Positions 1-64,000 of a stretch of 64,000 bases of DNA are shown piece by piece. A program made the position numbers and the translations under genes. The notes under the pieces were generated by a model, which was given only the letters and a program-made list of their open reading frames with translations, was not told where the DNA came from and did no database searches. How positions within the stretch are numbered: position 1 is the stretch's first letter; every line of letters starts with the position of its first letter. The stretch spans positions 124,001 to 188,000 of the forward strand of contig JADLGW010000028.1 in assembly GCA_020849105.1 (NCBI GenBank), read 5' to 3'. The stretch comes from Phycisphaerales bacterium. Its GTDB lineage: Bacteria; Planctomycetota; Phycisphaerae; Phycisphaerales; UBA1924.

Positions 1-1
1 G

Positions 2-382
2 ACGGACAATCACGCCGTCTGGGTCGTCGCCCACCTGGCGATGACCGACCACTGGATCGCGTCCACCGTCGGCGTGGCCGGCACGGCTATCCCCGACGGC
101 TGGGATACCCTGTTCGGCATGGGCTCCAAGCCCACCAACGAGCCGACGAAGTACCCGACGCTGGCGGCGGTGCGGAAGGTCTTCGACGCGCACCGGGCGG
201 TCGTGCTGAACTGGCTGGAGTCGGCTCCAGATTCGGCGCTGGCCGTGCCGCTGAGGGAGAAGACCGGGGGGTTCGCCGACGACGCGCTGGACGCCTGCTA
301 CAAACTCTGCTGGCACGAGGGCTGGCACATGGGGCAGGTGGCGACGATCCGCAAGGGGCTGGGGCTGCCGAGCGTGGTCTGA
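2..382 (+). CDS. DinB-like family protein, C-terminal part (5' end outside window)
   Basis: The frame is open from base 2, so this is the last 126 residues of a longer gene. The fragment has the helical-bundle pattern of the DinB/YfiT superfamily: an early His in the VVAHLAMTDHW segment and a C-terminal HxxxH-like pair in CWHEGWHMGQV followed by a basic segment, the usual metal-binding triad layout. Members are metal-dependent enzymes of mostly unknown substrate, some of them thiol transferases or hydrolases. The substrate here cannot be told. The gene converges on xerC, and the gap of about 90 bases is filled by a palindromic repeat. Confidence 0.6.
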   Translation, partial: TDNHAVWVVAHLAMTDHWIASTVGVAGTAIPDGWDTLFGMGSKPTNEPTKYPTLAAVRKVFDAHRAVVLNWLESAPDSALAVPLREKTGGFADDALDACYKLCWHEGWHMGQVATIRKGLGLPSVV

Positions 383-468
383 GGGTGGCATGGGCGAGCC
401 GGGCTCTGGCGGCTTCCCCGTGTGACGCCCCACACGGGCAAGTCCCGAGCGACTTGCCCATGCCACTC
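383..468. repeat. Bipartite palindromic repeat, GTGGCA family, copy 1
   Basis: The outer arms are gggtggcatggg on the left and cccatgccactc on the right. Inside them lie shorter hairpins, including ccgtgtg/cacacgg and a gcaagtc/gacttgc pair. It fills the convergent gap between the DinB-like gene and xerC. A relative with the same outer arms but different inner hairpins lies at 57354-57461. It could act as a bidirectional transcription stop or be a REP-like mobile remnant; neither is shown. Confidence 0.6.
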
Positions 469-470
469 GC

Positions 471-1466
471 TCAGGCCCTGGGATGGTGGCGCCGGTGGAC
501 GTCCTTCAGGCGTGAACTGTCCACATGGGTATAGACCTGAGTGGTCGAGATGTCCGCGTGTCCGAGGAGTTCCTGGACGACGCGGAGGTCCGCGCCGCCC
601 GCGAGCAGGTGGGTGGCGAAACTGTGGCGCAGCATGTGCGGGTGGACCTTGCCCAGCCCCGCGGCCCGGGCGTGGCGCGAGACGATCTGCCAGACCGCGA
701 CGCGCTCCAGCGGGCGGCCCGTGCGCGAGAGCAGGAGGCGGCCCTTGTCGCGTCCGCCGTCGCGGAGCAGGAGCGGGCGGCAGTCGCGCAGGTACCGCTC
801 GATGGCCTCGCGGGCGGGCGTGCCGACCGGCACGAGCCGCTGCTTCGAGCCCTTGCCGGTGACGCGGACGATGCCGAGCGTCTCGTGGAAGTCGGTGAGC
901 GCGGCCAGGCCGACCTCCGAGGCCCGCAGCCCGCTGGCGTACATCAGTTCGAGCATGGCGCGGTCGCGGAGCCAGAGGGGGGGGCCGGGGCGGTTCTCGT
1001 CCGGTCGCGGCGCCTCGATGAGTTGCCGGAGCTGGCGCGGGGAGAGGACGTTGGGCAGGCGCCGCCACTTCGTCGGGCGCTCCAGGATGTCGCTGGGGTC
1101 CTCCGGCAGGTGCCCGCGGGCGACAAGCCAGCGCGAGAACACCTTGATCGTCGCCAGGTGACGGATGATGGAGGACGATGCCATGCGGCGCGTGCTGCGC
1201 AGGCCCGCCAGGTGCGTAACCAGGGCCCGCGGCGTGATCGATCCGGCCGACCAGTGCCCGCTCCCGCCGCCCTCCCCGCCGCCCCCGCCACGCCCTCTCA
1301 GTTCATCCCGAAGGTCGCGCAGGTCGCGGCCGTAGGCGTCCAGGGTGTTGCGTGAGAGCCCGCACTCGACCCGCAGGAACGCCAGGAAGTCGCGGGTGAG
1401 CGGGTCCGGGCGTACCGCCGGCCGCGGCGTCGTGCGATCGGCCCCGGGGGGTGCAGGAGGGGTCAC
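471..1466 (-). CDS. xerC: Tyrosine recombinase, XerC/XerD type
   Basis: Site-specific recombinase of 331 residues, in the range of XerC/XerD (about 300), which resolve chromosome dimers at dif. The N-terminal SAM-like core-binding domain spans roughly residues 22-130 and the catalytic domain 140-325. All expected catalytic residues are visible: Arg181 in ASGLRASE, Lys205 in VTGKGSKQR, His277 and Arg280 in HMLRHSF, His303 in LGHADIS and nucleophile Tyr312 in TQVYTHV. Odd features are a Gly-rich insertion at residues 58-70 and a GTG start. It lies downstream of the flagellin gene but beyond that gene's terminator. XerC and XerD cannot be separated from this sequence alone. Confidence 0.88.
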   Translation of the reverse strand: MTPPAPPGADRTTPRPAVRPDPLTRDFLAFLRVECGLSRNTLDAYGRDLRDLRDELRGRGGGGGEGGGSGHWSAGSITPRALVTHLAGLRSTRRMASSSIIRHLATIKVFSRWLVARGHLPEDPSDILERPTKWRRLPNVLSPRQLRQLIEAPRPDENRPGPPLWLRDRAMLELMYASGLRASEVGLAALTDFHETLGIVRVTGKGSKQRLVPVGTPAREAIERYLRDCRPLLLRDGGRDKGRLLLSRTGRPLERVAVWQIVSRHARAAGLGKVHPHMLRHSFATHLLAGGADLRVVQELLGHADISTTQVYTHVDSSRLKDVHRRHHPRA

Positions 1467-1500
1467 ACCGGGACTATCGGCGAGCCCGGACCCGCGGGGC

Positions 1501-1536
1501 CCAATGAAAGCCGCCCCGGCGTCGGGCCGGGGCGGC
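1501..1536 (-). terminator. Rho-independent terminator of flagellin gene 1
   Basis: Perfect 11-bp stem gccgccccggc / gccggggcggc at 1510-1520 and 1526-1536 with a 5-nt loop, followed on the minus strand by TTTCATT. It lies 26 nt past the flagellin stop codon and before the xerC start, so it should separate xerC from flagellin transcription. Confidence 0.75.
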
Positions 1537-1562
1537 GTGGGGATCAGGCTACAGGCTCAGGC

Positions 1563-3059
1563 TTAGCCGAGGAGCTGGAGGACCGTCTGCGGCTGCGTGT
1601 TCGCCAGGGCGAGCACGTTCGTCGAGGCGGAGACCAGGATCTGCGACCGGGTGAGCTGGGCGGTCTCGGCGGCGAAGTCGGCGTCGCGGATGACGGACTC
1701 GGCGGCCGAGGAGTTCTCCGACGCGATGCCCAGGCTGCGGATCGTCGCTCCGACGGTGTTCTTCTGGAAGGCGCCGAGGCGGCCGCGGAGCGACGAGACC
1801 TGCTCGATCGACTCGGCGATGACCTTCTGGGCGTCGTTGAGGTCGCCGTCGACCACGTTGAAGTCGTTGCCGCTGGACAGGTCGGACAGGAAGCCGACGG
1901 TGCTGTTGCCCAGTTTGCGGGCGGCCACGTCGCCGATGCCCATGCTGACCTTGCCGGCGATGTCGACCTTCGCGGCGAGCTGGAACTCGGCGCCGCCGCC
2001 GGTGATGTCGAAGGCGTTGACGGAGGCCAGGGACTGCGAGGTGCTGGTGTTGAGGGTGACCGACACGTCCAGGAAGTCCGTGTTGATGCGGGCGGTCTTG
2101 CCCTTGCTGGTGGCGGCGATGCCGTTGATGGTCGCGCCGAGGTCCACGCCGTCGTCGCGGACGCCGTTGGTGGCGGCCGAGAAGGCGGTGGCGCCGGTCG
2201 TCTGTGAGGCGTTGAAGTTGTTCGCGTTGAGCTGGTAGATGCCCGAGCCGGCCGAGCCGCCGTCATCGACGACCTTGACGGACACGAACTCCTTGGAGCC
2301 GAAGTCCTCGCTGGACAGTTTGATGCCGGTGCCGGAGACCGCCGCGGTGACGCCCGTCACGTCCGTGAAGGTGTTGATGGCGGCGGCGATGCTGGTGAGA
2401 GTGGTGCCGGACTGGAAGGAGAGTTCGCGGCTGCCCTGGGCGCCGGCGATCTCAAAGGTGAACGAGGAGTTGGCGTTCAGGTCGATCGCGGTGCCGCCCA
2501 TCGACAGGAACATGCCGGCCTGCTGGGCCGAGGCGGTGACGACCACGTCCACGGCGAGGGAGTCGCCGCTGAACTTGGCGCCGTTGACGCGGTAGTCGGT
2601 GACGCCGGCCGCCACGCTCTCGACGTTGAAGTCGAAGTTGCCGTTCAGGAGTTTGATGCCCTGGAAGGACGTGGACGAGGCGATGCGGTCGATGGTCTGG
2701 AGGATCGAGTCCACCTGCAACTGGTTGGCTTCCTTCTCCGCCTCGGAGAGGCCGGCCTTGCTCGCGGTGGCCGTCACGAGGCCCTGGAGTTCGGTGAGGA
2801 GGCCGGAGACCTCCTGGAGGCCGCCCTCAGTGATGTTCACGACCTGATCGGCGCGCTCGGAGTTGCTGATGGCGGTGTTGATGGACTTGATCTCGGAGCG
2901 CAGGTTCTCCGAGGCGATCAGGCCCGCGGGGTCGTCCTTGCCGCGGTTGATCTTGAGGCCCGTGCTGAGCCGCTCGAGGGAGCGGGTCAGGCCGCCCTGG
3001 TTCAGGCCCAGGACGCGCTGTGCAATCAGGGACGTGACGTTCGTGTTGATCCGGCTCAT
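1563..3059 (-). CDS. fliC: Flagellin 1
   Basis: Filament subunit of 498 residues. The N-terminal D0/D1 helices begin MSRINTNVTSLIAQ, with the conserved RLSTGLKINRGKDDPAGLI segment at about 30-50. The C-terminal D1/D0 part (about 400-498) contains LGAFQKN, AESVIRDADFA and the hydrophobic end ALANTQPQTVLQLLG. The middle 150-390 is a variable surface-exposed region (D2/D3) with few charged residues. The start is supported by a strong ribosome site (GGAGGA, 8 nt away) inside the element shared with flagellin 2. It is the last flagellar gene before a good terminator and is probably exported through the FliS/FlhA route, although fliS is not in this window. Confidence 0.95.
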   Translation of the reverse strand: MSRINTNVTSLIAQRVLGLNQGGLTRSLERLSTGLKINRGKDDPAGLIASENLRSEIKSINTAISNSERADQVVNITEGGLQEVSGLLTELQGLVTATASKAGLSEAEKEANQLQVDSILQTIDRIASSTSFQGIKLLNGNFDFNVESVAAGVTDYRVNGAKFSGDSLAVDVVVTASAQQAGMFLSMGGTAIDLNANSSFTFEIAGAQGSRELSFQSGTTLTSIAAAINTFTDVTGVTAAVSGTGIKLSSEDFGSKEFVSVKVVDDGGSAGSGIYQLNANNFNASQTTGATAFSAATNGVRDDGVDLGATINGIAATSKGKTARINTDFLDVSVTLNTSTSQSLASVNAFDITGGGAEFQLAAKVDIAGKVSMGIGDVAARKLGNSTVGFLSDLSSGNDFNVVDGDLNDAQKVIAESIEQVSSLRGRLGAFQKNTVGATIRSLGIASENSSAAESVIRDADFAAETAQLTRSQILVSASTNVLALANTQPQTVLQLLG

Positions 3060-3065
3060 CGAGTG

Positions 3066-3075
3066 ATCCTCCGTG
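3066..3075 (-). promoter_or_regulatory. Flagellin 1 ribosome site overlapping a CsrA-like motif
   Basis: The minus strand reads CACGGAGGAT, 6 nt before the ATG. The same ten bases precede flagellin 2 (5011-5020). ACGGA plus the second GGA fits the ANGGA core of CsrA sites. CsrA blocking of the flagellin Shine-Dalgarno is established in Bacillus subtilis hag; its use here is inferred from the shared motif and the nearby csrA-fliW genes. Confidence 0.5.
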
Positions 3076-3300
3076 AAGTGCCTCTGACGGCGCCCGGTTC
3101 GGGGGTGTGCCCGAGCGTCCGTTTCCGCCGAGTCTTCGGCGGTGGTGGTTCCCTGGGGCGCCCTTGCGGGCTGATCCGCCCCGCCGGCGATCGCGCCGGA
3201 TCGTCCCCGGGCGACGCTCGCCCAGAGGCGGTGTCTGCATCGGCGGGTGCGGGGGGCGGGTTGAGTCGCCGCTTCCGCGGATGTCGATTTCCGTCGCGAC

Positions 3301-3346
3301 GGGAAAAGGGAAGGACCCCCGCGCTCGGGTGGAGCGCCGGGGGTCC
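3301..3346 (-). terminator. Rho-independent terminator of flagellin gene 2
   Basis: A stem of about 13 bp with a single bulged base (ggacccccgcgct at 3313-3325 against agcgccgggggtcc at 3333-3346), followed on the minus strand by TTCCCTTTTCCC. It lies 82 nt past the flagellin 2 stop, so the two flagellins are probably separate transcripts. Confidence 0.7.
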
Positions 3347-3428
3347 GGAGGGGTGTGTGCGGAGTTATCGAGACGTTCGAGGGGCCCGTCGCGGGCCGAT
3401 CCCGGGTAGCGGGAGGACCCCGCGGTCA

Positions 3429-5006
3429 CTATCCGAGGAGCTGGAGGACCTGCTGCGACTGCTGGTTCGCCAGGGCCAGGACCGAGGTGCCGGCGCTGGA
3501 GAGGATCTGGGCCCGCGTCAACTGGCTCGTCTCTTCCGCGAAATCGGCATCGCGGATCTTCGACTCGCTGGCGGTCAGGTTCTCGAAGGCGGACTGGAGC
3601 GAGCGGACGTTGGTCTGGAGGACGTTGCGTTCGAAGGCGCCCAGGCGGCCCCGGAGGATGGCGATGTCGTCGATCGCGTTCTCCAGCACGTCGCTGGCCC
3701 CGGTGAAGTTGTTGCGCGAGACACTGGCCGAGACGCTGTTGTCGGAGCCAGACTTGAGCGAGTTGAGGAACTGGAGGCTGCCGTTCTGCAGCGTGCCGCC
3801 GAGGCTGGACGCGGCAATCGACTGGACCCCGACGTTGGACTGCTGCTGGGCGGTGACCTCCGGCCCGAGTTGGAAGAGGGCGCCGCCGCCGGTGACGTAG
3901 AAACTGCTGGTGGGCTGCGGCGGGCTGGTGGCGTACGACTCGTCCAGGAGCAGTTTCAGGCTGAGGGCCGGTGAGTTGACCGAGAGTGCCAGGCCGTTGC
4001 CGGTGGCCAGGGTGCCGTTGACCAGGGCGGTCACGTCGCGCCCCGGGTCACGGTTGCTCTGGGTCAGGTCGCCGGCGGAGATGAGCGTGGCCCAGGACGT
4101 GAACGGGAAGGCCGGGAGTTGGGCGTCCTCGGCGAACTTGTACGTCGCGAAGTAGTTGGCGGCCGCGTTGCTGGACCCGCCGAGGCGCTCCACGGAGACG
4201 AAGGACTGCGAGCCGTAGTCGATGGCCTGGAAGGTGAGGCCCGAGGTGTTGTCGAGCGGGTTGAGGAGGGTGGCCTGGATGCCGGTGAGCGAGGTCAGGT
4301 TGTTGACGGCCTGAACCACGTCGGACAGCGTGGTGCCGGAGACCAGGGTGAGTTCGCTGACGCCGCGGGCTCCGGCGATCCGCAGGGTGGTGGTGGACAG
4401 GATGGTGCCGTTGAACGCGGCGTTGGCGCCGCTGTAGTCGCCCCGCATGAAGAGGGCGCCGACCTGTGCGGAGGCCAGGACGTCCACGTCGACGCGGAGC
4501 CGGCTGGCGGCGACGAAACTGGCGCCGAAGACCTGGGCCCGGGCGACCTCGGTGGTGTTGACGCTGGAGAGGGTGTAGTCCAGCGAGCCGTTGAGCAGTT
4601 TCAGGCCGCCGAAGGACGCGGTGTTGCTGATCCGGGTGATGGAATCGATGGCCGAGTCGATCTGCTGCTGGTTGGCGTCGCGTTCCTCGGTGGACGTGCC
4701 GCCGGTGTTGGCCGACTGCACGATGAGGGCCTTGATGGAGTTGAGCAGGTCGCTCACCTCCGCGAGGGACGCCTCGCTGGTGGAGATCACGGACGATGCG
4801 CGTTCGGCGTTGTCCACGCCCTGCTGCACGCCCTTGATGTCGGAGCGGATGCGTTCGCTGGTGATGAGCCCGGCCGGGTCGTCGGCGCCGCGGTTGATCC
4901 GCAGGCCGGTCGAGAGGCGCTGGAGCCGGAACTCCAGTTCGTGGTTGTTTCGCAGGAGTTGCGAGCGGGCGATCAGGCTCGGGACGTTCGTGTTGATCCT
5001 AGCCAT
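3429..5006 (-). CDS. fliC: Flagellin 2
   Basis: Second filament subunit of 525 residues, clearly diverged from flagellin 1. The conserved ends are MARINTNVPSLIA with RLSTGLRINRGADDPAGLI at the N-terminus, and LGAFERN, ASESKIRDADFA and LANQQSQQVLQLLG at the C-terminus. The central region (about 150-420) differs in length and sequence from that of flagellin 1, so this is not a recent duplication. It follows csrA on the same strand and has its own ribosome site (the shared CACGGAGGAT) and terminator. Two unlike subunits could build a composite filament or be used under different conditions; the sequence does not show which. Confidence 0.94.
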   Translation of the reverse strand: MARINTNVPSLIARSQLLRNNHELEFRLQRLSTGLRINRGADDPAGLITSERIRSDIKGVQQGVDNAERASSVISTSEASLAEVSDLLNSIKALIVQSANTGGTSTEERDANQQQIDSAIDSITRISNTASFGGLKLLNGSLDYTLSSVNTTEVARAQVFGASFVAASRLRVDVDVLASAQVGALFMRGDYSGANAAFNGTILSTTTLRIAGARGVSELTLVSGTTLSDVVQAVNNLTSLTGIQATLLNPLDNTSGLTFQAIDYGSQSFVSVERLGGSSNAAANYFATYKFAEDAQLPAFPFTSWATLISAGDLTQSNRDPGRDVTALVNGTLATGNGLALSVNSPALSLKLLLDESYATSPPQPTSSFYVTGGGALFQLGPEVTAQQQSNVGVQSIAASSLGGTLQNGSLQFLNSLKSGSDNSVSASVSRNNFTGASDVLENAIDDIAILRGRLGAFERNVLQTNVRSLQSAFENLTASESKIRDADFAEETSQLTRAQILSSAGTSVLALANQQSQQVLQLLG

Positions 5007-5010
5007 GACA

Positions 5011-5020
5011 ATCCTCCGTG
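5011..5020 (-). promoter_or_regulatory. Flagellin 2 ribosome site overlapping a CsrA-like motif
   Basis: The minus strand reads CACGGAGGAT, 4 nt before the ATG, identical over ten bases to the site of flagellin 1. Conservation of the flanking CAC and AT as well as the GGAGG core suggests selection beyond ribosome binding. A CsrA-binding role is inferred. Confidence 0.5.
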
Positions 5021-5100
5021 ATTGAGGCTAAGGGCGCGGGTCGCGGCGCCGAGCGCCGCGGACTGTCCTTGCGTGTGCGTGCGGTACGGTTCATGGCGAC

Positions 5101-5442
5101 TCAGGCGGACTGGCGCCCGTCGGCGGCGCGGCTGCGCTGCACGGCGGACGAAGGGATCGGGGTGCGGGCGGTGAGGTTCGACGCGACGCGGGTCCGGTTG
5201 CGGGCCGGGCCGGGCGAGATGGCGCGGCGGATGACATCCAGGTCGCTCATGTCGCGGCTGACCTGGGCGGCCTGCTCGTTCTCGCGTTTGATCGCCTCGT
5301 AGACCTCTTTGCGGTGGACGGCGATTCTCGTCGGCGCGGCGATCCCGAGGCGGACCTTGTCCCCCCGGATATCGACGACGGTGATCTCGATCTCGTCGCC
5401 GATCATGATCGTCTCGTCGCGCTGACGTGAGAGCACCAGCAT
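5101..5442 (-). CDS. csrA: Carbon storage regulator CsrA with C-terminal extension
   Basis: RNA-binding translational regulator. Residues 1-60 form the standard CsrA fold: [18 protein letters not shown], then [13 protein letters not shown], then [11 protein letters not shown]. The N-terminal R6 and the VHRKE segment are the known RNA contacts of the family. At 113 residues it is longer than most CsrA proteins (60-75). The extra 45 residues are Arg/Ala/Ser rich and look disordered. The start has a good site (GGAAGGAG). The position between fliW and flagellin 2 matches the FliW-CsrA-flagellin partner switch known from Bacillus and Campylobacter, in which FliW sequesters CsrA unless flagellin binds FliW. 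Confidence 0.95.
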
Positions 5443-5537
5443 GCGCGGGCTCCTTCCTCTCTGGTGTCGCGGCCGCGCTTCCGTGGCGGCCGCGTTCCTC
5501 TGGGTTCATCCGTGAACGTCGGAACGGGGAGCGGTGC

Positions 5538-5984
5538 TCAGGCGGAGGCGGCGCGTGCGGCGGCGCCGACGCGCACGAGCGGGTGGCGCGTCGTCCAGCG
5601 CTTCTCGGCCAGGACGAGCTGGTCCCCGGCGCGGGTCAGGGTGTTGATGACCAGCGGCCCCTGGAGGTTGCCGGTCAGTTGCTGGTCCACCTTGTTCACG
5701 ATGACGAAGACCTGGGCGTCCTCGAGCCGCGACAGGCCCAGTTCGGACATCTGCTCCGGGCGCAGCGGGACGGAGTAGTCCGTCACGAACAGGCTCGGGT
5801 CCGTGACCACGAAGGCAAGGCTCGGCTCGTCCACCGACTGGAGCCAGAAAAAGCAGGCGTCGTCGCCCGGCTCCAGCAGGCAGAACCGCGTCGCCCGCGG
5901 GAATCCCAGCAGGCCCTTGGGCAGGGTGATCACGCGGTCCTCCGCGATGTCGATCACCCCGAATCGTGTCGTCCGCACTTCCAT
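5538..5984 (-). CDS. fliW: Flagellar assembly factor FliW
   Basis: Small acidic protein that binds either CsrA or flagellin and so couples filament assembly to flagellin translation. The family pattern is visible: RFG at about 5-7, ITLPKGLLGFP at about 17-27, DPSLAF-like VDEPSLAFVVTDP and a VIVNKV strand. The chosen ATG gives 148 residues, the usual FliW length, and follows GGAG by 9 nt; an upstream in-frame extension is Arg-rich and unlikely to be translated. It lies 95 nt upstream of csrA on the same strand. The last residues (AARAASA) are a small low-complexity tail. Confidence 0.93.
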   Translation of the reverse strand: MEVRTTRFGVIDIAEDRVITLPKGLLGFPRATRFCLLEPGDDACFFWLQSVDEPSLAFVVTDPSLFVTDYSVPLRPEQMSELGLSRLEDAQVFVIVNKVDQQLTGNLQGPLVINTLTRAGDQLVLAEKRWTTRHPLVRVGAAARAASA

Positions 5985-6139
5985 GGTGCGAGGCTCCGAT
6001 ATCGGCCACGTTCCGGATCGGCCCCGCCATCTCCGGCGGGTGACGTCCTGTCTGTTCCGGGCCCGCGGCCGATGCGGGTCCACCGGTTTCGATCCAATCG
6101 CCTCGCGCCGGGCTCTGGCCCGGCCGGGCCGAACGCCAC

Positions 6140-8185
6140 CTACAGGTAGTTCAGCAGGGACTGACCCTGCAGCATCGCGGTCGTCTGGAGGCCCGCCTGG
6201 TACTGGGTCTGGAGGAGGCTCAGCCTCACCGCCGCCTCCGCGTAGTCAAGGTCCCGCACGTTGCTCCGAATCTTCTCGTCCAGCACGTCCTGGTCCTGTT
6301 GCCGCCCCGCCGCGTCGTCCACGCGCCGGGCGTAGCCGCCCACGAGCGCCCGGGTCTCCGCGACCCGGCTGACGAACTCTTCGAGTTTGCCTCCAGCAAG
6401 GGTGATGCCAGCCGTGTCGTTGTTTTCCAGCGCATCGCGCAGGTCCGTCAGGGTCGTGAACAGGTTGTCGACGCGCACCTTTGCGCGGTCCTCGGCGCGG
6501 AAAGTGCCGGTCGCGGTGTCGTAGACCCCGTTGAGCAGGCCGATCTGCCCCGCCGCGGGCGAGTTGTTCTGTTCCAGCACCGAGATCGAGCCCGTGAACG
6601 CGGCGTTCTGGACGAGGGCGATCCCGTTGGGCCCGTCGCTCAGGGCCGCCTGGAAGTCCGCGGGGACGGCGACGCCCGCCGCGGCCGCCTGGCTGTTGAT
6701 CCGGTCGATCAGCGTCTGGACCGTCAGCACGTCCTGCGGGCGCAGGTCCACGTCGATCTCGGTGCCCGCGGTATCGCCGAGGGTGATGGTGAAGTCGACG
6801 TTGAGGGCCGGGTCCGGCTGTCCGGTCACCGGGTTGACGACGCCGTCGACCAGTTGCACGCCGCGTCCGTCGTTGAAGTCTGCCATCGGGGTTCCGGCGG
6901 TCATGGTCCGGATGCCCAGCATGGTGGCGGTCAGGTTGTTCCCCTCCACCTCCGAGATGGACAGCGCGTGGTCCCGGCCCGCTGCAACCTCATTAAGAAC
7001 GTCGATGCCCGTGCCGTCCTCGTTGATCTGCACCCTCAGCCCGAGCCCCGTCCCCTCGATCAGGTTGCGCAGATCGCCGAGCGTCCGGGCGCCGGAAAGG
7101 TCCAGTATCCGGTTCTGCCCGAGGCTGCTGATCTGGATCGAGCCCAGGTCGTCGGTCAGGCCGGCCAGCACCGACACCGGCGTCCGCCAGGTCAGGCGCG
7201 GGCCGGTTGGCTGCCCGATCTCCGCGGTCGGCGTGAACGTCCCGGCGATGCCCAGGTCGGCGGCTGCCGTCTGCCCGCTGGGGTCAAAGAACTGGATGGC
7301 GGGCCCGCCGGCGGTGGCGGGCGCGAGATCGACGGCCAGCGATTCTCCCGACACGCCGACGCCGCCGGGCCCGAGGATCGTCACCGAGTTTGCGGCTTCG
7401 TGGTCCTGGATCGCGGCCTGGATGACACGGGCCACGTCGCCCACGGTGTCCGCGGCCGACAGGTCGATGGAGAGGCGCGGCCCACCATCGATCGACATTT
7501 CGATGGTTCCGAGCGCGACACCGACGCCGCGGGCGCCGGCGATGTCCGTGATCCGCGTGTCCGGCGTCAGGTCCGGGTCCAGGTCCACGTTTCCGCGGAC
7601 GCGCGTGGACACCCCGCCCACGGAGCCCTCGGGGCCGATGGTGATCGGAGCGGCCGCCCCGAGGCCGAGGTCGGTGACGAGGCCCTGGCCCTGGGCGATG
7701 TACCTGTAGCCGCCGAGCATGGTTTCCACCGGTCGCAGGCCCGGTGTGGACCCGCCGAAGACGGATCCGGCCACGCCCTGCTGGTTGACCAGGTTGAAGA
7801 GGTTCTGAAGGAGCGAGTTGACGACGATGGCCTGCTGCTCCCGCTCCGCGCCGGTCGAGCCGACGTTGACCTGGGCGGAGGCGATGCTCTTGGCCTCGAG
7901 GATGAGGTCGGAGATGTCGGAGAGGCCCGAATCCAGCACGTTCAGGCTCGAGGTCGCGTGGTCCAGGTTGCGCGAGGTCTGGGCGGAGCGTTCGAGCCGG
8001 TCGTCCATGACGGCGATGGCCGCCGCCTTCACGGCGTCGTCGCTGTAGGCGCCGATGGCCCGGCCCGTGGCCGCCTGCCCCTGGGCCCGGAAGAGCGCGA
8101 AGTTGGTGCGGGTCAGGTGGCCCAGGGCGACCTGGGATGCCATCAGGCTCGAGACGCGGGCGAAATGGCCGGGGATCACGCTCAT
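6140..8185 (-). CDS. flgL: Flagellar hook-filament junction protein FlgL, enlarged
   Basis: Hook-associated protein 3, which joins the hook cap region to the filament. The ends are typical of the flagellin/FlgL superfamily: an N-terminal helix ASQVALGHLTRTNFALFRAQ at about 16-35, then GRAIGAYSDDAVKAA and SSLNVLDSGLSDISDLI. The C-terminus has NVRDLDYAEAAVRLSLLQTQYQ and ends GQSLLNYL. At 681 residues it is about twice the enterobacterial FlgL (317). The extra mass lies between about 150 and 600 and shows repeated beta-rich modules with the motif IxDIxGARGVGVAL/ILDLSGARTLGDL, like those inserted in the flagellins. It starts 2 nt after the flgK stop, so translation is probably coupled. Confidence 0.88.
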   Translation of the reverse strand: MSVIPGHFARVSSLMASQVALGHLTRTNFALFRAQGQAATGRAIGAYSDDAVKAAAIAVMDDRLERSAQTSRNLDHATSSLNVLDSGLSDISDLILEAKSIASAQVNVGSTGAEREQQAIVVNSLLQNLFNLVNQQGVAGSVFGGSTPGLRPVETMLGGYRYIAQGQGLVTDLGLGAAAPITIGPEGSVGGVSTRVRGNVDLDPDLTPDTRITDIAGARGVGVALGTIEMSIDGGPRLSIDLSAADTVGDVARVIQAAIQDHEAANSVTILGPGGVGVSGESLAVDLAPATAGGPAIQFFDPSGQTAAADLGIAGTFTPTAEIGQPTGPRLTWRTPVSVLAGLTDDLGSIQISSLGQNRILDLSGARTLGDLRNLIEGTGLGLRVQINEDGTGIDVLNEVAAGRDHALSISEVEGNNLTATMLGIRTMTAGTPMADFNDGRGVQLVDGVVNPVTGQPDPALNVDFTITLGDTAGTEIDVDLRPQDVLTVQTLIDRINSQAAAAGVAVPADFQAALSDGPNGIALVQNAAFTGSISVLEQNNSPAAGQIGLLNGVYDTATGTFRAEDRAKVRVDNLFTTLTDLRDALENNDTAGITLAGGKLEEFVSRVAETRALVGGYARRVDDAAGRQQDQDVLDEKIRSNVRDLDYAEAAVRLSLLQTQYQAGLQTTAMLQGQSLLNYL

Positions 8186-8187
8186 GG

Positions 8188-9924
8188 CTACACGATGGTC
8201 AGGAGTGTCTGGGTCATCTCGTCCACGACGCTGATGAACCGGGCCGCGCCCTGGTACTGCCGCTGGTACGTCAGCAGGTTGACGGATTCCTCGTCCACGC
8301 TGACGCCGCTGACGGACGCCCGCTGGGCGTCCAGGTTCTCGCGGACCAGCGAGGCGGCGTCGGCGCCGGTGGCGGCGGTCTGCGTCGCCACGCCGAGGCG
8401 CTGCACCTCGTCGCCCCAGTGGTCCTTGAGGGAGCGGCCGCCGAGGGCGGTCAGGGTGCGGTCCTGGAGTTGGACCATCTGCATGGCGGCGCCGTTCTCG
8501 ACGAACTGGCCGTCGCGCACCTGGCCGACGGAGAGTTGATTCGGGTTCGTGACCAGGTCCTGGCGCACACCGATGTCGGAGGCGTCCTTCCCGGTGAAGT
8601 AGGAGTTGACGCCGAGCACGGCCAGCGCGCCGGAGGTGTCGTCGCCGAAGGAGAACTCGCGGCCGGAGTCCGCGGTGACCCGAAGGCGGCCGTCGGGCGT
8701 GAAACTCGCGGAGATCCCGGCCACGCCGTCGAGCGCCGCGCGGATGTCGTCGGCCGACGTGTCGTCGTCCGTGCCCATGGCCCCCGTGCCGTCGCGGCCG
8801 TCGAGGTCCACGCGGATGTAGGTCTCCTCCTCCGCGCCGGTGCCGGCGTTCTTCACGCGGACGACGAAACCGCCGTTGGCGGCCGCGAACGGCAGGCCGG
8901 ACACCGTCTCGTTGTCCGGGTCGTTGAGCGCGAGCGAGCGGTCGCCCGGGCTGAGGCCCAGTGACGCGGTGGTCGAGCGCAGCGCCGGCTGGTTGCTCCC
9001 CGTGCTGTGGATGCGGTTGACCTGGAAGATCAGTTGGGACGCGAGCGTGTTGATCGTGTCGATCGTGCCGTTCACCGCTGCGCCGCGCGACGCCAGGAGC
9101 CCGCCCAGCCGCCCGGACGTCACGCTCAGTTCGCGCTGGTCCTGGGCGACCGCGATCTTGACGCTGACCGCGCCGCCGCGGGTCTCGCGGCGGACCATCA
9201 GCCCGCGCGACTTCCCGCCCAGCACGACGGGGGTCGAACCGACGAGCACGTCGATGCTGCCGCTGGCCTGCTCAACGACCGAGACGTCCAGGTATCCGCT
9301 GAGTTCGGTGATGAGCGAGTCGCGCTGGTCGCGCAGGTCGCTGGCCACGCCGCCGCTGGTCTCGGCCTCCGCGATCGACCCGTTGAGCCGGGCGACTTCC
9401 GTCAGGATCGCATCGGCCCGGGTGACCTGCGCGGTGATCTGGTCGTCTACCTGGTCGCGCTGGGCGACAAGATCGCCCCGGAGGCGCTGCAGGAACTGGG
9501 CCAGTTGCTGGCCCTGCTGGACAACCGCGGCCGAGGACTTCGTGAGGTTCGCCCGTTCCGACCATGTGTTGAAGAACGACGACAGGGCGGACGACAGGTC
9601 GCTGTCCGAGAGTTCATTGAGCGCCGACTCGACCTGGGCCAGGATGTCGTGCGTCTGGCCCGCGGCCGCCTCGTTCGAGACGCCGACCCAGAGGCGCGAT
9701 TGCAGCGCCGAATCCACCTGGCGGCGCACGTCGCTGACGCGCACACCCTGGCCGACGGAGAGGCCCGGCTGGCTGTGGTCGCCGCGGAGCGGCGTCAGGT
9801 ACGCCAGTTGCCGCGAATACCCCGGCGTCGCGGCGTTGGCCAGGTTGTTGCCCGCGACCTGGATCGCCAGTTGGCTGGCGGTCAGTGCGGAACTGCCGAT
9901 GTGCATCGCGCCGGTGAGGCTCAT
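8188..9924 (-). CDS. flgK: Flagellar hook-associated protein FlgK
   Basis: Hook-associated protein 1, next to the hook in the hook-filament junction. The N-terminal rod-type motif is clear (SALTASQLAIQVAGNNLANAATPGYSRQ spans about 12-39). The C-terminal SVDEESVNLLTYQRQYQGAARFI and the amphipathic end VVDEMTQTLLTIV are the standard axial-protein closing helices. Its 578 residues are close to the family norm (about 550). It has a good ribosome site (GGAG, 4 nt) and lies between the flgN-like gene and flgL, the usual order in many bacteria. It contains a central low-conservation region (about 280-430). Confidence 0.92.
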   Translation of the reverse strand: MSLTGAMHIGSSALTASQLAIQVAGNNLANAATPGYSRQLAYLTPLRGDHSQPGLSVGQGVRVSDVRRQVDSALQSRLWVGVSNEAAAGQTHDILAQVESALNELSDSDLSSALSSFFNTWSERANLTKSSAAVVQQGQQLAQFLQRLRGDLVAQRDQVDDQITAQVTRADAILTEVARLNGSIAEAETSGGVASDLRDQRDSLITELSGYLDVSVVEQASGSIDVLVGSTPVVLGGKSRGLMVRRETRGGAVSVKIAVAQDQRELSVTSGRLGGLLASRGAAVNGTIDTINTLASQLIFQVNRIHSTGSNQPALRSTTASLGLSPGDRSLALNDPDNETVSGLPFAAANGGFVVRVKNAGTGAEEETYIRVDLDGRDGTGAMGTDDDTSADDIRAALDGVAGISASFTPDGRLRVTADSGREFSFGDDTSGALAVLGVNSYFTGKDASDIGVRQDLVTNPNQLSVGQVRDGQFVENGAAMQMVQLQDRTLTALGGRSLKDHWGDEVQRLGVATQTAATGADAASLVRENLDAQRASVSGVSVDEESVNLLTYQRQYQGAARFISVVDEMTQTLLTIV

Positions 9925-9931
9925 GCGGCTC

Positions 9932-10432
9932 CTAGAGGGTCATGTCCAGGCCGCCGGCGACGGCCCGCGCGGGATCGATCCGTCCGCCGGGCCCGTACGC
10001 GCCGGTCTGCGACAGCCTGCGGGCCACCTGCTGCACCACGCCGTCCATGTGGGAGAGGAGCGAGCGGGTGGCCTGGTGAACAACGCGGTATTCCCGGCCG
10101 ACGCGGGCGATCAACTCGCGGGCCCTGGCGGTCAGTTCCCGCAGCGGGCCGGAGGATGCGGCCGGCAGCCTCTCGACCAGGGCGGAGATCGGCACGGCGC
10201 GGCCGCCGCAGAGTGCCTGCCGGCGATGGTCCAGTTCGGCGACGCGCTGCGCCAGGACCAGTTGCCGCTGGGCACATCGCTCCACGCCCGCGCCGTCCGC
10301 GCGGGCCAGGCACATGCGCTGCTCCCGCCCGACCGCGGAGAGGGCTGTGTACGCATCCACCAGTTCGGTGAGCAGGCGCTGCGCCTCGCGAGCGAGTTCG
10401 GACGCCTCAGGGGTTGAATGAGCGGGGGGCAA
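9932..10432 (-). CDS. flgN: FlgN-like flagellar export chaperone
   Basis: A predicted all-helical protein of 166 residues directly upstream of flgK. It has heptad-like Leu/Arg patterns at about 10-45 and 55-80, and a helix ELTARARELIARVGREYRVVHQATRSLL at about 98-125, which fits the FlgN superfamily of cytosolic chaperones for FlgK and FlgL. Sequence identity to classical FlgN is low, so position counts for much of the call. The best start is TTG inside the end of the preceding gene (26-nt overlap); no ATG or GTG gives a full-length product. Confidence 0.7.
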   Translation of the reverse strand: MPPAHSTPEASELAREAQRLLTELVDAYTALSAVGREQRMCLARADGAGVERCAQRQLVLAQRVAELDHRRQALCGGRAVPISALVERLPAASSGPLRELTARARELIARVGREYRVVHQATRSLLSHMDGVVQQVARRLSQTGAYGPGGRIDPARAVAGGLDMTL

Positions 10433-10859
10433 AGTCGTTCACTCCTGGTGCGGCCTCGGGTCGGAGGGGGGACGCGGCGAGCGCGGCCTGGGCCCGGTCC
10501 ATCCCCGAGCGGATGAGCAGGTCCTGTGCCAGGCGGTCCACCAGCGGGAAGTGCGCGGCCCTGGTGACCTGCTGCGCAAGATCGGCGTCGGCCAGTGCGC
10601 CGAACTGGCGCTCCGCCTGGGTCGGCCCGAAGGGCGGGGCGGCATGGTTGGTCTCCCGCAGCTGCTTGAGGAGCGGCTGGATGAACGTCACGGCCACCAG
10701 TTGCTCCGCGGTTGCGCGCGCCCGCTGCTCCGGCGTCTGCCGCGCGGCCCCGCCCCCGGCGAGTTCTCTTCCCAGAACCCCGGCGAACGACCGCTGCCGA
10801 GCGACAAGGCCGTATTCAGGCTGGCCGCGCTTCGGCGGGGGGGCAGGGGTTGCGGCCAT
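10407..10859 (-). CDS. FlgJ-like rod-binding protein
   Basis: A protein of about 150 residues resembling the rod-binding domain found at the N-terminus of FlgJ: ATAEQLVAVTFIQPLLKQLRE, a Pro/Gly loop, then FGALADADLAQQVTRAAHFPLVDRLAQDLL, where family members carry a similar LxDxxLA...LA motif. There is no C-terminal muramidase domain, as in many non-enterobacterial FlgJ proteins. It would cap or scaffold the rod in the periplasm. The ATG used here lies 18 nt inside a possible GTG start at 10877, which would leave only 2 nt after flgI. The first 45 residues are Pro/Gly/Ala rich and unstructured. Confidence 0.68.
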   Translation of the reverse strand: MAATPAPPPKRGQPEYGLVARQRSFAGVLGRELAGGGAARQTPEQRARATAEQLVAVTFIQPLLKQLRETNHAAPPFGPTQAERQFGALADADLAQQVTRAAHFPLVDRLAQDLLIRSGMDRAQAALAASPLRPEAAPGVNDFAPRSFNP

Positions 10860-10879
10860 GGTGTGAACGGGCTGCACGG

Positions 10880-11977
10880 CTACTCGTCCATGACAAGGCG
10901 GGCCTGGAGTTGCCCGGCGCGGTGGAGCATCTGGAGGATCGTGATCTGGTCGGCGGCGGGAAGGTTCAGTTGCTTGAACGCCGCGAGGAGGTCGGTCAGC
11001 CGGGCATTCTCCGCCGGTGAGACATCGGTGCCGGACCGGGCCCAGCGGGACGTCTCGATGAGCGGGTTGGCGGGTGTCGCGACCGGCGGCGGGATCGTGG
11101 TGGTGATGGTCAGGTCCTTGTGGGTGATCGCCACCGGGCTGATCTCGACGTCCCCCGTCACGACAATGGCGCCGCTCTGGGAGTTGATGACCACCTGGGC
11201 CGGCAGTTTGAGCAGCGCCGGGTCGATGCTCACGGACAGCACGTCCGCGATGAACGCCGCCCGGTTGGCCCGCTCCGCCGGCGGAACGTCGATGCGGATC
11301 GTGCGGTCATCCACGACGGTCGCGATGGGCGGGAGCGAAGCGATGTCCGGCCCCGTGCGCCCGTAGATCTCCCCCGTGATGGTGCCGGAGATCGCCGAGG
11401 CGGCCGCGTACCCCGCAAAGGGCGGGCGGAGGATCAGGTTGAACGTGTCGCCCACGCCGGCGCTTGTGTTGACCGCCTTCATCACGCGGGCCCCGCCGCG
11501 GACGCGCGCGACGGTCGGCGTTTCCGGGTCGTCGATGGTGAGTTGGCCCTCCGCGATGGCATACACGGCGCCGCCGGCCACGGGGGCCCGGAGGGGCACG
11601 AGGAACAGGGTGCCGCCCTTGAGGCTCTTGGCGTTGAGTTGGGCCGAGACGGTCACGTCGAACGTGTCGTTCGGCCGGGCACCGGATTCGGGGATCACGC
11701 ACCGGACGTTGACAATCGCCGCGGTCTTGGCGTTCTTGAGTTCATCCAGGTCGGCGACCGGGACGCCCGCGTTGCGGAGAACCTCCGCCAACGGCCGCGC
11801 CAGGGCCAGGTCCTTGCCGCTGTCACCGGTGCCGGGCAACCCCAGGACCAGCCCGACCCCCCACAGCACGGACTCGCCCTGGCTCTCGATCCGGGCCAGT
11901 TCCGCGACGGTCGTCCCGCCCGCGAGGGCCGCACGGGCGCACAGCAGCGACAGCAGCAGCGGAAAGAACCTGTGCAT
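10880..11977 (-). CDS. flgI: Flagellar P-ring protein FlgI
   Basis: Periplasmic protein that forms the P ring around the rod, which implies a peptidoglycan layer. The start chosen gives a clear Sec signal peptide (basic His-Arg, a Leu-rich core and an ALA cleavage site near residue 19). The mature part contains the FlgI signatures ESVLWGVGLVLGLPGTGDSGKD, then TAAIVNVRC and DTFDVTVSAQ-like segments, and the late motif GAIVVTGDVEISPVAITHKDLTI. The product is about 365 residues, as in the family. An in-frame upstream extension would put 19 residues before the signal peptide and is disfavoured. It is the first gene of the minus-strand flagellar run and is divergent from the CPBP gene (55-bp gap). 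Confidence 0.92.
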   Translation of the reverse strand: MHRFFPLLLSLLCARAALAGGTTVAELARIESQGESVLWGVGLVLGLPGTGDSGKDLALARPLAEVLRNAGVPVADLDELKNAKTAAIVNVRCVIPESGARPNDTFDVTVSAQLNAKSLKGGTLFLVPLRAPVAGGAVYAIAEGQLTIDDPETPTVARVRGGARVMKAVNTSAGVGDTFNLILRPPFAGYAAASAISGTITGEIYGRTGPDIASLPPIATVVDDRTIRIDVPPAERANRAAFIADVLSVSIDPALLKLPAQVVINSQSGAIVVTGDVEISPVAITHKDLTITTTIPPPVATPANPLIETSRWARSGTDVSPAENARLTDLLAAFKQLNLPAADQITILQMLHRAGQLQARLVMDE

Positions 11978-12032
11978 CGCCGGGCACGACGCGAACCGTG
12001 TGCCAGGCGCGAGGCTCCGGTATTGTGCCGCC

Positions 12033-12788
12033 ATGCCCCGCCGCCCCGCAGCCGAACCCGACGCCTACGCCGAACTGTCGCGGCGACCGCTGCATGTGCT
12101 GGCGTTCCTGCTGCCCCTGCTGGCGGCGTACGAAATCGGCTCGGTGCTGTTCCTGCGCGACCCTGGTACCGGCGCCGCCCAGACGATCAGGGCCCGGGCG
12201 CTTCTCCAAGACTTCTTCGAGGTGTTCGGCGCGGTCGGGCTCTACCTGCCGGGGGCGCTGCTGGTTGTCATCCTGGTCACATGGCATGTGATGCGCCGCG
12301 ATCCGTGGCGGGTTCGCCCGGGCGTCCTGGGCGGGATGCTGGTCGAGAGCCTGCTCTGGACCACCCCGCTGCTGGCCTTCGCGGTGTTCATGCAATCGCT
12401 CGGGAACTCCACGCCCGCGGCGGCCGCGGCCGACGGCCTGATGGCGATGCCGGCGGGCTCGCGGCTGCTGGTGTCCATCGGCGCTGGCCTGTACGAGGAA
12501 CTGCTGTTCCGGCTCATCGGCATCACCGTGCTTCACATGGTGCTGGTCGATGTCTGCCGGGTCCGCACGCTCACGGGCAGCGTGCTGGCGGTCGGGCTCT
12601 CGGCCCTGGCCTTCGCCATGTACCACGACCTGTCCTCGGAGCGGGCCGGGATCGAGTGGGGCCTGGCGGTCTTCTACTTCGGGTCCGGGGCGTACTTCGG
12701 TGGGCTGTTCCTGATGCGCGGATTCGGGGTCGTCGTGGCCGTTCATGCGCTGTACGACGCCCTGGTCCTGGTCTTCTGGCACCGTTGA
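12033..12788 (+). CDS. CPBP-family intramembrane metalloprotease
   Basis: Integral membrane protein of 251 residues in the CPBP (Abi/CAAX prenyl protease-like) family. Several hydrophobic helices are seen, roughly at 20-40, 68-88, 105-122, 145-170, 183-200, 207-225 and 230-250. The motif order is that of the family: EELLFR at 155-160, His198 in MYHD, and a final HALYD at 238-242; these supply the Glu and His residues expected to bind the catalytic metal. Known members cleave prenylated or other membrane substrates, or act in bacteriocin self-immunity. No substrate is suggested by the neighbours. It is divergent from flgI. Confidence 0.85.
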   Translation: MPRRPAAEPDAYAELSRRPLHVLAFLLPLLAAYEIGSVLFLRDPGTGAAQTIRARALLQDFFEVFGAVGLYLPGALLVVILVTWHVMRRDPWRVRPGVLGGMLVESLLWTTPLLAFAVFMQSLGNSTPAAAAADGLMAMPAGSRLLVSIGAGLYEELLFRLIGITVLHMVLVDVCRVRTLTGSVLAVGLSALAFAMYHDLSSERAGIEWGLAVFYFGSGAYFGGLFLMRGFGVVVAVHALYDALVLVFWHR

Positions 12789-12902
12789 CCCCGAGCACGT
12801 CGGGAGCCGGCGGCGCTGCCGCCGCGCTACCATACTTGCCGCGTTTGTGCGCACGCGACAGTTGGTGACGGCGGCCTTCGACCCCTGAGGAAAGGAAGCG
12901 GC

Positions 12903-13205
12903 ATGGGGCTCGAGATTGCGATCGATGACCTGTACGCAACGGGATGGAGCGGGCTCGACACCACCGGCTGCCTCTACGGTATCGATGGGCGGAGTTACCC
13001 GGGGCCTGAACGGGTGCGGCAGGAGTTTCAGGCCGCGGGCTTCGGGTTCACAACCCGGCACGTTCAACTGTTCAACTGTTATCGGGCGGAATGGCGCGAG
13101 GCCGGTGGCGGGGCGGCGGGTGCGGTGGTCGGGCACACGGAGGCGGAGGCGGCGGTCTACGCGCTGGCCCAGATGCGCCGGACTCCGGCGGCGGAACCGG
13201 CTTGA
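12903..13205 (+). CDS. Small conserved-looking hypothetical protein
   Basis: 100 residues with a strong ribosome site (GAGGAAAGGAAG) ahead of the ATG. The sequence has short acidic/aromatic segments (IDDLYATGWSGLDT, CLYGIDGRSYP) and a helix VRQEFQAAGFGF, followed by an Ala/Gly-rich helical end with AEAAVYALAQMRR. No membrane segment or signal peptide is seen. I do not recognise a family. It lies alone between the CPBP gene and tRNA-Glu. Good codon structure and the ribosome site argue that it is real. Confidence 0.65.
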   Translation: MGLEIAIDDLYATGWSGLDTTGCLYGIDGRSYPGPERVRQEFQAAGFGFTTRHVQLFNCYRAEWREAGGGAAGAVVGHTEAEAAVYALAQMRRTPAAEPA

Positions 13206-13254
13206 CAGTGCGGCGGCCGCTCCTACCGTTGGCGGCCTCGGTTTGTTTTCGGAC

Positions 13255-13329
13255 GGCCCCATCGTCTAGCCTGGTCTAGGACACCAGGTTCTCATCCTGG
13301 GAACAGGGGTTCGAATCCCCTTGGGGTCA
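13255..13329 (+). tRNA. tRNA-Glu, anticodon CTC
   Basis: Complete cloverleaf: acceptor GGCCCCA pairs with TGGGGTC (one G-U pair), followed by discriminator A. The anticodon stem is ccagg/cctgg (13284-13288 and 13296-13300) with loop TTCTCAT and anticodon CTC at 13291-13293, reading GAG. The T arm is aacaggggttcgaatcccct-like. CCA is not encoded. The preference for GAG codons fits the high GC content. Confidence 0.95.
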
Positions 13330-13387
13330 TTTCCCTTCCTCGACTTGCACCCGGCGAACGCCGATCCATGGCGTCAGCGAGGTGCCC

Positions 13388-13717
13388 ATGCCTAGAGGCG
13401 AGAACCAGCCCAAGGCCGGTCCGATCACAAGCGAGTACGCCTCGGACCCGGACATGTCCGAACTCGTGGACCTGTTCGTCACCGAGTTGCCGGCACGCCT
13501 GGCCGCGATCAGGTCCGCCCACGACGCCGGCAACGGGGGGGCGTTCGCGCGCCTGGTCCACCAGTTGAAGAGCGCCGGATCAGGCTATGGGTTCCCGGGC
13601 ATCGCGGAGCGGGCCGCGGCGGTGGAGGATGGGCTTCGGTCGGGGGGGCTGGCCTCGGTGCAGCGCCAGGTGTCTGAACTGCTGGAGTTGTGCGCCCGGG
13701 CATCGACCGGGCGGTAG
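13388..13717 (+). CDS. Hpt domain protein (histidine phosphotransfer)
   Basis: 109 residues forming a single four-helix Hpt domain. The phospho-accepting His58 lies in LVHQLKSAGSGYGF, which matches the H-x-L-K-G/S-A/S-x-x-x-G motif of the family. Such proteins pass phosphate between receiver domains in multistep phosphorelays. The next gene, 45 nt downstream, begins with a receiver domain, so the pair may act together. A GTG two codons upstream is an alternative start; the ATG has GAGG just before it. Confidence 0.85.
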   Translation: MPRGENQPKAGPITSEYASDPDMSELVDLFVTELPARLAAIRSAHDAGNGGAFARLVHQLKSAGSGYGFPGIAERAAAVEDGLRSGGLASVQRQVSELLELCARASTGR

Positions 13718-13762
13718 CAAGCACCGCTGGACCAGGGGGCGCGGCCGGGCCGCGCGGAGTGG

Positions 13763-14716
13763 ATGAACGCGACGACCCTTCACCCGTTTGAGGACTCGCA
13801 GCCCACGGTGCTGCTGATTGACGACTCGGTGGACGTCCACCGACTTCTGAAGGCCCGCCTTCGCTACGAGGACCTGAAACTCGCCGGGGCGTCCAACGGG
13901 AAGGAGGGGCTGGAGCAGGCGCGGACGGCGAGCCCGGCGATTGTCCTCCTGGACCTGGACATGCCGGACATGGACGGGTTCGAGGTGCTGCGACGGCTCA
14001 AGGACGACCCCGCGACGCTGGATATTCCGGTGATCGTGCTGTCGGGCCTGCAGAGCGCGCAGGACAAGGTGACGGCGTTCGACCTCGGGGCCGTGGACTA
14101 CATCACCAAACCCTTCAACCTGACGGAACTGCGGGTGCGGGTGCGCTCGGCGCTGCGCCTGCACCGGCTGGTGCAGATGCTGGCGCAGCGGGCGCAGATC
14201 GACGGGCTGACGGGGCTGTGGAACCGGGCGCACTTCAACAAGCGATGGACCGACGAGGTCTCGGCGTGCACACGCCACCACCGCCCTCTCTCCCTGGCCC
14301 TGATCGACCTGGACCACTTCAAGACCATCAACGACACATACGGCCACCCGGCGGGCGACGCCGTGCTCCAGGGCCTCTCCCGCGTGCTCCAGCGGGAATG
14401 CCGGCAGGAGGACGTGGGGTGCCGCTACGGCGGCGAGGAGTTCACGCTCATCATGCCGGACACCACGCCCACCGACGCCGCGGGTGTCTGCGAGCGCATC
14501 CTGGCGGCCCTGGCCTCGATCTCCTGGCCGCGGCACCCGGAGCGCGCGGTGACCGCCTCCATCGGCCTTGCGGGCCCGGACGTCACGGCCGACCTCAGCG
14601 CGGACCAATGGCTTGACGAGGCCGATCGTGCGCTGTACGCCGCGAAGCAGTCCGGGCGTAACCGAGTGGTGACCCGCCTGATCGGTCAGGTGACACCGAT
14701 GGCGAAGGCGGGCTGA
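13763..14716 (+). CDS. Response regulator with GGDEF domain (diguanylate cyclase)
   Basis: 317 residues. The receiver domain (about 14-130) has acidic Asp20/Asp21, phospho-acceptor Asp64 in VLLDLDMPDMDG, Ser94 and Lys116 in TKP. The GGDEF domain (about 145-310) has DGLTGLWNR, DLDHFKTINDTYGHPAGD and the active-site sequence RYGGEEF (223-227), with all expected residues. An inhibitory c-di-GMP site, RxxD, is present at 214-217, five residues before GGEEF. The protein should make c-di-GMP when phosphorylated and be product-inhibited. The upstream Hpt protein is a possible phosphate donor, and a PilZ protein at 21.2 kb is a possible local effector. Confidence 0.93.
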   Translation: MNATTLHPFEDSQPTVLLIDDSVDVHRLLKARLRYEDLKLAGASNGKEGLEQARTASPAIVLLDLDMPDMDGFEVLRRLKDDPATLDIPVIVLSGLQSAQDKVTAFDLGAVDYITKPFNLTELRVRVRSALRLHRLVQMLAQRAQIDGLTGLWNRAHFNKRWTDEVSACTRHHRPLSLALIDLDHFKTINDTYGHPAGDAVLQGLSRVLQRECRQEDVGCRYGGEEFTLIMPDTTPTDAAGVCERILAALASISWPRHPERAVTASIGLAGPDVTADLSADQWLDEADRALYAAKQSGRNRVVTRLIGQVTPMAKAG

Positions 14717-14767
14717 GGGTACCCCGCGACTCCGTCGCGGATTCCGCCACGGAGTGGCGGGCTACCC
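14717..14767. repeat. Palindromic repeat, full dyad (CCGCCACGGAG family)
   Basis: An imperfect dyad of about 51 bp: gggtaccccgcgactccg on the left against ccgccacggagtggcgggctaccc (split as two hairpin halves) on the right, with only a few mismatches between arms. It begins directly after the stop codon of the GGDEF gene. The right half of 24 bases recurs exactly at 32771-32794. It may also act as a transcription stop. Confidence 0.65.
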
Positions 14768-14837
14768 GAAGATGAAAAGTTGTCGCGTCCTCTCCCGCCC
14801 CGCCGATACCACCCGGCCGCGGCTACGCTGTCGATCC

Positions 14838-15224
14838 ATGGCCAAGCAGCAGGAGAACGCCCCGATGGTTGCGACCCGCGACGCGCTGCCCTCCACGCGG
14901 AACTCGGTGACGCACAAGTTCGCGGTGTCGCGGAACGAGGGCTACCTGACCATCGGGCTGTACGCGGACGGGCGGCCGGGCGAGATCTTCATCAAGATGG
15001 CGAAGGAAGGCTCGACGATGTCGGGCATGTGCCAGGCGTTCTGCCGGGCGTTCAGCATCGCGCTGCAGTACGGGCTGACGGTGGAGGACGCGGTGGTGCG
15101 GTTCAAGGGGATGCGGTTCGAGCCCATGGGCCCGACGAGCAACCCGGAGATCCCCGAAGCCTCGTCCATCGTGGATTATGTCGCCCGCTACCTGGAACTG
15201 CACTACGGCTCGCGGCGATGGTAG
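14838..15224 (+). CDS. Free-standing TSCPD-like domain related to class II ribonucleotide reductase
   Basis: 128 residues. From about residue 25 the sequence matches a conserved C-terminal region of adenosylcobalamin-dependent ribonucleotide reductases (NrdJ): GYLTIGLYADGRPGEIFIKM, AKEGSTMSGMCQAF, LQYGLTVEDAVVRFKGMRFEP, GPTSNPEIP and SSIVDYVARYLELHY. Here it is a separate protein, without the catalytic barrel or the zinc-binding Cys motif. It may be a split reductase subunit, a regulator, or a repurposed nucleotide- or DNA-related domain; none is shown. It stands alone after a palindromic repeat, with start MAKQQEN chosen because the longer frame runs into the repeat. Confidence 0.75.
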   Translation: MAKQQENAPMVATRDALPSTRNSVTHKFAVSRNEGYLTIGLYADGRPGEIFIKMAKEGSTMSGMCQAFCRAFSIALQYGLTVEDAVVRFKGMRFEPMGPTSNPEIPEASSIVDYVARYLELHYGSRRW

Positions 15225-15288
15225 ACGGGCCCGTGCAGAACAAGCCCTGAGCAAGGCCGGGCGGCGCGGCACGCCATACGCTCCGGCG

Positions 15289-16530
15289 ATGTCCCCGCCC
15301 CGTTTCGAGGACCACGAGCGTCAGGTTCACACGATCCTGGGCGCCGCCCTTGCCGCGTGCGAACCGGGGCGGTGCGTGCGCGACTCGGTGGCGCGCGACC
15401 CCGTGATGGTCCCCAACCCGGCGGTCATCGCGGTCGGCAAGGCGGCGCCGGCGATGTACCGGGGGTTTGTGGAGGCGTGCGGAGAACCCACGGCGCGGTT
15501 CATGCTGACCGTGGAGCAGCCCGGTGTCCCGGGATGGGCACGCACCGGTGACCATCCGACGCCCACGCCGCGAAACGTCGGGCACGCCGACGCGCTCGCG
15601 GGGTTCATGGGCGACCCCGCACACCGCTCGTTCCTTGTGCTGCTCTCGGGCGGCGCGTCGGCTCTGTTGTGCAGCCCGGGCCCCGGGATCAGCGTGGGGG
15701 CGCTGGCGGACCTGTCCCGCCGGCTGATGCTCGCGGGGGCGGACATCCGCGAACTCAACACCGTCCGCACGCACGTCGAGACGCTCAAGGGCGGCGGGGC
15801 GGCCCTGCTGGCGGGCACCCGGCCCGTCGAACTGCTGGTGATGAGCGATGTCATCGGTGATGACCCGGAGGTCATCGGCTCCGGGCCCTGGTCCAGTTGC
15901 AGCAGCCGGCCCGCCGACGCGCTGGCGGTGCTTGCGTGTCGCGGCATCAACGCGACTCCCGAAGTTCTGCGTGTGCTTCAAGACACGGAGTTCGACGAGC
16001 GCCACCGATTGAGGGAAAAGGCGCGAGTCCCCGGACGCATCGTCGGGCGGAATGCGACCGCGGTCCTGGCGGCGCAGGAATCGGCTCGCGGACTTGGATT
16101 CCGGTCCGGCGTCGGGCTTGACCTGGATGGCGGGGCGGCGTCGCTCGGGGCAACGGTCGTGCGCGGGGCGCTCGACCGCGGGCCCGGCTGCTGGGTCAGC
16201 GGCGGGGAGAGCACGGTCAGCGTCGGCGGCGGCACCGGCAGGGGCGGGCGGAACCAGGAACTGGCGCTGGCGGCCGCGATCGAGATCGATGGGCGGGAGG
16301 GCATCGCCGTCGCGACCTTCGCCACCGACGGCATCGACGGGCCGACGGATGCCGCCGGCGCGATCGTCACCGGCGGCACCTGCGAAAGGGCCCGGCGCAT
16401 GGGCCTTGATCCGGCCGCGTTCCTGGCCCGGCACGACAGTTACGCGTTCTTCACCCGGGTCGGCGGGCACCTGCGGCCCGGGCCCACGGGCACGAATGTC
16501 TGCGACCTGGCCGTGGTTCTGCTATATTGA
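15289..16530 (+). CDS. Glycerate 2-kinase (GckA/MOFRL family)
   Basis: 413 residues. The DUF4147 N-terminal part has VIAVGKAAPAMYRGF at about 45-59, GDHPTPTP, the Gly/Ser loop LVLLSGGASALL and a KGGGAA segment; the C-terminal MOFRL domain has CWVSGGESTVSV followed by GRGGRNQELALA and ATDGIDGPTDAAGAIV. The family phosphorylates D-glycerate to 2-phosphoglycerate with ATP and feeds lower glycolysis. Size and domain order are as expected. The stop codon lies next to the palindrome in front of pilT. Its upstream neighbour (TSCPD) is not obviously related in function. Confidence 0.87.
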   Translation: MSPPRFEDHERQVHTILGAALAACEPGRCVRDSVARDPVMVPNPAVIAVGKAAPAMYRGFVEACGEPTARFMLTVEQPGVPGWARTGDHPTPTPRNVGHADALAGFMGDPAHRSFLVLLSGGASALLCSPGPGISVGALADLSRRLMLAGADIRELNTVRTHVETLKGGGAALLAGTRPVELLVMSDVIGDDPEVIGSGPWSSCSSRPADALAVLACRGINATPEVLRVLQDTEFDERHRLREKARVPGRIVGRNATAVLAAQESARGLGFRSGVGLDLDGGAASLGATVVRGALDRGPGCWVSGGESTVSVGGGTGRGGRNQELALAAAIEIDGREGIAVATFATDGIDGPTDAAGAIVTGGTCERARRMGLDPAAFLARHDSYAFFTRVGGHLRPGPTGTNVCDLAVVLLY

Positions 16531-16550
16531 ACGCGGCCGATCGGCCGCGT
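16519..16550 (+). promoter_or_regulatory. Possible extended -10 promoter and perfect 20-bp palindrome upstream of pilT
   Basis: TGCTATATT at 16520-16528 fits an extended -10 (TGnTATAAT), although no -35 is seen. The next bases form a perfect dyad, acgcggccgatcggccgcgt, at 16531-16550, where a transcript start or operator would lie. It overlaps the end of the glycerate kinase gene. It could instead be a terminator stem, but no T tract follows. Confidence 0.4.
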
Positions 16551-16593
16551 CTGCCTCGTGATTCGGGGCGCCCCCGCCCCGGGGAGTGACACC

Positions 16594-17718
16594 ATGGTGC
16601 AAGGCCCCCTGTCGATCCACCGCCTGCTCGAGGGTATGGGCAAACTCGGCGCGTCCGACCTGCATCTGAAGGTCGGGATCCCACCCACGTTCCGCATCAA
16701 CGGGGAGTTGCGCCCCGTCCAGGGCGCACCGATCACCGAGGACGAGGCGGACCACATGATCGATCCGATCTTCCCGGCCACGCTCAGGGAGCGGTTCGAG
16801 CGGGAGGGCGGCGTGGACTTCGCCACCTTTGTGAAGGAGGACCGCTTCCGCGTCAATATCTTCAGGTCCGGCGGGCACACGAACGCGGCGATCCGGCGGG
16901 TCAAGAGCGAGATCCCGACCTACGAGGCGCTGCACCTGCCGCCGATCTACAACGACCTGGTCGAGCGGACCAACGAGGGGCTGATCCTGGTCTGCGGCGT
17001 CACGGGGTCCGGCAAGAGCACCACGCTGGCGGCGATGATCGAGCACCTCAACAGCAGGGAGGCGGTGCACATCATCACGATCGAGGACCCGGTCGAGTAC
17101 CGCTTCAGCCGCAAGAAGGCGATCGTGAGCCAGCGCGAGATCGGGATCGACGTGCCGAGTTACCCCAACGCCCTGCGCTACGTCGTGCGCCAGGACCCGG
17201 ACGTGATCTTCATCGGGGAGATGCGCGACCACGACACGGTGCTGGCGGCGATCCAGGCGGCCGAGACCGGGCACCTGGTCTTCGGCTCCCTGCACACCGC
17301 CGACACGATGCAGTCGTTCAACCGCATCCTTGAGTTCTTCCCGCGCGAGGAGCACGGGTTCATCCGCAGTGCCCTGGCGACCAGCATGAGGGCGGTGTGC
17401 GCGCAGCGGCTGCTGCCGGCCCTTCCCGACGCGGGCGTGGGCATGGTCCCCGCGACGGAGGTGCTGCTCAACACGCCCGTCGTTCGCGACAAGATCCGCG
17501 ACGGACAGGACGAGGACATCCCCGCGATCATCAACTCCAGCATCCCCGACGGCATGCGGAGTTTCACCTACTCGCTGGCGGAACTGGTCCGCAAGGAGCA
17601 CGTCTCGGTCCAGACGGCGATGGCCTACGCCCCGAACCAGAATGCCCTTGACAGCGCCCTCAAGGGTGTCGAGGTCAAGGCCCAGACCCTCGTCCACCGC
17701 GTGAAACGAGCGAGCTAG
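16594..17718 (+). CDS. pilT: Type IV pilus retraction ATPase PilT
   Basis: 374 residues. This hexameric ATPase of the secretion-ATPase superfamily works at the inner membrane to retract type IV pili. Visible motifs: the N-terminal ASDLHLKVGIPPTFRINGEL fold, Walker A GVTGSGKS at about 135-142, the Asp box IITIEDPVEY, Walker B with DPDVIFIGEMRD, and the His box GHLVFGSLHT. The late sequence LLNTPVVRDKIRDGQ with SFTYSLAEL fits PilT/PilU rather than the PilB assembly ATPase, which also has a longer N-terminus. ATG 16594 follows a GGGGAG site; an upstream GTG would add 12 residues. No other pilus gene adjoins it, though a secretin gene lies at 43.6-47.0 kb. Confidence 0.92.
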   Translation: MVQGPLSIHRLLEGMGKLGASDLHLKVGIPPTFRINGELRPVQGAPITEDEADHMIDPIFPATLRERFEREGGVDFATFVKEDRFRVNIFRSGGHTNAAIRRVKSEIPTYEALHLPPIYNDLVERTNEGLILVCGVTGSGKSTTLAAMIEHLNSREAVHIITIEDPVEYRFSRKKAIVSQREIGIDVPSYPNALRYVVRQDPDVIFIGEMRDHDTVLAAIQAAETGHLVFGSLHTADTMQSFNRILEFFPREEHGFIRSALATSMRAVCAQRLLPALPDAGVGMVPATEVLLNTPVVRDKIRDGQDEDIPAIINSSIPDGMRSFTYSLAELVRKEHVSVQTAMAYAPNQNALDSALKGVEVKAQTLVHRVKRAS

Positions 17719-17864
17719 CGCCGATCGTCGGGCGCCACAACCCGCCCGGTCCTCCACACCGCCCGGTTCGTCGCCCTCCGCGCCGGGGCGCGGCGGGGCT
17801 CGCTCCGAGTCTGCCCGCGGCCGTGTACGCTTGACGGCGGACGGCGGCACGCCGGGAGCCCTCC

Positions 17865-19031
17865 ATGACCATCAGCCACTGGCGACGCAGCGCGCGGCCC
17901 GCGACCATCGAACGGGAGGTGGTGGTGATCGGTGGCGGCATCTGCGGTGTGAGCGCCGCGTTGCACCTGGCGGCGGCGGGTGTGCCGGCCATGGTCCTGG
18001 AGCGCGGCGCGGTGGCGAGCGGGGCCAGCGGGCGCAACGCCGGCTTCCTGATGCGCGGGGCGGCTGACAACTACGCCGCGGCCGTCCGAGCCTGGGGGCG
18101 CGACACCGCCCGGGCAGTCTGGCGGGACACGGAGGAGAACCTGGCCGGGCTGCGGCGCGAAGGGATCGAGGCGCTGCCGAGTTACCGGCGGGCGCCGTCG
18201 TGCCTGCTGGCCCTGGAGCCCGGCGAACTCGCGGAACTGGGTGAGTCGCTGCGGCTCCTGCGGGAGGACGGCTTCTCGGCCGAGTGGATCGAGCGGGGCG
18301 ACGACTCGGCGTGGACGGGAGGAGCCGGAGCGCTCGGCGGGCTGGTCAACCCGGCGGACGGAGCGTGCAACCCGTGGGAACTGATGTCGTACCTGGCGTC
18401 GCGCCTGCCCGCCCCGGTCGCGGAGCAGCAGGAAGTCACCGGTATCACGGACGCCGGCGGCGGCCGGGTGGAGGTCGCCACCCCCGATGCGCGCATCATC
18501 TGCCGGCACGCGCTGGTCTGCACGAATGCGTACACCCCTCTGCTGCTGGGCTCGATGCGGGGCGTGGTCACCCCCCATCGAGGGCAGATGATCGCGCTCC
18601 GCGCGCCCGGCGTGCGGCTCGACCACTCCTACTACATCAACCACGGGTCTGAATACATGCGCCAGGCCGCGGACGGCGCCGTCGTCGTGGGCGGTTGGCG
18701 GACCTACCACGCGGAGACGGAGGTCGGGTACGCGGACATCCTCACCGAGGCGGTCCAGAACGGCATCGAGGGGTTCGCCCTGCGGATGCTCGGCACCAGC
18801 CGCGACGTCATCGCCCGGTGGTCGGGTGTCATGGGGTTTACCACCGGCGGCCTGCCGATCGTGGCGCCGGTCGGCGGCGACTGGGCGGCCGGCGCCGTGT
18901 GGTTCTGCGGCGGGTTCAACGGGCACGGGATGTCGATGGCGTACCGCGCCGCCGAGGCCGCAACCGCGGCCATGGTGAACAATGCGCCCGTTCCCGCTCA
19001 CCTCCGCCGGGATCTGGGAGCGCAGGCATGA
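17865..19031 (+). CDS. FAD-dependent oxidoreductase (DAO family)
   Basis: 388 residues. The dinucleotide-binding motif VVVIGGGICGVSAALHLA lies at about 19-36, followed by the acidic ribose contact (LERG) and SGRNAGF, a common feature of glycine oxidase/gamma-glutamylputrescine oxidoreductase-like proteins. The C-terminal FAD-binding segment TTGGLPIVAPVGGDW...GFNGHGMSMAYRAAE is also typical. It should oxidise an amine or amino acid; the exact substrate cannot be told. The stop overlaps the ATG of the next tiny gene (ATGA). Homogentisate dioxygenase follows on the other strand. Confidence 0.85.
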   Translation: MTISHWRRSARPATIEREVVVIGGGICGVSAALHLAAAGVPAMVLERGAVASGASGRNAGFLMRGAADNYAAAVRAWGRDTARAVWRDTEENLAGLRREGIEALPSYRRAPSCLLALEPGELAELGESLRLLREDGFSAEWIERGDDSAWTGGAGALGGLVNPADGACNPWELMSYLASRLPAPVAEQQEVTGITDAGGGRVEVATPDARIICRHALVCTNAYTPLLLGSMRGVVTPHRGQMIALRAPGVRLDHSYYINHGSEYMRQAADGAVVVGGWRTYHAETEVGYADILTEAVQNGIEGFALRMLGTSRDVIARWSGVMGFTTGGLPIVAPVGGDWAAGAVWFCGGFNGHGMSMAYRAAEAATAAMVNNAPVPAHLRRDLGAQA

Positions 19032-19132
19032 GGCAGAAGACGCGCATGAGCACCGGGATCTCGGTCGCGTTGCTCGCCATCCTCGGTGTGTTCATCCTGC
19101 TCGCGGTCGCGGGGTGGTTCTTCTCGCGCTGA
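19028..19132 (+). CDS. 34-residue single-span membrane peptide
   Basis: It begins in an ATGA overlap with the upstream oxidoreductase stop codon and ends 5 nt before the convergent homogentisate dioxygenase gene. The product has a basic N-terminus (MRQKTR), one hydrophobic helix of about 20 residues (VALLAILGVFILLAVAGWFF) and a terminal Ser-Arg. The topology is probably N-in. Translational coupling is the main support. No family is recognised. It might anchor or help the oxidoreductase at the membrane, which is a guess from context. Confidence 0.5.
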   Translation: MRQKTRMSTGISVALLAILGVFILLAVAGWFFSR

Positions 19133-19137
19133 CACGC

Positions 19138-20487
19138 TCAGGGCGCCCAGACATTGGCGACGTTCTTGTGCTCCAGCACCGGGACGCGGCCCGGGGCGGC
19201 GCCCGCCGCGCCGTCCTGGCAGGCGCCGTTCAGGTGCATCGTGCCGCTGGAGAGGCCCGGGAAGTGCTCGCCCTGCCAACTCTCCGGGTACTTCGGGTCG
19301 TCCAGGTCGAGGGCGGCCCGGGTCGGATAGAGCGGGCGGAAGGTGTCGCACATGACGGCCAGTTCGTTCGTGTAGGTGGCCGAGAGTGAGGCCTCGATGG
19401 TCCCCGGGTGCGGGCCGTGCGGGATGCCCTGCGGGTGGGCGGTCAGGCTGCCGACCTCGATTCCCTTGCGGCTGCCGAAGTTGCCCTCGACGTAATAGAG
19501 CACCTCGTCGGAGTCGAGGTTGGAGTGGTTGTACGGCACCTTGATCGCCTGCGGGTGGTAGTCCAGCATCCGCGGGCAGAACGAGCAGATGACGAAGTTG
19601 TGGGCCTCGAAGGTCTGGTGGATCGGCGGGGGCATGTGGAGTTTGCCGGTGATGGGCGCAAAGTCGTCGATGTTGAAGATGAAGGGGTAGTAGCAGCCGT
19701 CCCAGCCGACAACATCCAGCGGGTGGTAGTGGTAGATGTAGGAGTGGACCAGGTCGCGGGCCTTGATGCGGACCTCGAAGTCGCCCTTCTCGTCCCAGGT
19801 GAGGGGGGCCTCCGGCACGACCAGGTCGCGCTCGCAGTACGGCGAATGCTCCAGGAACTGGCTGGTCTGCTTCGACACATACCGCGGCGGCGGGCCGATG
19901 TGCGAGCCGTTGCAGGTCTCGATGAGGAGGAACTTGCCGAAGGGCATCGATTCGATGGGCGGGCCGCCGTCCGTCGGCTTGCCGTCGGGACCGGCCACTC
20001 GGGCGTTCCAGATGACCTTGTAAATGACCCCCTTGGGGATGACCAGGTAGTCCTTCGGCCCGAACCGCAGCGTGCCCATCATCGTGTGGCACACGCCCGA
20101 GCCGAAATGGATGAAGAAGCACTCGTCGCCCTGCCCGTTCTTGAAGTGGTAGGGCATCTGCTCCTTGGGCTGGCAGACCGCCATCTCGCAGTCGGGGTTG
20201 CCGAAGAGGACGACGCGGCCGCTGACCCAGTCGCCGCGGGGCTTCAGGGGCTGGGTGCGGACGTGGCGCATGCGCATGACCTCGCGCTCGACGTACTCGA
20301 CCCTGGTCGCGTACTCCTTCTTCCAGCCGTAGACCTGCGTCGGCGGGTGGATGTGGTACATGGTGCTGGTGGGCCCGGTGAAGCCCTCGGTGCCGAAGAG
20401 TTCCTCGGAGTAGAGGCAGCCGTCGGGGCGGCGGAACTGGACGTGCCGCTTGCGGGGCAGCAGGCCGAGTTTCATGTAGTACGGCAT
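19138..20487 (-). CDS. hmgA: Homogentisate 1,2-dioxygenase
   Basis: 449 residues, the size of HmgA. The enzyme opens the ring of homogentisate to maleylacetoacetate in phenylalanine/tyrosine breakdown, using Fe(II). The C-terminal cupin keeps the metal-ligand pattern: the His and Glu of PYNHSNLDSDEVLYYVEG and the His in GIPHGPHPG. Other family features are YMKLGLLPRKRHVQFR at the start, GDECFFIHFGSGVCHT, and VGWDGCYYPFIFNIDDF. No fumarylacetoacetase or isomerase gene adjoins it, so the rest of the pathway must lie elsewhere. The first codon is preceded by a plausible GGGAGG site. Confidence 0.92.
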   Translation of the reverse strand: MPYYMKLGLLPRKRHVQFRRPDGCLYSEELFGTEGFTGPTSTMYHIHPPTQVYGWKKEYATRVEYVEREVMRMRHVRTQPLKPRGDWVSGRVVLFGNPDCEMAVCQPKEQMPYHFKNGQGDECFFIHFGSGVCHTMMGTLRFGPKDYLVIPKGVIYKVIWNARVAGPDGKPTDGGPPIESMPFGKFLLIETCNGSHIGPPPRYVSKQTSQFLEHSPYCERDLVVPEAPLTWDEKGDFEVRIKARDLVHSYIYHYHPLDVVGWDGCYYPFIFNIDDFAPITGKLHMPPPIHQTFEAHNFVICSFCPRMLDYHPQAIKVPYNHSNLDSDEVLYYVEGNFGSRKGIEVGSLTAHPQGIPHGPHPGTIEASLSATYTNELAVMCDTFRPLYPTRAALDLDDPKYPESWQGEHFPGLSSGTMHLNGACQDGAAGAAPGRVPVLEHKNVANVWAP

Positions 20488-20533
20488 TGGACCTCCCGGC
20501 GATAGCGCCGGGGAATCCTAGGGAGCGCCCGGT

Positions 20534-21115
20534 TCAGGACTTGCCGAACATGTCCGCTTCCACCCCCTCCACCAGCACATGCAGGATGAGCATGTGGAGT
20601 TCCTGGATGCGGTCGGCCGTGGCGCCGGGGACGACGACCTCCAGGTCGCACACGCCGCGGAGGCGCCCGCCGTCCTTGCCGAGGAGGGCGACGGTGGAGA
20701 GGCCGCGCTCGCGTGCGGCGGCAGCGGCGTGGACGATGTTCTCCGAGTTGCCGCTGGTCGACAGGAGGATGAGCACGTCGCCCGGCCTGCCCAGGGCCTC
20801 CACCCATCGGCTGAAGACCTGGTCGAAGCCGTAGTCGTTGGCGACGCAGGTGAGGTGCCCGGGCTCAACACAGGCGATGGCCGGCAGGGCGGGGCGGTCA
20901 GCGCGGAAGCGCCCGGTAAGTTCCTCGGCGAAGTGGGCGGCATCGCAGGCGGACCCGCCGTTGCCGCAGGCCAGGACCTTGCTCCCCGCCCTGAAACACG
21001 CGGCCAGGCGCCGCACCGCGTCGCTCACGCCCGCGATGACTTCCGGGCGTGCCAGCACGGCGTCCAGAGCGTCCCGGGCATCTTGAAAGGGCTTCTGTGC
21101 CTGTTCCGGCGTCAC
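20534..21115 (-). CDS. gmhA: SIS-domain phosphosugar isomerase, GmhA-like
   Basis: 193 residues from a GTG start, the size of sedoheptulose 7-phosphate isomerase, which makes the precursor of ADP-heptose for lipopolysaccharide cores. The sugar-phosphate loop is VLACGNGGSACDAAHFAEELTGRF, followed by LLSTSGNSENIVHAAAAAR and a late HMLILHVLVEGVE helix. Longer frames upstream cross the divergent intergenic region and the PilZ gene and are not credible. A role in envelope sugar synthesis fits but is not proven; related SIS proteins such as DiaA have the same fold. Confidence 0.82.
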   Translation of the reverse strand: MTPEQAQKPFQDARDALDAVLARPEVIAGVSDAVRRLAACFRAGSKVLACGNGGSACDAAHFAEELTGRFRADRPALPAIACVEPGHLTCVANDYGFDQVFSRWVEALGRPGDVLILLSTSGNSENIVHAAAAARERGLSTVALLGKDGGRLRGVCDLEVVVPGATADRIQELHMLILHVLVEGVEADMFGKS

Positions 21116-21221
21116 ACGCGCAGCATAGCCGGGGCCGCCGCCCCGCACGCCCGGTGCCGCCGTCATATCCGGACCAGCCGCCCCGACCCGAGCCGTTTCA
21201 CACACGGGTTCGTGCCGATCA

Positions 21222-21578
21222 ATGAGCATGGACGCGGACCGAACGACCCCCGCCACGGAGAACCGGCGCCTGCGCGGGCGTGTTCGGCTTCGGGGAGCCG
21301 CGTGCAGCCTGGGCCGCATCCTCGACGTGTCCGCCACGGGCCTGAGGATCCGGCTCGGCTCGGGCGTCGACCTTCGCGTGGGCGACCAGGTGCAGACCAC
21401 GCTGTCCACGCCCTTCCTGTGCGCCAAGGTTGTCGTGAGGGTCGTGTGGCTGCGGCGCGTGGGCCTCTTCGGGTGCGATATGGGCGTCTCGCTCGTGCGC
21501 CCGACGGATGAAACCGCCCGGGTCATGGCGGACCTGGCGCGGTCCGGACTCGACAGGTACGGCGGGGACGCGGACTGA
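21222..21578 (+). CDS. PilZ domain protein (c-di-GMP effector candidate)
   Basis: 118 residues made up of one PilZ barrel. The c-di-GMP contact motifs are present: RxxxR as RLRGR at 16-20 and DxSxxG as DVSATG at 35-40. Downstream strands VGDQVQTTL, VVVRVVWLRR and FGCDMGVSL complete the barrel. It probably binds c-di-GMP made by GGDEF proteins such as the one at 13.8 kb and may act on motility or pili. It is divergent from the SIS gene and converges on the adenylate kinase-like gene with 2 nt between stops. Confidence 0.83.
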   Translation: MSMDADRTTPATENRRLRGRVRLRGAACSLGRILDVSATGLRIRLGSGVDLRVGDQVQTTLSTPFLCAKVVVRVVWLRRVGLFGCDMGVSLVRPTDETARVMADLARSGLDRYGGDAD

Positions 21579-21580
21579 AT

Positions 21581-22240
21581 CTATGTGCGCGCGGCCGCGG
21601 CGGCCTCCGGATCGTCCTGCTCCCCCGAGACCGGGTTCAGGAAGTGTTTCTCCTGAACCGGGACCACCGCCTCCAGCACATGCTGGAGGACCCGCGCCGG
21701 CGACCCCATCGCGTTCACGTCGCGGATGATGTGCTTCGGGTAGAAGGCCAGCACGGGCTGTGTCTCGGCCTCGTAGACGTCCCAGCGCCGCCGGATGACG
21801 TCCTCCCTGGCGTCGTCCACCCGGTTCTCCTTGAGCGCACGGCGGCGGAGCCGCTCGAACATGCGTTCCTTGTCCGGGCACATCAGGTGGACGACCATCA
21901 GCACGTCCAGGTGCTTCTGCAGCAGTTTGGCCTGGGCCTCGTTGCGCGGGATCCCGTCGAGCACCAGCAGGTCCTGGCGCGGCTTGAACCTCGAGAGCGA
22001 GGTCTGGGCCTGCATGTTCTGCTGCCACATCCGCACCGTGGTGCCGTCGGGCACCAACTCGCCGCGCGATGAGAACTTCAGGAACTCCCGGCCGAGGTCG
22101 CTGGTCATGTCGATCGAGCGGAACACCTCGCCGCACGACAGGTGAAAGAACCCCGGGATCTGCCCCAGAATCTTGCCCTGGGTGCCCTTACCCGCCCCGG
22201 GCGCACCGAACAACAGGATGGTCTGGTAACGGTCGTGCAT
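21581..22240 (-). CDS. adk: Adenylate kinase-like nucleoside monophosphate kinase
   Basis: 219 residues. P-loop GAPGAGKGTQG at about 12-22, HLSCGEVFR (substrate-binding segment) and LDGIPRNEAQA are all signatures of adenylate kinase, which interconverts AMP, ADP and ATP. The LID region is short and lacks the Cys4 zinc site (RRRALKENRVDDAREDVIRRRWDVYEAET). A C-terminal extension of about 25 residues (PVSGEQDDPEAAAA) looks disordered. IPR replaces the more common FPR, so it may be a divergent paralogue rather than the main Adk. It is divergent from mqnD. Confidence 0.8.
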   Translation of the reverse strand: MHDRYQTILLFGAPGAGKGTQGKILGQIPGFFHLSCGEVFRSIDMTSDLGREFLKFSSRGELVPDGTTVRMWQQNMQAQTSLSRFKPRQDLLVLDGIPRNEAQAKLLQKHLDVLMVVHLMCPDKERMFERLRRRALKENRVDDAREDVIRRRWDVYEAETQPVLAFYPKHIIRDVNAMGSPARVLQHVLEAVVPVQEKHFLNPVSGEQDDPEAAAAART

Positions 22241-22424
22241 GAGCGGCTCCGGCCGGAGTCAGGGACGCCCCACCCCCCCGGAAGATAGGCCCCGGATCGG
22301 GCGGCGTCCCGCGATCACTTCGGTTCACACTGCCACCGGGTTCGCGCCGTGTCAAGGCGCCCGGTCGTTCCCCCGGGGTTGGCAGGCCTGTACGGATTCC
22401 GACCAATGGGCGGTACCATCGCCC

Positions 22425-23477
22425 ATGCCCGATGGTCGACCGCTGCTGACTCTGGCCCACTCGCCCGATCCGGACGACGCCTTCATGTGGTGGCCGATCA
22501 CCGGGAAGGTCCAGCCCCCATCCTCGCTGGGGGAGCCCCGGGGCCACCAGAACGCGCCGCCCCGGCTCCTTTCGGCCCCGGTGCTCGACACCGGCCGCTT
22601 CCGGTACGCCGCACATGCCCAGGACATCGAGCACCTGAACCGCGAGGCCTTTGGGTCCGCTCCTCGGCGGCCCGCAGACGCGGCAGCCGACGCGGGCAAC
22701 GCCCGTGCCGCATTGCCCGAGCCCGCCCGGGGTGGCCATGAAATCACCGCCCTTTCCGCCCGTACCTACGCCGACGTCGCCGATCGCTACGTCATCACGC
22801 GCTGCGGCGGCTCCTTCGGTGAGGGCTACGGCCCCAAGGTCGTGGTGCGTGCCGGTTCGCCCATTCACGACGGGCCCTCGCTCCGCACGGCACGGGCCCG
22901 GATCGCGGTCCCCGGCTCCCGCACCACGGCCTTTCTCGTCCTTGGCCTTCTCATGGGCTGCGCGTTCGACTTCGTCGAAATGCCCTTCGCCCGCATCATC
23001 GGCGCCGTGGCAGCGGGCGGGGCCGACGCGGGTCTCATCATCCACGAGGGCCAACTGGCGTTTGGGGATGCCGGCCTCCGCCAGGTCGTGGACCTGGGCG
23101 CCTGGTGGCGGGACCGCACCGGCCTGCCCCTGCCGCTCGGTGTCAACGCGATCCGCCGCGACCTGGACGACCGCTTCGGCCCCGGCACCGTCGCCGAGAT
23201 CGCGGCCACCCTCGGCGCCTCCGTGCGCTACGCCGCGGCCCATCGCGAGGAATCCATCGCCTACGCCCGGACGTTCGCCATGGCCAACCTCCACCGCGAG
23301 CACGCGGCCGCCCGTACCGACGCCGCCAACCCCGCCCGCGTGGAGCGCTACATCGACCTGTACGTCACGCCCCTCACGCTGGACATGGGCGATGCGGGCC
23401 TCTCCGCCCTCCGTCGTCTCTTTGATGAGGGCGCCGCGGCGGGGCTCTGCCCCCGGGCCGACGTGCGGGCGGTCTGA
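22425..23477 (+). CDS. mqnD: 1,4-dihydroxy-6-naphthoate synthase (menaquinone, futalosine pathway)
   Basis: MqnD acts late in the futalosine route, turning cyclic de-hypoxanthine futalosine into 1,4-dihydroxy-6-naphthoate. The signature SPDPDDAFMWW is at about 11-21; ITALSARTYADVADRY, GEGYGPKVVVR, IAVPGSRTTAFLVL and ADAGLIIHEGQL complete the periplasmic-binding-protein-like fold. At 350 residues it is about 65 longer than usual. The excess lies at about 28-50 (Pro/Arg rich) and 78-105 (Ala/Pro rich), flanking IEHLNREAF. These look like in-frame insertions and raise doubt about full activity. prmC follows after 23 nt. Confidence 0.85.
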   Translation: MPDGRPLLTLAHSPDPDDAFMWWPITGKVQPPSSLGEPRGHQNAPPRLLSAPVLDTGRFRYAAHAQDIEHLNREAFGSAPRRPADAAADAGNARAALPEPARGGHEITALSARTYADVADRYVITRCGGSFGEGYGPKVVVRAGSPIHDGPSLRTARARIAVPGSRTTAFLVLGLLMGCAFDFVEMPFARIIGAVAAGGADAGLIIHEGQLAFGDAGLRQVVDLGAWWRDRTGLPLPLGVNAIRRDLDDRFGPGTVAEIAATLGASVRYAAAHREESIAYARTFAMANLHREHAAARTDAANPARVERYIDLYVTPLTLDMGDAGLSALRRLFDEGAAAGLCPRADVRAV

Positions 23478-23500
23478 ACGTTTCCGTACACTCACCGCGC

Positions 23501-24409
23501 GTGAGCGGCACGAAAAAGCCCGAAACCTGGACCACCCGCCGCCTCCTGGGCTGGATGGCCGACGCCTTTGCAAAGAAGGGCCTCGACTCCCCCCGCCTCA
23601 TGGCGGAACTCCTGATGTCGCACGTCATCGGGTGCGACCGCCTCCGCCTGTACATGGACGCCGACCGCCCGGCGAGCCCACTGGAGCGCGAGTCGCTCCG
23701 CTCGCTTGTGGCCCGCGCCCTGACCTGCGAGCCGGTGCAGTACCTCACCGGCGAGGCCTGGTTCCACGGCCTGCCCTACCACGTGGATCGGCGCGTCCTG
23801 ATCCCTCGGCCCGCGACCGAGACCATCGTCTCCCATGTCCTGCATCACGCGCGGGCCGACCCCGCCTTTGCCCGCGACGCCCTGATCGCCGACATCTGCA
23901 CGGGTTCCGGGTGCATCGCCGTGGCCCTGCTCAGGGGCCTTCCCGGCGCCCGCGTCGTTGCCACGGACATCTCTGCCGCCGCCCTCGGGGTCGCCGCCCG
24001 GAACGCGGGCCGCCACGCCGTGGGCGATCGGCTTGACATTGTTCAGGGCGACATGCTGTCAGCGCTCGACGACCACCCCGTCGCCCGCGGGCGCGGCAGC
24101 CTGCATTACCTCGTCAGCAACCCCCCCTACATCCCCGACCATGAGTGGCCCGCCGTCGCGCCCAACGTCAAGAACCACGAGCCCGAGTCCGCGCTCCGCG
24201 GCGGTGCGGACGGGCTCGAATACGTTCGGCGCGTGCTCGACTCGGGCCCGGCGTTCCTTCGGCCCGGCGGGGTGCTGGCCGTCGAGGTCGCGGACTCGGC
24301 GGCCGCGGCCGCCGAATCGCTGGCCCGCGCCCAGCCGATGCTGACCGGCGTCATGACCCTGAAGGACTTCGAGGGGTTGCCGCGGGTCATCGTCGGCCGA
24401 CGCGACTGA
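23501..24409 (+). CDS. prmC: Peptide chain release factor N5-glutamine methyltransferase
   Basis: 302 residues from a GTG start. PrmC methylates the Gln of the GGQ motif in release factors RF1 and RF2. The N-terminal helical domain (about 10-100) precedes YLTGEAWFHGLPYHVDRRVLIPRPATE, a strong family signature. The Rossmann part has ADICTGSGCIAVALL (SAM binding), ATDISAAAL and the catalytic NPPY in LVSNPPYIPDHEW. The end (VMTLKDFEGLPRVIVGRR) is typical. It sits just downstream of mqnD and converges on the propeller gene. Confidence 0.93.
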   Translation: MSGTKKPETWTTRRLLGWMADAFAKKGLDSPRLMAELLMSHVIGCDRLRLYMDADRPASPLERESLRSLVARALTCEPVQYLTGEAWFHGLPYHVDRRVLIPRPATETIVSHVLHHARADPAFARDALIADICTGSGCIAVALLRGLPGARVVATDISAAALGVAARNAGRHAVGDRLDIVQGDMLSALDDHPVARGRGSLHYLVSNPPYIPDHEWPAVAPNVKNHEPESALRGGADGLEYVRRVLDSGPAFLRPGGVLAVEVADSAAAAAESLARAQPMLTGVMTLKDFEGLPRVIVGRRD

Positions 24410-24424
24410 GCATCGGGGGCGCGT

Positions 24425-26224
24425 CTAGCGGCCCGCGGCCCCGGCGATCATCGTCTCGATGCTCGTACCGGCCGGCGGTGTGATGCGGAACCGCTTCACC
24501 TGGCCGTTCACCGGCCCCATGATCGTGAACACGCCCTCCGGCGACATGTCCCACATCGCCTCGTTCGACTCCCACTGCGAGCCGGACCCCAGGTCGTACC
24601 GCGCCACGACCTCCCCATCGACGTAGATGTTCTGGAAGGGCTTCTCCGAGGCCGTCCAGAGCAGGTGCCTGCTGTCGGGCGTGAAGGACACCCGGCCGAT
24701 GCGGGTGTTGCTCGCCGGGATCAGGGTGCCGTCCACAAACAAGCCCATCGCCTTCGGGTTCTCCCGCGACGCCGCGAGGAACACGACGTGGGCGTTGTCG
24801 GGGCTGAACACGAAGTACCTTGCCTGCTGATCCGGGCCGCCCGCCGGGGCCGCCAGCGGCTCAACCAGCAGGCTGGGGTACTCGGTCTGGTCGACAACGG
24901 GCCGTTCCTGGTTGATCTGCCCGTGGACAAAGGCGCGGCGCGTGCCGTCCGGGCTGAAGGCCGGCCCCTTGACCGCCCGCAGCCCGCCCAGCATCTCATC
25001 GCCCATCACCAGCGCCAGGTCGTTCAGGTTCTGCCCCTGGATGAACGCGGCCTTGCAGTCCGGCCCGTAGAAGAACGGCTTCAGCGGCATCATCGCCGCG
25101 CCCTGCATGACGTCCGCGTTGTTGAACACCGCGTGCAACTGCCCGTCCATCAGTCCGACGTACACCAGTCTTGATGAATCCGGCGCGAACGCGAGGTCGG
25201 TGATGTTCTGAAACTCCGGCCCGTTCTGCCCGTCGAGGATCACGTACCGGGTGCGCTCCGGGCTCTGGCACAGCGCGGCGTAGTGCTTCCCGTCCGGGCT
25301 CCACACCACGGCATCGATCAGGGCCGCGCCGCCGGCGGCGGTTCCGTCGATGAACAGTTGCTGGTACTGGTTCCCCATGTCGCCGACCGCAGCGAGCCGC
25401 TGCCCGAGCGGGTCCGGGTAGACACCGCTGACCCGCAGCGCCGTGAACACCGGCGCTCCGTCCAGCAGAAGCGTCTGTTTCAGGGTCTGCGGGTCAACCT
25501 GGACCGTGGTCAGCGCGCCCGCCGACGCGAACTCCGGGCGCACGCCGCTGTAGGCCGCGGGGTTCCCGTCCACGATGAGGGTGTGCCTGTCGGGATCGCC
25601 AAGGTCCGTCGCGACGTAGGCGTAATGCCCGTCGCCCGGGCTGAACACCGGCAGCGGCTGGAGGTAGGACGCGCCCAACGGCGTCCCGTCCATGACCAGG
25701 CGGAAGCCCTGATCGCCCCTATCCGGCTTGCGCACAAAGTACACATGCTTGCCGCCCGGCGAGAACCGGAGGTGGCAGAGACCACCCGGCCCCAGCGGCT
25801 CGCGGTGGAACTCCTTCCCATCCACAACGATCACGGCATCGCCCCCGATCCGGCAGGCATAGGCGTACCGCGAGCCGTCCGCGCTGAACACCACCGTGTC
25901 CTCGCGGTGCAGGTTCAGGATCCGCCGGGCCTCATCCAGCACGCTGATGTCGTTGATCTCGGGCGGCAGGCTCACGTCCACGAACGCCGCGCTGAGCAGT
26001 TCGTCGAACGCGGGCCCCTCCACACCGTCCACGATCACGACGCCGCCGTCCGCCCTTGCCACCAGGCTCGCCAGCCGCTGGCCCCTGGGCGAGACAACGT
26101 GGCCGGTGTAGAAGTTGTCCAGCAGCGGACCCAGCACCTGTTCCTCCACATGGGGCTGGGCCCAAACCGCCTGGGGAACGAGCAGCACGGGCACGATCCA
26201 TCCGGCAAGGCGGAGACGATTCAT
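24425..26224 (-). CDS. Secreted beta-propeller (WD40/PD40-like) protein
   Basis: 599 residues with an N-terminal signal peptide (MNRLRLAGW, then a Val/Leu core and an AVWA cleavage site near 22). The mature part is a string of short repeats of about 40-50 residues built on two motifs: VFSPDG or similar (VFSADGSRYAYA, VWSPDGKHYAAL, AFSPDGTRRAFV, VFSPDNAHVVFL) and VxVDGxxx (IVVDGKEFH, LIVDGNPAA, LFIDGTAAG, LFVDGTLIP). That suggests 6-8 blades of the TolB/PD40 type. No enzymatic residues are evident. It is the last gene of a minus-strand run that includes asd, but a functional link is doubtful. It is probably periplasmic or surface-located. Confidence 0.75.
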   Translation of the reverse strand: MNRLRLAGWIVPVLLVPQAVWAQPHVEEQVLGPLLDNFYTGHVVSPRGQRLASLVARADGGVVIVDGVEGPAFDELLSAAFVDVSLPPEINDISVLDEARRILNLHREDTVVFSADGSRYAYACRIGGDAVIVVDGKEFHREPLGPGGLCHLRFSPGGKHVYFVRKPDRGDQGFRLVMDGTPLGASYLQPLPVFSPGDGHYAYVATDLGDPDRHTLIVDGNPAAYSGVRPEFASAGALTTVQVDPQTLKQTLLLDGAPVFTALRVSGVYPDPLGQRLAAVGDMGNQYQQLFIDGTAAGGAALIDAVVWSPDGKHYAALCQSPERTRYVILDGQNGPEFQNITDLAFAPDSSRLVYVGLMDGQLHAVFNNADVMQGAAMMPLKPFFYGPDCKAAFIQGQNLNDLALVMGDEMLGGLRAVKGPAFSPDGTRRAFVHGQINQERPVVDQTEYPSLLVEPLAAPAGGPDQQARYFVFSPDNAHVVFLAASRENPKAMGLFVDGTLIPASNTRIGRVSFTPDSRHLLWTASEKPFQNIYVDGEVVARYDLGSGSQWESNEAMWDMSPEGVFTIMGPVNGQVKRFRITPPAGTSIETMIAGAAGR

Positions 26225-26248
26225 GATGCGCCTTTCAACGTCAAGCAC

Positions 26249-27274
26249 TCACACCCCCAGCAGCCGCTCGGCGATCTTCACCGCCGTGAGCGACGCCCCG
26301 ATGCGCAGTTGATCGCCCGAGACGAGCAGGTTGTAGCCCAGCCCGTTCGGCTGGGTGTCATCGGGACGAACGCGCCCGACGAGCACCTCGTCACCGCCCG
26401 TCGCCCTGAGGGGCGTCGGGAACCTGTTGCCGGCCCGGTCGTCAAGAACCCGGATCGCGCGCCCCGCGGCCAGCGCCGCACGCACCTGCGCCTCCGTCGC
26501 GGTGCGGCGCAGGGTCACGGTGATCGACTCGGTATGCCCGCGAAGGACACCGACGCGGACGCATGTGGCGTTCACCCGGACCGATGCGTCGCGCCAGATG
26601 CGGCGGGTTTCGGAGGCCATCTTCGCCTCCTCCCCGTTGGAGCCGGTCGCGCCGTCGATCGCCGAATCGTGGGAGAAAACGTTGAATGCGCAGGGTTCCT
26701 TGAACACCCGCGGCTCCGCCCTGCCGCCGCCGAGCACGGTCCGCGTCTGTTCTTCCAGTTCCGCCATGGCCGCGGCGCCGGCGCCCGACGCCGCCTGATA
26801 GGTGGAGACGACGATCCGCTCGATGCCGAAGGCGCGGTGCAGCGGGTCCAGCGGGAGCAGCAGCACAATCGTCGAGCAGTTGGGGACCGCCACAACACCG
26901 GGCCGCGCCCGCAGCGGCGTCAACAGGTCGCCGTTGATCTCGGGGATCACCAGGGGGCAGGCCGGGTCGGCCCGGTGGGCCGAGGACTTGTCGATGACGA
27001 CCGCACCGGCGGCGACGGCGCACGGAGCGAACGCGCGGGCCGTGTCCGCCCCCGCGGCGAAGAACGCCAGGTCGATGCCCTCGAACGACCGCTGCCCAAG
27101 TTCCTCGACCGGGCGCGGCGTTCCGCGGTCGTTGACCGTGCTGCCGGCCGATCGCGCGGAGGCGAGCGCTCGCAGCACCCCGTGCGGGAACCGCCGCTGC
27201 TCCAGGATCGCCAGGCACTCGCGCCCGACCGCCCCGGTCGCCCCGACAATCGCGATGTTCGGCTGTGTTCGCAC
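26249..27274 (-). CDS. asd: Aspartate-semialdehyde dehydrogenase
   Basis: 341 residues from a GTG start. The enzyme reduces aspartyl phosphate to aspartate semialdehyde for lysine, diaminopimelate, threonine and methionine synthesis. The NADP-binding loop IAIVGATGAVGRECL lies at about 7-21. The catalytic Cys is in VPNCSTIVLLLPL, and the substrate-binding/base region is VRVGVLRGHTESITV with its His. QAASGAGAAAM corresponds to the conserved SG(A/T)G segment. Upstream in-frame codons extend into the polyprenyl synthase gene and were left out. It is part of a minus-strand run with methyltransferase and polyprenyl synthase genes; it supplies precursors relevant to peptidoglycan. Confidence 0.93.
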   Translation of the reverse strand: MRTQPNIAIVGATGAVGRECLAILEQRRFPHGVLRALASARSAGSTVNDRGTPRPVEELGQRSFEGIDLAFFAAGADTARAFAPCAVAAGAVVIDKSSAHRADPACPLVIPEINGDLLTPLRARPGVVAVPNCSTIVLLLPLDPLHRAFGIERIVVSTYQAASGAGAAAMAELEEQTRTVLGGGRAEPRVFKEPCAFNVFSHDSAIDGATGSNGEEAKMASETRRIWRDASVRVNATCVRVGVLRGHTESITVTLRRTATEAQVRAALAAGRAIRVLDDRAGNRFPTPLRATGGDEVLVGRVRPDDTQPNGLGYNLLVSGDQLRIGASLTAVKIAERLLGV

Positions 27275-27302
27275 GGCGTGCAGGGTAGGTCGGCGGACCG
27301 GC

Positions 27303-28325
27303 TCAGTGGTTCCGATCCACCGCGGCGTCGGCGAGCGAACGCAAGAACTCGCGCGCCGGTGATTCGGCGAGCGCATCCAGTTCCCGCTTGCCCTGTTCCA
27401 CCAGCGACCGGGCCACGCCGCGCGCGTATTCCAGCGACCCGCTGGCCTCCAGTGCCTCGCGCACGTCTCGTTGGCCGCCGCCGCACGCGGAATCCTCGAG
27501 CAACAGGAGCGTGCGCCCCCGCTGCCGCGGCGTGACGGCCGCCAGGTGGTGGATCAGCGGGAGCGTGAGTTTCCCCTTCTCCAGGTCCTTTCCGAGGCTC
27601 TTGCCGACGACCGCCTCGCGCCCGGCGATGTCCAGCACGTCGTCCTGTATCTGGAACGCCACGCCGACGCGCGAGCCGAACGTCTCCATGCGACGGCAGG
27701 CCGCTGTGTCCGCACCCGAGCACCACGCGCCCAGCCGGCACGCCGCCCCGACCAGGGCCGCGGTCTTCCGCTCAACGATCTCGAAGTACGTCGGCTCGTC
27801 CAGCGAATGGTCGCCGCGGTGCCAGAGTTGCAGCAGTTCACCCGCGGCCATGGACATGCTGACCTGCCCGATCAGCAGTGCCGCGGCCTGGGCATCCAGT
27901 TGCGAGCACAGGTGATAGGCGGAAGCGATCAGGTAGTCCCCCAGGATGACCGCGGCCTCGTTCCCGTGCAGGCGGTTGACCGTCGCGCCCCGCCGCCGCG
28001 TGTCGGCGTCATCCAGCACGTCGTCGTGAACGAGGGTCGCCATGTGGACCATCTCGCAGACCGCCGCGACCGTGACGTGGCCCTCGCCCAGCCCGGGGCG
28101 GTGGCCGTCCTGCCCCGCCTCCGGGGGCTCCGTGCACGCCAGCCCCGCGGCAAGGCTCAGCGTGGGCCGCAGCATCTTCCCGCGGTAGTGCTCGACATGG
28201 TTGACCAGGCGCTGAACGGGCGGCAGGTCGCAGCGCAGTTGGGCATCAAATCGCACGCGGACCCGCGCGAGCGCCCCCTCGATCTGTTCCTGGACGGCCT
28301 GATGGATGGACGGTGCGGTCGGCAC
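27303..28325 (-). CDS. Polyprenyl (octaprenyl-type) diphosphate synthase
   Basis: 340 residues, all-alpha trans-prenyltransferase. The first Asp-rich motif is DDVLDDADTRRR at about 101-112 (DDxxD type) and the second QDDVLD near 227-233. GKMLRPTLSLAAG precedes them and KTAALVGAACRLGA, GKDLEKGKLTLPLI follow, all standard. It condenses isopentenyl diphosphate onto allylic primers, probably making the quinone side chain; MqnD-type menaquinone synthesis is encoded 4 kb away. Product chain length cannot be read safely. An insertion of about 20 residues near 65-83 is unusual. Confidence 0.9.
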   Translation of the reverse strand: MPTAPSIHQAVQEQIEGALARVRVRFDAQLRCDLPPVQRLVNHVEHYRGKMLRPTLSLAAGLACTEPPEAGQDGHRPGLGEGHVTVAAVCEMVHMATLVHDDVLDDADTRRRGATVNRLHGNEAAVILGDYLIASAYHLCSQLDAQAAALLIGQVSMSMAAGELLQLWHRGDHSLDEPTYFEIVERKTAALVGAACRLGAWCSGADTAACRRMETFGSRVGVAFQIQDDVLDIAGREAVVGKSLGKDLEKGKLTLPLIHHLAAVTPRQRGRTLLLLEDSACGGGQRDVREALEASGSLEYARGVARSLVEQGKRELDALAESPAREFLRSLADAAVDRNH

Positions 28326-28366
28326 GCCGCAACTCTATTCGGCAGCCGGGGCGTCCGCGCCGGGGT

Positions 28367-29203
28367 TCATTCTAGGGCCGCGATATAGGAAATGAACGCG
28401 GGGCACTGCTCCGCGTGCTCGGCCGGGGTGAAGTTGCCGTCGCCTTCGCCGTCCTTGTCCTCGCCCTCCCAGTAGACGATGGTGCGTGCGAACCCGGCGT
28501 CGGCCAGGGCGTCGCGGACCTCCGGGATTGTCCACAACCGCCACTCATAGGTGAACGATCGGCGCTGGCGGGAGCCGTCGCGCATCCGGAAGTGGATATG
28601 GGCCGTCATCCGGTTGGTCACCGGGTCGAACTTCGCCTGGTCCCAGATGTAGGTGAACCCCCGCTCCTTCCCGCCGATCACGCGACGATCGCGCTGCTCC
28701 TTCATCGATTCCCAGCCGCCGTAGATATCGAGGATGAACACGCCACCCACCGCCAGCGCGGCACGAACCCCGCGGAAGTACCGCAGCAGGTCCGCCCGCG
28801 TCGTGAACACCCACCAACTGAAGTTGCCCGCCATGACCACGTCCGCCCCGCGGCCGCGCGGGCCCGGCTTCAGGACGTTTCGCTCCAGCAGGGTCACGCG
28901 CCCGCGCTGGTCCGGCGTCAGCCGGGCCAGGTTGTGCCCGATCCCCCAGTCCAGCGTCGGGCGGGACAGGTCGACGCCGACCGCCGTCCGGTCGCGGCCG
29001 GACTTGACCCACGCGCAGCACACCGCCGCGGTGCCGCAGAAGTCCTCGCGGAGCCGGAGCGCCCGCCTGTTCCGGAGTCTCCGGAACTCCGCCGAAATGA
29101 ACGCGACCTCGGCCGCGGGCTCCTGTACAGCCCGCTGGTACAGCATGTGCCGGTCGGCCCGGGCGGCCATGGAATCGGTCTTTCGGGGTGGTTTCCGGGG
29201 CAT
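28367..29203 (-). CDS. Class I SAM-dependent methyltransferase, substrate unknown
   Basis: 278 residues. The Rossmann SAM pocket begins at LREDFCGTAAVCCAWV (about 51-66, with a GTA-type glycine loop), then GVDLSRPTLDWG supplies the acidic ribose contact. DVVMAGNFSWWVF and GGVFILDIYGG form the later strands. A C-terminal half rich in Arg and aromatic residues (FTYIWDQAKFDP, RSFTYEWRLWT) probably recognises the substrate. I cannot assign the substrate. It starts the minus-strand run methyltransferase, polyprenyl synthase, asd, propeller, with a 41-nt gap to the next gene, and diverges from the UDP-glucose dehydrogenase gene. Confidence 0.75.
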   Translation of the reverse strand: MPRKPPRKTDSMAARADRHMLYQRAVQEPAAEVAFISAEFRRLRNRRALRLREDFCGTAAVCCAWVKSGRDRTAVGVDLSRPTLDWGIGHNLARLTPDQRGRVTLLERNVLKPGPRGRGADVVMAGNFSWWVFTTRADLLRYFRGVRAALAVGGVFILDIYGGWESMKEQRDRRVIGGKERGFTYIWDQAKFDPVTNRMTAHIHFRMRDGSRQRRSFTYEWRLWTIPEVRDALADAGFARTIVYWEGEDKDGEGDGNFTPAEHAEQCPAFISYIAALE

Positions 29204-29267
29204 GGGCGAGAGAGGGCGGGGAGTGTAGCGGCACCCGGAGTGAACCCGGACCCCGCGCGGCTCGATC

Positions 29268-29273
29268 TATACT
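29268..29273 (+). promoter_or_regulatory. Possible -10 element of the UDP-glucose dehydrogenase gene
   Basis: TATACT, 46 nt before the ATG in a divergent gap where a promoter is expected. No good -35 hexamer lies at the right distance, so this is a weak call. Confidence 0.3.
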
Positions 29274-29318
29274 TGGCCCCTTCACCCCCACTCCCCTGAG
29301 GCTGGAAAGGACGGATTG

Positions 29319-30668
29319 ATGCGGCTGACCATGGTGGGCACCGGCTACGTCGGGCTCGTAACGGGTGTGTGCTTCTCGAACACGGGCAATGACGTCACCT
29401 GCCTGGACGTGGACCCGGCCAAGATCGACATGCTCGGGCGCGGCGAATGCCCGATCTACGAGCCGGGGCTGACGGACCTCATGCAGCGGAACGTGGAGGC
29501 CGGCCGCCTGCACTTCACGCTCGACAAGCAGCGGGCCTACCGCGACGCGGACATGATCTTCATCTGCGTCGGCACGCCCAGCGATGAGCGCGGGCACTCG
29601 GACCTGAGGTACGTCTTCGGGGCGGCGGATGACATCGCGGACGTGCTGAAATCTCTCGGGCCGAAGCAGAAGCCCAAGGTGATCGTGGTGAAGTCCACGG
29701 TGCCGGTGGGCACGACTCTGGAGGTGAAGAAGCGCATCCGTGACCGGGTCGGGCCCGGTATCCCCTTCGGTGTCGCCGACAACCCGGAGTTCCTGAAGGA
29801 GGGGGCCGCGATCGACGACTTCAACAAGCCCGACCGCGTGGTCGTGGGCGTGGACGACGAGGCGGTGGGCAACGCCTTCCGCGACCTGTACGACCCGTTC
29901 GTCCGCAACGGGCACCCGATCTACATCATCGACATCCCGTCGGCGGAGATGGTCAAGTACGCCGCGAACAACTTCCTGGCGACCAAGATCAGTTTCATCA
30001 ACGAGATGGCGAACCTGTGCGAGGCGTACGGGGCCGACATCAACCGCGTGCGCGAGGGCATGTGCAGCGACAAGCGGATCGGTCACGCGTTCCTCTACCC
30101 CGGGTTGGGCTACGGAGGGTCGTGCTTCCCGAAGGACACGCTGGCGTGCATCATGATGGGTGAGCAGGCCGGGCTGCCCGTGCATGTGTCGAAGGCGGTG
30201 CACGAAACGAACCAGAAGCAGCGCGAGCGCTTCTGGGACAAGATCATGGGGCACTACAACGGCAAGGGCGGGGGCTTGCAGGGCAGGACGCTGGCCTTCT
30301 GGGGGATCGCGTTCAAGCCGAAGACCGATGACATCCGCGAGGCGCCGGCCCTCACGCTGATCCGAAAGTCCCTGGGCTACGGCGTGAACGTGCGGGCGTT
30401 TGACCCCGTGGCCGCCGAAAACGCTCGGAAGGAACTGGGGCCGGGCCCGCTGATCTGCGATGACATGTACGAGGCCGCGGCCGGCGCAGACGGGCTGGTC
30501 GTGTGCACGGACTGGGACGAGTTCAAGAGCCCCGACTTCGCGCGCCTGGGCGAGGCCATGAAGCAGCGCGTGGTCTTCGACGGGAGGAACCTCTACCGCG
30601 GCTCGGTCATGCGGCAGAGCGGGTTCACCTACTACTCCGTCGGCCGCGCGACCGTGAAGGCCGGCTGA
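29319..30668 (+). CDS. ugd: UDP-glucose 6-dehydrogenase
   Basis: 449 residues. It oxidises UDP-glucose to UDP-glucuronate with NAD, for exopolysaccharide or lipid modification. The N-terminal NAD motif is MVGTGYVGLVTGVCFS (about 5-20), followed by CLDVDPAKI and FICVGTPSDERGHSDL. The catalytic Cys lies in YGGSCFPKDT near residue 268, with KYAANNFLATKISFINEMANL as the linking helix. The C-terminal UDP-binding domain has FWGIAFKPKTDDIREAPAL. The ATG follows an AAAGGA site; a TTG one codon upstream is less likely. It converges on the asparagine synthetase gene. Confidence 0.94.
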   Translation: MRLTMVGTGYVGLVTGVCFSNTGNDVTCLDVDPAKIDMLGRGECPIYEPGLTDLMQRNVEAGRLHFTLDKQRAYRDADMIFICVGTPSDERGHSDLRYVFGAADDIADVLKSLGPKQKPKVIVVKSTVPVGTTLEVKKRIRDRVGPGIPFGVADNPEFLKEGAAIDDFNKPDRVVVGVDDEAVGNAFRDLYDPFVRNGHPIYIIDIPSAEMVKYAANNFLATKISFINEMANLCEAYGADINRVREGMCSDKRIGHAFLYPGLGYGGSCFPKDTLACIMMGEQAGLPVHVSKAVHETNQKQRERFWDKIMGHYNGKGGGLQGRTLAFWGIAFKPKTDDIREAPALTLIRKSLGYGVNVRAFDPVAAENARKELGPGPLICDDMYEAAAGADGLVVCTDWDEFKSPDFARLGEAMKQRVVFDGRNLYRGSVMRQSGFTYYSVGRATVKAG

Positions 30669-30671
30669 CCG

Positions 30672-32681
30672 TCAGATCCGCGCCAGCCATTTGGCCCAGA
30701 TCGACAGCACCAGCAGCATGTACAGCCGCCGCGCGTGGTCGCGCCCCTTCCACGGCCAGAGCGACTGTGTGCCCGCGTCGTCGTGCTCGCGGAGCATCCG
30801 CTTCACGAACGCCGTGTTGATCATCGGCCCCACGCCCAGCCGGTCCGGCCCGAACGGCTCCGGCCCGGTGAGGTGATCGAGCAGGAGTTGCCGCATCCCG
30901 CCGAAGTCCGACCGGAACCACTCCCCGATCGGGATCGCGAAGCCCTGCTTCGGCCGGTCCACGATCTCCGCCGGAAAGTACTTCCTCGCCACGTCGCGAA
31001 GCAGGCCCTTGCGGCGGCCGCCGGGCGTCATCACGGCGTGCGGCGTCGAGTTGGCCGCGTCCGCGAGGTCCGAATCGAGGAAGGGAGCGCGGGTCTCCAG
31101 CGCGACCGCCATCGACGCCGTGTCGGCCTTGGTCATCAGGTCGTAGGGCAGGTAGAAGGCCTGGTCGACGAAGCGAGCCTGGTCGGGCGTGGGGAACGAC
31201 GCGGCCAGACACGGGCCGGCGTCGCCGTGGACCCGCCGCATCTGCTCGGTGGGGAAGACGGCGAGCAGGTCGGTGTACCCGCGGTGGCGTGCCGCTGCGG
31301 CCAGCCTGGCGAGTTTGGCCGCCCTTGACCGCGGCTCGCGTCGCGGCAGGACAGCCGACGGGAAGAGACGGAGCGCCCAGCGGAACCGCCGGAGCGGCCG
31401 GCACGCCCCGTACCGCTCGTACCCGGAGAACATCTCATCCCCGCCGTCGCCGGTCAGCGCGACCGCCAGGTGTTCACGCGCCGCACCGCTCACCCAATAC
31501 GTCGGCAGCAGGGAACTGTCGCCGAACGGAAGCCCGAGAGTCTCGATAAGCGGGGGCAGGTCATCGGCCGGGCGCGGGGCGGCCTCGACCGTGGCGTGGT
31601 CGGACCCGACGACCCCCGCGGCGGACGCGGCGGCGCCGGACTCGTCGTACCGGGCGTCGGGCATCCTCACGCACAGCGTTCGGAGCGTGCCCGCTTCCTG
31701 ACGCGCGAAGAGTGCCACGAGGGAGGAATCGATCCCGCCGGAGAGGAAGCACCCCAGCGGCACGTCCGCCTCCAGGCGGCGCCGGATCGCGGTGCGCAGC
31801 GCGGCCTCAGCGGCGCCCGCGTTCAACGCCGGCCCGGGCTCCCCGAACGGGACTCGACGCACCCAGGGGTTGGTTTCGTTGCCGTCGCCGGCGCGATGAA
31901 CAATCCGCCCGGGCGCGACCGGGTCGACATGGAGCAGCCGCATCGGCCCGCCGTGCCCGAAGGTCAGCCATTCGACCGTCAGCGCCGGCCAGTCCGCCGG
32001 GCGGTCGTCGCCCGGCCGCAGCGGAAGTCGCAGGAGCGCACCGGCTGTGCTGGCGAAGGCGGTCACGCCGCCCGGTGAGTCCAGGGTGTACAGCGGCTTC
32101 TCGCCGAAACGGTCGCGCACAAGGTGCAGCCCCCCGGCCGCGCCGTCCCACACGCCCACCGCGAACATCGCTTCGAGGCGGCGCGGCAGGGCCGCGCCCC
32201 ACTCCGCCCATCCGTGCAGCAGCACCTCCGTATCGCTGTGGTCCGTGGTGAACTCGTGACCCGCGGCCCGGAGTTCGCGGCGCAGGTCGCGATGGTTGTA
32301 GATGCAGCCGTTGAAGACCACGGCGATGGTGGTCTTGCCCAGCGCGGCGCAGCGCGGGCAGGGGCGGAGCGATCCGGGTAGGTCGGCTCTCCGAGCCGAC
32401 CCATCACCACTGTCGGCTCGGAGAGCCGACCTACCCAGCACCATCGGCTGCGCGCCGCCCGCGTGGTCGATGATCGACAGCCGGCGGTGCACCAGCGCCA
32501 CGTCCACCACCGTCCCGTCGGGCCGTGTCGCCCGGTGTCGGAACCGCCCCGCCCCATCCGGCCCGCGGTGCCTGATCGACTCGTCGAGCAGGTCGATCCA
32601 CGCCTCCGGGATTGCCATGTGCGGCGGGGGCGTGGCCTGCCCCGGCTGGTGAACCCTCAGGATGCCCGCGATGCCGCACAC
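30672..32681 (-). CDS. asnB: Asparagine synthetase (glutamine-hydrolysing) with in-frame palindromic insertion
   Basis: 669 residues from a GTG start that places the nucleophile Cys at position 2 (MCGIAGILR). The glutaminase domain (to about 260) has HRGPDGAG, RRLSIIDHAGGAQPM, VVFNGCIYNH and STDHSDTEVL-like motifs. The synthetase domain has the PP-loop CFLSGGIDSSLVA and LTGDGGDEMFSGYERY. It makes asparagine or, as in many sugar clusters, an amidated cell-surface product. Residues about 82-102 (LGRSALRAD...ARRADLP) are encoded by the palindrome at 32376-32436 and interrupt the glutaminase fold between two conserved strands. An extended upstream frame to 33500 is spurious. Confidence 0.88.
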   Translation of the reverse strand: MCGIAGILRVHQPGQATPPPHMAIPEAWIDLLDESIRHRGPDGAGRFRHRATRPDGTVVDVALVHRRLSIIDHAGGAQPMVLGRSALRADSGDGSARRADLPGSLRPCPRCAALGKTTIAVVFNGCIYNHRDLRRELRAAGHEFTTDHSDTEVLLHGWAEWGAALPRRLEAMFAVGVWDGAAGGLHLVRDRFGEKPLYTLDSPGGVTAFASTAGALLRLPLRPGDDRPADWPALTVEWLTFGHGGPMRLLHVDPVAPGRIVHRAGDGNETNPWVRRVPFGEPGPALNAGAAEAALRTAIRRRLEADVPLGCFLSGGIDSSLVALFARQEAGTLRTLCVRMPDARYDESGAAASAAGVVGSDHATVEAAPRPADDLPPLIETLGLPFGDSSLLPTYWVSGAAREHLAVALTGDGGDEMFSGYERYGACRPLRRFRWALRLFPSAVLPRREPRSRAAKLARLAAAARHRGYTDLLAVFPTEQMRRVHGDAGPCLAASFPTPDQARFVDQAFYLPYDLMTKADTASMAVALETRAPFLDSDLADAANSTPHAVMTPGGRRKGLLRDVARKYFPAEIVDRPKQGFAIPIGEWFRSDFGGMRQLLLDHLTGPEPFGPDRLGVGPMINTAFVKRMLREHDDAGTQSLWPWKGRDHARRLYMLLVLSIWAKWLARI
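32376..32436 (-). repeat. Palindromic element inside asnB, translated in frame
   Basis: Two perfect 25-bp inverted arms (32376-32400 and 32412-32436) around an 11-nt spacer. The core is gtaggtcggctctccgagcc. On the coding strand it reads LGRSALRAD, spacer residues, then SARRADLP. A near-copy in the same orientation and frame lies in metH (56281-56338). Confidence 0.85.
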
Positions 32682-32770
32682 GCCCGCCGAGCATACGGGC
32701 GGTGGGTTGCCGGGGTTTGCGGCGGGGCGGTAGGCTGCCCCTCGCACAGGCGGGACGCCCGTGCCGCGCC

Positions 32771-32794
32771 CCGCCACGGAGTGGCGGGCTACCC
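32771..32794. repeat. Half copy of the CCGCCACGGAG palindromic repeat
   Basis: The 24 bases match the right half of the repeat at 14717-14767 exactly (core ccgccacggagtggcgg). It lies in the divergent gap between asnB and the YhhQ-type gene, 11 nt before the latter's ATG, so it may sit in that gene's leader. Confidence 0.65.
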
Positions 32795-32804
32795 GGGAAC
32801 ACAC

Positions 32805-33545
32805 ATGCCCACGGCCCCCGCCCGCTTCGACGCCGCCACCCTGCTCTACCTGTGGCTCAGCGGCGTCTTCGTCACATGCCTGCTTGTCGCCGACATTACG
32901 GGCGGAAAATTCTTCCACCTCGACCTGTTCACGGTGCACCTGCCCTGGGTCGGGGAGTACCCGTTCGTGACCCACTCCGTCGGGATGATGTCCTTCCCCG
33001 TGACGTTCCTGCTCACGGACCTGGTGAACGAGTACTACGGCAAGCGGGGGGCACGCCGCATGACCTTCCTCGGGCTCGGGTGCGCGCTCCTTGCCTTCCT
33101 CCTGATCCTGGCCGCCCGAAAGATCCCCGTGGACACGAGGGACTCGCCGCTCTCGCAGGACTCGTTCGACACGGTGTTCGGCATGTCGAACCGCCTGTAC
33201 GTCGCGTCGCTCACGGCGTACCTCATCGGGCAACTGTGCGATATCTGGCTCTTCGGCGCCTTCAAGCGCTGGACCGGCGGGCGCATGGTGTGGCTCCGGG
33301 CCACCGGTTCCACCGTGGTCTCGCAGGCCGTGGACAGTTTTCTCATCACGTCGATCCTCTTCTACGGCCTCGAGCGCGCCGACGGCAGCGTCGCCACATG
33401 GGGCGACATCATCCGGATCGCGGTCACCGGCTACATCCTGAAGTTCGTCATCGCGATCGCGCTCACGCCGCTGGTCTACCTCGGGCGCTGGCTCATCCAC
33501 ACGCGCCTGGGCATGACCCCGATGCCGGCCGAGCCGCGCATCTAA
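32805..33545 (+). CDS. Queuosine precursor transporter, YhhQ/VUT1 family
   Basis: 246 residues with about six membrane helices. Family features include the acidic VADITGGKFF segment in helix 1, FPVTFLLTDLVNEYYGKRGARRM (LTDLxxEYYG is a hallmark), FGMSNRLYVASLTAYLIGQLCDIWLF, and SQAVDSFLITSILFYG. YhhQ proteins import queuosine precursors (preQ0/preQ1) for tRNA modification. No queuosine synthesis gene is nearby. The start is chosen after the half repeat in the leader. The 3' end overlaps the convergent membrane-protein gene by 4 nt. Confidence 0.87.
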   Translation: MPTAPARFDAATLLYLWLSGVFVTCLLVADITGGKFFHLDLFTVHLPWVGEYPFVTHSVGMMSFPVTFLLTDLVNEYYGKRGARRMTFLGLGCALLAFLLILAARKIPVDTRDSPLSQDSFDTVFGMSNRLYVASLTAYLIGQLCDIWLFGAFKRWTGGRMVWLRATGSTVVSQAVDSFLITSILFYGLERADGSVATWGDIIRIAVTGYILKFVIAIALTPLVYLGRWLIHTRLGMTPMPAEPRI

Positions 33546-34180
33546 CCCGGCGTCGCGCCCGTCCGTTCAGCCCGCGGCCGGGACTGTTGCGGCTCCCCCG
33601 CGTGCCCGTTGACGCTCGGCATCGGTCCCACCGCCTGGGGCGCCGCCGCCGGCCCGGTCCTCAGCCGCGCCCGGGCACGCCTCTCCTGCTCCAGCATCCA
33701 CATCGTGTGCAGCACCCGGGTCGCGCCGACCCCCGCCAGCAGCGACACCGCCGTCGCCAGCTCCTCGGACACCCCGTGCCGCATCATCACCTGCTGCAGC
33801 ACCAGCGCGATCGCGTACAGCAGCGGCGACAGGGCCGCCCGCTCGAACTGCACGAGCGTGACGCTCTTGAAGTAGGTCAGGTCCGCGTGCAGGAGTTCGC
33901 CCGTCGTGTACCTCCTGGGCCCGCAGTGGTTGGCCCACCAGTGCAGGAAAAAATAGATGGCCACGTCGAGCACGATGTCCGCCGCGAACGTGACCCCGGA
34001 GACCAGCCAGTAGTCGCCCTCCTCGAGCCACCAGCGCCGGGCCAGGTGCACAACCCCCGTCACCAGTGTGATGGAGATCAGGCCCGCCGCCACGATGTTC
34101 ACGTTCACATTGACGATGCGCCGGGCGTACAGCGACTTCAGTCGCTCAAGAAGGGTTGGGAGTGCCGGCGGGCCGGGCAT
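33542..34180 (-). CDS. Membrane protein of unknown function
   Basis: 212 residues with roughly four hydrophobic segments: 27-45 (VNIVAAGLISITLVTGVVH), 57-80 (DYWLVSGVTFAADIVLDVAIYFF), 110-130 and 140-155. An aromatic/His-rich loop FLHWWANHCGPRRYT follows the second span. The last 50 residues are Arg/Pro/Ala rich and probably cytosolic. No family is recognised. It is the final gene of a five-gene minus-strand run that starts at the glycosyltransferase (37.1 kb) and starts 10 nt after the DNA methyltransferase gene ends. Confidence 0.65.
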   Translation of the reverse strand: MPGPPALPTLLERLKSLYARRIVNVNVNIVAAGLISITLVTGVVHLARRWWLEEGDYWLVSGVTFAADIVLDVAIYFFLHWWANHCGPRRYTTGELLHADLTYFKSVTLVQFERAALSPLLYAIALVLQQVMMRHGVSEELATAVSLLAGVGATRVLHTMWMLEQERRARARLRTGPAAAPQAVGPMPSVNGHAGEPQQSRPRAERTGATPG

Positions 34181-34189
34181 TGCCCAATC

Positions 34190-34963
34190 CTATGGGATCG
34201 ACCCGGCGTGCGCCGTCGCCAGCAGGAGCCGCCTGCGCGCCAGTTCCACCGCCCGCGGATTCATGTCGCACCCCACCGGCACCCGCCCCGCCGCGGCGGC
34301 GGCCACCAGGGCCGTGCCGCTCCCGCAGCACGGGTCCAGGACCACCCCGCCGGGCGGGCAGCAGGCCCGGACCAGTACATCCAGAAGTGCCAGCGGCTTC
34401 TGCGTCGGGTAGCCCGTTCGCTCGGCCGCCATGTTGTTGATCGACGGGATGTCCAGGACGTCCGTCGCCTTCTTCTTCAGTCCGCGCAGGCGGTTGCTGG
34501 TCGCCGGCACCCGCGGCGGGTCGAACCAGTACCGGCCCGGGTCGATGCAGTAGAACAGGATGTCGTCGTGCTTCCGGGCAAACCGTCGCGGCGACGAGCC
34601 GCCCAGGCCGTACGACCACACCAGGTGGTTCACGAACCGGTCCGGCCCCAGCAGGTCGTCCAGCAGAACCCGCACGCGGTGGCTCGTCCGCCAATCCACA
34701 TGCAGCAGGATCGATCCCGTCGGCCTGATCGCCGGGATCGTCGCCGCGACCCGCTCGCGCAGCCACGCGAGGTACCCGCTGAGTGACGGCCAGGTGTCGG
34801 CATACCGTCCCGCCGGACCGGTCCTTGCCTTTCCTGTGCTAAAGGGCGGGTCCGCGTACACCAGGTCCACGCTCGCGGGCGGCAGTGCCGCGGCCGCGTC
34901 GAGCCAATCCGCCACCCGGGCGGCGCCACCGTCGGACCACTGCTGGGCAGGTCGGCCGCCCAT
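34190..34963 (-). CDS. DNA (cytosine-N4 or adenine-N6) methyltransferase, orphan
   Basis: 257 residues. Catalytic motif IV, DPPF, is in VDLVYADPPFSTGKA near the N-terminus, and the SAM-binding motif I, VLDPCCGSGTALVAA, lies in the C-terminal third after TGYPTQKPLALLDVLV. That order (IV, target region, then I) marks the beta class. SILLHVDW and DDILFY are other class features. No restriction endonuclease or specificity subunit is adjacent, so it is an orphan enzyme that might be regulatory, CcrM-like in class. The ATG at 34963 lies 4 nt from the end of the DUF72 gene; longer frames overlap that gene completely. Confidence 0.85.
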   Translation of the reverse strand: MGGRPAQQWSDGGAARVADWLDAAAALPPASVDLVYADPPFSTGKARTGPAGRYADTWPSLSGYLAWLRERVAATIPAIRPTGSILLHVDWRTSHRVRVLLDDLLGPDRFVNHLVWSYGLGGSSPRRFARKHDDILFYCIDPGRYWFDPPRVPATSNRLRGLKKKATDVLDIPSINNMAAERTGYPTQKPLALLDVLVRACCPPGGVVLDPCCGSGTALVAAAAAGRVPVGCDMNPRAVELARRRLLLATAHAGSIP

Positions 34964-34967
34964 GGGC

Positions 34968-35666
34968 CTACTGAAAACGCCCGAGGAACTGCTGGGCCAG
35001 CCTCGGCCCGTTGGCCCGGTCCTCGTGCATGAAGAACACATACACGTTGTCCCAGCGCTGCTCCCGGACCCAGCCGGCCCAATCGTCCAACTGGGTCCCG
35101 GTGTAGTCCTCCCGGCGGAGCCGCAGGTAGCCCCAACCCGCGGTCGCCTGCCGCGGCGTGCTGACCCCGTCCTCGTGCTCCGCCACGCACAGCGCGGCCC
35201 CATGCTCGCGCAGCGCGGCAGTTGTGTCCGGCCCGAACCATGACGGGTGCCGGAACTCAAAGGCGACCTCGCGCCCCTGGGGCAGCGCCCTGAGGAACTC
35301 GCGCAGCCGCACCTGGTCCGCCTTCAGGTTCGGCGGCAGGCCGAACAGCACCGGGCCGAGCCGCTCACCAAGCGTCGCGGTCACCCGCAGGAACTCGGCG
35401 ACCGTGTCTTCCGAGCCCCTGAGCCTCTGGAAGTGGGTAATCCGCTGCGGGGCCTTGAAGGCAAACCGGAACCCGGCCGGTACCTCGGCTGCCCAGGCCG
35501 CCAGAGTGGTCGCCTTCGGCAGGGCGTAGAACGAACTGTTGATCTCGACCCCCCGGAACCTCTGGCCGTAGTACCGGAGCATCTCCTTCGCCGGCAGGTC
35601 CTTCGGGTAGAAGGCGCCCTTCCATTCCTTGTAGGCGTAGCCGCTGGTGCCGACGTAGACGTTCAT
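34968..35666 (-). CDS. DUF72 (YecE) family protein
   Basis: 232 residues matching the YecE/DUF72 TIM-barrel family: VYVGTSGYAYKEWKGAFYP at the start, VEINSSFYALPKATTLAAWA, FRFAFKAPQRITH, VLFGLPPNLKAD, VAFEFRHPSWF and the final GYLRLRREDY...VYVFFMHEDRANGP. The biochemical role is not settled; members often sit near DNA repair genes. Here it precedes an orphan DNA methyltransferase, perhaps translationally coupled (4 nt). Start ATG gives the family length. Confidence 0.88.
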   Translation of the reverse strand: MNVYVGTSGYAYKEWKGAFYPKDLPAKEMLRYYGQRFRGVEINSSFYALPKATTLAAWAAEVPAGFRFAFKAPQRITHFQRLRGSEDTVAEFLRVTATLGERLGPVLFGLPPNLKADQVRLREFLRALPQGREVAFEFRHPSWFGPDTTAALREHGAALCVAEHEDGVSTPRQATAGWGYLRLRREDYTGTQLDDWAGWVREQRWDNVYVFFMHEDRANGPRLAQQFLGRFQ

Positions 35667-35740
35667 GGTGAGCGGCGCGGGGGGGTGTTCGCGGTGGACC
35701 CCGCGGAGGATACCGCGGATCGAGGGGTGCAGCGGGCCTC

Positions 35741-36010
35741 CTACTTGCCACCCGACAACTCATTGACCAGCGCCGCGAGCCCCACGACGTCCTTTTTCAA
35801 CAGGATCGTGTCGATCCGCTTCGCGTCCCCGCCGCATGTGGCGAGCGCCACCCGGGCGCTCTCCCACAGTTTCGTCGCTTTCTTCGCGTCGGCCAGGTAC
35901 AACTCGGAGACCAACTCGGCCAGTTTCTGGAGCGAGATCGTGTCCCGATGCTCGTAGTACCGCTTGACGATCCCCTGCTGGTGCCTCGTCAGGTGCTGAC
36001 CCTTTGCCAT
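35741..36010 (-). CDS. Small hypothetical protein coupled to a glycosyltransferase gene
   Basis: 89 residues, helical and basic near the N-terminus (MAKGQHLTRHQQGIVKRYYEHRD spans the first 23). It continues with TISLQKLAELVSELYLADAKKATKLWESA and ends with KKDVVGLAALVNELSGGK. No membrane segment is seen. No family is recognised, but the codon use and strong site (GGGAGG, 6 nt) make it a real gene. Its ATG overlaps the glycosyltransferase stop codon by one base (TGATG), so translation is likely coupled. Confidence 0.65.
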   Translation of the reverse strand: MAKGQHLTRHQQGIVKRYYEHRDTISLQKLAELVSELYLADAKKATKLWESARVALATCGGDAKRIDTILLKKDVVGLAALVNELSGGK

Positions 36011-37128
36011 CACGGTCCTCCCGCGGCCATCGCCGCGTCAATCTCCTTGATCATTGCCGCCCTGAACGCGGACTCACTGAACCGCAGCGCGTTCTCCCGG
36101 CACGCCGCGGCCGCGGCCGGAGGGCGCCCGCGGCACGCCTCGACCACGGCGCCGGGCACCGGCTGGTCGAAGAAGGCGCCCGTCACGCCCTCAACCACCG
36201 AATCCAGGGCCCCGCCGGCGCGCCGGGCGACGACGGGCAGGCCGCACGCCTGCGCCTCGACCGCCACGATCCCGAAATCTTCAATCTGCGGCATCAGCAG
36301 CAGCGACGCGGTGCGGTACCGCTCCCGCAGGGCCTCATCCCCGAGCCTTCCCTCGAAGACAACCGAGGGCCCGGCCAGAGCCCGCAGCCGTGATTCCTCC
36401 GAACCGGTCCCGACAATCCGCAGTTCCGCCCCGGCCTCCGCCGCCGCGCGGATCGCCAGGTCCACCCGCTTGTAGGGCTCCAGGGCGCCGACCAGGAGCC
36501 ACGACCCGTCTCGTCCGGTGTCGCCGGGCGTGAAGTAGTCCGTACGCACGGGCGGAGGCACGATGGACGCCTCCCGCCCGTAGCACTCGCGGATCCGTTG
36601 CCGCACCGCCGATGAGTTGGCGACGAACCGCGTCACCCGCCGCGCGGTCCGCCGGTCCCAGGCGCGCAGCATCGGCCCCGCCGCCCGCAGCCCCGCGCCC
36701 CGCAGACCGCCCTCGTACCCGTCCGCCGACCACAGGTACCGCGCCGGCGAATGGCAGTAGCACAGGTGCGGCACACCCCGCGGCGCACGCATCGCCTTGA
36801 TCGCCGCGGAACTGGTCGAGATCAGCAGGTCGATCGGCCGCTGCGCCCGGGCCAGCCGGCACGACAACTCCCCCACCGCCGCGGGGTACAGGGGCAGCAT
36901 CCACCGGCGCAGCCGCGCCGCCCGTGGCAAACCGTTCAGGAAACTCGCCGTCACTCCGAACCGTGCCCGCACCTCCTCCACCGCGTCCCCGACCGGGCGC
37001 CCATCGTCGAACATGGCATAGAGCCCGGCGGGCTCGTGCCGCGACAGCACCAGCGCCGCGATGCAGTCCAGCACCGCCTCCCCACCGCGGCGGCCGGCGA
37101 GCCAGTCATGGGCGAGGGCGATCCGCAT
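36010..37128 (-). CDS. Glycosyltransferase family 4
   Basis: 372 residues, GT-B fold. The N-terminal acceptor domain begins MRIALAHDWLAGRRGGEAVLD (GG loop) and contains YCHSPARYLWS. The C-terminal nucleotide-sugar domain has VGALEPYKRVDLAIRAA, LRIVGTGSEE and the GT4 E-x7-E region PQIEDFGIVAVEAQACGLPVVARRAGG. It should transfer a sugar to a polysaccharide or lipid precursor at the inner membrane face. The donor and acceptor are unknown. Immediately upstream of its ATG is a single arm of the GAGCCCGGAGCGCGAG repeat (37129-37155). Confidence 0.87.
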   Translation of the reverse strand: MRIALAHDWLAGRRGGEAVLDCIAALVLSRHEPAGLYAMFDDGRPVGDAVEEVRARFGVTASFLNGLPRAARLRRWMLPLYPAAVGELSCRLARAQRPIDLLISTSSAAIKAMRAPRGVPHLCYCHSPARYLWSADGYEGGLRGAGLRAAGPMLRAWDRRTARRVTRFVANSSAVRQRIRECYGREASIVPPPVRTDYFTPGDTGRDGSWLLVGALEPYKRVDLAIRAAAEAGAELRIVGTGSEESRLRALAGPSVVFEGRLGDEALRERYRTASLLLMPQIEDFGIVAVEAQACGLPVVARRAGGALDSVVEGVTGAFFDQPVPGAVVEACRGRPPAAAAACRENALRFSESAFRAAMIKEIDAAMAAGGP

Positions 37129-37155
37129 CAGAGCCCCGAGCGCGAGCGAGCGGGT
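37129..37155. repeat. Single arm of the GAGCCC(C/G)GAGCGCGAGCGA repeat family
   Basis: The stretch agagccccgagcgcgagcga matches the arms found in frame within metH (55336-55433 and 54102-54164). It occupies the short divergent gap between the glycosyltransferase start and the amidohydrolase. Confidence 0.45.
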
Positions 37156-37175
37156 TTCTCGACTACCATCGACCG

Positions 37176-38255
37176 ATGCCCGCCTTCCGCACGCAGAGCA
37201 ACCTCACCGGGCTCGACTACCGCGCGGAGGCCGCCCGCCTGGGGCCGCCGCCCGTCCCGATCATCGACGTGCACGCGCACGTTGCCGGCGGAAGGGCGGC
37301 CAGAGTGTACGACGAGGCCCGCCGGATGTTCGGCGTGCGCCGGGTCTATTCGATGACCACGCTGCCGCAGGCACCCGCGGTCCGCGACGCCCTCGGCGGG
37401 GACGTGAGTTTCATCGCCTTCCCGAACTGGGCCGAGGCCGACAAGGGCCGCGCCCACCGCCAGGGCTTCCTGGACGCTATCGAGACCTTTCGCCGCGACT
37501 ACGGCTCGCGCATCATCAAACTCTGGTCGTCGCCGCGGCTGCGTGACATCGTGCCGGATGCCGGCGTGGACCTGGCCGCGCTGGACTCGCCCTGGCGGCG
37601 CCGGGCCTGCGAGATCGCGACGCGCCTCGGGATGGCCATCATGGTCCACATCGCCGACCCCGACATCTGGTTCGCCACGAACTACAAGGACGCCGCGAAG
37701 TACGGCACAAAGCGCAGCCAGTACGAGCCGCTGGAACGCATGGCGGATGAGTTCGAAGGGCCGTGGATCATCGCGCACATGGGCGGCTGGCCGGAGGACC
37801 TGCGTTTTCTGTCCGGGCTCCTGTCGCGCCACCCCAACCTCGTGCTCGATACCTCCGCGACCAAGTGGGTGGTGCGGGAACTCGGGAGGCAGGAGCCGGG
37901 TGTCGTGAGGGCGTTCTTCACGCGCTGGCGCGGGCGCCTCCTCTTCGGGTCCGACATCGTCACGACCGACGATCACCTCTCACCGCGGAAGGACCGCCCC
38001 GACCACCCGAAGGCGACGCAGGCCGCCAGCGAGCGCGAGGCCTTCGACCTCTACGCGAGCCGGTACTGGGCCCTGCGCACGATGTTCGAGACCGCGTTCG
38101 ACGCCCCCTCCCCGATCGCCGACCCGGACCTGAAACTCGCCGATCCGTCGCGCTACGACGACTGGTCCTCGCCGCGGCTCCGCGGCCTCTCCCTGCCGCG
38201 CGCCGATCTTGAGTCTCTCTACTCCGGCGCTGTGGCGTCTGTCCTGAAGACTTGA
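37176..38255 (+). CDS. Amidohydrolase family protein (metal-dependent, TIM barrel)
   Basis: 359 residues. The HxH metal motif is at PIIDVHAHVAG (about 29-39). A second His site is MAIMVHIADPD (about 150), a third WIIAHMGGWPED (near 203), and the final Asp is in LLFGSDIVTTDDH. This order fits the amidohydrolase-2 group (decarboxylases, lactonases and similar). The substrate is not identified. The upstream in-frame extension overlaps the glycosyltransferase on the other strand and was rejected. It is followed by a long inverted repeat. Confidence 0.82.
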   Translation: MPAFRTQSNLTGLDYRAEAARLGPPPVPIIDVHAHVAGGRAARVYDEARRMFGVRRVYSMTTLPQAPAVRDALGGDVSFIAFPNWAEADKGRAHRQGFLDAIETFRRDYGSRIIKLWSSPRLRDIVPDAGVDLAALDSPWRRRACEIATRLGMAIMVHIADPDIWFATNYKDAAKYGTKRSQYEPLERMADEFEGPWIIAHMGGWPEDLRFLSGLLSRHPNLVLDTSATKWVVRELGRQEPGVVRAFFTRWRGRLLFGSDIVTTDDHLSPRKDRPDHPKATQAASEREAFDLYASRYWALRTMFETAFDAPSPIADPDLKLADPSRYDDWSSPRLRGLSLPRADLESLYSGAVASVLKT

Positions 38256-38271
38256 ACGCGAAGTTCGCGAA

Positions 38272-38406
38272 GAACGCGAAGGAAGAAGGAGAAGAAGAAG
38301 AGTTTGAAACACGGGGTTCACGGATGGCACGGAGAAAGACCCTTCTGATTTCACTCCGTGGCCACCGTGTTGTCCGTGTTGAAACTCCTTCTTCTTCTTC
38401 GCGTTC
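38272..38406. repeat. Long imperfect inverted repeat between amidohydrolase and aldo-keto reductase
   Basis: The left arm (38272-38334) starts gaacgcgaagg and runs through a purine-rich stretch, gtttgaaacacgg and cacggag. The right arm (38354-38406) is its imperfect reverse complement, running ctccgtgg, caacacgg-type complement, cttcttcttcttcgcgttc. Arms of about 53-63 nt surround a loop of about 20 nt. The base composition (A/G-rich on one strand) differs sharply from the GC-rich flanks, which suggests acquisition as an element. Confidence 0.7.
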
Positions 38407-38430
38407 AACTCTCCCCGCCTACGCTGCCGC

Positions 38431-39528
38431 ATGGCACTCAATCACTATGTGACGCTGGGCCGCAGCGGGCTGCGGGTGTCGCCGCTCTGCCTCGGGACGA
38501 TGACCTTCGGCCTGGACTGGGGCTGGGGCTCCGACGAGGACACCAGCAAGCGGATCCTGGCCGCGTACATGGATGCGGGCGGCAACTTCATCGACACCGC
38601 GAACATGTACACCAAGGGGCACTCGGAGGTGATCCTCGGGCAGGTGCTCGGCGGCCCGCGCACCGGCAGCAACCACAAGCGCGACCGCGTCGTGCTCGCC
38701 ACGAAGTTCCTGGGGAATCTCTACCCCGGCGACCCCAACGGCGGCGGTGCCGGGCGCAAGGCCGTCATCGCCGCGTGCGAGCAGTCGCTGCGCCGCCTCC
38801 GCACCGACTCCATCGACCTCTACTGGATGCACTTCTGGGACCGCCACACGCCCATCGAGGAGACCATGCGGGCCCTGGACGACCTGGTACGCGAGGGCAA
38901 GGTGCGCTACGTCGGGTTCTCCGACACGCCCGCGTGGAAGTGTGCGCAGGCCCAGTGCCTGGCGTCGTTCCACGCCTGGTCGCCGGTCATCGCCCTGCAG
39001 GTCGAGTACTCGCTGCTCCAGCGCACCGTCGAGGGCGACCTGGTCCCCATGGCCCGCGAGATGGGCATGGGTGTCACGCCCTGGTCGCCGCTCAAGGGCG
39101 GGCTGCTCAGCGGCAAGTACTCCCGCGGGAAGCGCCCGACCGAGGGGCGCGGGGCGAGCGAGTGGGTGCCGAAGGAACTCGACGCCCGCACGGTGCGCGT
39201 GATCGACGCGCTGGACCGCGTCGCGGCCGAGGCTCGCGCTACGCCGTCGCAGGTCGCCATCGCGTGGGTGCAGCAGAAGCCGGGCGTCACGAGCACGATC
39301 ATCGGGGCCCGGACCATTGAGCAACTCCGCGATAACCTCGCGGCCCTGGACGTGCGCCTCACGCCGGAGCAACTCTCCGCCCTTGACGAAGCCACCACGC
39401 CCGACCTCAACTTCCCGCACCAGTTCCTGAAGAACGTGACCAACGCGGCCCAGGGCGGGACCTCCATCAACGGCACCCCGAGCGAGGTCTGGAAGATGGC
39501 CCCGCAATCCGACGCGGAACGGCACTAG
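38431..39528 (+). CDS. Aldo-keto reductase
   Basis: 365 residues, (alpha/beta)8 NADPH-dependent oxidoreductase of the YajO/Tas-like type. The catalytic tetrad is visible: Asp in NFIDTANMY with the Tyr six residues on, Lys in VLATKFLG, and His in LYWMHFWDRHTP. The cofactor segment is TPWSPLKGGLLSGKY and the C-terminal IIGARTIEQLRDNL. The substrate is unknown. It is separated from the amidohydrolase by the long inverted repeat and converges on the ACT gene. Confidence 0.9.
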   Translation: MALNHYVTLGRSGLRVSPLCLGTMTFGLDWGWGSDEDTSKRILAAYMDAGGNFIDTANMYTKGHSEVILGQVLGGPRTGSNHKRDRVVLATKFLGNLYPGDPNGGGAGRKAVIAACEQSLRRLRTDSIDLYWMHFWDRHTPIEETMRALDDLVREGKVRYVGFSDTPAWKCAQAQCLASFHAWSPVIALQVEYSLLQRTVEGDLVPMAREMGMGVTPWSPLKGGLLSGKYSRGKRPTEGRGASEWVPKELDARTVRVIDALDRVAAEARATPSQVAIAWVQQKPGVTSTIIGARTIEQLRDNLAALDVRLTPEQLSALDEATTPDLNFPHQFLKNVTNAAQGGTSINGTPSEVWKMAPQSDAERH

Positions 39529-39562
39529 ATCGGGTGGCACAGGCATCCCGCCGGTGCCTCAT

Positions 39563-40060
39563 TCAGTGCCCGCCGCCGCTCGTCTGCGACGGCAGGTCGC
39601 CCTCGCCGAAGAGCCGGAAGTCCTTGCGCCGGAGGATCTGCCCGGCGAGTGTGGGGTCATCGACAGCCAGCGCGATCGTCGGCGTGCCGTTGGGGCGCAG
39701 CATGAGCGGGTACGCAAACTGGATGTTGAGTTCGGCCGAGAGCAGCGGCACGCACAGGTTTGACAGCGTCTTGCCCCGCGTCAGTTCCACCACCAGGATG
39801 TCCGTTTCCGAGTATGCCAGGTCCTGCTCCCGCAGCACCTCGCGGGCCGCCGCGGAGTTGTTGGTGATGATCCGGACAATGGCAAAGTCGCTGGCGTCGT
39901 GCACGGAGATCGCGCAGATCTGGCACGTCGCGGCCCTGTCGAAGGACTCGACCAGGTCCAGCAGCCGCCCCACCTTGTTCGCCAGGAACACGCTGAGTTG
40001 CGTGACGATCGGCGGGGCGTAACCCTGGCTGGTCTCCATCGGAGTCGGTGCCCGAGCCAT
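39563..40060 (-). CDS. ACT domain protein
   Basis: 165 residues. Two ACT-like halves can be seen: VTQLSVFLANKVGRLLDLVESF...ICAISVHDASDFAIVRIITNN and, after DLAYSETDILVVELTR, NIQFAYPLMLRPNGTPTIALAVDDPTLAGQIL. ACT domains bind small ligands, usually amino acids, and regulate enzymes; here there is no enzymatic partner domain. ATG 40060 follows GGAAGGA. It lies downstream of iscS-iscU-iscA on the same strand with a 212-nt gap. Confidence 0.8.
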   Translation of the reverse strand: MARAPTPMETSQGYAPPIVTQLSVFLANKVGRLLDLVESFDRAATCQICAISVHDASDFAIVRIITNNSAAAREVLREQDLAYSETDILVVELTRGKTLSNLCVPLLSAELNIQFAYPLMLRPNGTPTIALAVDDPTLAGQILRRKDFRLFGEGDLPSQTSGGGH

Positions 40061-40272
40061 GCGCGTCCTTCCGCCGGTGCGCGGCGGATCCCTGCGGTTC
40101 ACCCGGTTCGCCCCCACGGCGTCCCGCCTCAGCATACCAGAAGAGAGGCCCCCCGCCAAACAATGCCCCGCGGCGAATCCGTGGGGTGCGCCGGCAATGC
40201 GGATGAATGGAGCCCCACCGGCTGGAAACCGGTGCCACTTCCAGGCGCCTGAACGGCCGGAAACCGGAGCCG
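40061..40272 (-). other. Intergenic region with small dyads, downstream of iscA
   Basis: No gene is seen. It holds short dyads around accggctggaaaccggt (near 40217-40233) and cggccggaaaccgg, which resemble fragments of a dispersed repeat. The leader of the ACT gene is included at its 5' end. Confidence 0.4.
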
Positions 40273-40626
40273 CTAGGCCGAGAAACTCGACCCGCACCCG
40301 CAACTGCTGGTGGCGTTGGGGTTGTTGAACACAAACCCGCGCCCCATGATCTCGTCGCGGAAGTCGATGCTCACGCCGCTGAGGTACAGCAGGCTCTTGG
40401 GGTCGCAGACCACCTTGATCCCGTGCTGCTCGTAGACCTCGTCGGTGTCCTTCTGCGTCTCCGTCAGGTCCAGGACGTAACTGAACCCGCTGCACCCGCC
40501 CCCCTTGACGCCCACCCGCAGGCGGACCTTCTGGGCGTCCAGTTCCTGCTGCTGGATGATCGTCTTGATCTCGCGGGCCGCGGTCTCGGTCAGGATGATG
40601 CCAGCCTGGGTCGTCTCGGTCGCCAT
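40273..40626 (-). CDS. iscA: A-type iron-sulfur carrier (IscA/ErpA)
   Basis: 117 residues. The three conserved Cys are present: one in GGGCSGFSYVL and two in the C-terminal SSCGCGSSF. A-type proteins carry or deliver Fe-S clusters to apo-targets. The core begins IILTETAAREIKTIIQQQ. ATG 40626 has a GGAG site; an in-frame upstream start is weaker. It follows iscU by 119 nt on the same strand. IscA, ErpA and SufA cannot be told apart here. Confidence 0.92.
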   Translation of the reverse strand: MATETTQAGIILTETAAREIKTIIQQQELDAQKVRLRVGVKGGGCSGFSYVLDLTETQKDTDEVYEQHGIKVVCDPKSLLYLSGVSIDFRDEIMGRGFVFNNPNATSSCGCGSSFSA

Positions 40627-40744
40627 ACGTTCTCCGTGAATCTCTCCGTGTGGCGCGGTCCGCCACATGCGGCTGCCCCCGCTCACTGTACGCCCGCGGC
40701 TCGCCCCTCGTTCGGGAGGCAGGCGGGGCCGCCCCCCACGCGCG

Positions 40745-41179
40745 TCAATGGGCCGACGCCGCCGTTCGCTCCCTGGCCTCCATCCCGTTCTTGGTCCGGT
40801 AGTCGTTGATCGCGGCCCGGATGGCGTCCTCGGCCAGCACGGAGCAGTGGATCTTGACCGGCGGCAGGCTCAGTTCCTCGACGATCTGGGTGTTCTTGAT
40901 CGAGAGCCCCTCGTCCAGGCTCTTGCCCTTGAGCCACTCGGTCGCCAGGCTCGAGGACGCGATCGCCGACCCGCACCCGAAGCACTTGAACTTCGCGTCC
41001 TCAATGACGCCCGTGCCCGGGTTGACCTTGATCTGCAGTTGCATCACGTCGCCGCACTCGGGGGCCCCCACCAGCCCGACGCCGATATCGCGGCGGCCCT
41101 TCACGTCCGCCTGGGTGCCGAAGTTCCCGACGTTCCTCGGGTTCTCGTAATGATCGATGATCTTCTGTCCATAGGCCAT
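40745..41179 (-). CDS. iscU: Iron-sulfur cluster scaffold protein IscU
   Basis: 144 residues. IscU scaffold signatures: HYENPRNVG, then Cys in GAPECGDVMQLQIKV with the key Asp following, Cys in FKCFGCGSAIASSS and Cys in VKIHCSVLAEDAIR. It assembles clusters with sulfur from IscS. The C-terminal tail (ERTAASAH) is short. It lies 44 nt downstream of iscS and has a GAGGTG site. Confidence 0.95.
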   Translation of the reverse strand: MAYGQKIIDHYENPRNVGNFGTQADVKGRRDIGVGLVGAPECGDVMQLQIKVNPGTGVIEDAKFKCFGCGSAIASSSLATEWLKGKSLDEGLSIKNTQIVEELSLPPVKIHCSVLAEDAIRAAINDYRTKNGMEARERTAASAH

Positions 41180-41223
41180 GGTTCACCTCGCCGCGTGATT
41201 GTTCGGGCCGCGGGCCCGAGAAT

Positions 41224-42465
41224 CTAGTGCTTCGCCCACTCCACCTTGCTCACGTCGATCCCCTCCTTGTGCATGTCGTACAGCGGCGAGAGTTTCCGCA
41301 GCCGGCTGACCGCCTCCACGACCGCTCCCGCCGTGTAATCGATCTGCTCCGGGGTTGTCCAGCGCCCCAGCGACAGCCGCAGCGACGAGTGCGCCAGGTC
41401 GTCCCCCACGCCCAGCCCCTTGAGCACATAACTGGGCTCCAGGCTCGCGCTCGTGCACGCCGAGCCGGACGAGCACGCGATCTCCTTCACCGCCATCATC
41501 AGGCTCTCGCCCTCGACGAACCCGAAGGAGATATTCGTGATGTTCGGCACCCGCTTCTCGCGGTGGCCGTTGATCTGCGTCACGTCCAGCCGCCCGGTGA
41601 TCGTGTCCTCCAGCCGCCGCCGCAGCCCGAGAATCCGCTCGCCGTCCGCGTCCATCTCCGCTTTCGCGATCTCGCACGCCTTCCCGAGCCCAACGATCCC
41701 CGTCACGTTCAGCGTCCCGGACCGGAACCCGCGCTCCTGGCCCCCGCCATCCTGCAGGGGCACCAGGCGAACCCGCGGCTTGCGGCGCCGCACATACAGC
41801 GCCCCAACCCCCTTGGGGCCGTAGATCTTGTGCCCGCTCATCGACAGCAGGTCGATGCTGTCCCGCTCGACGTTCACGGGCATCTTGCCGGCCCACTGCG
41901 TCGCGTCCGTGTGGAACAGCACGCCCCTCTCGTGGCACAGGGCACCGATCCGCGGCACCTCGTTGATCGAGCCGATCTCGTTGTTGGCCCACATGATCGT
42001 GACCAGCACGGTGTCCGGGCGCAGGGCCGCCGCGACCGCCTCCGCCGTGATGATCCCGTCCTTCGGGGGCTCCAGGAACGTGACGTCAAACCCCTCCTTC
42101 TGAAGCCGCTTGCACGGGTCCAGCACGGCCTTGTGCTCGTGGATCGCGGAGATGATGTGACCCCGCGGCTGCCCGGACCCCGCGGGCGCCTTCTCGTACA
42201 TCAGCGCCGCGCCGCGGATCGCCAGGTTGTTGGACTCCGTGGACCCCGACGTGAACACGACCTCCTTCGGGTCCGCACCCAGCAGGTCCGCCACCTGGCC
42301 CCGGGCGGTGTCCACCGCCTCCTCCGCCTCCCACCCGAATCGGTGGTTGCGGCTCCCGGGGTTCCCGAACACGATCGTGAAGTACGGGAGCATCGCCTCC
42401 ACCACCCGCGGGTCGCACGGTGTGGTCGCGGCGTGATCGAGGTAGATCGGCAGTTTGACGGCCAT
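41224..42465 (-). CDS. iscS: Cysteine desulfurase IscS
   Basis: 413 residues, PLP enzyme. [12 protein letters not shown] at the start; His in [14 protein letters not shown]; the PLP lysine in [11 protein letters not shown]; and the mobile-loop catalytic Cys in [21 protein letters not shown], the group I (IscS/NifS) pattern. It takes sulfur from cysteine for Fe-S clusters, tRNA thiolation and other uses. It is the first gene of the isc group with a GGAGAGG site. No iscR, hscB, hscA or fdx is adjacent. Confidence 0.95.
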
Positions 42466-42554
42466 GACACCCTCTCCGGAGCGGTCGACCGCCCCTCTCG
42501 GATACCGAACCCTGAAGTGTAGGTGGGGCCGGGCTCCGGGCCGGCGTGAAACCG

Positions 42555-42995
42555 CTACGCCCGACCCGCGGGCCGGCGGTAGACCAGCGTCACCCGGTTC
42601 CCGCGTTCGTTGAACGTCACGCTCGTCATGTAGGCCCGCATGAGCATCAGGCCGCGACCCGAGGGCCGCTCCAGGTTCTCCTCCAGCGTGGGGTCCGGGA
42701 CGCCCGCGGGATCGAACCCGGGCCCGGTGTCCTCCACCGTCACCACCGCTTCGCGGTCCGTCACCCGGAACTCCAGGAGAATCGGGGCGTCATCCGGCTT
42801 CCCCCGATGCCCGTGGCGGTGCGCGTTGGCCATCGCCTCCTCAACCGCGAGGCGCAGGGCGAACTTCGATGCATCCGTGTACCCGTGGCGGCCCGCCGCG
42901 GCCAGGATCGAACCCACCGCTGAATCGACCCCCGCCCGCTCATAGGGCAGGCGGACGCGCCCGGAGTCGGGCTGGGATGATGGGGTCGGGGTCAC
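42555..42995 (-). CDS. RsbW-like serine-protein kinase / anti-sigma factor (HATPase)
   Basis: 146 residues from a GTG start. GHKL ATPase motifs: N-box [16 protein letters not shown]1 box [10 protein letters not shown] and G2 box [13 protein letters not shown], all in the compact form of RsbW/SpoIIAB. It would phosphorylate the anti-anti-sigma factor encoded just upstream. A TTG at 43073 would overlap the STAS gene and add a basic Ala/Arg-rich leader; the GTG has AAGGGGA upstream. No sigma factor gene is next to the pair. Confidence 0.85.
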
Positions 42996-43065
42996 GGCGA
43001 CAGGGGTCCCCTTTCCGGGCGGGCGCGCGGCGACTCGGCGGCGCGCCGGGCCGGCCCGCTCCTCG

Positions 43066-43425
43066 TCAGGCAAAGCTCTTCAGAGCGGCCTCCGCCGTGT
43101 CGTGGATCTGGAACAGTTTGTTGAGCTTCGTGATGACAAAGACCTCGTAGATCTGCGGATCGATGTTCGACAGGCGCAACTGGCCGTTGCGGGCCTTGAC
43201 CTTGTTGTTGATCGTAATGAGCGTGCCGAGCGCGGCCGACGAGAGGTGGTCCACGTTCGAGAAACTGATGAGGAGTTTGGGCCTGGGCGACTTCTCGACG
43301 ATCGTCGAGAGTTCCTCCCCGATCATCTGGATGTTCGCCTCGTCCAGGATGTTGCGGTCGATGAACTCCGCCACGGTCACGTCGCCGTGGGTGCGGGTGC
43401 GAAGTCGGGTGTCCTCGGCGGGCAT
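43066..43425 (-). CDS. STAS-domain anti-anti-sigma factor
   Basis: 119 residues, one STAS domain. DVTVAEFIDRNILDEANI opens the fold; KLLISFSNVDHLSSAALGTLITINNKV carries the Ser residues that a partner kinase would phosphorylate; LFQIHDTAEAALKSF closes it. It pairs with the HATPase gene downstream as in RsbV/RsbW or SpoIIAA/AB modules. It has a GGAG site at good spacing and lies after the secretin terminator. Confidence 0.88.
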   Translation of the reverse strand: MPAEDTRLRTRTHGDVTVAEFIDRNILDEANIQMIGEELSTIVEKSPRPKLLISFSNVDHLSSAALGTLITINNKVKARNGQLRLSNIDPQIYEVFVITKLNKLFQIHDTAEAALKSFA

Positions 43426-43521
43426 GGCGGTCTCCAGGGGCTTCGGAAAGAGAGCATACGCGGGGTCGGGTGCGGCCGCTCCTGTGCCGTCGTCGGAGCC
43501 GCGGCGAGCGGTACGGCATCC

Positions 43522-43551
43522 AAGAAAAAGCCCCGGCCTGAGCCGGGGCTT
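43522..43551 (-). terminator. Rho-independent terminator of the secretin gene
   Basis: A 10-bp stem aagccccggc / gccggggctt (43528-43537 and 43542-43551), loop of 4, followed on the minus strand by TTTTCTT. It lies 24 nt beyond the secretin stop codon. Confidence 0.8.
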
Positions 43552-43574
43552 GTGCGGTCGCTCGCGGGCGGGGT

Positions 43575-46500
43575 TCAGCCGCCGAAACCGGTGCCGAGTT
43601 GGCCGGGCAGGCCGGGGAAGTACCGGTCCTCCTCCTCGTTCTGGATCAGGATCGTGGGCTTCACCAGGATCAGCAGCGTCTGCTCCTCCTTGCTGTCGAT
43701 GCGGTTGGTGAAGAACCGGTTGAGGATCGGCACCTTCGACAGCACCGGCACACCGGTCTCGATACTGAACTCGGTCACGAGCCGCTGCCCGCCCATGAGC
43801 AGCGTGCCCTGGTCCGGCACCGTCACGCTGGTGCGGACCCGGGTCACCGTCACGGTCGGCAACTGGATGAAGGACTGCGTGTCGGCGGAGTTCACCAACT
43901 GGCCGCCCGCCACCGCCGTCACCGGCTGCTGCGCGAACCCGTCGATGCGGGAGACGCCCGCGTCGAGGTTCATCGTGACGTACCGCCGGTCGGCCGTCAC
44001 CGTGCCCTCCACCAGCAGCGTCACGCCCTCGCTGACGACGTTGATCGTCGGGTCGAAGCCCACGGCCGAGTCGGCCACGATGGGCTCCAGGTCGGACACA
44101 AAGGCCTGCTGCGTCGCCACATAGATGTTGGCCGTCTGCCCGTTGGTGAACGTCAGGCGCGGGGCCGTCAGTTGCACGGACCGCCGGTCCGCCTGGGTGG
44201 CCTGCACCACGAAGTCCACCTGGATGTCGTCCAGGAACGACCCCGCGATGCCCAGCGCGGGCGCCCCGTTCAGGATGTCGGCCGCGATGCCCGAGGAGGG
44301 CGCCAGGTTGGCCGCCATGCCCAGCGAGTCCTGCTGGAACCCGATGGGCGACCAGGACCGCGGGTTGATGACGCCCTGGGTGATCTCGTTGCCCGTGCCG
44401 CCGGTCTGCCCGGTCGGCGGGACGAAGCCCGTGATGTTGCGGTTCAACCGGCCGTTGGTGAAGAAGTCCCGCGGCTGGATGCTCGGGTCCACCGCGCGGG
44501 CGGCGCGGAACTGGTTGTTGTTGGAGTTGATGTAGACGTCCAGGTCGAAGCCGATCTGCTCGAAGAAGTCGTGGTTGACCAGCAGGAAGCGGGTCTCCAC
44601 GTTGATCTGCATCGCGCGGACCTCGCGGAGTTTCGACAGCAGCCCCGCGATCTCGCGGTGGTTCTTGGCCGTGTTCGTGATGATCAGGTTGCCCTGGTTC
44701 ACCAGTTGCTGGATCTTGCCGGTGGTCCCGCCGTTCTCCTGCCACCCCTCGAAGTCGATGTTCTGCGTGATGATGTTGACGATGTCGGTGATCTTCTCCT
44801 CGCGGTCGCGCCGGTCCTGGTCCTGCGTCTGCTGGTTCTGGTCGCCGGAGAACGGGCTCTGCCCGCCGCTGCCGCCCTGGCTGCTCTGCAGCACCGATTG
44901 CAGGTCAATCCGCGGCACCTGGTCGTAGTCGGGGATTTCCAGCAGCAGGTCGCGGATGTCGTAGATCACCAGGGTGGTGTTTTTGCGGATCGCGTCCTCG
45001 CTGGCGATCGTCACGATCCCGTCGTACACCGCCCAGTCCGCCCCGCCCAGCCCACCGTCGCCGACCTTGGACACCACGCGGTCCAGCAGGGTCTTGGGCG
45101 TGACGTTGACCAGGGAGAGAGACACGGTGCTGTCGCGCCGAACCCCGACCGCTTCCAGGGATTGCCAGTCCACGTCGATGTTCAGTTGGGTGTAGTCGCC
45201 CACGAACTTGACCACGTCCTCCAGGGAGTTGTCGGCGAACCGCACCGACGGGATCCGCTTGTTCGGGTTGTCCAGTTCGGCCATGACCCGCCGGTTGTCC
45301 TCGGAATCATGGAAGGCGATGGGCTCGCCGCGGCGCACGCTCAGCGCGGGCCAGTCCAGCGGGTAGTTGATGATCCCCGGGGGCGGGACCGCGGCGGTCT
45401 GGTTCTCGACGCTCGTGTTCGCGAAGTTGTACCTCTTCTGGTCCTGCAGTTCCTGGTAGCCGCGGAAGATGATGTTGTCGCGGAACACGTCCCGGAGGAT
45501 GAGCCCCGCCGGGTTGATGGGGTCGATGAACAGCAGTTGGTCGATGGACTGCAGCGCTTCCTTGTACCGCAGTTCCTTCTGGTACGCCCGGGCGCGGTCG
45601 AGCAGTTCGTTGATCTTGCGCTCGCGCTCCTGGCGGGCAACCGTTTCGTGCGTCCGGGCCGCCTCCTGGCGCTCCTTGGTCTCGCGCTCCGAGTTCGCCC
45701 GCTGGACGGCCAGTTCGGTCTGGCCGATGTCGGCCCGCAGCGCCTCCACCCGTCCGCGCAGCGTCTCGAACTCGGTCTCGGAGAACGAGCCGCGGGCCTG
45801 GTTGATCGTGATCCCGGCCTGGGCCATCAGGTCGCGTGCCCGGACCGTGTCGCCCGTCCGCAGTGCCCGGCCCGCCTCGTCCACCTGGCTGTTGAACACC
45901 GCCAGGGCCCGGTCGTGTTCCTGCCCGGTCTGCTGCTGCAGGTCCTGGAGCAACCCGCCGCCCTGTCCCATCCGGACCCGGGCTTCCTGGACCTGGTCGT
46001 CCACATGCTTGACCTGTTCGGCCGTCAGGAGTGAGCGGTACTCATTGCGGACCCGGGAGTACTTGTCCAGGGCCTCCGCCCACCGGGATTCCTGCATCGC
46101 CTGGTCCGCCTGGGCCAGCAGACTCTGGGCCTCGAACTTGCGGGCCTGCTGGATCAGGTCGTCGCTTGTCGGTTGCTCCGCGGGCGGGGTGGCCGCGGGC
46201 TGGGCCGCGGGCTGCTCCGCAGCGGGAGGGGGCGTTACGGGCTGCTCGGCGGGGGGCGGGGGCTGAGTCTCCGGCTGAGCCGGCGGGGGCGGGGGTGGCG
46301 TGTTGTCGCGGCGCTTGATCACACCGGGCTGCACAAGGCCGGGAGACCCCGCCGAGCCCAACGACCCCTGCGAACCCTCAAGGTTCACAATCCGCGTCTG
46401 GTAGGTCGCGAGCGTGTCCTGTTGCTCCAGCGACAAATCCACACCGGAACGGAACACCATCGACAAGCCGCTCTTGGCCTCGGCGTAGCGACCGGCCTCG

Positions 46501-46988
46501 AAGTCCTTCACCGCCTGCGAGAGGGCATCGGGCACGACCGCCGCGAGTTCCTTCTTCCGCGAACCCGCCTCCTCCAGCACCTTCCAGGCCTGGGCCGTCT
46601 GGCGAGGGTTGGCGGTCACGCTCCTGGATACCGCCCTGGCGTGGTGCTCGGCCGTGCGGACGTCGCCGTCGGCCAGGGCCAGACGGGCCTTCTCCAGACT
46701 CACATCCAACGGGTCCGCCGACTGGATCTGCCGGCTCGCCGTCATCCACAGGTCCATGGCCTGCCGGCGCGAATCATCGGTCGGGCTCATGGATTCCAGG
46801 GCCTTCTGGAGCACCGCCCGGGCCTCCACCGGCTTCCCATCCTTGAGCAACTGGTCGGCCTGCGAAACCGCCGACAGCGCGGCCGGTTGTACACCGCCGG
46901 CGGATTGAGCGAGCGCCAGGGGTGTGCCCGTCACCGTCAGGGCCAGGGCGAGCATCGCGAGGGAGCGGACGGTGGTACGGGTAGCCAT
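43575..46988 (-). CDS. Large secretin (type II/IV pilus outer-membrane pore family)
   Basis: 1137 residues with a signal peptide (cleavage after ALAQ, near 27). An N-terminal half of about 500 residues is helical and TPR/coiled-coil-like, with repeated Gln/Glu/Arg heptads at about 350-470 and a Pro-rich stretch at about 226-275. N-domain modules follow (SLEDVVKFVGDYTQLNIDVDW, then VSLSLVNVTPKTLLDRVV, then NLIITNTAKNHREIAGLLSKL). The C-terminal secretin core has VQLTAPRLTFTNGQTANIYVATQQ, VTVTRVRTSVTVPDQGTLLMGG and PILNRFF. It forms a gated outer-membrane channel for pili or protein export. It has no adjoining pilus genes. The strong start site is GGAGG. Confidence 0.88.
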   Translation of the reverse strand: MATRTTVRSLAMLALALTVTGTPLALAQSAGGVQPAALSAVSQADQLLKDGKPVEARAVLQKALESMSPTDDSRRQAMDLWMTASRQIQSADPLDVSLEKARLALADGDVRTAEHHARAVSRSVTANPRQTAQAWKVLEEAGSRKKELAAVVPDALSQAVKDFEAGRYAEAKSGLSMVFRSGVDLSLEQQDTLATYQTRIVNLEGSQGSLGSAGSPGLVQPGVIKRRDNTPPPPPPAQPETQPPPPAEQPVTPPPAAEQPAAQPAATPPAEQPTSDDLIQQARKFEAQSLLAQADQAMQESRWAEALDKYSRVRNEYRSLLTAEQVKHVDDQVQEARVRMGQGGGLLQDLQQQTGQEHDRALAVFNSQVDEAGRALRTGDTVRARDLMAQAGITINQARGSFSETEFETLRGRVEALRADIGQTELAVQRANSERETKERQEAARTHETVARQERERKINELLDRARAYQKELRYKEALQSIDQLLFIDPINPAGLILRDVFRDNIIFRGYQELQDQKRYNFANTSVENQTAAVPPPGIINYPLDWPALSVRRGEPIAFHDSEDNRRVMAELDNPNKRIPSVRFADNSLEDVVKFVGDYTQLNIDVDWQSLEAVGVRRDSTVSLSLVNVTPKTLLDRVVSKVGDGGLGGADWAVYDGIVTIASEDAIRKNTTLVIYDIRDLLLEIPDYDQVPRIDLQSVLQSSQGGSGGQSPFSGDQNQQTQDQDRRDREEKITDIVNIITQNIDFEGWQENGGTTGKIQQLVNQGNLIITNTAKNHREIAGLLSKLREVRAMQINVETRFLLVNHDFFEQIGFDLDVYINSNNNQFRAARAVDPSIQPRDFFTNGRLNRNITGFVPPTGQTGGTGNEITQGVINPRSWSPIGFQQDSLGMAANLAPSSGIAADILNGAPALGIAGSFLDDIQVDFVVQATQADRRSVQLTAPRLTFTNGQTANIYVATQQAFVSDLEPIVADSAVGFDPTINVVSEGVTLLVEGTVTADRRYVTMNLDAGVSRIDGFAQQPVTAVAGGQLVNSADTQSFIQLPTVTVTRVRTSVTVPDQGTLLMGGQRLVTEFSIETGVPVLSKVPILNRFFTNRIDSKEEQTLLILVKPTILIQNEEEDRYFPGLPGQLGTGFGG

Positions 46989-47321
46989 TGCAACCTCCAA
47001 AGACCGACGGCGAGTCGGCAAACCGGATGAACATCCCTGTGTGCCCGGCGGTACACGGGGCGGAAACATTGGCGGTCCCTTTCCAGGGTCGTTTCCGCCG
47101 CCCCCGCTCCCCATCTCCAGGGAGCGCTGGACCCGGTGGCCTCCTCACCGGGTCGTTCCGAGCGGTCGGAAGATACTCACGCCGGTTGCGAAACGCAACC
47201 CCTTTGGGCAGGGTTTCGGGGCCGGCTGCTTCCATGCTCCGCGGGGGTGTCTGCCGCCTCCGCCCTGGTTCGGCAGACTTTGCGCCCGGGGTGGTGTCCG
47301 TCCGTTCCCGGGCCGGACCGG
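46989..47321 (-). other. Intergenic region upstream of the secretin gene, with inverted repeat
   Basis: Over 300 bases with no convincing gene. Near the secretin end it has an inverted repeat, ggcggaaac (47059-47067) and gtttccgcc (47091-47099), enclosing a smaller stem ccct/aggg. This would fold as a long hairpin in the secretin leader, 70-110 nt before the ATG. A promoter could not be placed. Confidence 0.45.
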
Positions 47322-48386
47322 CTATTCGAGCCAACTTCGGGATGTGATCCCCTCTTCCAGCGGGATTGTCGGGGTGTCCGGGTCCGCCGGCTGGTGCGTC
47401 AGTTCCGCCCATCTCTCCGGCGTCAGGCGGTCAGAGGTAATTACCGCAACTTCATCCCATTCGTCCAGCCCTTCTGGAAGCAGTTGGTCCGCGGCCTCCA
47501 TCGCCAGTTCCTCCGCCCGCCGCAGGGAGGGGGCCGACAGCAGGACATCCAGGTAGCGTGGATCCTCCGGCTTTCCATCCGGGCCGGGGAGGCACCGCAC
47601 CAGGCACCGCCACGGCGTGACCCCCAGAGGTCTGTCCTCCTCGTCCACATTGGCGTCGGGGTCGATGTTCAGGACCAGCCGCCAGTCGTCCCGGAGATAC
47701 TCGACAATCTCGTCCTGGGTCAGAAGGTCGGGTCGGTCGTCCGGGGCCACCAAAACACCCCTGTGCTCGTGGGCCGCGGAGTCAGCCCCGGCGGGCCCCT
47801 CCCCACCCTCCCCTTCGGCCCCGGTGTCGATGGCCGCCAGGTCGTGGGCCGCCAGAAGCCGCTCGATCCGCTCCCGGTAGGCCGTTTCAGCCCGGATGGT
47901 CACGATCTTGTGCTCATCCACGAAGACGTAGAAGAAGGGCTCGTCGATCATGGCTCCGAAGCCGCACAGGCCGTCCTCGAAGAAAAAACCCCGGAACCTG
48001 CGGAGGCAGTCGAGCATCCTGTCCATCCCCAGCAGGTCGTAGGAGATATAGGGGTCCACCTCCCGGTAGGCGTCCTGGCCCAGGTAATCGAAGATCGGGT
48101 ACACGCGGCCGGGGAGCAGGGCCAGCAGGGACCGGCACAGCGGCTCCAGTTTCTCGGCGCTGATGACCACGTCGAAGACGTACCGGTCGGGCCATTCCTC
48201 GAGATTGGCCGCGGGGCCCTCTTCCTGGAACTCTCCCGATTCCGCGTCACCGCCGTCGGCAGGCTCAAAATCGACGCAGTACCCGGGTTTCGGGGTCATG
48301 GGCTCAACCGGGTAGACCCCCAGCGGAAACTGGAAGCCGCCGGCGGCCTGTCGCTCGATCGTCTCGTCCACGCGGCAGCGGGCCAT
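47322..48386 (-). CDS. Hypothetical protein, acidic
   Basis: 354 residues, strongly acidic, no signal peptide or membrane segment. Seen features: YVFDVVISAEKLEPLCRSLLALLP, VYPIFDYLGQDAYREVDPYISYDLLGMDRML, GFGAMIDEPFFYVFVDEHKIVTIRAE, a Gly/Glu-rich loop at about 190-210, and WRLVLNIDPDANVDEED. The C-terminal YLDVLLSAPSLRRAEELAMEA is a probable helix. I do not recognise the family; it may be a taxon-specific protein. It is transcribed toward the secretin gene but with over 300 bases between them. Confidence 0.7.
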   Translation of the reverse strand: MARCRVDETIERQAAGGFQFPLGVYPVEPMTPKPGYCVDFEPADGGDAESGEFQEEGPAANLEEWPDRYVFDVVISAEKLEPLCRSLLALLPGRVYPIFDYLGQDAYREVDPYISYDLLGMDRMLDCLRRFRGFFFEDGLCGFGAMIDEPFFYVFVDEHKIVTIRAETAYRERIERLLAAHDLAAIDTGAEGEGGEGPAGADSAAHEHRGVLVAPDDRPDLLTQDEIVEYLRDDWRLVLNIDPDANVDEEDRPLGVTPWRCLVRCLPGPDGKPEDPRYLDVLLSAPSLRRAEELAMEAADQLLPEGLDEWDEVAVITSDRLTPERWAELTHQPADPDTPTIPLEEGITSRSWLE

Positions 48387-48481
48387 CAGGCGGAAGGGTA
48401 CAGGGGACGATGAACGGAGAACAGGGCTTGGAACCGTTCCCGGCCTCTCGTTTCCTGCTTCGTGTTCCCTAATGTCCCGCC

Positions 48482-49249
48482 ATGCACCTGCTCGCCGTCA
48501 GCATCGGGAATACCCGGACACGCCTGGGCGTGTTCCGCGGCAAGGACCTGGACCGGTCGCACGTCGTGGACAACACCGATACCGCCGCCCTTATCGAGGC
48601 GGCAGAGTCGATCGAACCGGACCGGGCGGACGCCCCGGTCGTCATTGCCTCCGTGAATGACCAGGTCGCCGATGCGCTGGAGGACGGCCTGCGGCCGAAC
48701 TTCGCGGGGCGGGTCCACCGCTTCGGACGCGACCTGACCATCCCGATCAGGCACTCGCTCCCGGACATCTCTCGCACGGGGCAGGATCGGCTGCTGGGGG
48801 CGCTGGCCGCCCACGCCCGGACGCAGCAGGCGTGCGTCGTCATCGACGCGGGCACCGCGATCACCGTGGACTTCGTGGACGGTGAAGGTGTGTACCACGG
48901 CGGGGCGATCGCCCCGGGCGTGCGGATGATGCTGCGGTCGCTCCACGAGCACACGGCCGCATTGCCCGACGTGGAGTTCCCGCGGCGGCGGGGCGGGGAC
49001 GCGAGCCCGTTCGGGCAGGACACGGCGTCCGCGATGATCCTGGGCGTGCGCTCCGCCGCGGTCGGTATGGCGCGGCTCCTCATCGACCGGTACGCGGAGG
49101 CCTTCGGCGCTTACCCCGTTGTGGTCGCCACCGGCGGCGACGCACCCTCCCTCTTCGAGGGTGATCCGCTCGTCGAACGCATCGTCCCGGACCTGGTCCT
49201 GCTGGGCATCCACGCCGCGTGCGAGAAGGTGATGGAAGAGGGCGAGTAA
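48482..49249 (+). CDS. coaX: Type III pantothenate kinase
   Basis: 255 residues, the CoaX size. It phosphorylates pantothenate in the first step of coenzyme A synthesis and needs a monovalent cation. The ASKHA phosphate loop LLAVSIGNTRTRLGVF is at about 3-18. The second loop VVIDAGTAITVDFV has the catalytic Asp, followed by GGAIAPGVRMML. ATGGDAP closes the site. In this family SIGNT replaces the more usual DIGNT at the first loop, a change that should be tested because that Asp contacts metal. Divergent from the hypothetical gene. Confidence 0.88.
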   Translation: MHLLAVSIGNTRTRLGVFRGKDLDRSHVVDNTDTAALIEAAESIEPDRADAPVVIASVNDQVADALEDGLRPNFAGRVHRFGRDLTIPIRHSLPDISRTGQDRLLGALAAHARTQQACVVIDAGTAITVDFVDGEGVYHGGAIAPGVRMMLRSLHEHTAALPDVEFPRRRGGDASPFGQDTASAMILGVRSAAVGMARLLIDRYAEAFGAYPVVVATGGDAPSLFEGDPLVERIVPDLVLLGIHAACEKVMEEGE

Positions 49250-49393
49250 GGCGGGGGTCAGCCCGGCAGTCTGACCGCGGCGGCCGCCGGGTGTTGCAGG
49301 TATCGGCCGGAGCGCTGGAACGGCCCTTGGCGCCGGTTGCAGGCTGGTGATACCGAAGTCGGCTCGCTCAATGCTCCGGAGAGGCCCCGACGT

Positions 49394-50347
49394 TTGACCG
49401 CGACCTATGCCATTCTCACGCCGACTGCCGCGCCCGGCGCGATCGCGGTGATCGAGGTTCGCGCGGACGATGCCGGGGCGGCGATGCGGTCGCTCGGTAT
49501 CGAGCCCGTGGCGGTCGGCGACGCGCGCGTGCGCGACCTGCTGGGCGTAGACCTCGGGGTCGTCGCACGGTGGTCGATGGATCTGATCCACCTCATGCCG
49601 CACGGCGGCGTCGCGGTCGTGCGGGAGATCGCCCGGCGGCTGGAGGGGTGGGGGGCGCGCGCGGCCAACCCCGACCCGCGCGCGGCGTACCCGGAGGCGG
49701 AAACGCTGATTGAGGCCCGGGCGCTGGCCGCGATCGCTCAGGCGCGGAGCCGGCTGGCGCTCGACCTGCTGCTGGATCAGCCCCGCCGCTGGGCGGGAGC
49801 CCCGGAGCGTGCCGCGGACGGGCGCGACCGGGTGCTGCGGCGCCTGATCGATCCGCCGCTGGTTGTCGCGCTCGGCCCGCCGAACGTGGGGAAGTCCACG
49901 CTTGTCAACGCTCTTGCCGGTCGCTCCGTCTCCATCGTGGCGGACGAGCCCGGCACGACGCGGGACCACGTCGGCGTGATGCTCGACCTGGACGGGCTGG
50001 TCGTGCGGTATGTGGACACACCGGGGATGCGGGACACAGCCGCCGCGGTGGAGGGCGAGGCCGCGCGCGTTGCGCTCGAACTGGCCGCACGCGCCGACCT
50101 CCTCCTCCTGGTCGGCGACGTGACAGCGGCCCCGATCGGGCTCGTCCCCCTGCTTTCCCTTCGCGCCCGTTGTGTGGTCGCCACGCGGTGCGACCTGGGC
50201 CGGCCGCCCTGGCCTCACGATGTCGCGGTGTCGGCGCGGACCGGCACGGGGATGGAGGCCCTGGCCGCGTCCCTCCGGGATCTGCTTGTTCCACCGGACC
50301 TGCTCGCCGACCCCTCGCCGTGGGTGTTCTGGGGGCAGCCGGACTAA
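49394..50347 (+). CDS. Shortened MnmE/TrmE-like GTPase
   Basis: 317 residues. The N-terminal part ([19 protein letters not shown]; later [15 protein letters not shown]) resembles the folate-binding domain of MnmE, and the G domain has G1 GPPNVGKST (161-169), G2 PGTTR, G3 DTPG (208-211) and a G4 of the form TRCD instead of NKxD. MnmE is normally about 450 residues and ends in the catalytic C-x-G-K tail; that tail is missing here and the helical domain is reduced. It is probably a divergent paralogue with a different role. The TTG start follows GGAGAGG; an upstream TTG at 49337 would add 19 residues. Confidence 0.7.
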
Positions 50348-50387
50348 TATTGAGGCTCATTTCGACCCCAGGAAACCCGGGACGCCT

Positions 50388-51272
50388 ATGGCCATCGACC
50401 AACGCCACACACAGATCAAGGAAGGGGCCGGGCTCGAGGAATCCCGCCTCAACGTCGAGTTCATCGAGTGGCTGCGCAAATGGAGCACCCCGCTGCTCAT
50501 CGTGATCGCGGCCGCGGCGCTCAGTTATGTGCTGTACCACAAGTACCTGGAGCGGCGGGAGAACCGAGCGAACGATGCCTTCGCCAGCCTGGAATCGGTG
50601 CTGGCATCCGCCAACCCCAACCCGGCCTCGCTCGTGAGCGTCGCCGAGGAGTACACGGGAGTGCGAGCGGTCCCGTACCTGGCACGGCTCGCCGCGGCCG
50701 ACACGCTGCTTGCGGCGGTGCAGCGCGGCGTCGATCCCGGGGCCTCCGTGGGCCCGGACGGCAAGGTCGCCAGCGCGAGCGACCTGATGGATGAGCAGGA
50801 GAAGACGGCGAACCTGAACGAGGCGGCACGCCTGTACCAGGCCGTTTTCGACGAGTGCAACGGCAAGCCCGGCCTTGCGCTGCACGCCATCGGCTCCTCC
50901 TTCGGGCTGGCGGCCGTTGCCGTGTGCCGGGGCGACCTGCCCGCGGCGAAGGCGGCGTACGAGCGGACGGCGTCGATCGCCGAAGCCGGCGGGTTCCCGA
51001 TCCAGGCCCGGATCGCCCGCGAGCGCATGGCGGGACTCGACGCGCGGGCGCAGATGCCGAAACTCTTTGAGGAATCGGAACTGCCAAAGTTGCCCTGGGC
51101 ACCGGAGCCGCCGCCCCCGCAAAGCCCGGAGGGGACGACTCCGGCCGCCGGTGGCGAACCCGCCCCCGCCGGTGCCCAGCCGCCCGCGGTGATCCCGGAG
51201 CAGCCGGCGGCGACCCCGCCCGCCACGCCGACGCCAACCGGTGGTGAGCCGGGCGGCCCGCCGCCCCCATGA
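50388..51272 (+). CDS. Membrane-anchored TPR-like protein
   Basis: 294 residues. A short N-terminal cytosolic part is followed by one membrane helix at about 34-52 (STPLLIVIAAAALSYVLY) and a large exported domain with helical pairs (YLARLAAADTLLAAV, LNEAARLYQAVF, LGLAAV-type, AKAAYERTASIAE) that look like TPR units. The last 65 residues are Pro/Gly/Ala rich. The overall plan recalls YfgM-type proteins associated with secretion, but similarity is not strong enough to claim that. Its stop codon overlaps the next start (ATGA). Confidence 0.7.
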   Translation: MAIDQRHTQIKEGAGLEESRLNVEFIEWLRKWSTPLLIVIAAAALSYVLYHKYLERRENRANDAFASLESVLASANPNPASLVSVAEEYTGVRAVPYLARLAAADTLLAAVQRGVDPGASVGPDGKVASASDLMDEQEKTANLNEAARLYQAVFDECNGKPGLALHAIGSSFGLAAVAVCRGDLPAAKAAYERTASIAEAGGFPIQARIARERMAGLDARAQMPKLFEESELPKLPWAPEPPPPQSPEGTTPAAGGEPAPAGAQPPAVIPEQPAATPPATPTPTGGEPGGPPPP

Positions 51273-52444
51273 CCCGTGACGGACGGGGGCCCGGGCCGAA
51301 GCACCACGAGGAACCCGACGACGAGGCAACGGCCGCAGGCGGCGTGCTGCTGCCCAGCGGACGCGTGGATGCCGCGGCGATCAACGCTGCGCTGGAGCGG
51401 GCCGGGGAGGGGAGTGAGGACGAGGGTCTCCGGCGGGTCACGTTCAGGCTGCGTCGCGACCTGAAGAAGCGGCTGGACAAGTACCTGACGGACCGCATCG
51501 GCTTCATGAGCCGCAACCAGTTGCAGCGCGTGATCGAGGGCGGGGGCGTGCTGGTCAACGACCGCGTGCCGAAGTCGTCGACGACGCTGCGGCTGGGCGA
51601 CGTGGTGCAGGTCGTCATCCCGCCCCCGCCGCCGACGGAGATCCAGCCCGAGGACATCCCGCTGGAGGTGATGCACGAGGATGAGCACCTGGTGGTCATC
51701 AACAAGTCCCCGGACATCATCGTGCACCCGGCACGGTCGCACCTGACGGGCACAATGGTCAACGCGCTGGCCGGCCACTTCCGGAGGTCCGGGGGGGCGC
51801 TGTCAAGCGTGGGCACGGAGTTCGCCCGCCCCGGCGTCGTGCACCGCCTGGACCGGCACACCAGCGGCGTCATCGTGTTCGCCAAGAGCGACGAGGCGCA
51901 CTGGAGGCTGGGGCGGCAGTTTGAGCACCGGCAGGTGGACAAGCGGTACCTGGCGGTCGTCCACGGGCGCGTGGAGCCCGACGCGGACGTGATCGACCTG
52001 CCGCTGGGCCCGCACCCGTCGCGCGAGAAGGGCTACCGCGAGAAGTATGTGGTGCGGCACGACGAACTGGGCAGGCCGTCGGTGACGATTGTGCGGGTGA
52101 GAGAGCGATACGGGAGCGGGTTCTCCTTGCTCGAACTCGACCTCCGCACCGGGCGCACGCACCAGATCCGCGTCCACCTGTCGCACCTGGGCTGGCCGAT
52201 CGTCGGCGACGACATGTACGGCGGGAAGCCGTACGAGGAGGGCGGTCGGGTGGTCATCGGGCGGCAGGCGCTGCACGCGGCCATGCTGTCGTTCCTGCAC
52301 CCGATTCTCGGCACGCGGCTGACGTTCACCGCGCCGCTCCGCGGCGACATGGCGGGGCTGGTGCGGTCGCTCCGCGCCCGCGGCAGGATCGACACCCCCG
52401 AGGTCGCGGGAACCATCCTTGAACTTGACTCGTTGATGCCCTGA
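51269..52444 (+). CDS. RluA-family pseudouridine synthase
   Basis: 391 residues. An N-terminal extension of about 55 residues precedes an S4 RNA-binding domain (RLDKYLTDRIGFMSRNQLQRVIEGGGVLVNDR). The RluA catalytic domain has the motif VHRLDRHTSGVIVFAKS with the catalytic Asp, then KRYLAVVHGR and DLRTGRTHQIRVHLSHLGWPIVGDDMYGG. It isomerises uridine in rRNA (RluC/RluD-like). Its start overlaps the stop of the TPR-like gene (ATGA). The target uridine is not predictable here. Confidence 0.92.
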   Translation: MTRDGRGPGPKHHEEPDDEATAAGGVLLPSGRVDAAAINAALERAGEGSEDEGLRRVTFRLRRDLKKRLDKYLTDRIGFMSRNQLQRVIEGGGVLVNDRVPKSSTTLRLGDVVQVVIPPPPPTEIQPEDIPLEVMHEDEHLVVINKSPDIIVHPARSHLTGTMVNALAGHFRRSGGALSSVGTEFARPGVVHRLDRHTSGVIVFAKSDEAHWRLGRQFEHRQVDKRYLAVVHGRVEPDADVIDLPLGPHPSREKGYREKYVVRHDELGRPSVTIVRVRERYGSGFSLLELDLRTGRTHQIRVHLSHLGWPIVGDDMYGGKPYEEGGRVVIGRQALHAAMLSFLHPILGTRLTFTAPLRGDMAGLVRSLRARGRIDTPEVAGTILELDSLMP

Positions 52445-52516
52445 GACATCCCGCTCCCGGGCCAGAGGCGCCGAGGAGATGGCATCCCGCGGCCCGAGTT
52501 CTCGTATCCTCTGGCG

Positions 52517-53011
52517 GTGCGGCTGCCCTATTCCAAGGTGTACCGGGCCTTCCCGGAGCTCGACCGGTTCGACGACGGGCAGTGCCGACTGTTCGTCCGT
52601 CAGGCCACCGCGGGCTCGCTGCGACGCCGTGCCGCAGGCGCCGGGCTGCAACTCCTCGCGGCCGTTTGCGGTGTCTTCGCGTGGTTGCTCATCGTCGGCG
52701 TGGGGCAGTCGCTGCTGAGGCTTCTCCGCGACGGGGCGGTCCGCGACGTGCTGACCATCGTGCTCGCGGCGGGCTTGGTCTTCGTGCCCTCCATCGCGGC
52801 GCTCATCACCCGGGACGCCTGGCTGAGGCGGTCGGTCCGGGCGCGGCTCGTCAGCGCCAGGTGTCCGGGCTGCGAGTACTCGCTCCTCGGGCTGCCGGTC
52901 GTCCTGGGTGTCGCCGTGTGCCCGGAGTGCGGGCAGGAGCTCGACCTCGAGCGCATGGGGCTGACGCCGAAGGACCTGATCGCGAGCGACGGCGTGGCGG
53001 AGGTGGCGTGA
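52517..53011 (+). CDS. Membrane protein with C-terminal zinc ribbon, paralogue 1
   Basis: 164 residues from a GTG start. The opening block MRLPYSKVYRAFPELDRFDDGQC is followed by two membrane helices (about 42-67 and 78-97) and a C-terminal zinc ribbon with CPGC and CPEC pairs. The next gene encodes a clear paralogue and its ATG overlaps this stop codon (TGATG). Such two-helix, zinc-ribbon proteins with tandem copies are typical of planctomycete genomes in my recollection; function is unknown. Confidence 0.75.
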   Translation: MRLPYSKVYRAFPELDRFDDGQCRLFVRQATAGSLRRRAAGAGLQLLAAVCGVFAWLLIVGVGQSLLRLLRDGAVRDVLTIVLAAGLVFVPSIAALITRDAWLRRSVRARLVSARCPGCEYSLLGLPVVLGVAVCPECGQELDLERMGLTPKDLIASDGVAEVA

Positions 53012-53457
53012 TGCGCCTGCCGATCTCCAAGCCGTGGCGAGCGTTCCCGGAACTGGACCGGTACACGGACCAGCAGTGCGAGCGGTTCCTCGCCGAGGCG
53101 CACACGAGCCAGCGGCGCCTGATGATGATCTCGCACGCGATGGTGGCGGCGGTCATCGTCGGCGGTGTGGCCGCGGGGATAGCCCTGGTCTCCTGGACCC
53201 ACGACGTGCTGTGGCGGCGCTTCGGCACGCCGGCGATCATCGCGGTTGCTCTTTCGCCGGTCGCGGTCCTCCCGGTGATCGTCGTGATGCTCTCGCGCCG
53301 GACGCACCGCCTCCTGCTGTTCAGGGAACTCGGCAGGTGGCGGGACGCGGGACATCCGGAGTGCCCGCGGTGCAACTACCCGCTCGTGGAACTGCCCGAG
53401 AGGGACTGCACGAAGACGTGCCCGGAGTGCGGGTACGTTGTGGAACTCGCACGATGA
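53011..53457 (+). CDS. Membrane protein with C-terminal zinc ribbon, paralogue 2
   Basis: 148 residues with the same plan as the preceding gene: MRLPISKPWRAFPELDRY near the N-terminus, then D-QQC, two membrane helices (about 40-62 and 72-95), and CPRC...CPEC at the end. The start overlaps the preceding stop by one base. The two proteins are about one third identical, most at the N-terminal block and ribbon, so the duplication is old. They may form a heterodimer. Confidence 0.75.
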   Translation: MRLPISKPWRAFPELDRYTDQQCERFLAEAHTSQRRLMMISHAMVAAVIVGGVAAGIALVSWTHDVLWRRFGTPAIIAVALSPVAVLPVIVVMLSRRTHRLLLFRELGRWRDAGHPECPRCNYPLVELPERDCTKTCPECGYVVELAR

Positions 53458-53494
53458 ACGCCGCCGCTCGCCGGCCTTGCGGCGCGGCGTGGGC

Positions 53495-53562
53495 CGTGCC
53501 ATCGAAGTCCCGCTTTGGGGACTTCGATGCATCGAAGTCGCAAGGCCGACTTCGATGGCACG
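53495..53562. repeat. Tandem hairpin repeat, CATCGAAGTC family
   Basis: Two adjacent hairpins with the same arm: catcgaagtcc...ggacttcgatg (53500-53529) and catcgaagtcg...cgacttcgatg (53530-53557), the pair flanked by gtgcc/ggcac. It lies between the zinc-ribbon paralogue and the metH stop codon (convergent) and could stop transcription from both sides. Confidence 0.7.
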
Positions 53563-53599
53563 CCACGGTGGCGCTCGAAGACTCGCGAGCGGCGGCGCC

Positions 53600-56500
53600 T
53601 TACACGTTGAAGTATTTCGCCTCCGGGTGGTGGACGATGATCGCGCTCGTGGATTGCTCCGGGTCGATCTGGTGGTTCTCGGTCAGGCGGCAGCCGATGC
53701 GCCCGGGCTCCAGCAGCGTCCAGAGTTTCTCCTGGTCGCTCATGTCCGGGCACGCGGGATAGCCGAAGGAGTAGCGGCTGCCGAGGTAGCGCTGCGTGAA
53801 GAGGTCCTTGATCCGCGGCGCGTCCTCGCCACCGAAGCCGAGCTCCTGACGCATCCGCTTGTGCCAGAACTCCGCCAGCGCCTCGGCCGTCTCGACCGAC
53901 AGCCCGTGCAGGTAGAGGTAATCCTTGTACTTGCTGGCGGCGAACAGCGCCTTGGTCGCTTCGCTCGCCCGCGGGCCCATTGTCACGCAGTGCATGCCGA
54001 TCACGTCCACCTGCCCGCTGGAGCGCGGGCGGAAGAAGTCGCTGATGCACAGGCGGCGCTTGTCGGCCTGGCGCGGGAAGGTGAAGCGGAGTTTCTCCTT
54101 CAGAGCCCCAAGCGCGAGCGCGGGGTGTTGGTCGCCGGACCGGTCGCTGGCGCTCGCGGCTCCGTGGTCCCAGATGATGAGGTCGTCCCCCTCGGCGTTG
54201 CACGGGAAGTAGCCGTAGACCACGGCGGGCTGGAGCAGCCCCTCATCGCGGCACTTTGCCTTCAGCGACTCGAAGACCGGGCGGACCTCATCCTCCACCT
54301 GCGCCTCGTACTCGGCGTCGGTCCTGGCCCCCTTCTTGATCTGCCACTGCCCGCGGAAGAGGGCGATCGGGTTGATGAACGGGTACACGTCGTCCAGGCT
54401 GATGCCGGTCACGACGCGCGAGCCCCAGAACGGCGGCGCGGGCACGGGGTTGTCAGTCGCGACATCGCTCCTCACCCCGTCTCTTCGTCTCTCCGTCTCT
54501 CCGTCTCTCTGGTTTGCCGCCGCCAGTTTCTCCGCCCGGGAGCGGACGATCGTCTCCTCAGCCGCGGAGCGCTTGGACTGGCGGTCCTCGATCTCGCGGA
54601 AGAGGGTCTCCATGCGGTTGGTGACGACGTGGTCCATCACGCGGAGGCCGTCGAACGCGTCCTTGCCGTACAGGCACGCGCCCTCGTACGTCCTGCGCAG
54701 GTGCCCCTCGCAGTAGTGGCGAGTGAGGGCCGCCCCGCCCAGCAGCACCGGCGGGCGCGACGGCAGGGCGTTGAGTTCCTTCAGGTTGTCCTCCATCACG
54801 TTGACGGATTTGACGAGCAGCCCCGACATGCCGATCGCATCGGCGTTGTGCTCACGCCAGGCCTTCACGATGTCCGCGATGGGCTGCTTGATCCCCAGGT
54901 TCACCACCCGGAAGCCGTTGTTCGAGAGGATGATGTCCACCAGGTTCTTGCCGATGTCGTGGACATCGCCCTTGACCGTGGCCAGCACGATCGTGCCGCG
55001 CGACGACGCCCCGCCGACCTTCTCCAGGTGCGGCTCCAGGTGGCCCACCGCCATCTTCATCACCTCGGCGGACTGGAGCACGAAGGGCAACTGCATCTGT
55101 CCGGAGCCGAAGAGTTCGCCGACCGTCCTCATGCCGTCGAGCAGGTGGTCGTTGATCACGTCCAGCGGCGGGTACTTCGCCATCGCCTCGTCGAGCGTCG
55201 CGGCGAGCCCCTCCTTCTCGCCATCCACGATGTGGGCCCGCAGCCGCTCCTCCAGCGTCCGCGGCTTGATCTCCTTCTTTGTTGTCGCGGCCGCCGCGCC
55301 GTCGGGGAAGAGGGCGATGAAGGCCTGGAGGGGGTCAGAGCCCGGAGCGCGAGCGACGGGTGTTTCGGAGCCCGGAGCGCGAGCGACGGCTTCCTCTCCC
55401 ACTCGCTGGCGCTCGGGGCTCTGACGGCGGTCGTAGATCACGTCGAGCGCCGCGTCCCACTGCTCGTCCGGGATCTTGTTCCGCGGCAGGATCTTCGAGA
55501 AGTGCAGGATCGCGCTCGTGAGCCCGGCCGCCAGCAACTCGTGCAGGAAGACCGAGTTCAGCACGACCCGGGCCGCGGGCTTGAGCCCGAAGGAGACGTT
55601 CGAGAGCCCGACGGTCGTCTGGCACTCCGGGAAGCGGCGGGCGATCAGGCGCACGCCCTCGATGGTCTCCAGCGCGCTGCGCCGGTCGCTCTCCATGCCC
55701 GTCGAGACCGGAAGGACGAGCGGATCGAACAGCAGGTCGGCCTCGTCCATGCCGTGCACCCGCGTCGCTCGCTCGTGCGCCCGCTCCGCGACCGCGAGTT
55801 TCTTCGCGGCCGTGCGGGCCATCGAGTTCTCCTTGTCCTCGTCGATGGACCCGATGACCAGGGCGGCGCCGAACCGCTTCGCCAGGCGGCACACGGCGTC
55901 GAACTTCTCCTCCCCATCCTCGAAGTTGGCGCTGTTGATGATGCACTTGCCCCCGGCGTGGCGCAGCCCGGCCTCGATGGTCGCGACCTGCGTCGAGTCG
56001 AGCATGAGCGGCGCGTTCACCTGGCGGACCACGCGGCGCACCACCTCCGCCATGTCCCCGGCGTTGTCGCGCCCGGCGTAATCGACGTTCAGGTCCAGCA
56101 CATGCGCCCCGTCGTGCCGCACCTGCTCCCGGGCCAGCGACACGATGCCGTCGAAGTCCCCGCCCTCCAGCAGCCGCTTGAACGCCCGCGAGCCCGAGGC
56201 GTTCATCCGCTCCCCGATGATCAGGAACGACGTGTCCTGGCGGTAGTCCTGGACGGAGTAGAGCGAGGTGACGCCCTTGTGTAGGTCGGCGCTCCGAGCC
56301 GACACCGCGGAATCATCGGCTCGGAGAGCCGACCTACCCAGAGTCTCCACCAGCGCCGCGATGTGCGCCGGCACCGTGCCGCAGCACCCGCCGACGATGC
56401 GCACGCCCTCGTCCACGAACTTCGACAGCGCCTGGGCAAAGGGGCCGGGCTGGAGCGGGTACTCCGTCCGCCCCTCGACGAGCACGGGCAGCCCGGCGTT

Positions 56501-57298
56501 GGGCATGCACGAGACATACCGCCGCCCCCCTATCGCCCGCAGCACCGCCGGCGAACCCATGGCGGGCCAGTGCCGCGCCAGCCAGCGGACGTGCTCGGTC
56601 ATCTCCGTCGGGCCGGTCGCGCAGTTCAGGCCGAGCGACACGATCGGGTACCCGGCGAGCGCGGTCGCGGCCGCCGCGATCTCCGTCCCCAGCAGCATCG
56701 TTCCCGTCGTCTCGATCGTGACGGACACCATGATGGGGATATCGAGCGGCGTCCTGCCCGCCGCGTCGAGAGCGTCGAGGCACGCGTCGATCGCGCACTT
56801 GGATTGCAGCAGGTCCTGGCTGGTCTCGATCACCAGCGCGTCCACACCGCCCTCGATGAGCCCGGCGGCCTGCTCGCGGTAACTGTCGAGCAGGGTGGCC
56901 CAGTCGGTGTTGCCGAGCGTCACCAGTTTCGTCCCGGGGCCCATCGAGCCCGTGACGAAACGCGGCCGCTCCTTCGTGCTGAACGCTTCGGCCGCTTCGC
57001 GCGCGACCCGGGCCGCGCGCACGTTGAGTTCTCGCGCTTCGCGTGCGATCCCGAACTCCGCCAGCACCAGGCGGCTCGCCCCGAACGTGTCGGTCTCCAC
57101 CGCGTCGGCGCCGGCGGCCAGGAACGACTCGTGGATGGACCGGATCACGTCCGGGCGGGTGCGCACCAGGATGTCGGTGCAGTTCTCGCACCCGGCGTAG
57201 TCGCCCTCGACCGTCAGGTCGTGCGTGTGGATCGACGTGCCCATCGCCCCGTCGAAGACGAGGACCCGGCGCGACAGTTCGTCAAGGAACCTGCTCAT
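53600..57298 (-). CDS. metH: Cobalamin-dependent methionine synthase with in-frame repeat insertions
   Basis: 1232 residues, full-length MetH, which methylates homocysteine using methylcobalamin and methyltetrahydrofolate. Homocysteine domain 1-320 with zinc Cys in GLNCATGP and GGCCGT; pterin domain about 345-620 (FLIIGERMNASGSR, LDLNVDYAGRD); B12 cap and binding domain about 660-905 with the cobalt-ligand motif DVHDIGKNLV near 777; reactivation domain about 950-1232 ending in SRYSFGYPACPD and the conserved C-terminal block. Four extra stretches appear: about 319-339, 624-656, 924-940 and 1044-1065. Three of them fall at domain boundaries. Start ATG 57298 has only a weak site. It lies downstream of rpoC across a repeat-filled gap. 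Confidence 0.94.
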   Translation of the reverse strand: MSRFLDELSRRVLVFDGAMGTSIHTHDLTVEGDYAGCENCTDILVRTRPDVIRSIHESFLAAGADAVETDTFGASRLVLAEFGIAREARELNVRAARVAREAAEAFSTKERPRFVTGSMGPGTKLVTLGNTDWATLLDSYREQAAGLIEGGVDALVIETSQDLLQSKCAIDACLDALDAAGRTPLDIPIMVSVTIETTGTMLLGTEIAAAATALAGYPIVSLGLNCATGPTEMTEHVRWLARHWPAMGSPAVLRAIGGRRYVSCMPNAGLPVLVEGRTEYPLQPGPFAQALSKFVDEGVRIVGGCCGTVPAHIAALVETLGRSALRADDSAVSARSADLHKGVTSLYSVQDYRQDTSFLIIGERMNASGSRAFKRLLEGGDFDGIVSLAREQVRHDGAHVLDLNVDYAGRDNAGDMAEVVRRVVRQVNAPLMLDSTQVATIEAGLRHAGGKCIINSANFEDGEEKFDAVCRLAKRFGAALVIGSIDEDKENSMARTAAKKLAVAERAHERATRVHGMDEADLLFDPLVLPVSTGMESDRRSALETIEGVRLIARRFPECQTTVGLSNVSFGLKPAARVVLNSVFLHELLAAGLTSAILHFSKILPRNKIPDEQWDAALDVIYDRRQSPERQRVGEEAVARAPGSETPVARAPGSDPLQAFIALFPDGAAAATTKKEIKPRTLEERLRAHIVDGEKEGLAATLDEAMAKYPPLDVINDHLLDGMRTVGELFGSGQMQLPFVLQSAEVMKMAVGHLEPHLEKVGGASSRGTIVLATVKGDVHDIGKNLVDIILSNNGFRVVNLGIKQPIADIVKAWREHNADAIGMSGLLVKSVNVMEDNLKELNALPSRPPVLLGGAALTRHYCEGHLRRTYEGACLYGKDAFDGLRVMDHVVTNRMETLFREIEDRQSKRSAAEETIVRSRAEKLAAANQRDGETERRRDGVRSDVATDNPVPAPPFWGSRVVTGISLDDVYPFINPIALFRGQWQIKKGARTDAEYEAQVEDEVRPVFESLKAKCRDEGLLQPAVVYGYFPCNAEGDDLIIWDHGAASASDRSGDQHPALALGALKEKLRFTFPRQADKRRLCISDFFRPRSSGQVDVIGMHCVTMGPRASEATKALFAASKYKDYLYLHGLSVETAEALAEFWHKRMRQELGFGGEDAPRIKDLFTQRYLGSRYSFGYPACPDMSDQEKLWTLLEPGRIGCRLTENHQIDPEQSTSAIIVHHPEAKYFNV
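54102..54164 (-). repeat. GAGCCC-family dyad inside metH, reactivation domain
   Basis: Arms agagccccaagcgcgagcg and gctggcgctcgcggctc, inverted, around a GC-rich spacer; in frame it encodes residues near 1044-1065 (SASDRSG... ALALGA). Same family as 55336-55433. Confidence 0.55.
55336..55433 (-). repeat. GAGCCC-family repeat inside metH, between pterin and B12 domains
   Basis: Two direct copies of gagcccggagcgcgagcgac (55339-55358 and 55369-55388), followed by an inverted copy (gctggcgctcggggctc). The translation reads SPERQRVGEEAVARAPG, then a second VARAPGSD, and stays open. It occupies the linker between the pterin and B12-binding domains. Confidence 0.75.
56281..56338 (-). repeat. Palindromic element inside metH, homologous to the asnB element
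   Basis: Arms of 22-23 bp with one mismatch (left 56281-56303; right 56316-56338) around a 12-nt spacer. On the coding strand it reads LGRSALRAD, spacer residues, SARSADL: same frame and orientation as the asnB copy at 32376-32436. It lies in the linker between the homocysteine and pterin domains. Confidence 0.85.
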
Positions 57299-57318
57299 GC
57301 GCCCCAATGGTATTCATC

Positions 57319-57344
57319 GCTTCATCCGGATCAACGGATGAAGC
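57319..57344 (-). promoter_or_regulatory. Perfect hairpin in the metH leader
   Basis: Arms gcttcatccg and cggatgaagc (10 bp, perfect) with loop gatcaa, 20-46 nt upstream of the metH ATG. No T tract follows in the metH direction. It might affect metH translation or end rpoC transcripts. It does not resemble a cobalamin or SAM riboswitch. Confidence 0.4.
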
Positions 57345-57353
57345 AAGATCGAG

Positions 57354-57460
57354 GGGTGGCATGGACAAGCGGCGCTCTGGCCGCTTGCCCGTGCCGGGTT
57401 CATTGCCTGACCGGAGGAAGGCCACCATCGCGGGCAGCGAAGCGTTGCCCGTGCCACCCT

Positions 57461-57461
<1 letters not shown>
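57354..57461. repeat. Bipartite palindromic repeat, GTGGCA family, copy 2
   Basis: Outer arms gggtggcatgg and cgtgccaccctc; inner hairpins caagcgg/ccgcttg and gggcagcg/cgttgccc. It touches the rpoC stop codon and fills most of the gap to metH. The outer arms match copy 1 (383-468). Confidence 0.65.
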
Positions 57462-61879
<4,418 letters not shown>

Positions 61880-61915
61880 GGTCATGCGCTCCACGCGGGT
61901 CGGCCCGCGACTACG

Positions 61916-62197
61916 TCAGTGTGTCCCGTTGGTGGTCACGTCGAAACGGACCGGCACCAGCAGAATTTCTTCCTTCTTCGCCTGGACGCGGACTTCCCTC
62001 TCCACCAGCGCCAGCAACTCGGCGAGCTCGTACGCGCGGACGCCCGTGCGGTGCGGCGCTACGCCGATGTAGAGCCACGCGTCGTCCTCGCGGGTCACGT
62101 CGCCCGCCACGCGGAGGTCAAACGACCGCCCGAGGTCCGTCTGGCGTAGCCGGTCGTTCACGATCTCCTGGATGCGATCGATTTCGCCCGGAGTCAT
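61916..62197 (-). CDS. 93-residue protein of the rpoB-rpoC cassette
   Basis: 93 residues, slightly acidic. MTPGEIDRIQEIVNDRLRQT begins with a helix; DLRVAGDVTREDDAWLYIGV and a later VRVQAKKEEILLVPVRFDVT suggest an alpha/beta fold of ferredoxin-like size. No nucleotidyltransferase motif is found. Its ATG overlaps the HEPN stop codon (ATGA), so the two are probably made together. No family is recognised; it could be the antitoxin or partner of the HEPN protein. Confidence 0.65.
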   Translation of the reverse strand: MTPGEIDRIQEIVNDRLRQTDLGRSFDLRVAGDVTREDDAWLYIGVAPHRTGVRAYELAELLALVEREVRVQAKKEEILLVPVRFDVTTNGTH

Positions 62198-62583
62198 AGC
62201 GCGCCCTCCAGGATCGAGCGGGCTTCGAGCAGTCTGCCGAACGCCAGCCGCGAGTCGCCCTCCGTGAAGCCCGTTGACGGGGAGTAATCCGCATCGCGGC
62301 GGAGTTTGTAGAGCACCGCAGAAATGAAGATCAGCCGGCTCTGTGCGTCGGGCTTCAGGTGGCGGCCAAGATGATGGGAGACGATCCCGCCCGCGTAGAC
62401 GCCCTCATGACGCGGACCCTCCCAGCCGAGCGGCATCGTGTACCCGGACTTGGCCGCGACGGCAGCGATCCGGCTGAAGAGCGAGTAGTAGCATCGGTTG
62501 AGAGCGGCCCGCCAGCGCCCGCCACCGTTCAGGGTGGCGGCATCCCGCTGCGCGTCATTCGCCAAGTCCATCCAAGTCGCCAT
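62194..62583 (-). CDS. HEPN domain protein
   Basis: 129 residues, helical. The N-terminal GGRWRAALNRCYYSLFSRIAAVA (about 21-43) and the C-terminal LYKLRRDADYSP (about 91-102, the R...ADY motif) are typical of HEPN domains in the AKxx/pfam05168 group. HEPN proteins often act as RNases or as structural partners in toxin-antitoxin systems. The clear Rx4-6H RNase motif of active toxins is not obvious here, so an RNase role is doubtful. It starts 3 nt after the stop of a 44-residue ORF. Confidence 0.72.
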   Translation of the reverse strand: MATWMDLANDAQRDAATLNGGGRWRAALNRCYYSLFSRIAAVAAKSGYTMPLGWEGPRHEGVYAGGIVSHHLGRHLKPDAQSRLIFISAVLYKLRRDADYSPSTGFTEGDSRLAFGRLLEARSILEGAL

Positions 62584-62586
62584 CGA

Positions 62587-62721
62587 TCAGTTGTCCTTCC
62601 GACGCCGCTCGCCGAACTCCCGCTCGGCCCGCTTCGCCGCCAGCGCCCGCGTCCGCTCTCGACCCGAGCGCCCGAAGACACGCTCGACGCGCTGCACCGA
62701 CGTTCGGACCGGAATCACCAT
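62587..62721 (-). CDS. 44-residue basic protein between rpoB and HEPN gene
   Basis: It starts 3 nt after the rpoB stop codon and ends 3 nt before the HEPN ATG. The product is MVIPVRTSVQ, then a helix rich in Arg (about 13 Arg, 2 Lys), ending GERRRKDN. With such tight spacing it is likely translated by coupling. It could bind RNA or DNA. Too short for family recognition; it might also be a non-functional gap, but codon structure and spacing favour a gene. Confidence 0.5.
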   Translation of the reverse strand: MVIPVRTSVQRVERVFGRSGRERTRALAAKRAEREFGERRRKDN

Positions 62722-62724
62722 CGC

Positions 62725-64000
62725 CTACAGCAGGCTCCCGCCCTGGAGTTGCTTCTTCTCCAGGGTCACGTTCATCCCGAGGCCCTTGAGCTCGTTGCAC
62801 AGCACGTCGAAGGCGACGGGCATGCCCGCCTCCAGTTTGTTGGTGCCCTTGACCATGCTCTCGTAGATCTTGGTCCGGCCCTCGACGTCGTCGGACTTCA
62901 CCGTCAGCAGTTCCTGCAGGATGTACGCCGCCCCGTACGCCTCCAGCGCCCACACCTCCATCTCGCCGAACCGCTGCCCGCCCGTGCGGGCCTTGCCGCC
63001 CAGCGGCTGCTGCGTGATGAGGGAGTACGGCCCCGTGGCCCGGGCGTGGATCTTGTCGTCCACAAGGTGGTGGAGTTTGAGCAGGTACATGTACCCGACG
63101 GTCGTCTTCTGGGTGAAGGGCTCGCCGGTGCGCCCGTCGAAGAGCTGGATCTTCCCGCCGCGGGGCATCGTGGCCAGGATCTCGCGCGGGTGGGGCCAGG
63201 TCCCGGTCTTCTCGTAGTGGGCGAGTTTCTCCTGGACGTGGGCGTTGGCTTCCGCCACGGCCGCGTGGATTTCTTCCTCGCGCGCCCCGTCGAAGACCGG
63301 TGTCACGGCCTGGAAGCCGAGCACCTGGGCCGCCCACCCCAGGTGGGTCTCCAGGATCTGCCCGACGTTCATGCGGCTGGGCACGCCCAGCGGGTTGAGC
63401 AGCACGTCGACCGGCGTGCCGTCCTCCATGAAGGGCATCTCCTCCTCCGCCACGACGCGGGCGATGACGCCCTTGTTGCCGTGCCGCCCGGCCATCTTGT
63501 CGCCGGCGGAGAGCTGCCGCTTGGTCGCGACGTAGACCTTCACCATCTCCAGCACGCCGCTGGGCAGTTCATCGCCCCGCTTCATGTGGGAGACCTTGCG
63601 CTGCTTCTCGTCCCCCATCTTCTGGATGCGCGGCCAGAACTGGCGGTAGAGGACCTCGGCCTTCTCGCGGGCCTCCTTGGACCCCTTGGCCCATTTGAGG
63701 TCAAACGTCTTGACCTGTTCGAGGATGACCTCCGGGATGTCGCTGGCGCCCACCTTCTGGCGGGTGTTGGGGTCCACCATCGCCGTGCCCACGACCTCGT
63801 TGATCGCGTCCACCATCTGCTTGAACAGCGCGATGGCCTTGGCGTCCATCTCGTTCTCGTACGCCGCGATGTCCTTTTTCAGTTGCTTCTTCTGCTCCTC
63901 GTTCATGTGGAGCCGCCGGCTGAAGCGCCGGGCCCCGATCACGATCCCCTCGACCCCCGCCGGCACCTCCAGCGAGTCGTTCTTCACGTCCTCGCCGGCC
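62725..64000 (-). CDS. rpoB: RNA polymerase beta subunit, C-terminal part (5' end outside window)
   Basis: The last 425 or so residues, running off the right edge. Seen motifs: [97 protein letters not shown] and [16 protein letters not shown], the conserved C-terminal block. It contacts the beta' subunit near the active centre. The stop is 3 nt before the basic 44-residue ORF. Confidence 0.96.

Follow-up and report, generated by a model that had tools for sequence, protein, structure and literature searches.

In-frame REP doublets and embedded RAYT genes in core enzymes of Phycisphaerae

REP/RAYT systems are known for repeats located outside genes and for a transposase that, puzzlingly, is present in single copy and inherited vertically. 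The closest described relatives of the elements considered here are the GTAG REPs and REPINs, presented in sections of two reports as a tagged hairpin of ~23 nt found mostly in inverted pairs (PMC3733652, PMC3116915). According to sections of one of these reports (Di Nocera et al. 2013, PMC3733652), a GTAG-type REP carries GTAG or a related tag 5' of a 20-40 bp palindrome, and an extragenic location is usual without being required, as intragenic units are listed as well. Among them are intragenic GTAG dimers of 20-30 aa, with tRNA synthetases among the hosts and uvrA showing two-fold insertions, while the palindromic elements RPE-4/6 are classed in the same text under a CGTC tag.

The window, a stretch of 64,000 nucleotides from a Phycisphaerales bacterium, contains a palindrome of ~60 bp in each of two genes, asnB and metH, which an initial annotation had reported from the sequence and which we recovered as inverted pairs (Table 1). 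The arms common to both pairs are 23 nt long, with GTAG followed by GTCGGCTC-TCC-GAGCCGAC (arm sequence GTAGGTCGGCTCTCCGAGCCGAC, hereafter REP-A), and beyond the GTAG tag each arm folds as its own hairpin. As initially claimed, the asnB arms are perfect (25 nt, 100% complementary); the metH arms, for which a single mismatch had been given, do have one mismatched paired position and differ in one terminal base too. The REP-A unit occurs four times in the window with at most three mismatches, compared to 0.00 occurrences expected from shuffles, so that a chance repeat is ruled out as the origin of these units. Read on the minus strand, both copies encode L-GRSALRAD...SAR(R/S)ADL, the peptide originally noticed, and the frame is indeed the same in both, although a shared orientation says little where the element is a palindrome. 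With its tag 5' of the palindrome, REP-A corresponds to the published description of a GTAG-type REP (PMC3733652, in part), and the window copies belong to an already described kind, intragenic GTAG doublets. Judged by their sequence, the two pairs can be classified as REPINs (REP doublets), the putative non-autonomous partner of RAYT transposases.

Table 1. REP-A features of the window and their host genes.
Feature	Coordinates	Strand	Description
REPIN-A copy in asnB	32376..32436	.	two inverted GTAG-tagged REP units, 11-nt spacer
REP-A unit in asnB	32376..32400	+	(GG)GTAG + hairpin GTCGGCTC-TCC-GAGCCGAC
REP-A unit in asnB, perfect inverted partner	32412..32436	-	
Asparagine synthase (glutamine-hydrolysing) family gene	30672..32681	-	host of asnB REPIN
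REPIN-A copy in metH	56281..56338	.	reads GRSALRADDSAVSARSADLH
REP-A unit in metH	56281..56303	+	1 mismatch vs consensus
REP-A unit in metH, inverted partner	56315..56337	-	1 mismatch
metH, cobalamin-dependent methionine synthase	53603..57298	-	host of second REPIN

Both copies had been interpreted as in-frame insertions, and the two host proteins differ on this point. In AsnB, the REPIN lies in the glutaminase domain between QPM and the VVFNG strand, at a site where the protein is ~32 aa longer than 7ylz (counting the insert and further unaligned residues), and it is a true extra insert. In MetH, the REPIN-encoded residues 320-340 lie within the linker joining the homocysteine and pterin domains, as first proposed, and are modelled by AlphaFold with a confidence of ~55-58 (model mean 88). 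This linker measures 64 residues from GGCCGT to GER-N, within the 58-72 residues found in 29 relatives, which rules out a pure insertion and indicates that the REPIN took the place of linker residues. A second variable stretch of MetH (window 55313-55420) contains a direct repeat whose translation is VARAPGSETPVARAPGSD; UvrA and LeuRS of the same genome have APGS-type peptides resembling it, which perhaps represent another in-frame repeat family. In another genome, a REPIN-A is in frame in an apparent MetH (L188:6836-6858) at a position different from that of the window copy.

Genome-wide searches yielded 73 BLAST matches of REP-A in 3.29 Mb, counting both orientations of each palindrome, and ~100 units per strand in a pattern search with up to three mismatches, compared to 16-22 in a reversed control. 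These many further copies of the arm include 23 inverted pairs, counted in the regions fetched around matches, and 19 of these doublets lie inside genes whose frame remains open across the insert. Of the other four, one is placed at the 3' end of a nuo-like gene, and the remaining three are either intergenic or close to the end of a contig; units that occur singly are mainly found between genes. Hosts named by NCBIfam are MetH, asparagine synthase, CysRS, IleRS, ThrRS, SerRS, GlnRS, UvrA, PutA, glycine C-acetyltransferase, a RarA-like AAA ATPase, SucD, SdhA, MnmG, GspE, topoisomerase VI B and RimO, the remaining two being GluRS, identified by eye, and a protein without family match. Aminoacyl-tRNA synthetases thus make up 6 of the 19 hosts, an excess with P ~2e-7 relative to our own estimate of 1.4% of coding DNA but only P 0.04 on the assumption that copies are retained in core genes alone, and we therefore do not claim that synthetases are targeted. 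Net additions relative to PDB homologues amount to 20 aa in CysRS, 21 in GlnRS, 16 in SucD and 20 in ThrRS. The proposal of a selfish palindrome tolerating in-frame insertion is thus supported by numerous genomic copies, which mostly keep the frame of proteins unrelated to each other and which homologues lack. One fixed insertion phase offers no explanation, since the right ends of the doublets fall in all three phases.

Other genomes contributed 15 REP-A doublets at the loci compared, 7 of which are in frame; the relatives compared belong to other genera and are mostly represented by MAG-level data. Database records with REP-A derive mostly from Phycisphaerae, Phycisphaerales or Phycisphaeraceae, and the exact 23-mer was found in Phycisphaerae-type MAGs, in the Neisseriaceae genome Alysiella crassa (L146, L190) and in one cyanobacterial MAG (L201), with no occurrence in Rickettsia among the database records searched. 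Further arrangements were seen at several loci. Glutamyl-tRNA synthetase carries a REPIN-A in identical site and frame in two genomes (L079:4229-4290, L192:455-477), at L091:3962-4380 and L069 RimO contains two in-frame REP-A insertions and IleRS seems to have a second REP-like insert, and a tandem REP-A array with a 42-bp period over its first four units (L084:13371-13550) is read in frame as VGSESRPTPESAIG repeats within a UbiD-family decarboxylase gene.

One reading register is favoured among the doublets. Across this genome and its relatives, REP-A is read as GRSALRAD in 21 doublets and as VGR(L/P)SEP in 5 (binomial P ~0.001), the third frame holding a TAG. A second family, REP-B (GGTGGCACCGCTCTCCAGAGCGGTG), has 10 of 15 doublets in frame; doublet length is a multiple of three in all ten coding cases vs one of five non-coding ones, and all ten coding doublets are read as GGTALQSG even though other frames are also stop-free. 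REP-A and REP-B share a register, with GGT first. This preference would be expected if the peptide were a functional module used by its hosts and spread by selection for the peptide rather than the DNA. We consider this the least likely of the readings weighed here, as the hosts have no relation to one another, the insertion sites vary, translation of the C-terminal REP-A arm uses each of the three frames, and a permissive, glycine-containing loop accounts equally well for the register bias; selection for such a loop is one explanation of the constant register. The same data bear on a second possibility, namely that translational bypassing, RNA processing or an intein-like process skips or eliminates the hairpin, as RNA or as protein, and leaves the host protein unchanged. 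Strongly conserved enzymes such as CysRS would tolerate their inserts most easily in this way. Such bypass or removal seems very improbable given that the frame is open through every counted insert and that bypassing would not need coding REP-B doublets to be multiples of three. Units of a further family (GGGTACCCCGCCACTCCGTGGCGG type) are present in the window as a doublet (14717-14767) and a single unit (32771-32794), and also in frame in this genome's LeuRS.

The window's genome (~94% complete) has seven Y1 transposase matches, two of which lie within other genes. The host of the first is its only valyl-tRNA synthetase (ValRS), where inverted REP-B units sit on either side; the second is inside an RdgB/Ham1 gene, with units of a third REP family on its flanks. 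No REP-A-flanked RAYT was found in this incomplete genome, no REP-A within the fetched flanks of its free-standing RAYTs, and no convincing GTAG/GGAG hairpins beside the latter. Its own embedded RAYTs have other REP families on their flanks. The lack of a detected REP-A-flanked RAYT, along with a pattern of in-frame insertion in unrelated conserved proteins typical of RPEs, would suit a separate RPE-like family of selfish palindromes, unrelated to RAYTs and copying by a different route. We regard such a family as unlikely, because each arm folds as a hairpin with a GTAG tag and because the identical 23-mer, inverted, flanks an open RAYT in a relative. In that relative (L133), REP-A, the RAYT and an inverted REP-A share a single uninterrupted frame with leucyl-tRNA synthetase (LeuRS), at a site equivalent to Thermus LeuRS residues 236-239 on the border of the editing domain. 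REP-A DNA on both sides of a LeuRS-internal RAYT was also seen in L143, and in L208, L209 and L215 the RAYT has REP-A-type peptides on its flanks, in the last case at a second LeuRS site. The window organism's LeuRS is without a RAYT, and REP units of a fourth family are in frame at the site used by the RAYT of relatives. The likeness to Rickettsia palindromic elements suggested initially hence applies to behaviour and not to membership, REP-A forming a GTAG-tagged REPIN whose unit flanks RAYTs in relatives.

Embedded RAYTs are frequent within this lineage. Within the family, 163 genomes were searched and 76 RAYT matches listed, 51 of them in open frames of at least 600 aa, and the loci read had as hosts LeuRS (14 at the first site, 2 at the second), ValRS (11, all at one site), KBL and MiaA. 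Class-wide, 109 of 397 genomes were positive, with PurH added as a host and LeuRS recurring. Outside the class, the identical query found mostly free-standing frames, 8 of 53 reaching 600 aa (hand count) compared to the 51 of 76 in the family. The embedded RAYTs are not free-standing, as the frame is uninterrupted and shared with the host. For the NCBIfam model REP_Tyr_transpos (NF047646, cut-off 80 bits), the RAYT embedded in this genome's ValRS alone scores 82.5, and a LeuRS-embedded one (P0002) falls just below at 75.5 bits. HVH and Tyr662/N666/P667 (YxxxNP) are invariant in 11 ValRS-RAYTs. The Pfam scan of ValRS- and LeuRS-RAYTs returned only Y1_Tnp and synthetase domains, with no splicing (Hint) domain, which also argues against removal of the insert. 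The AlphaFold model of ValRS with its RAYT is poor overall (mean pLDDT 50.8); its RAYT segment reaches ~55-86, in the order beta-alpha-beta-beta-alpha-beta-alpha. With this poor model, the Foldseek matches listed were ValRS and its editing domain and included no transposase, and the RAYT had no match among PDB sequences. A chimeric assembly is an unlikely source of ValRS-RAYT, as one genome carrying a RAYT in ValRS is a single contig (G113).

Sequence comparisons suggest that these RAYTs evolve with their hosts. Embedded RAYTs are under purifying selection (dN/dS ~0.08-0.25 in pairs with measurable dS), and their dS mostly resembles the value for the host gene, an argument for a long shared inheritance. 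The RAYT tree clusters by host site, with 9 changes for a minimum of 7 and a shuffled mean of 19.8. In two genomes (G113 and G115), the left REP-B, the RAYT, the right REP-B and ~110 bp beyond are nearly identical, and ValRS directly upstream of this segment is ~77% identical, which makes it probable that this ValRS site recently received the segment by transfer or conversion. The identity block starts at the REP on its left edge but does not end at one on its right, and ordinary recombination may thus have been responsible. In each of seven genomes checked, ValRS had a single copy over the cut-off, so that the interrupted gene presumably has to supply ValRS function.

Overall, we consider it highly probable that both window palindromes are REPIN copies moved by a RAYT, that those keeping the frame are the ones that survive, and that the RAYT itself entered core genes in the same way. 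The RAYT, an HUH/Y1-type REP-associated tyrosine transposase, would presumably cut and join single-stranded DNA at REP hairpins, and REPIN copies landing in genes would be lost if they break the frame. Copies that keep the frame in a loop or linker would persist and be translated as ~16-21 extra or replacement residues. The RAYT gene, with inverted REPs on either side, would likewise settle in frame within LeuRS, ValRS, PurH and a small number of further core enzymes. There it would pass down together with the host gene, be maintained by purifying selection and undergo occasional replacement or transfer at that same site. This scheme supposes, from sequence, that REP elements are mobile by single-strand transposition, that inserts are translated and that RAYT-bearing host enzymes are active. 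We lean, with less confidence, towards a broader view in which the Phycisphaerae RAYT is a translated internal domain of the sole LeuRS or ValRS, co-inherited with it, re-entering the same site in further lineages and seeding in-frame coding REPINs in additional core proteins. If true, this would be a mobile system resident in coding sequence, whose loss would endanger an essential enzyme. Repeats and transposase in frame in essential enzymes would provide a simple, testable reason for the persistence of REP/RAYT systems, along with dozens of natural experiments on synthetases enlarged by ~20 to >200 residues, and a caution for genome annotation, where such proteins read as chimeras.

Compared to known systems, REP-A resembles the GTAG REPs and REPINs, as partly consulted (PMC3733652; Bertels and Rainey 2011, PMC3116915), in its tag, its GC-rich hairpin, its dispersed, multicopy inverted doublets (23 pairs plus single units) and its role as a repeat flanking RAYTs, the latter seen in relatives. 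It departs from them in location, since most doublets are coding rather than extragenic and sit mostly in core enzymes, and in that the RAYT gene itself is in frame within core genes. Embedded RAYTs are not described in the sections of these two reports that we consulted, and a search of an incomplete body of open-access literature brought up no account of synthetases with an embedded RAYT. Rickettsia palindromic elements also form palindromes in frame in unrelated proteins, but REP-A differs in sequence, in its GTAG rather than CGTC tag, in phylum and in its link to RAYTs. The embedded transposases share with RAYT/TnpA-REP proteins (NF047646, PF01797) the HUH motif, the catalytic Tyr region, flanking inverted REPs and an apparently vertical inheritance; known RAYTs are free-standing genes, whereas these are internal segments of LeuRS, ValRS, PurH and others. 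Finally, inteins with homing endonucleases likewise place a DNA-acting enzyme in frame in essential conserved genes and transfer to the same site, yet embedded RAYTs are without splicing domain, appear to be retained in the protein, and occupy loops and domain borders.
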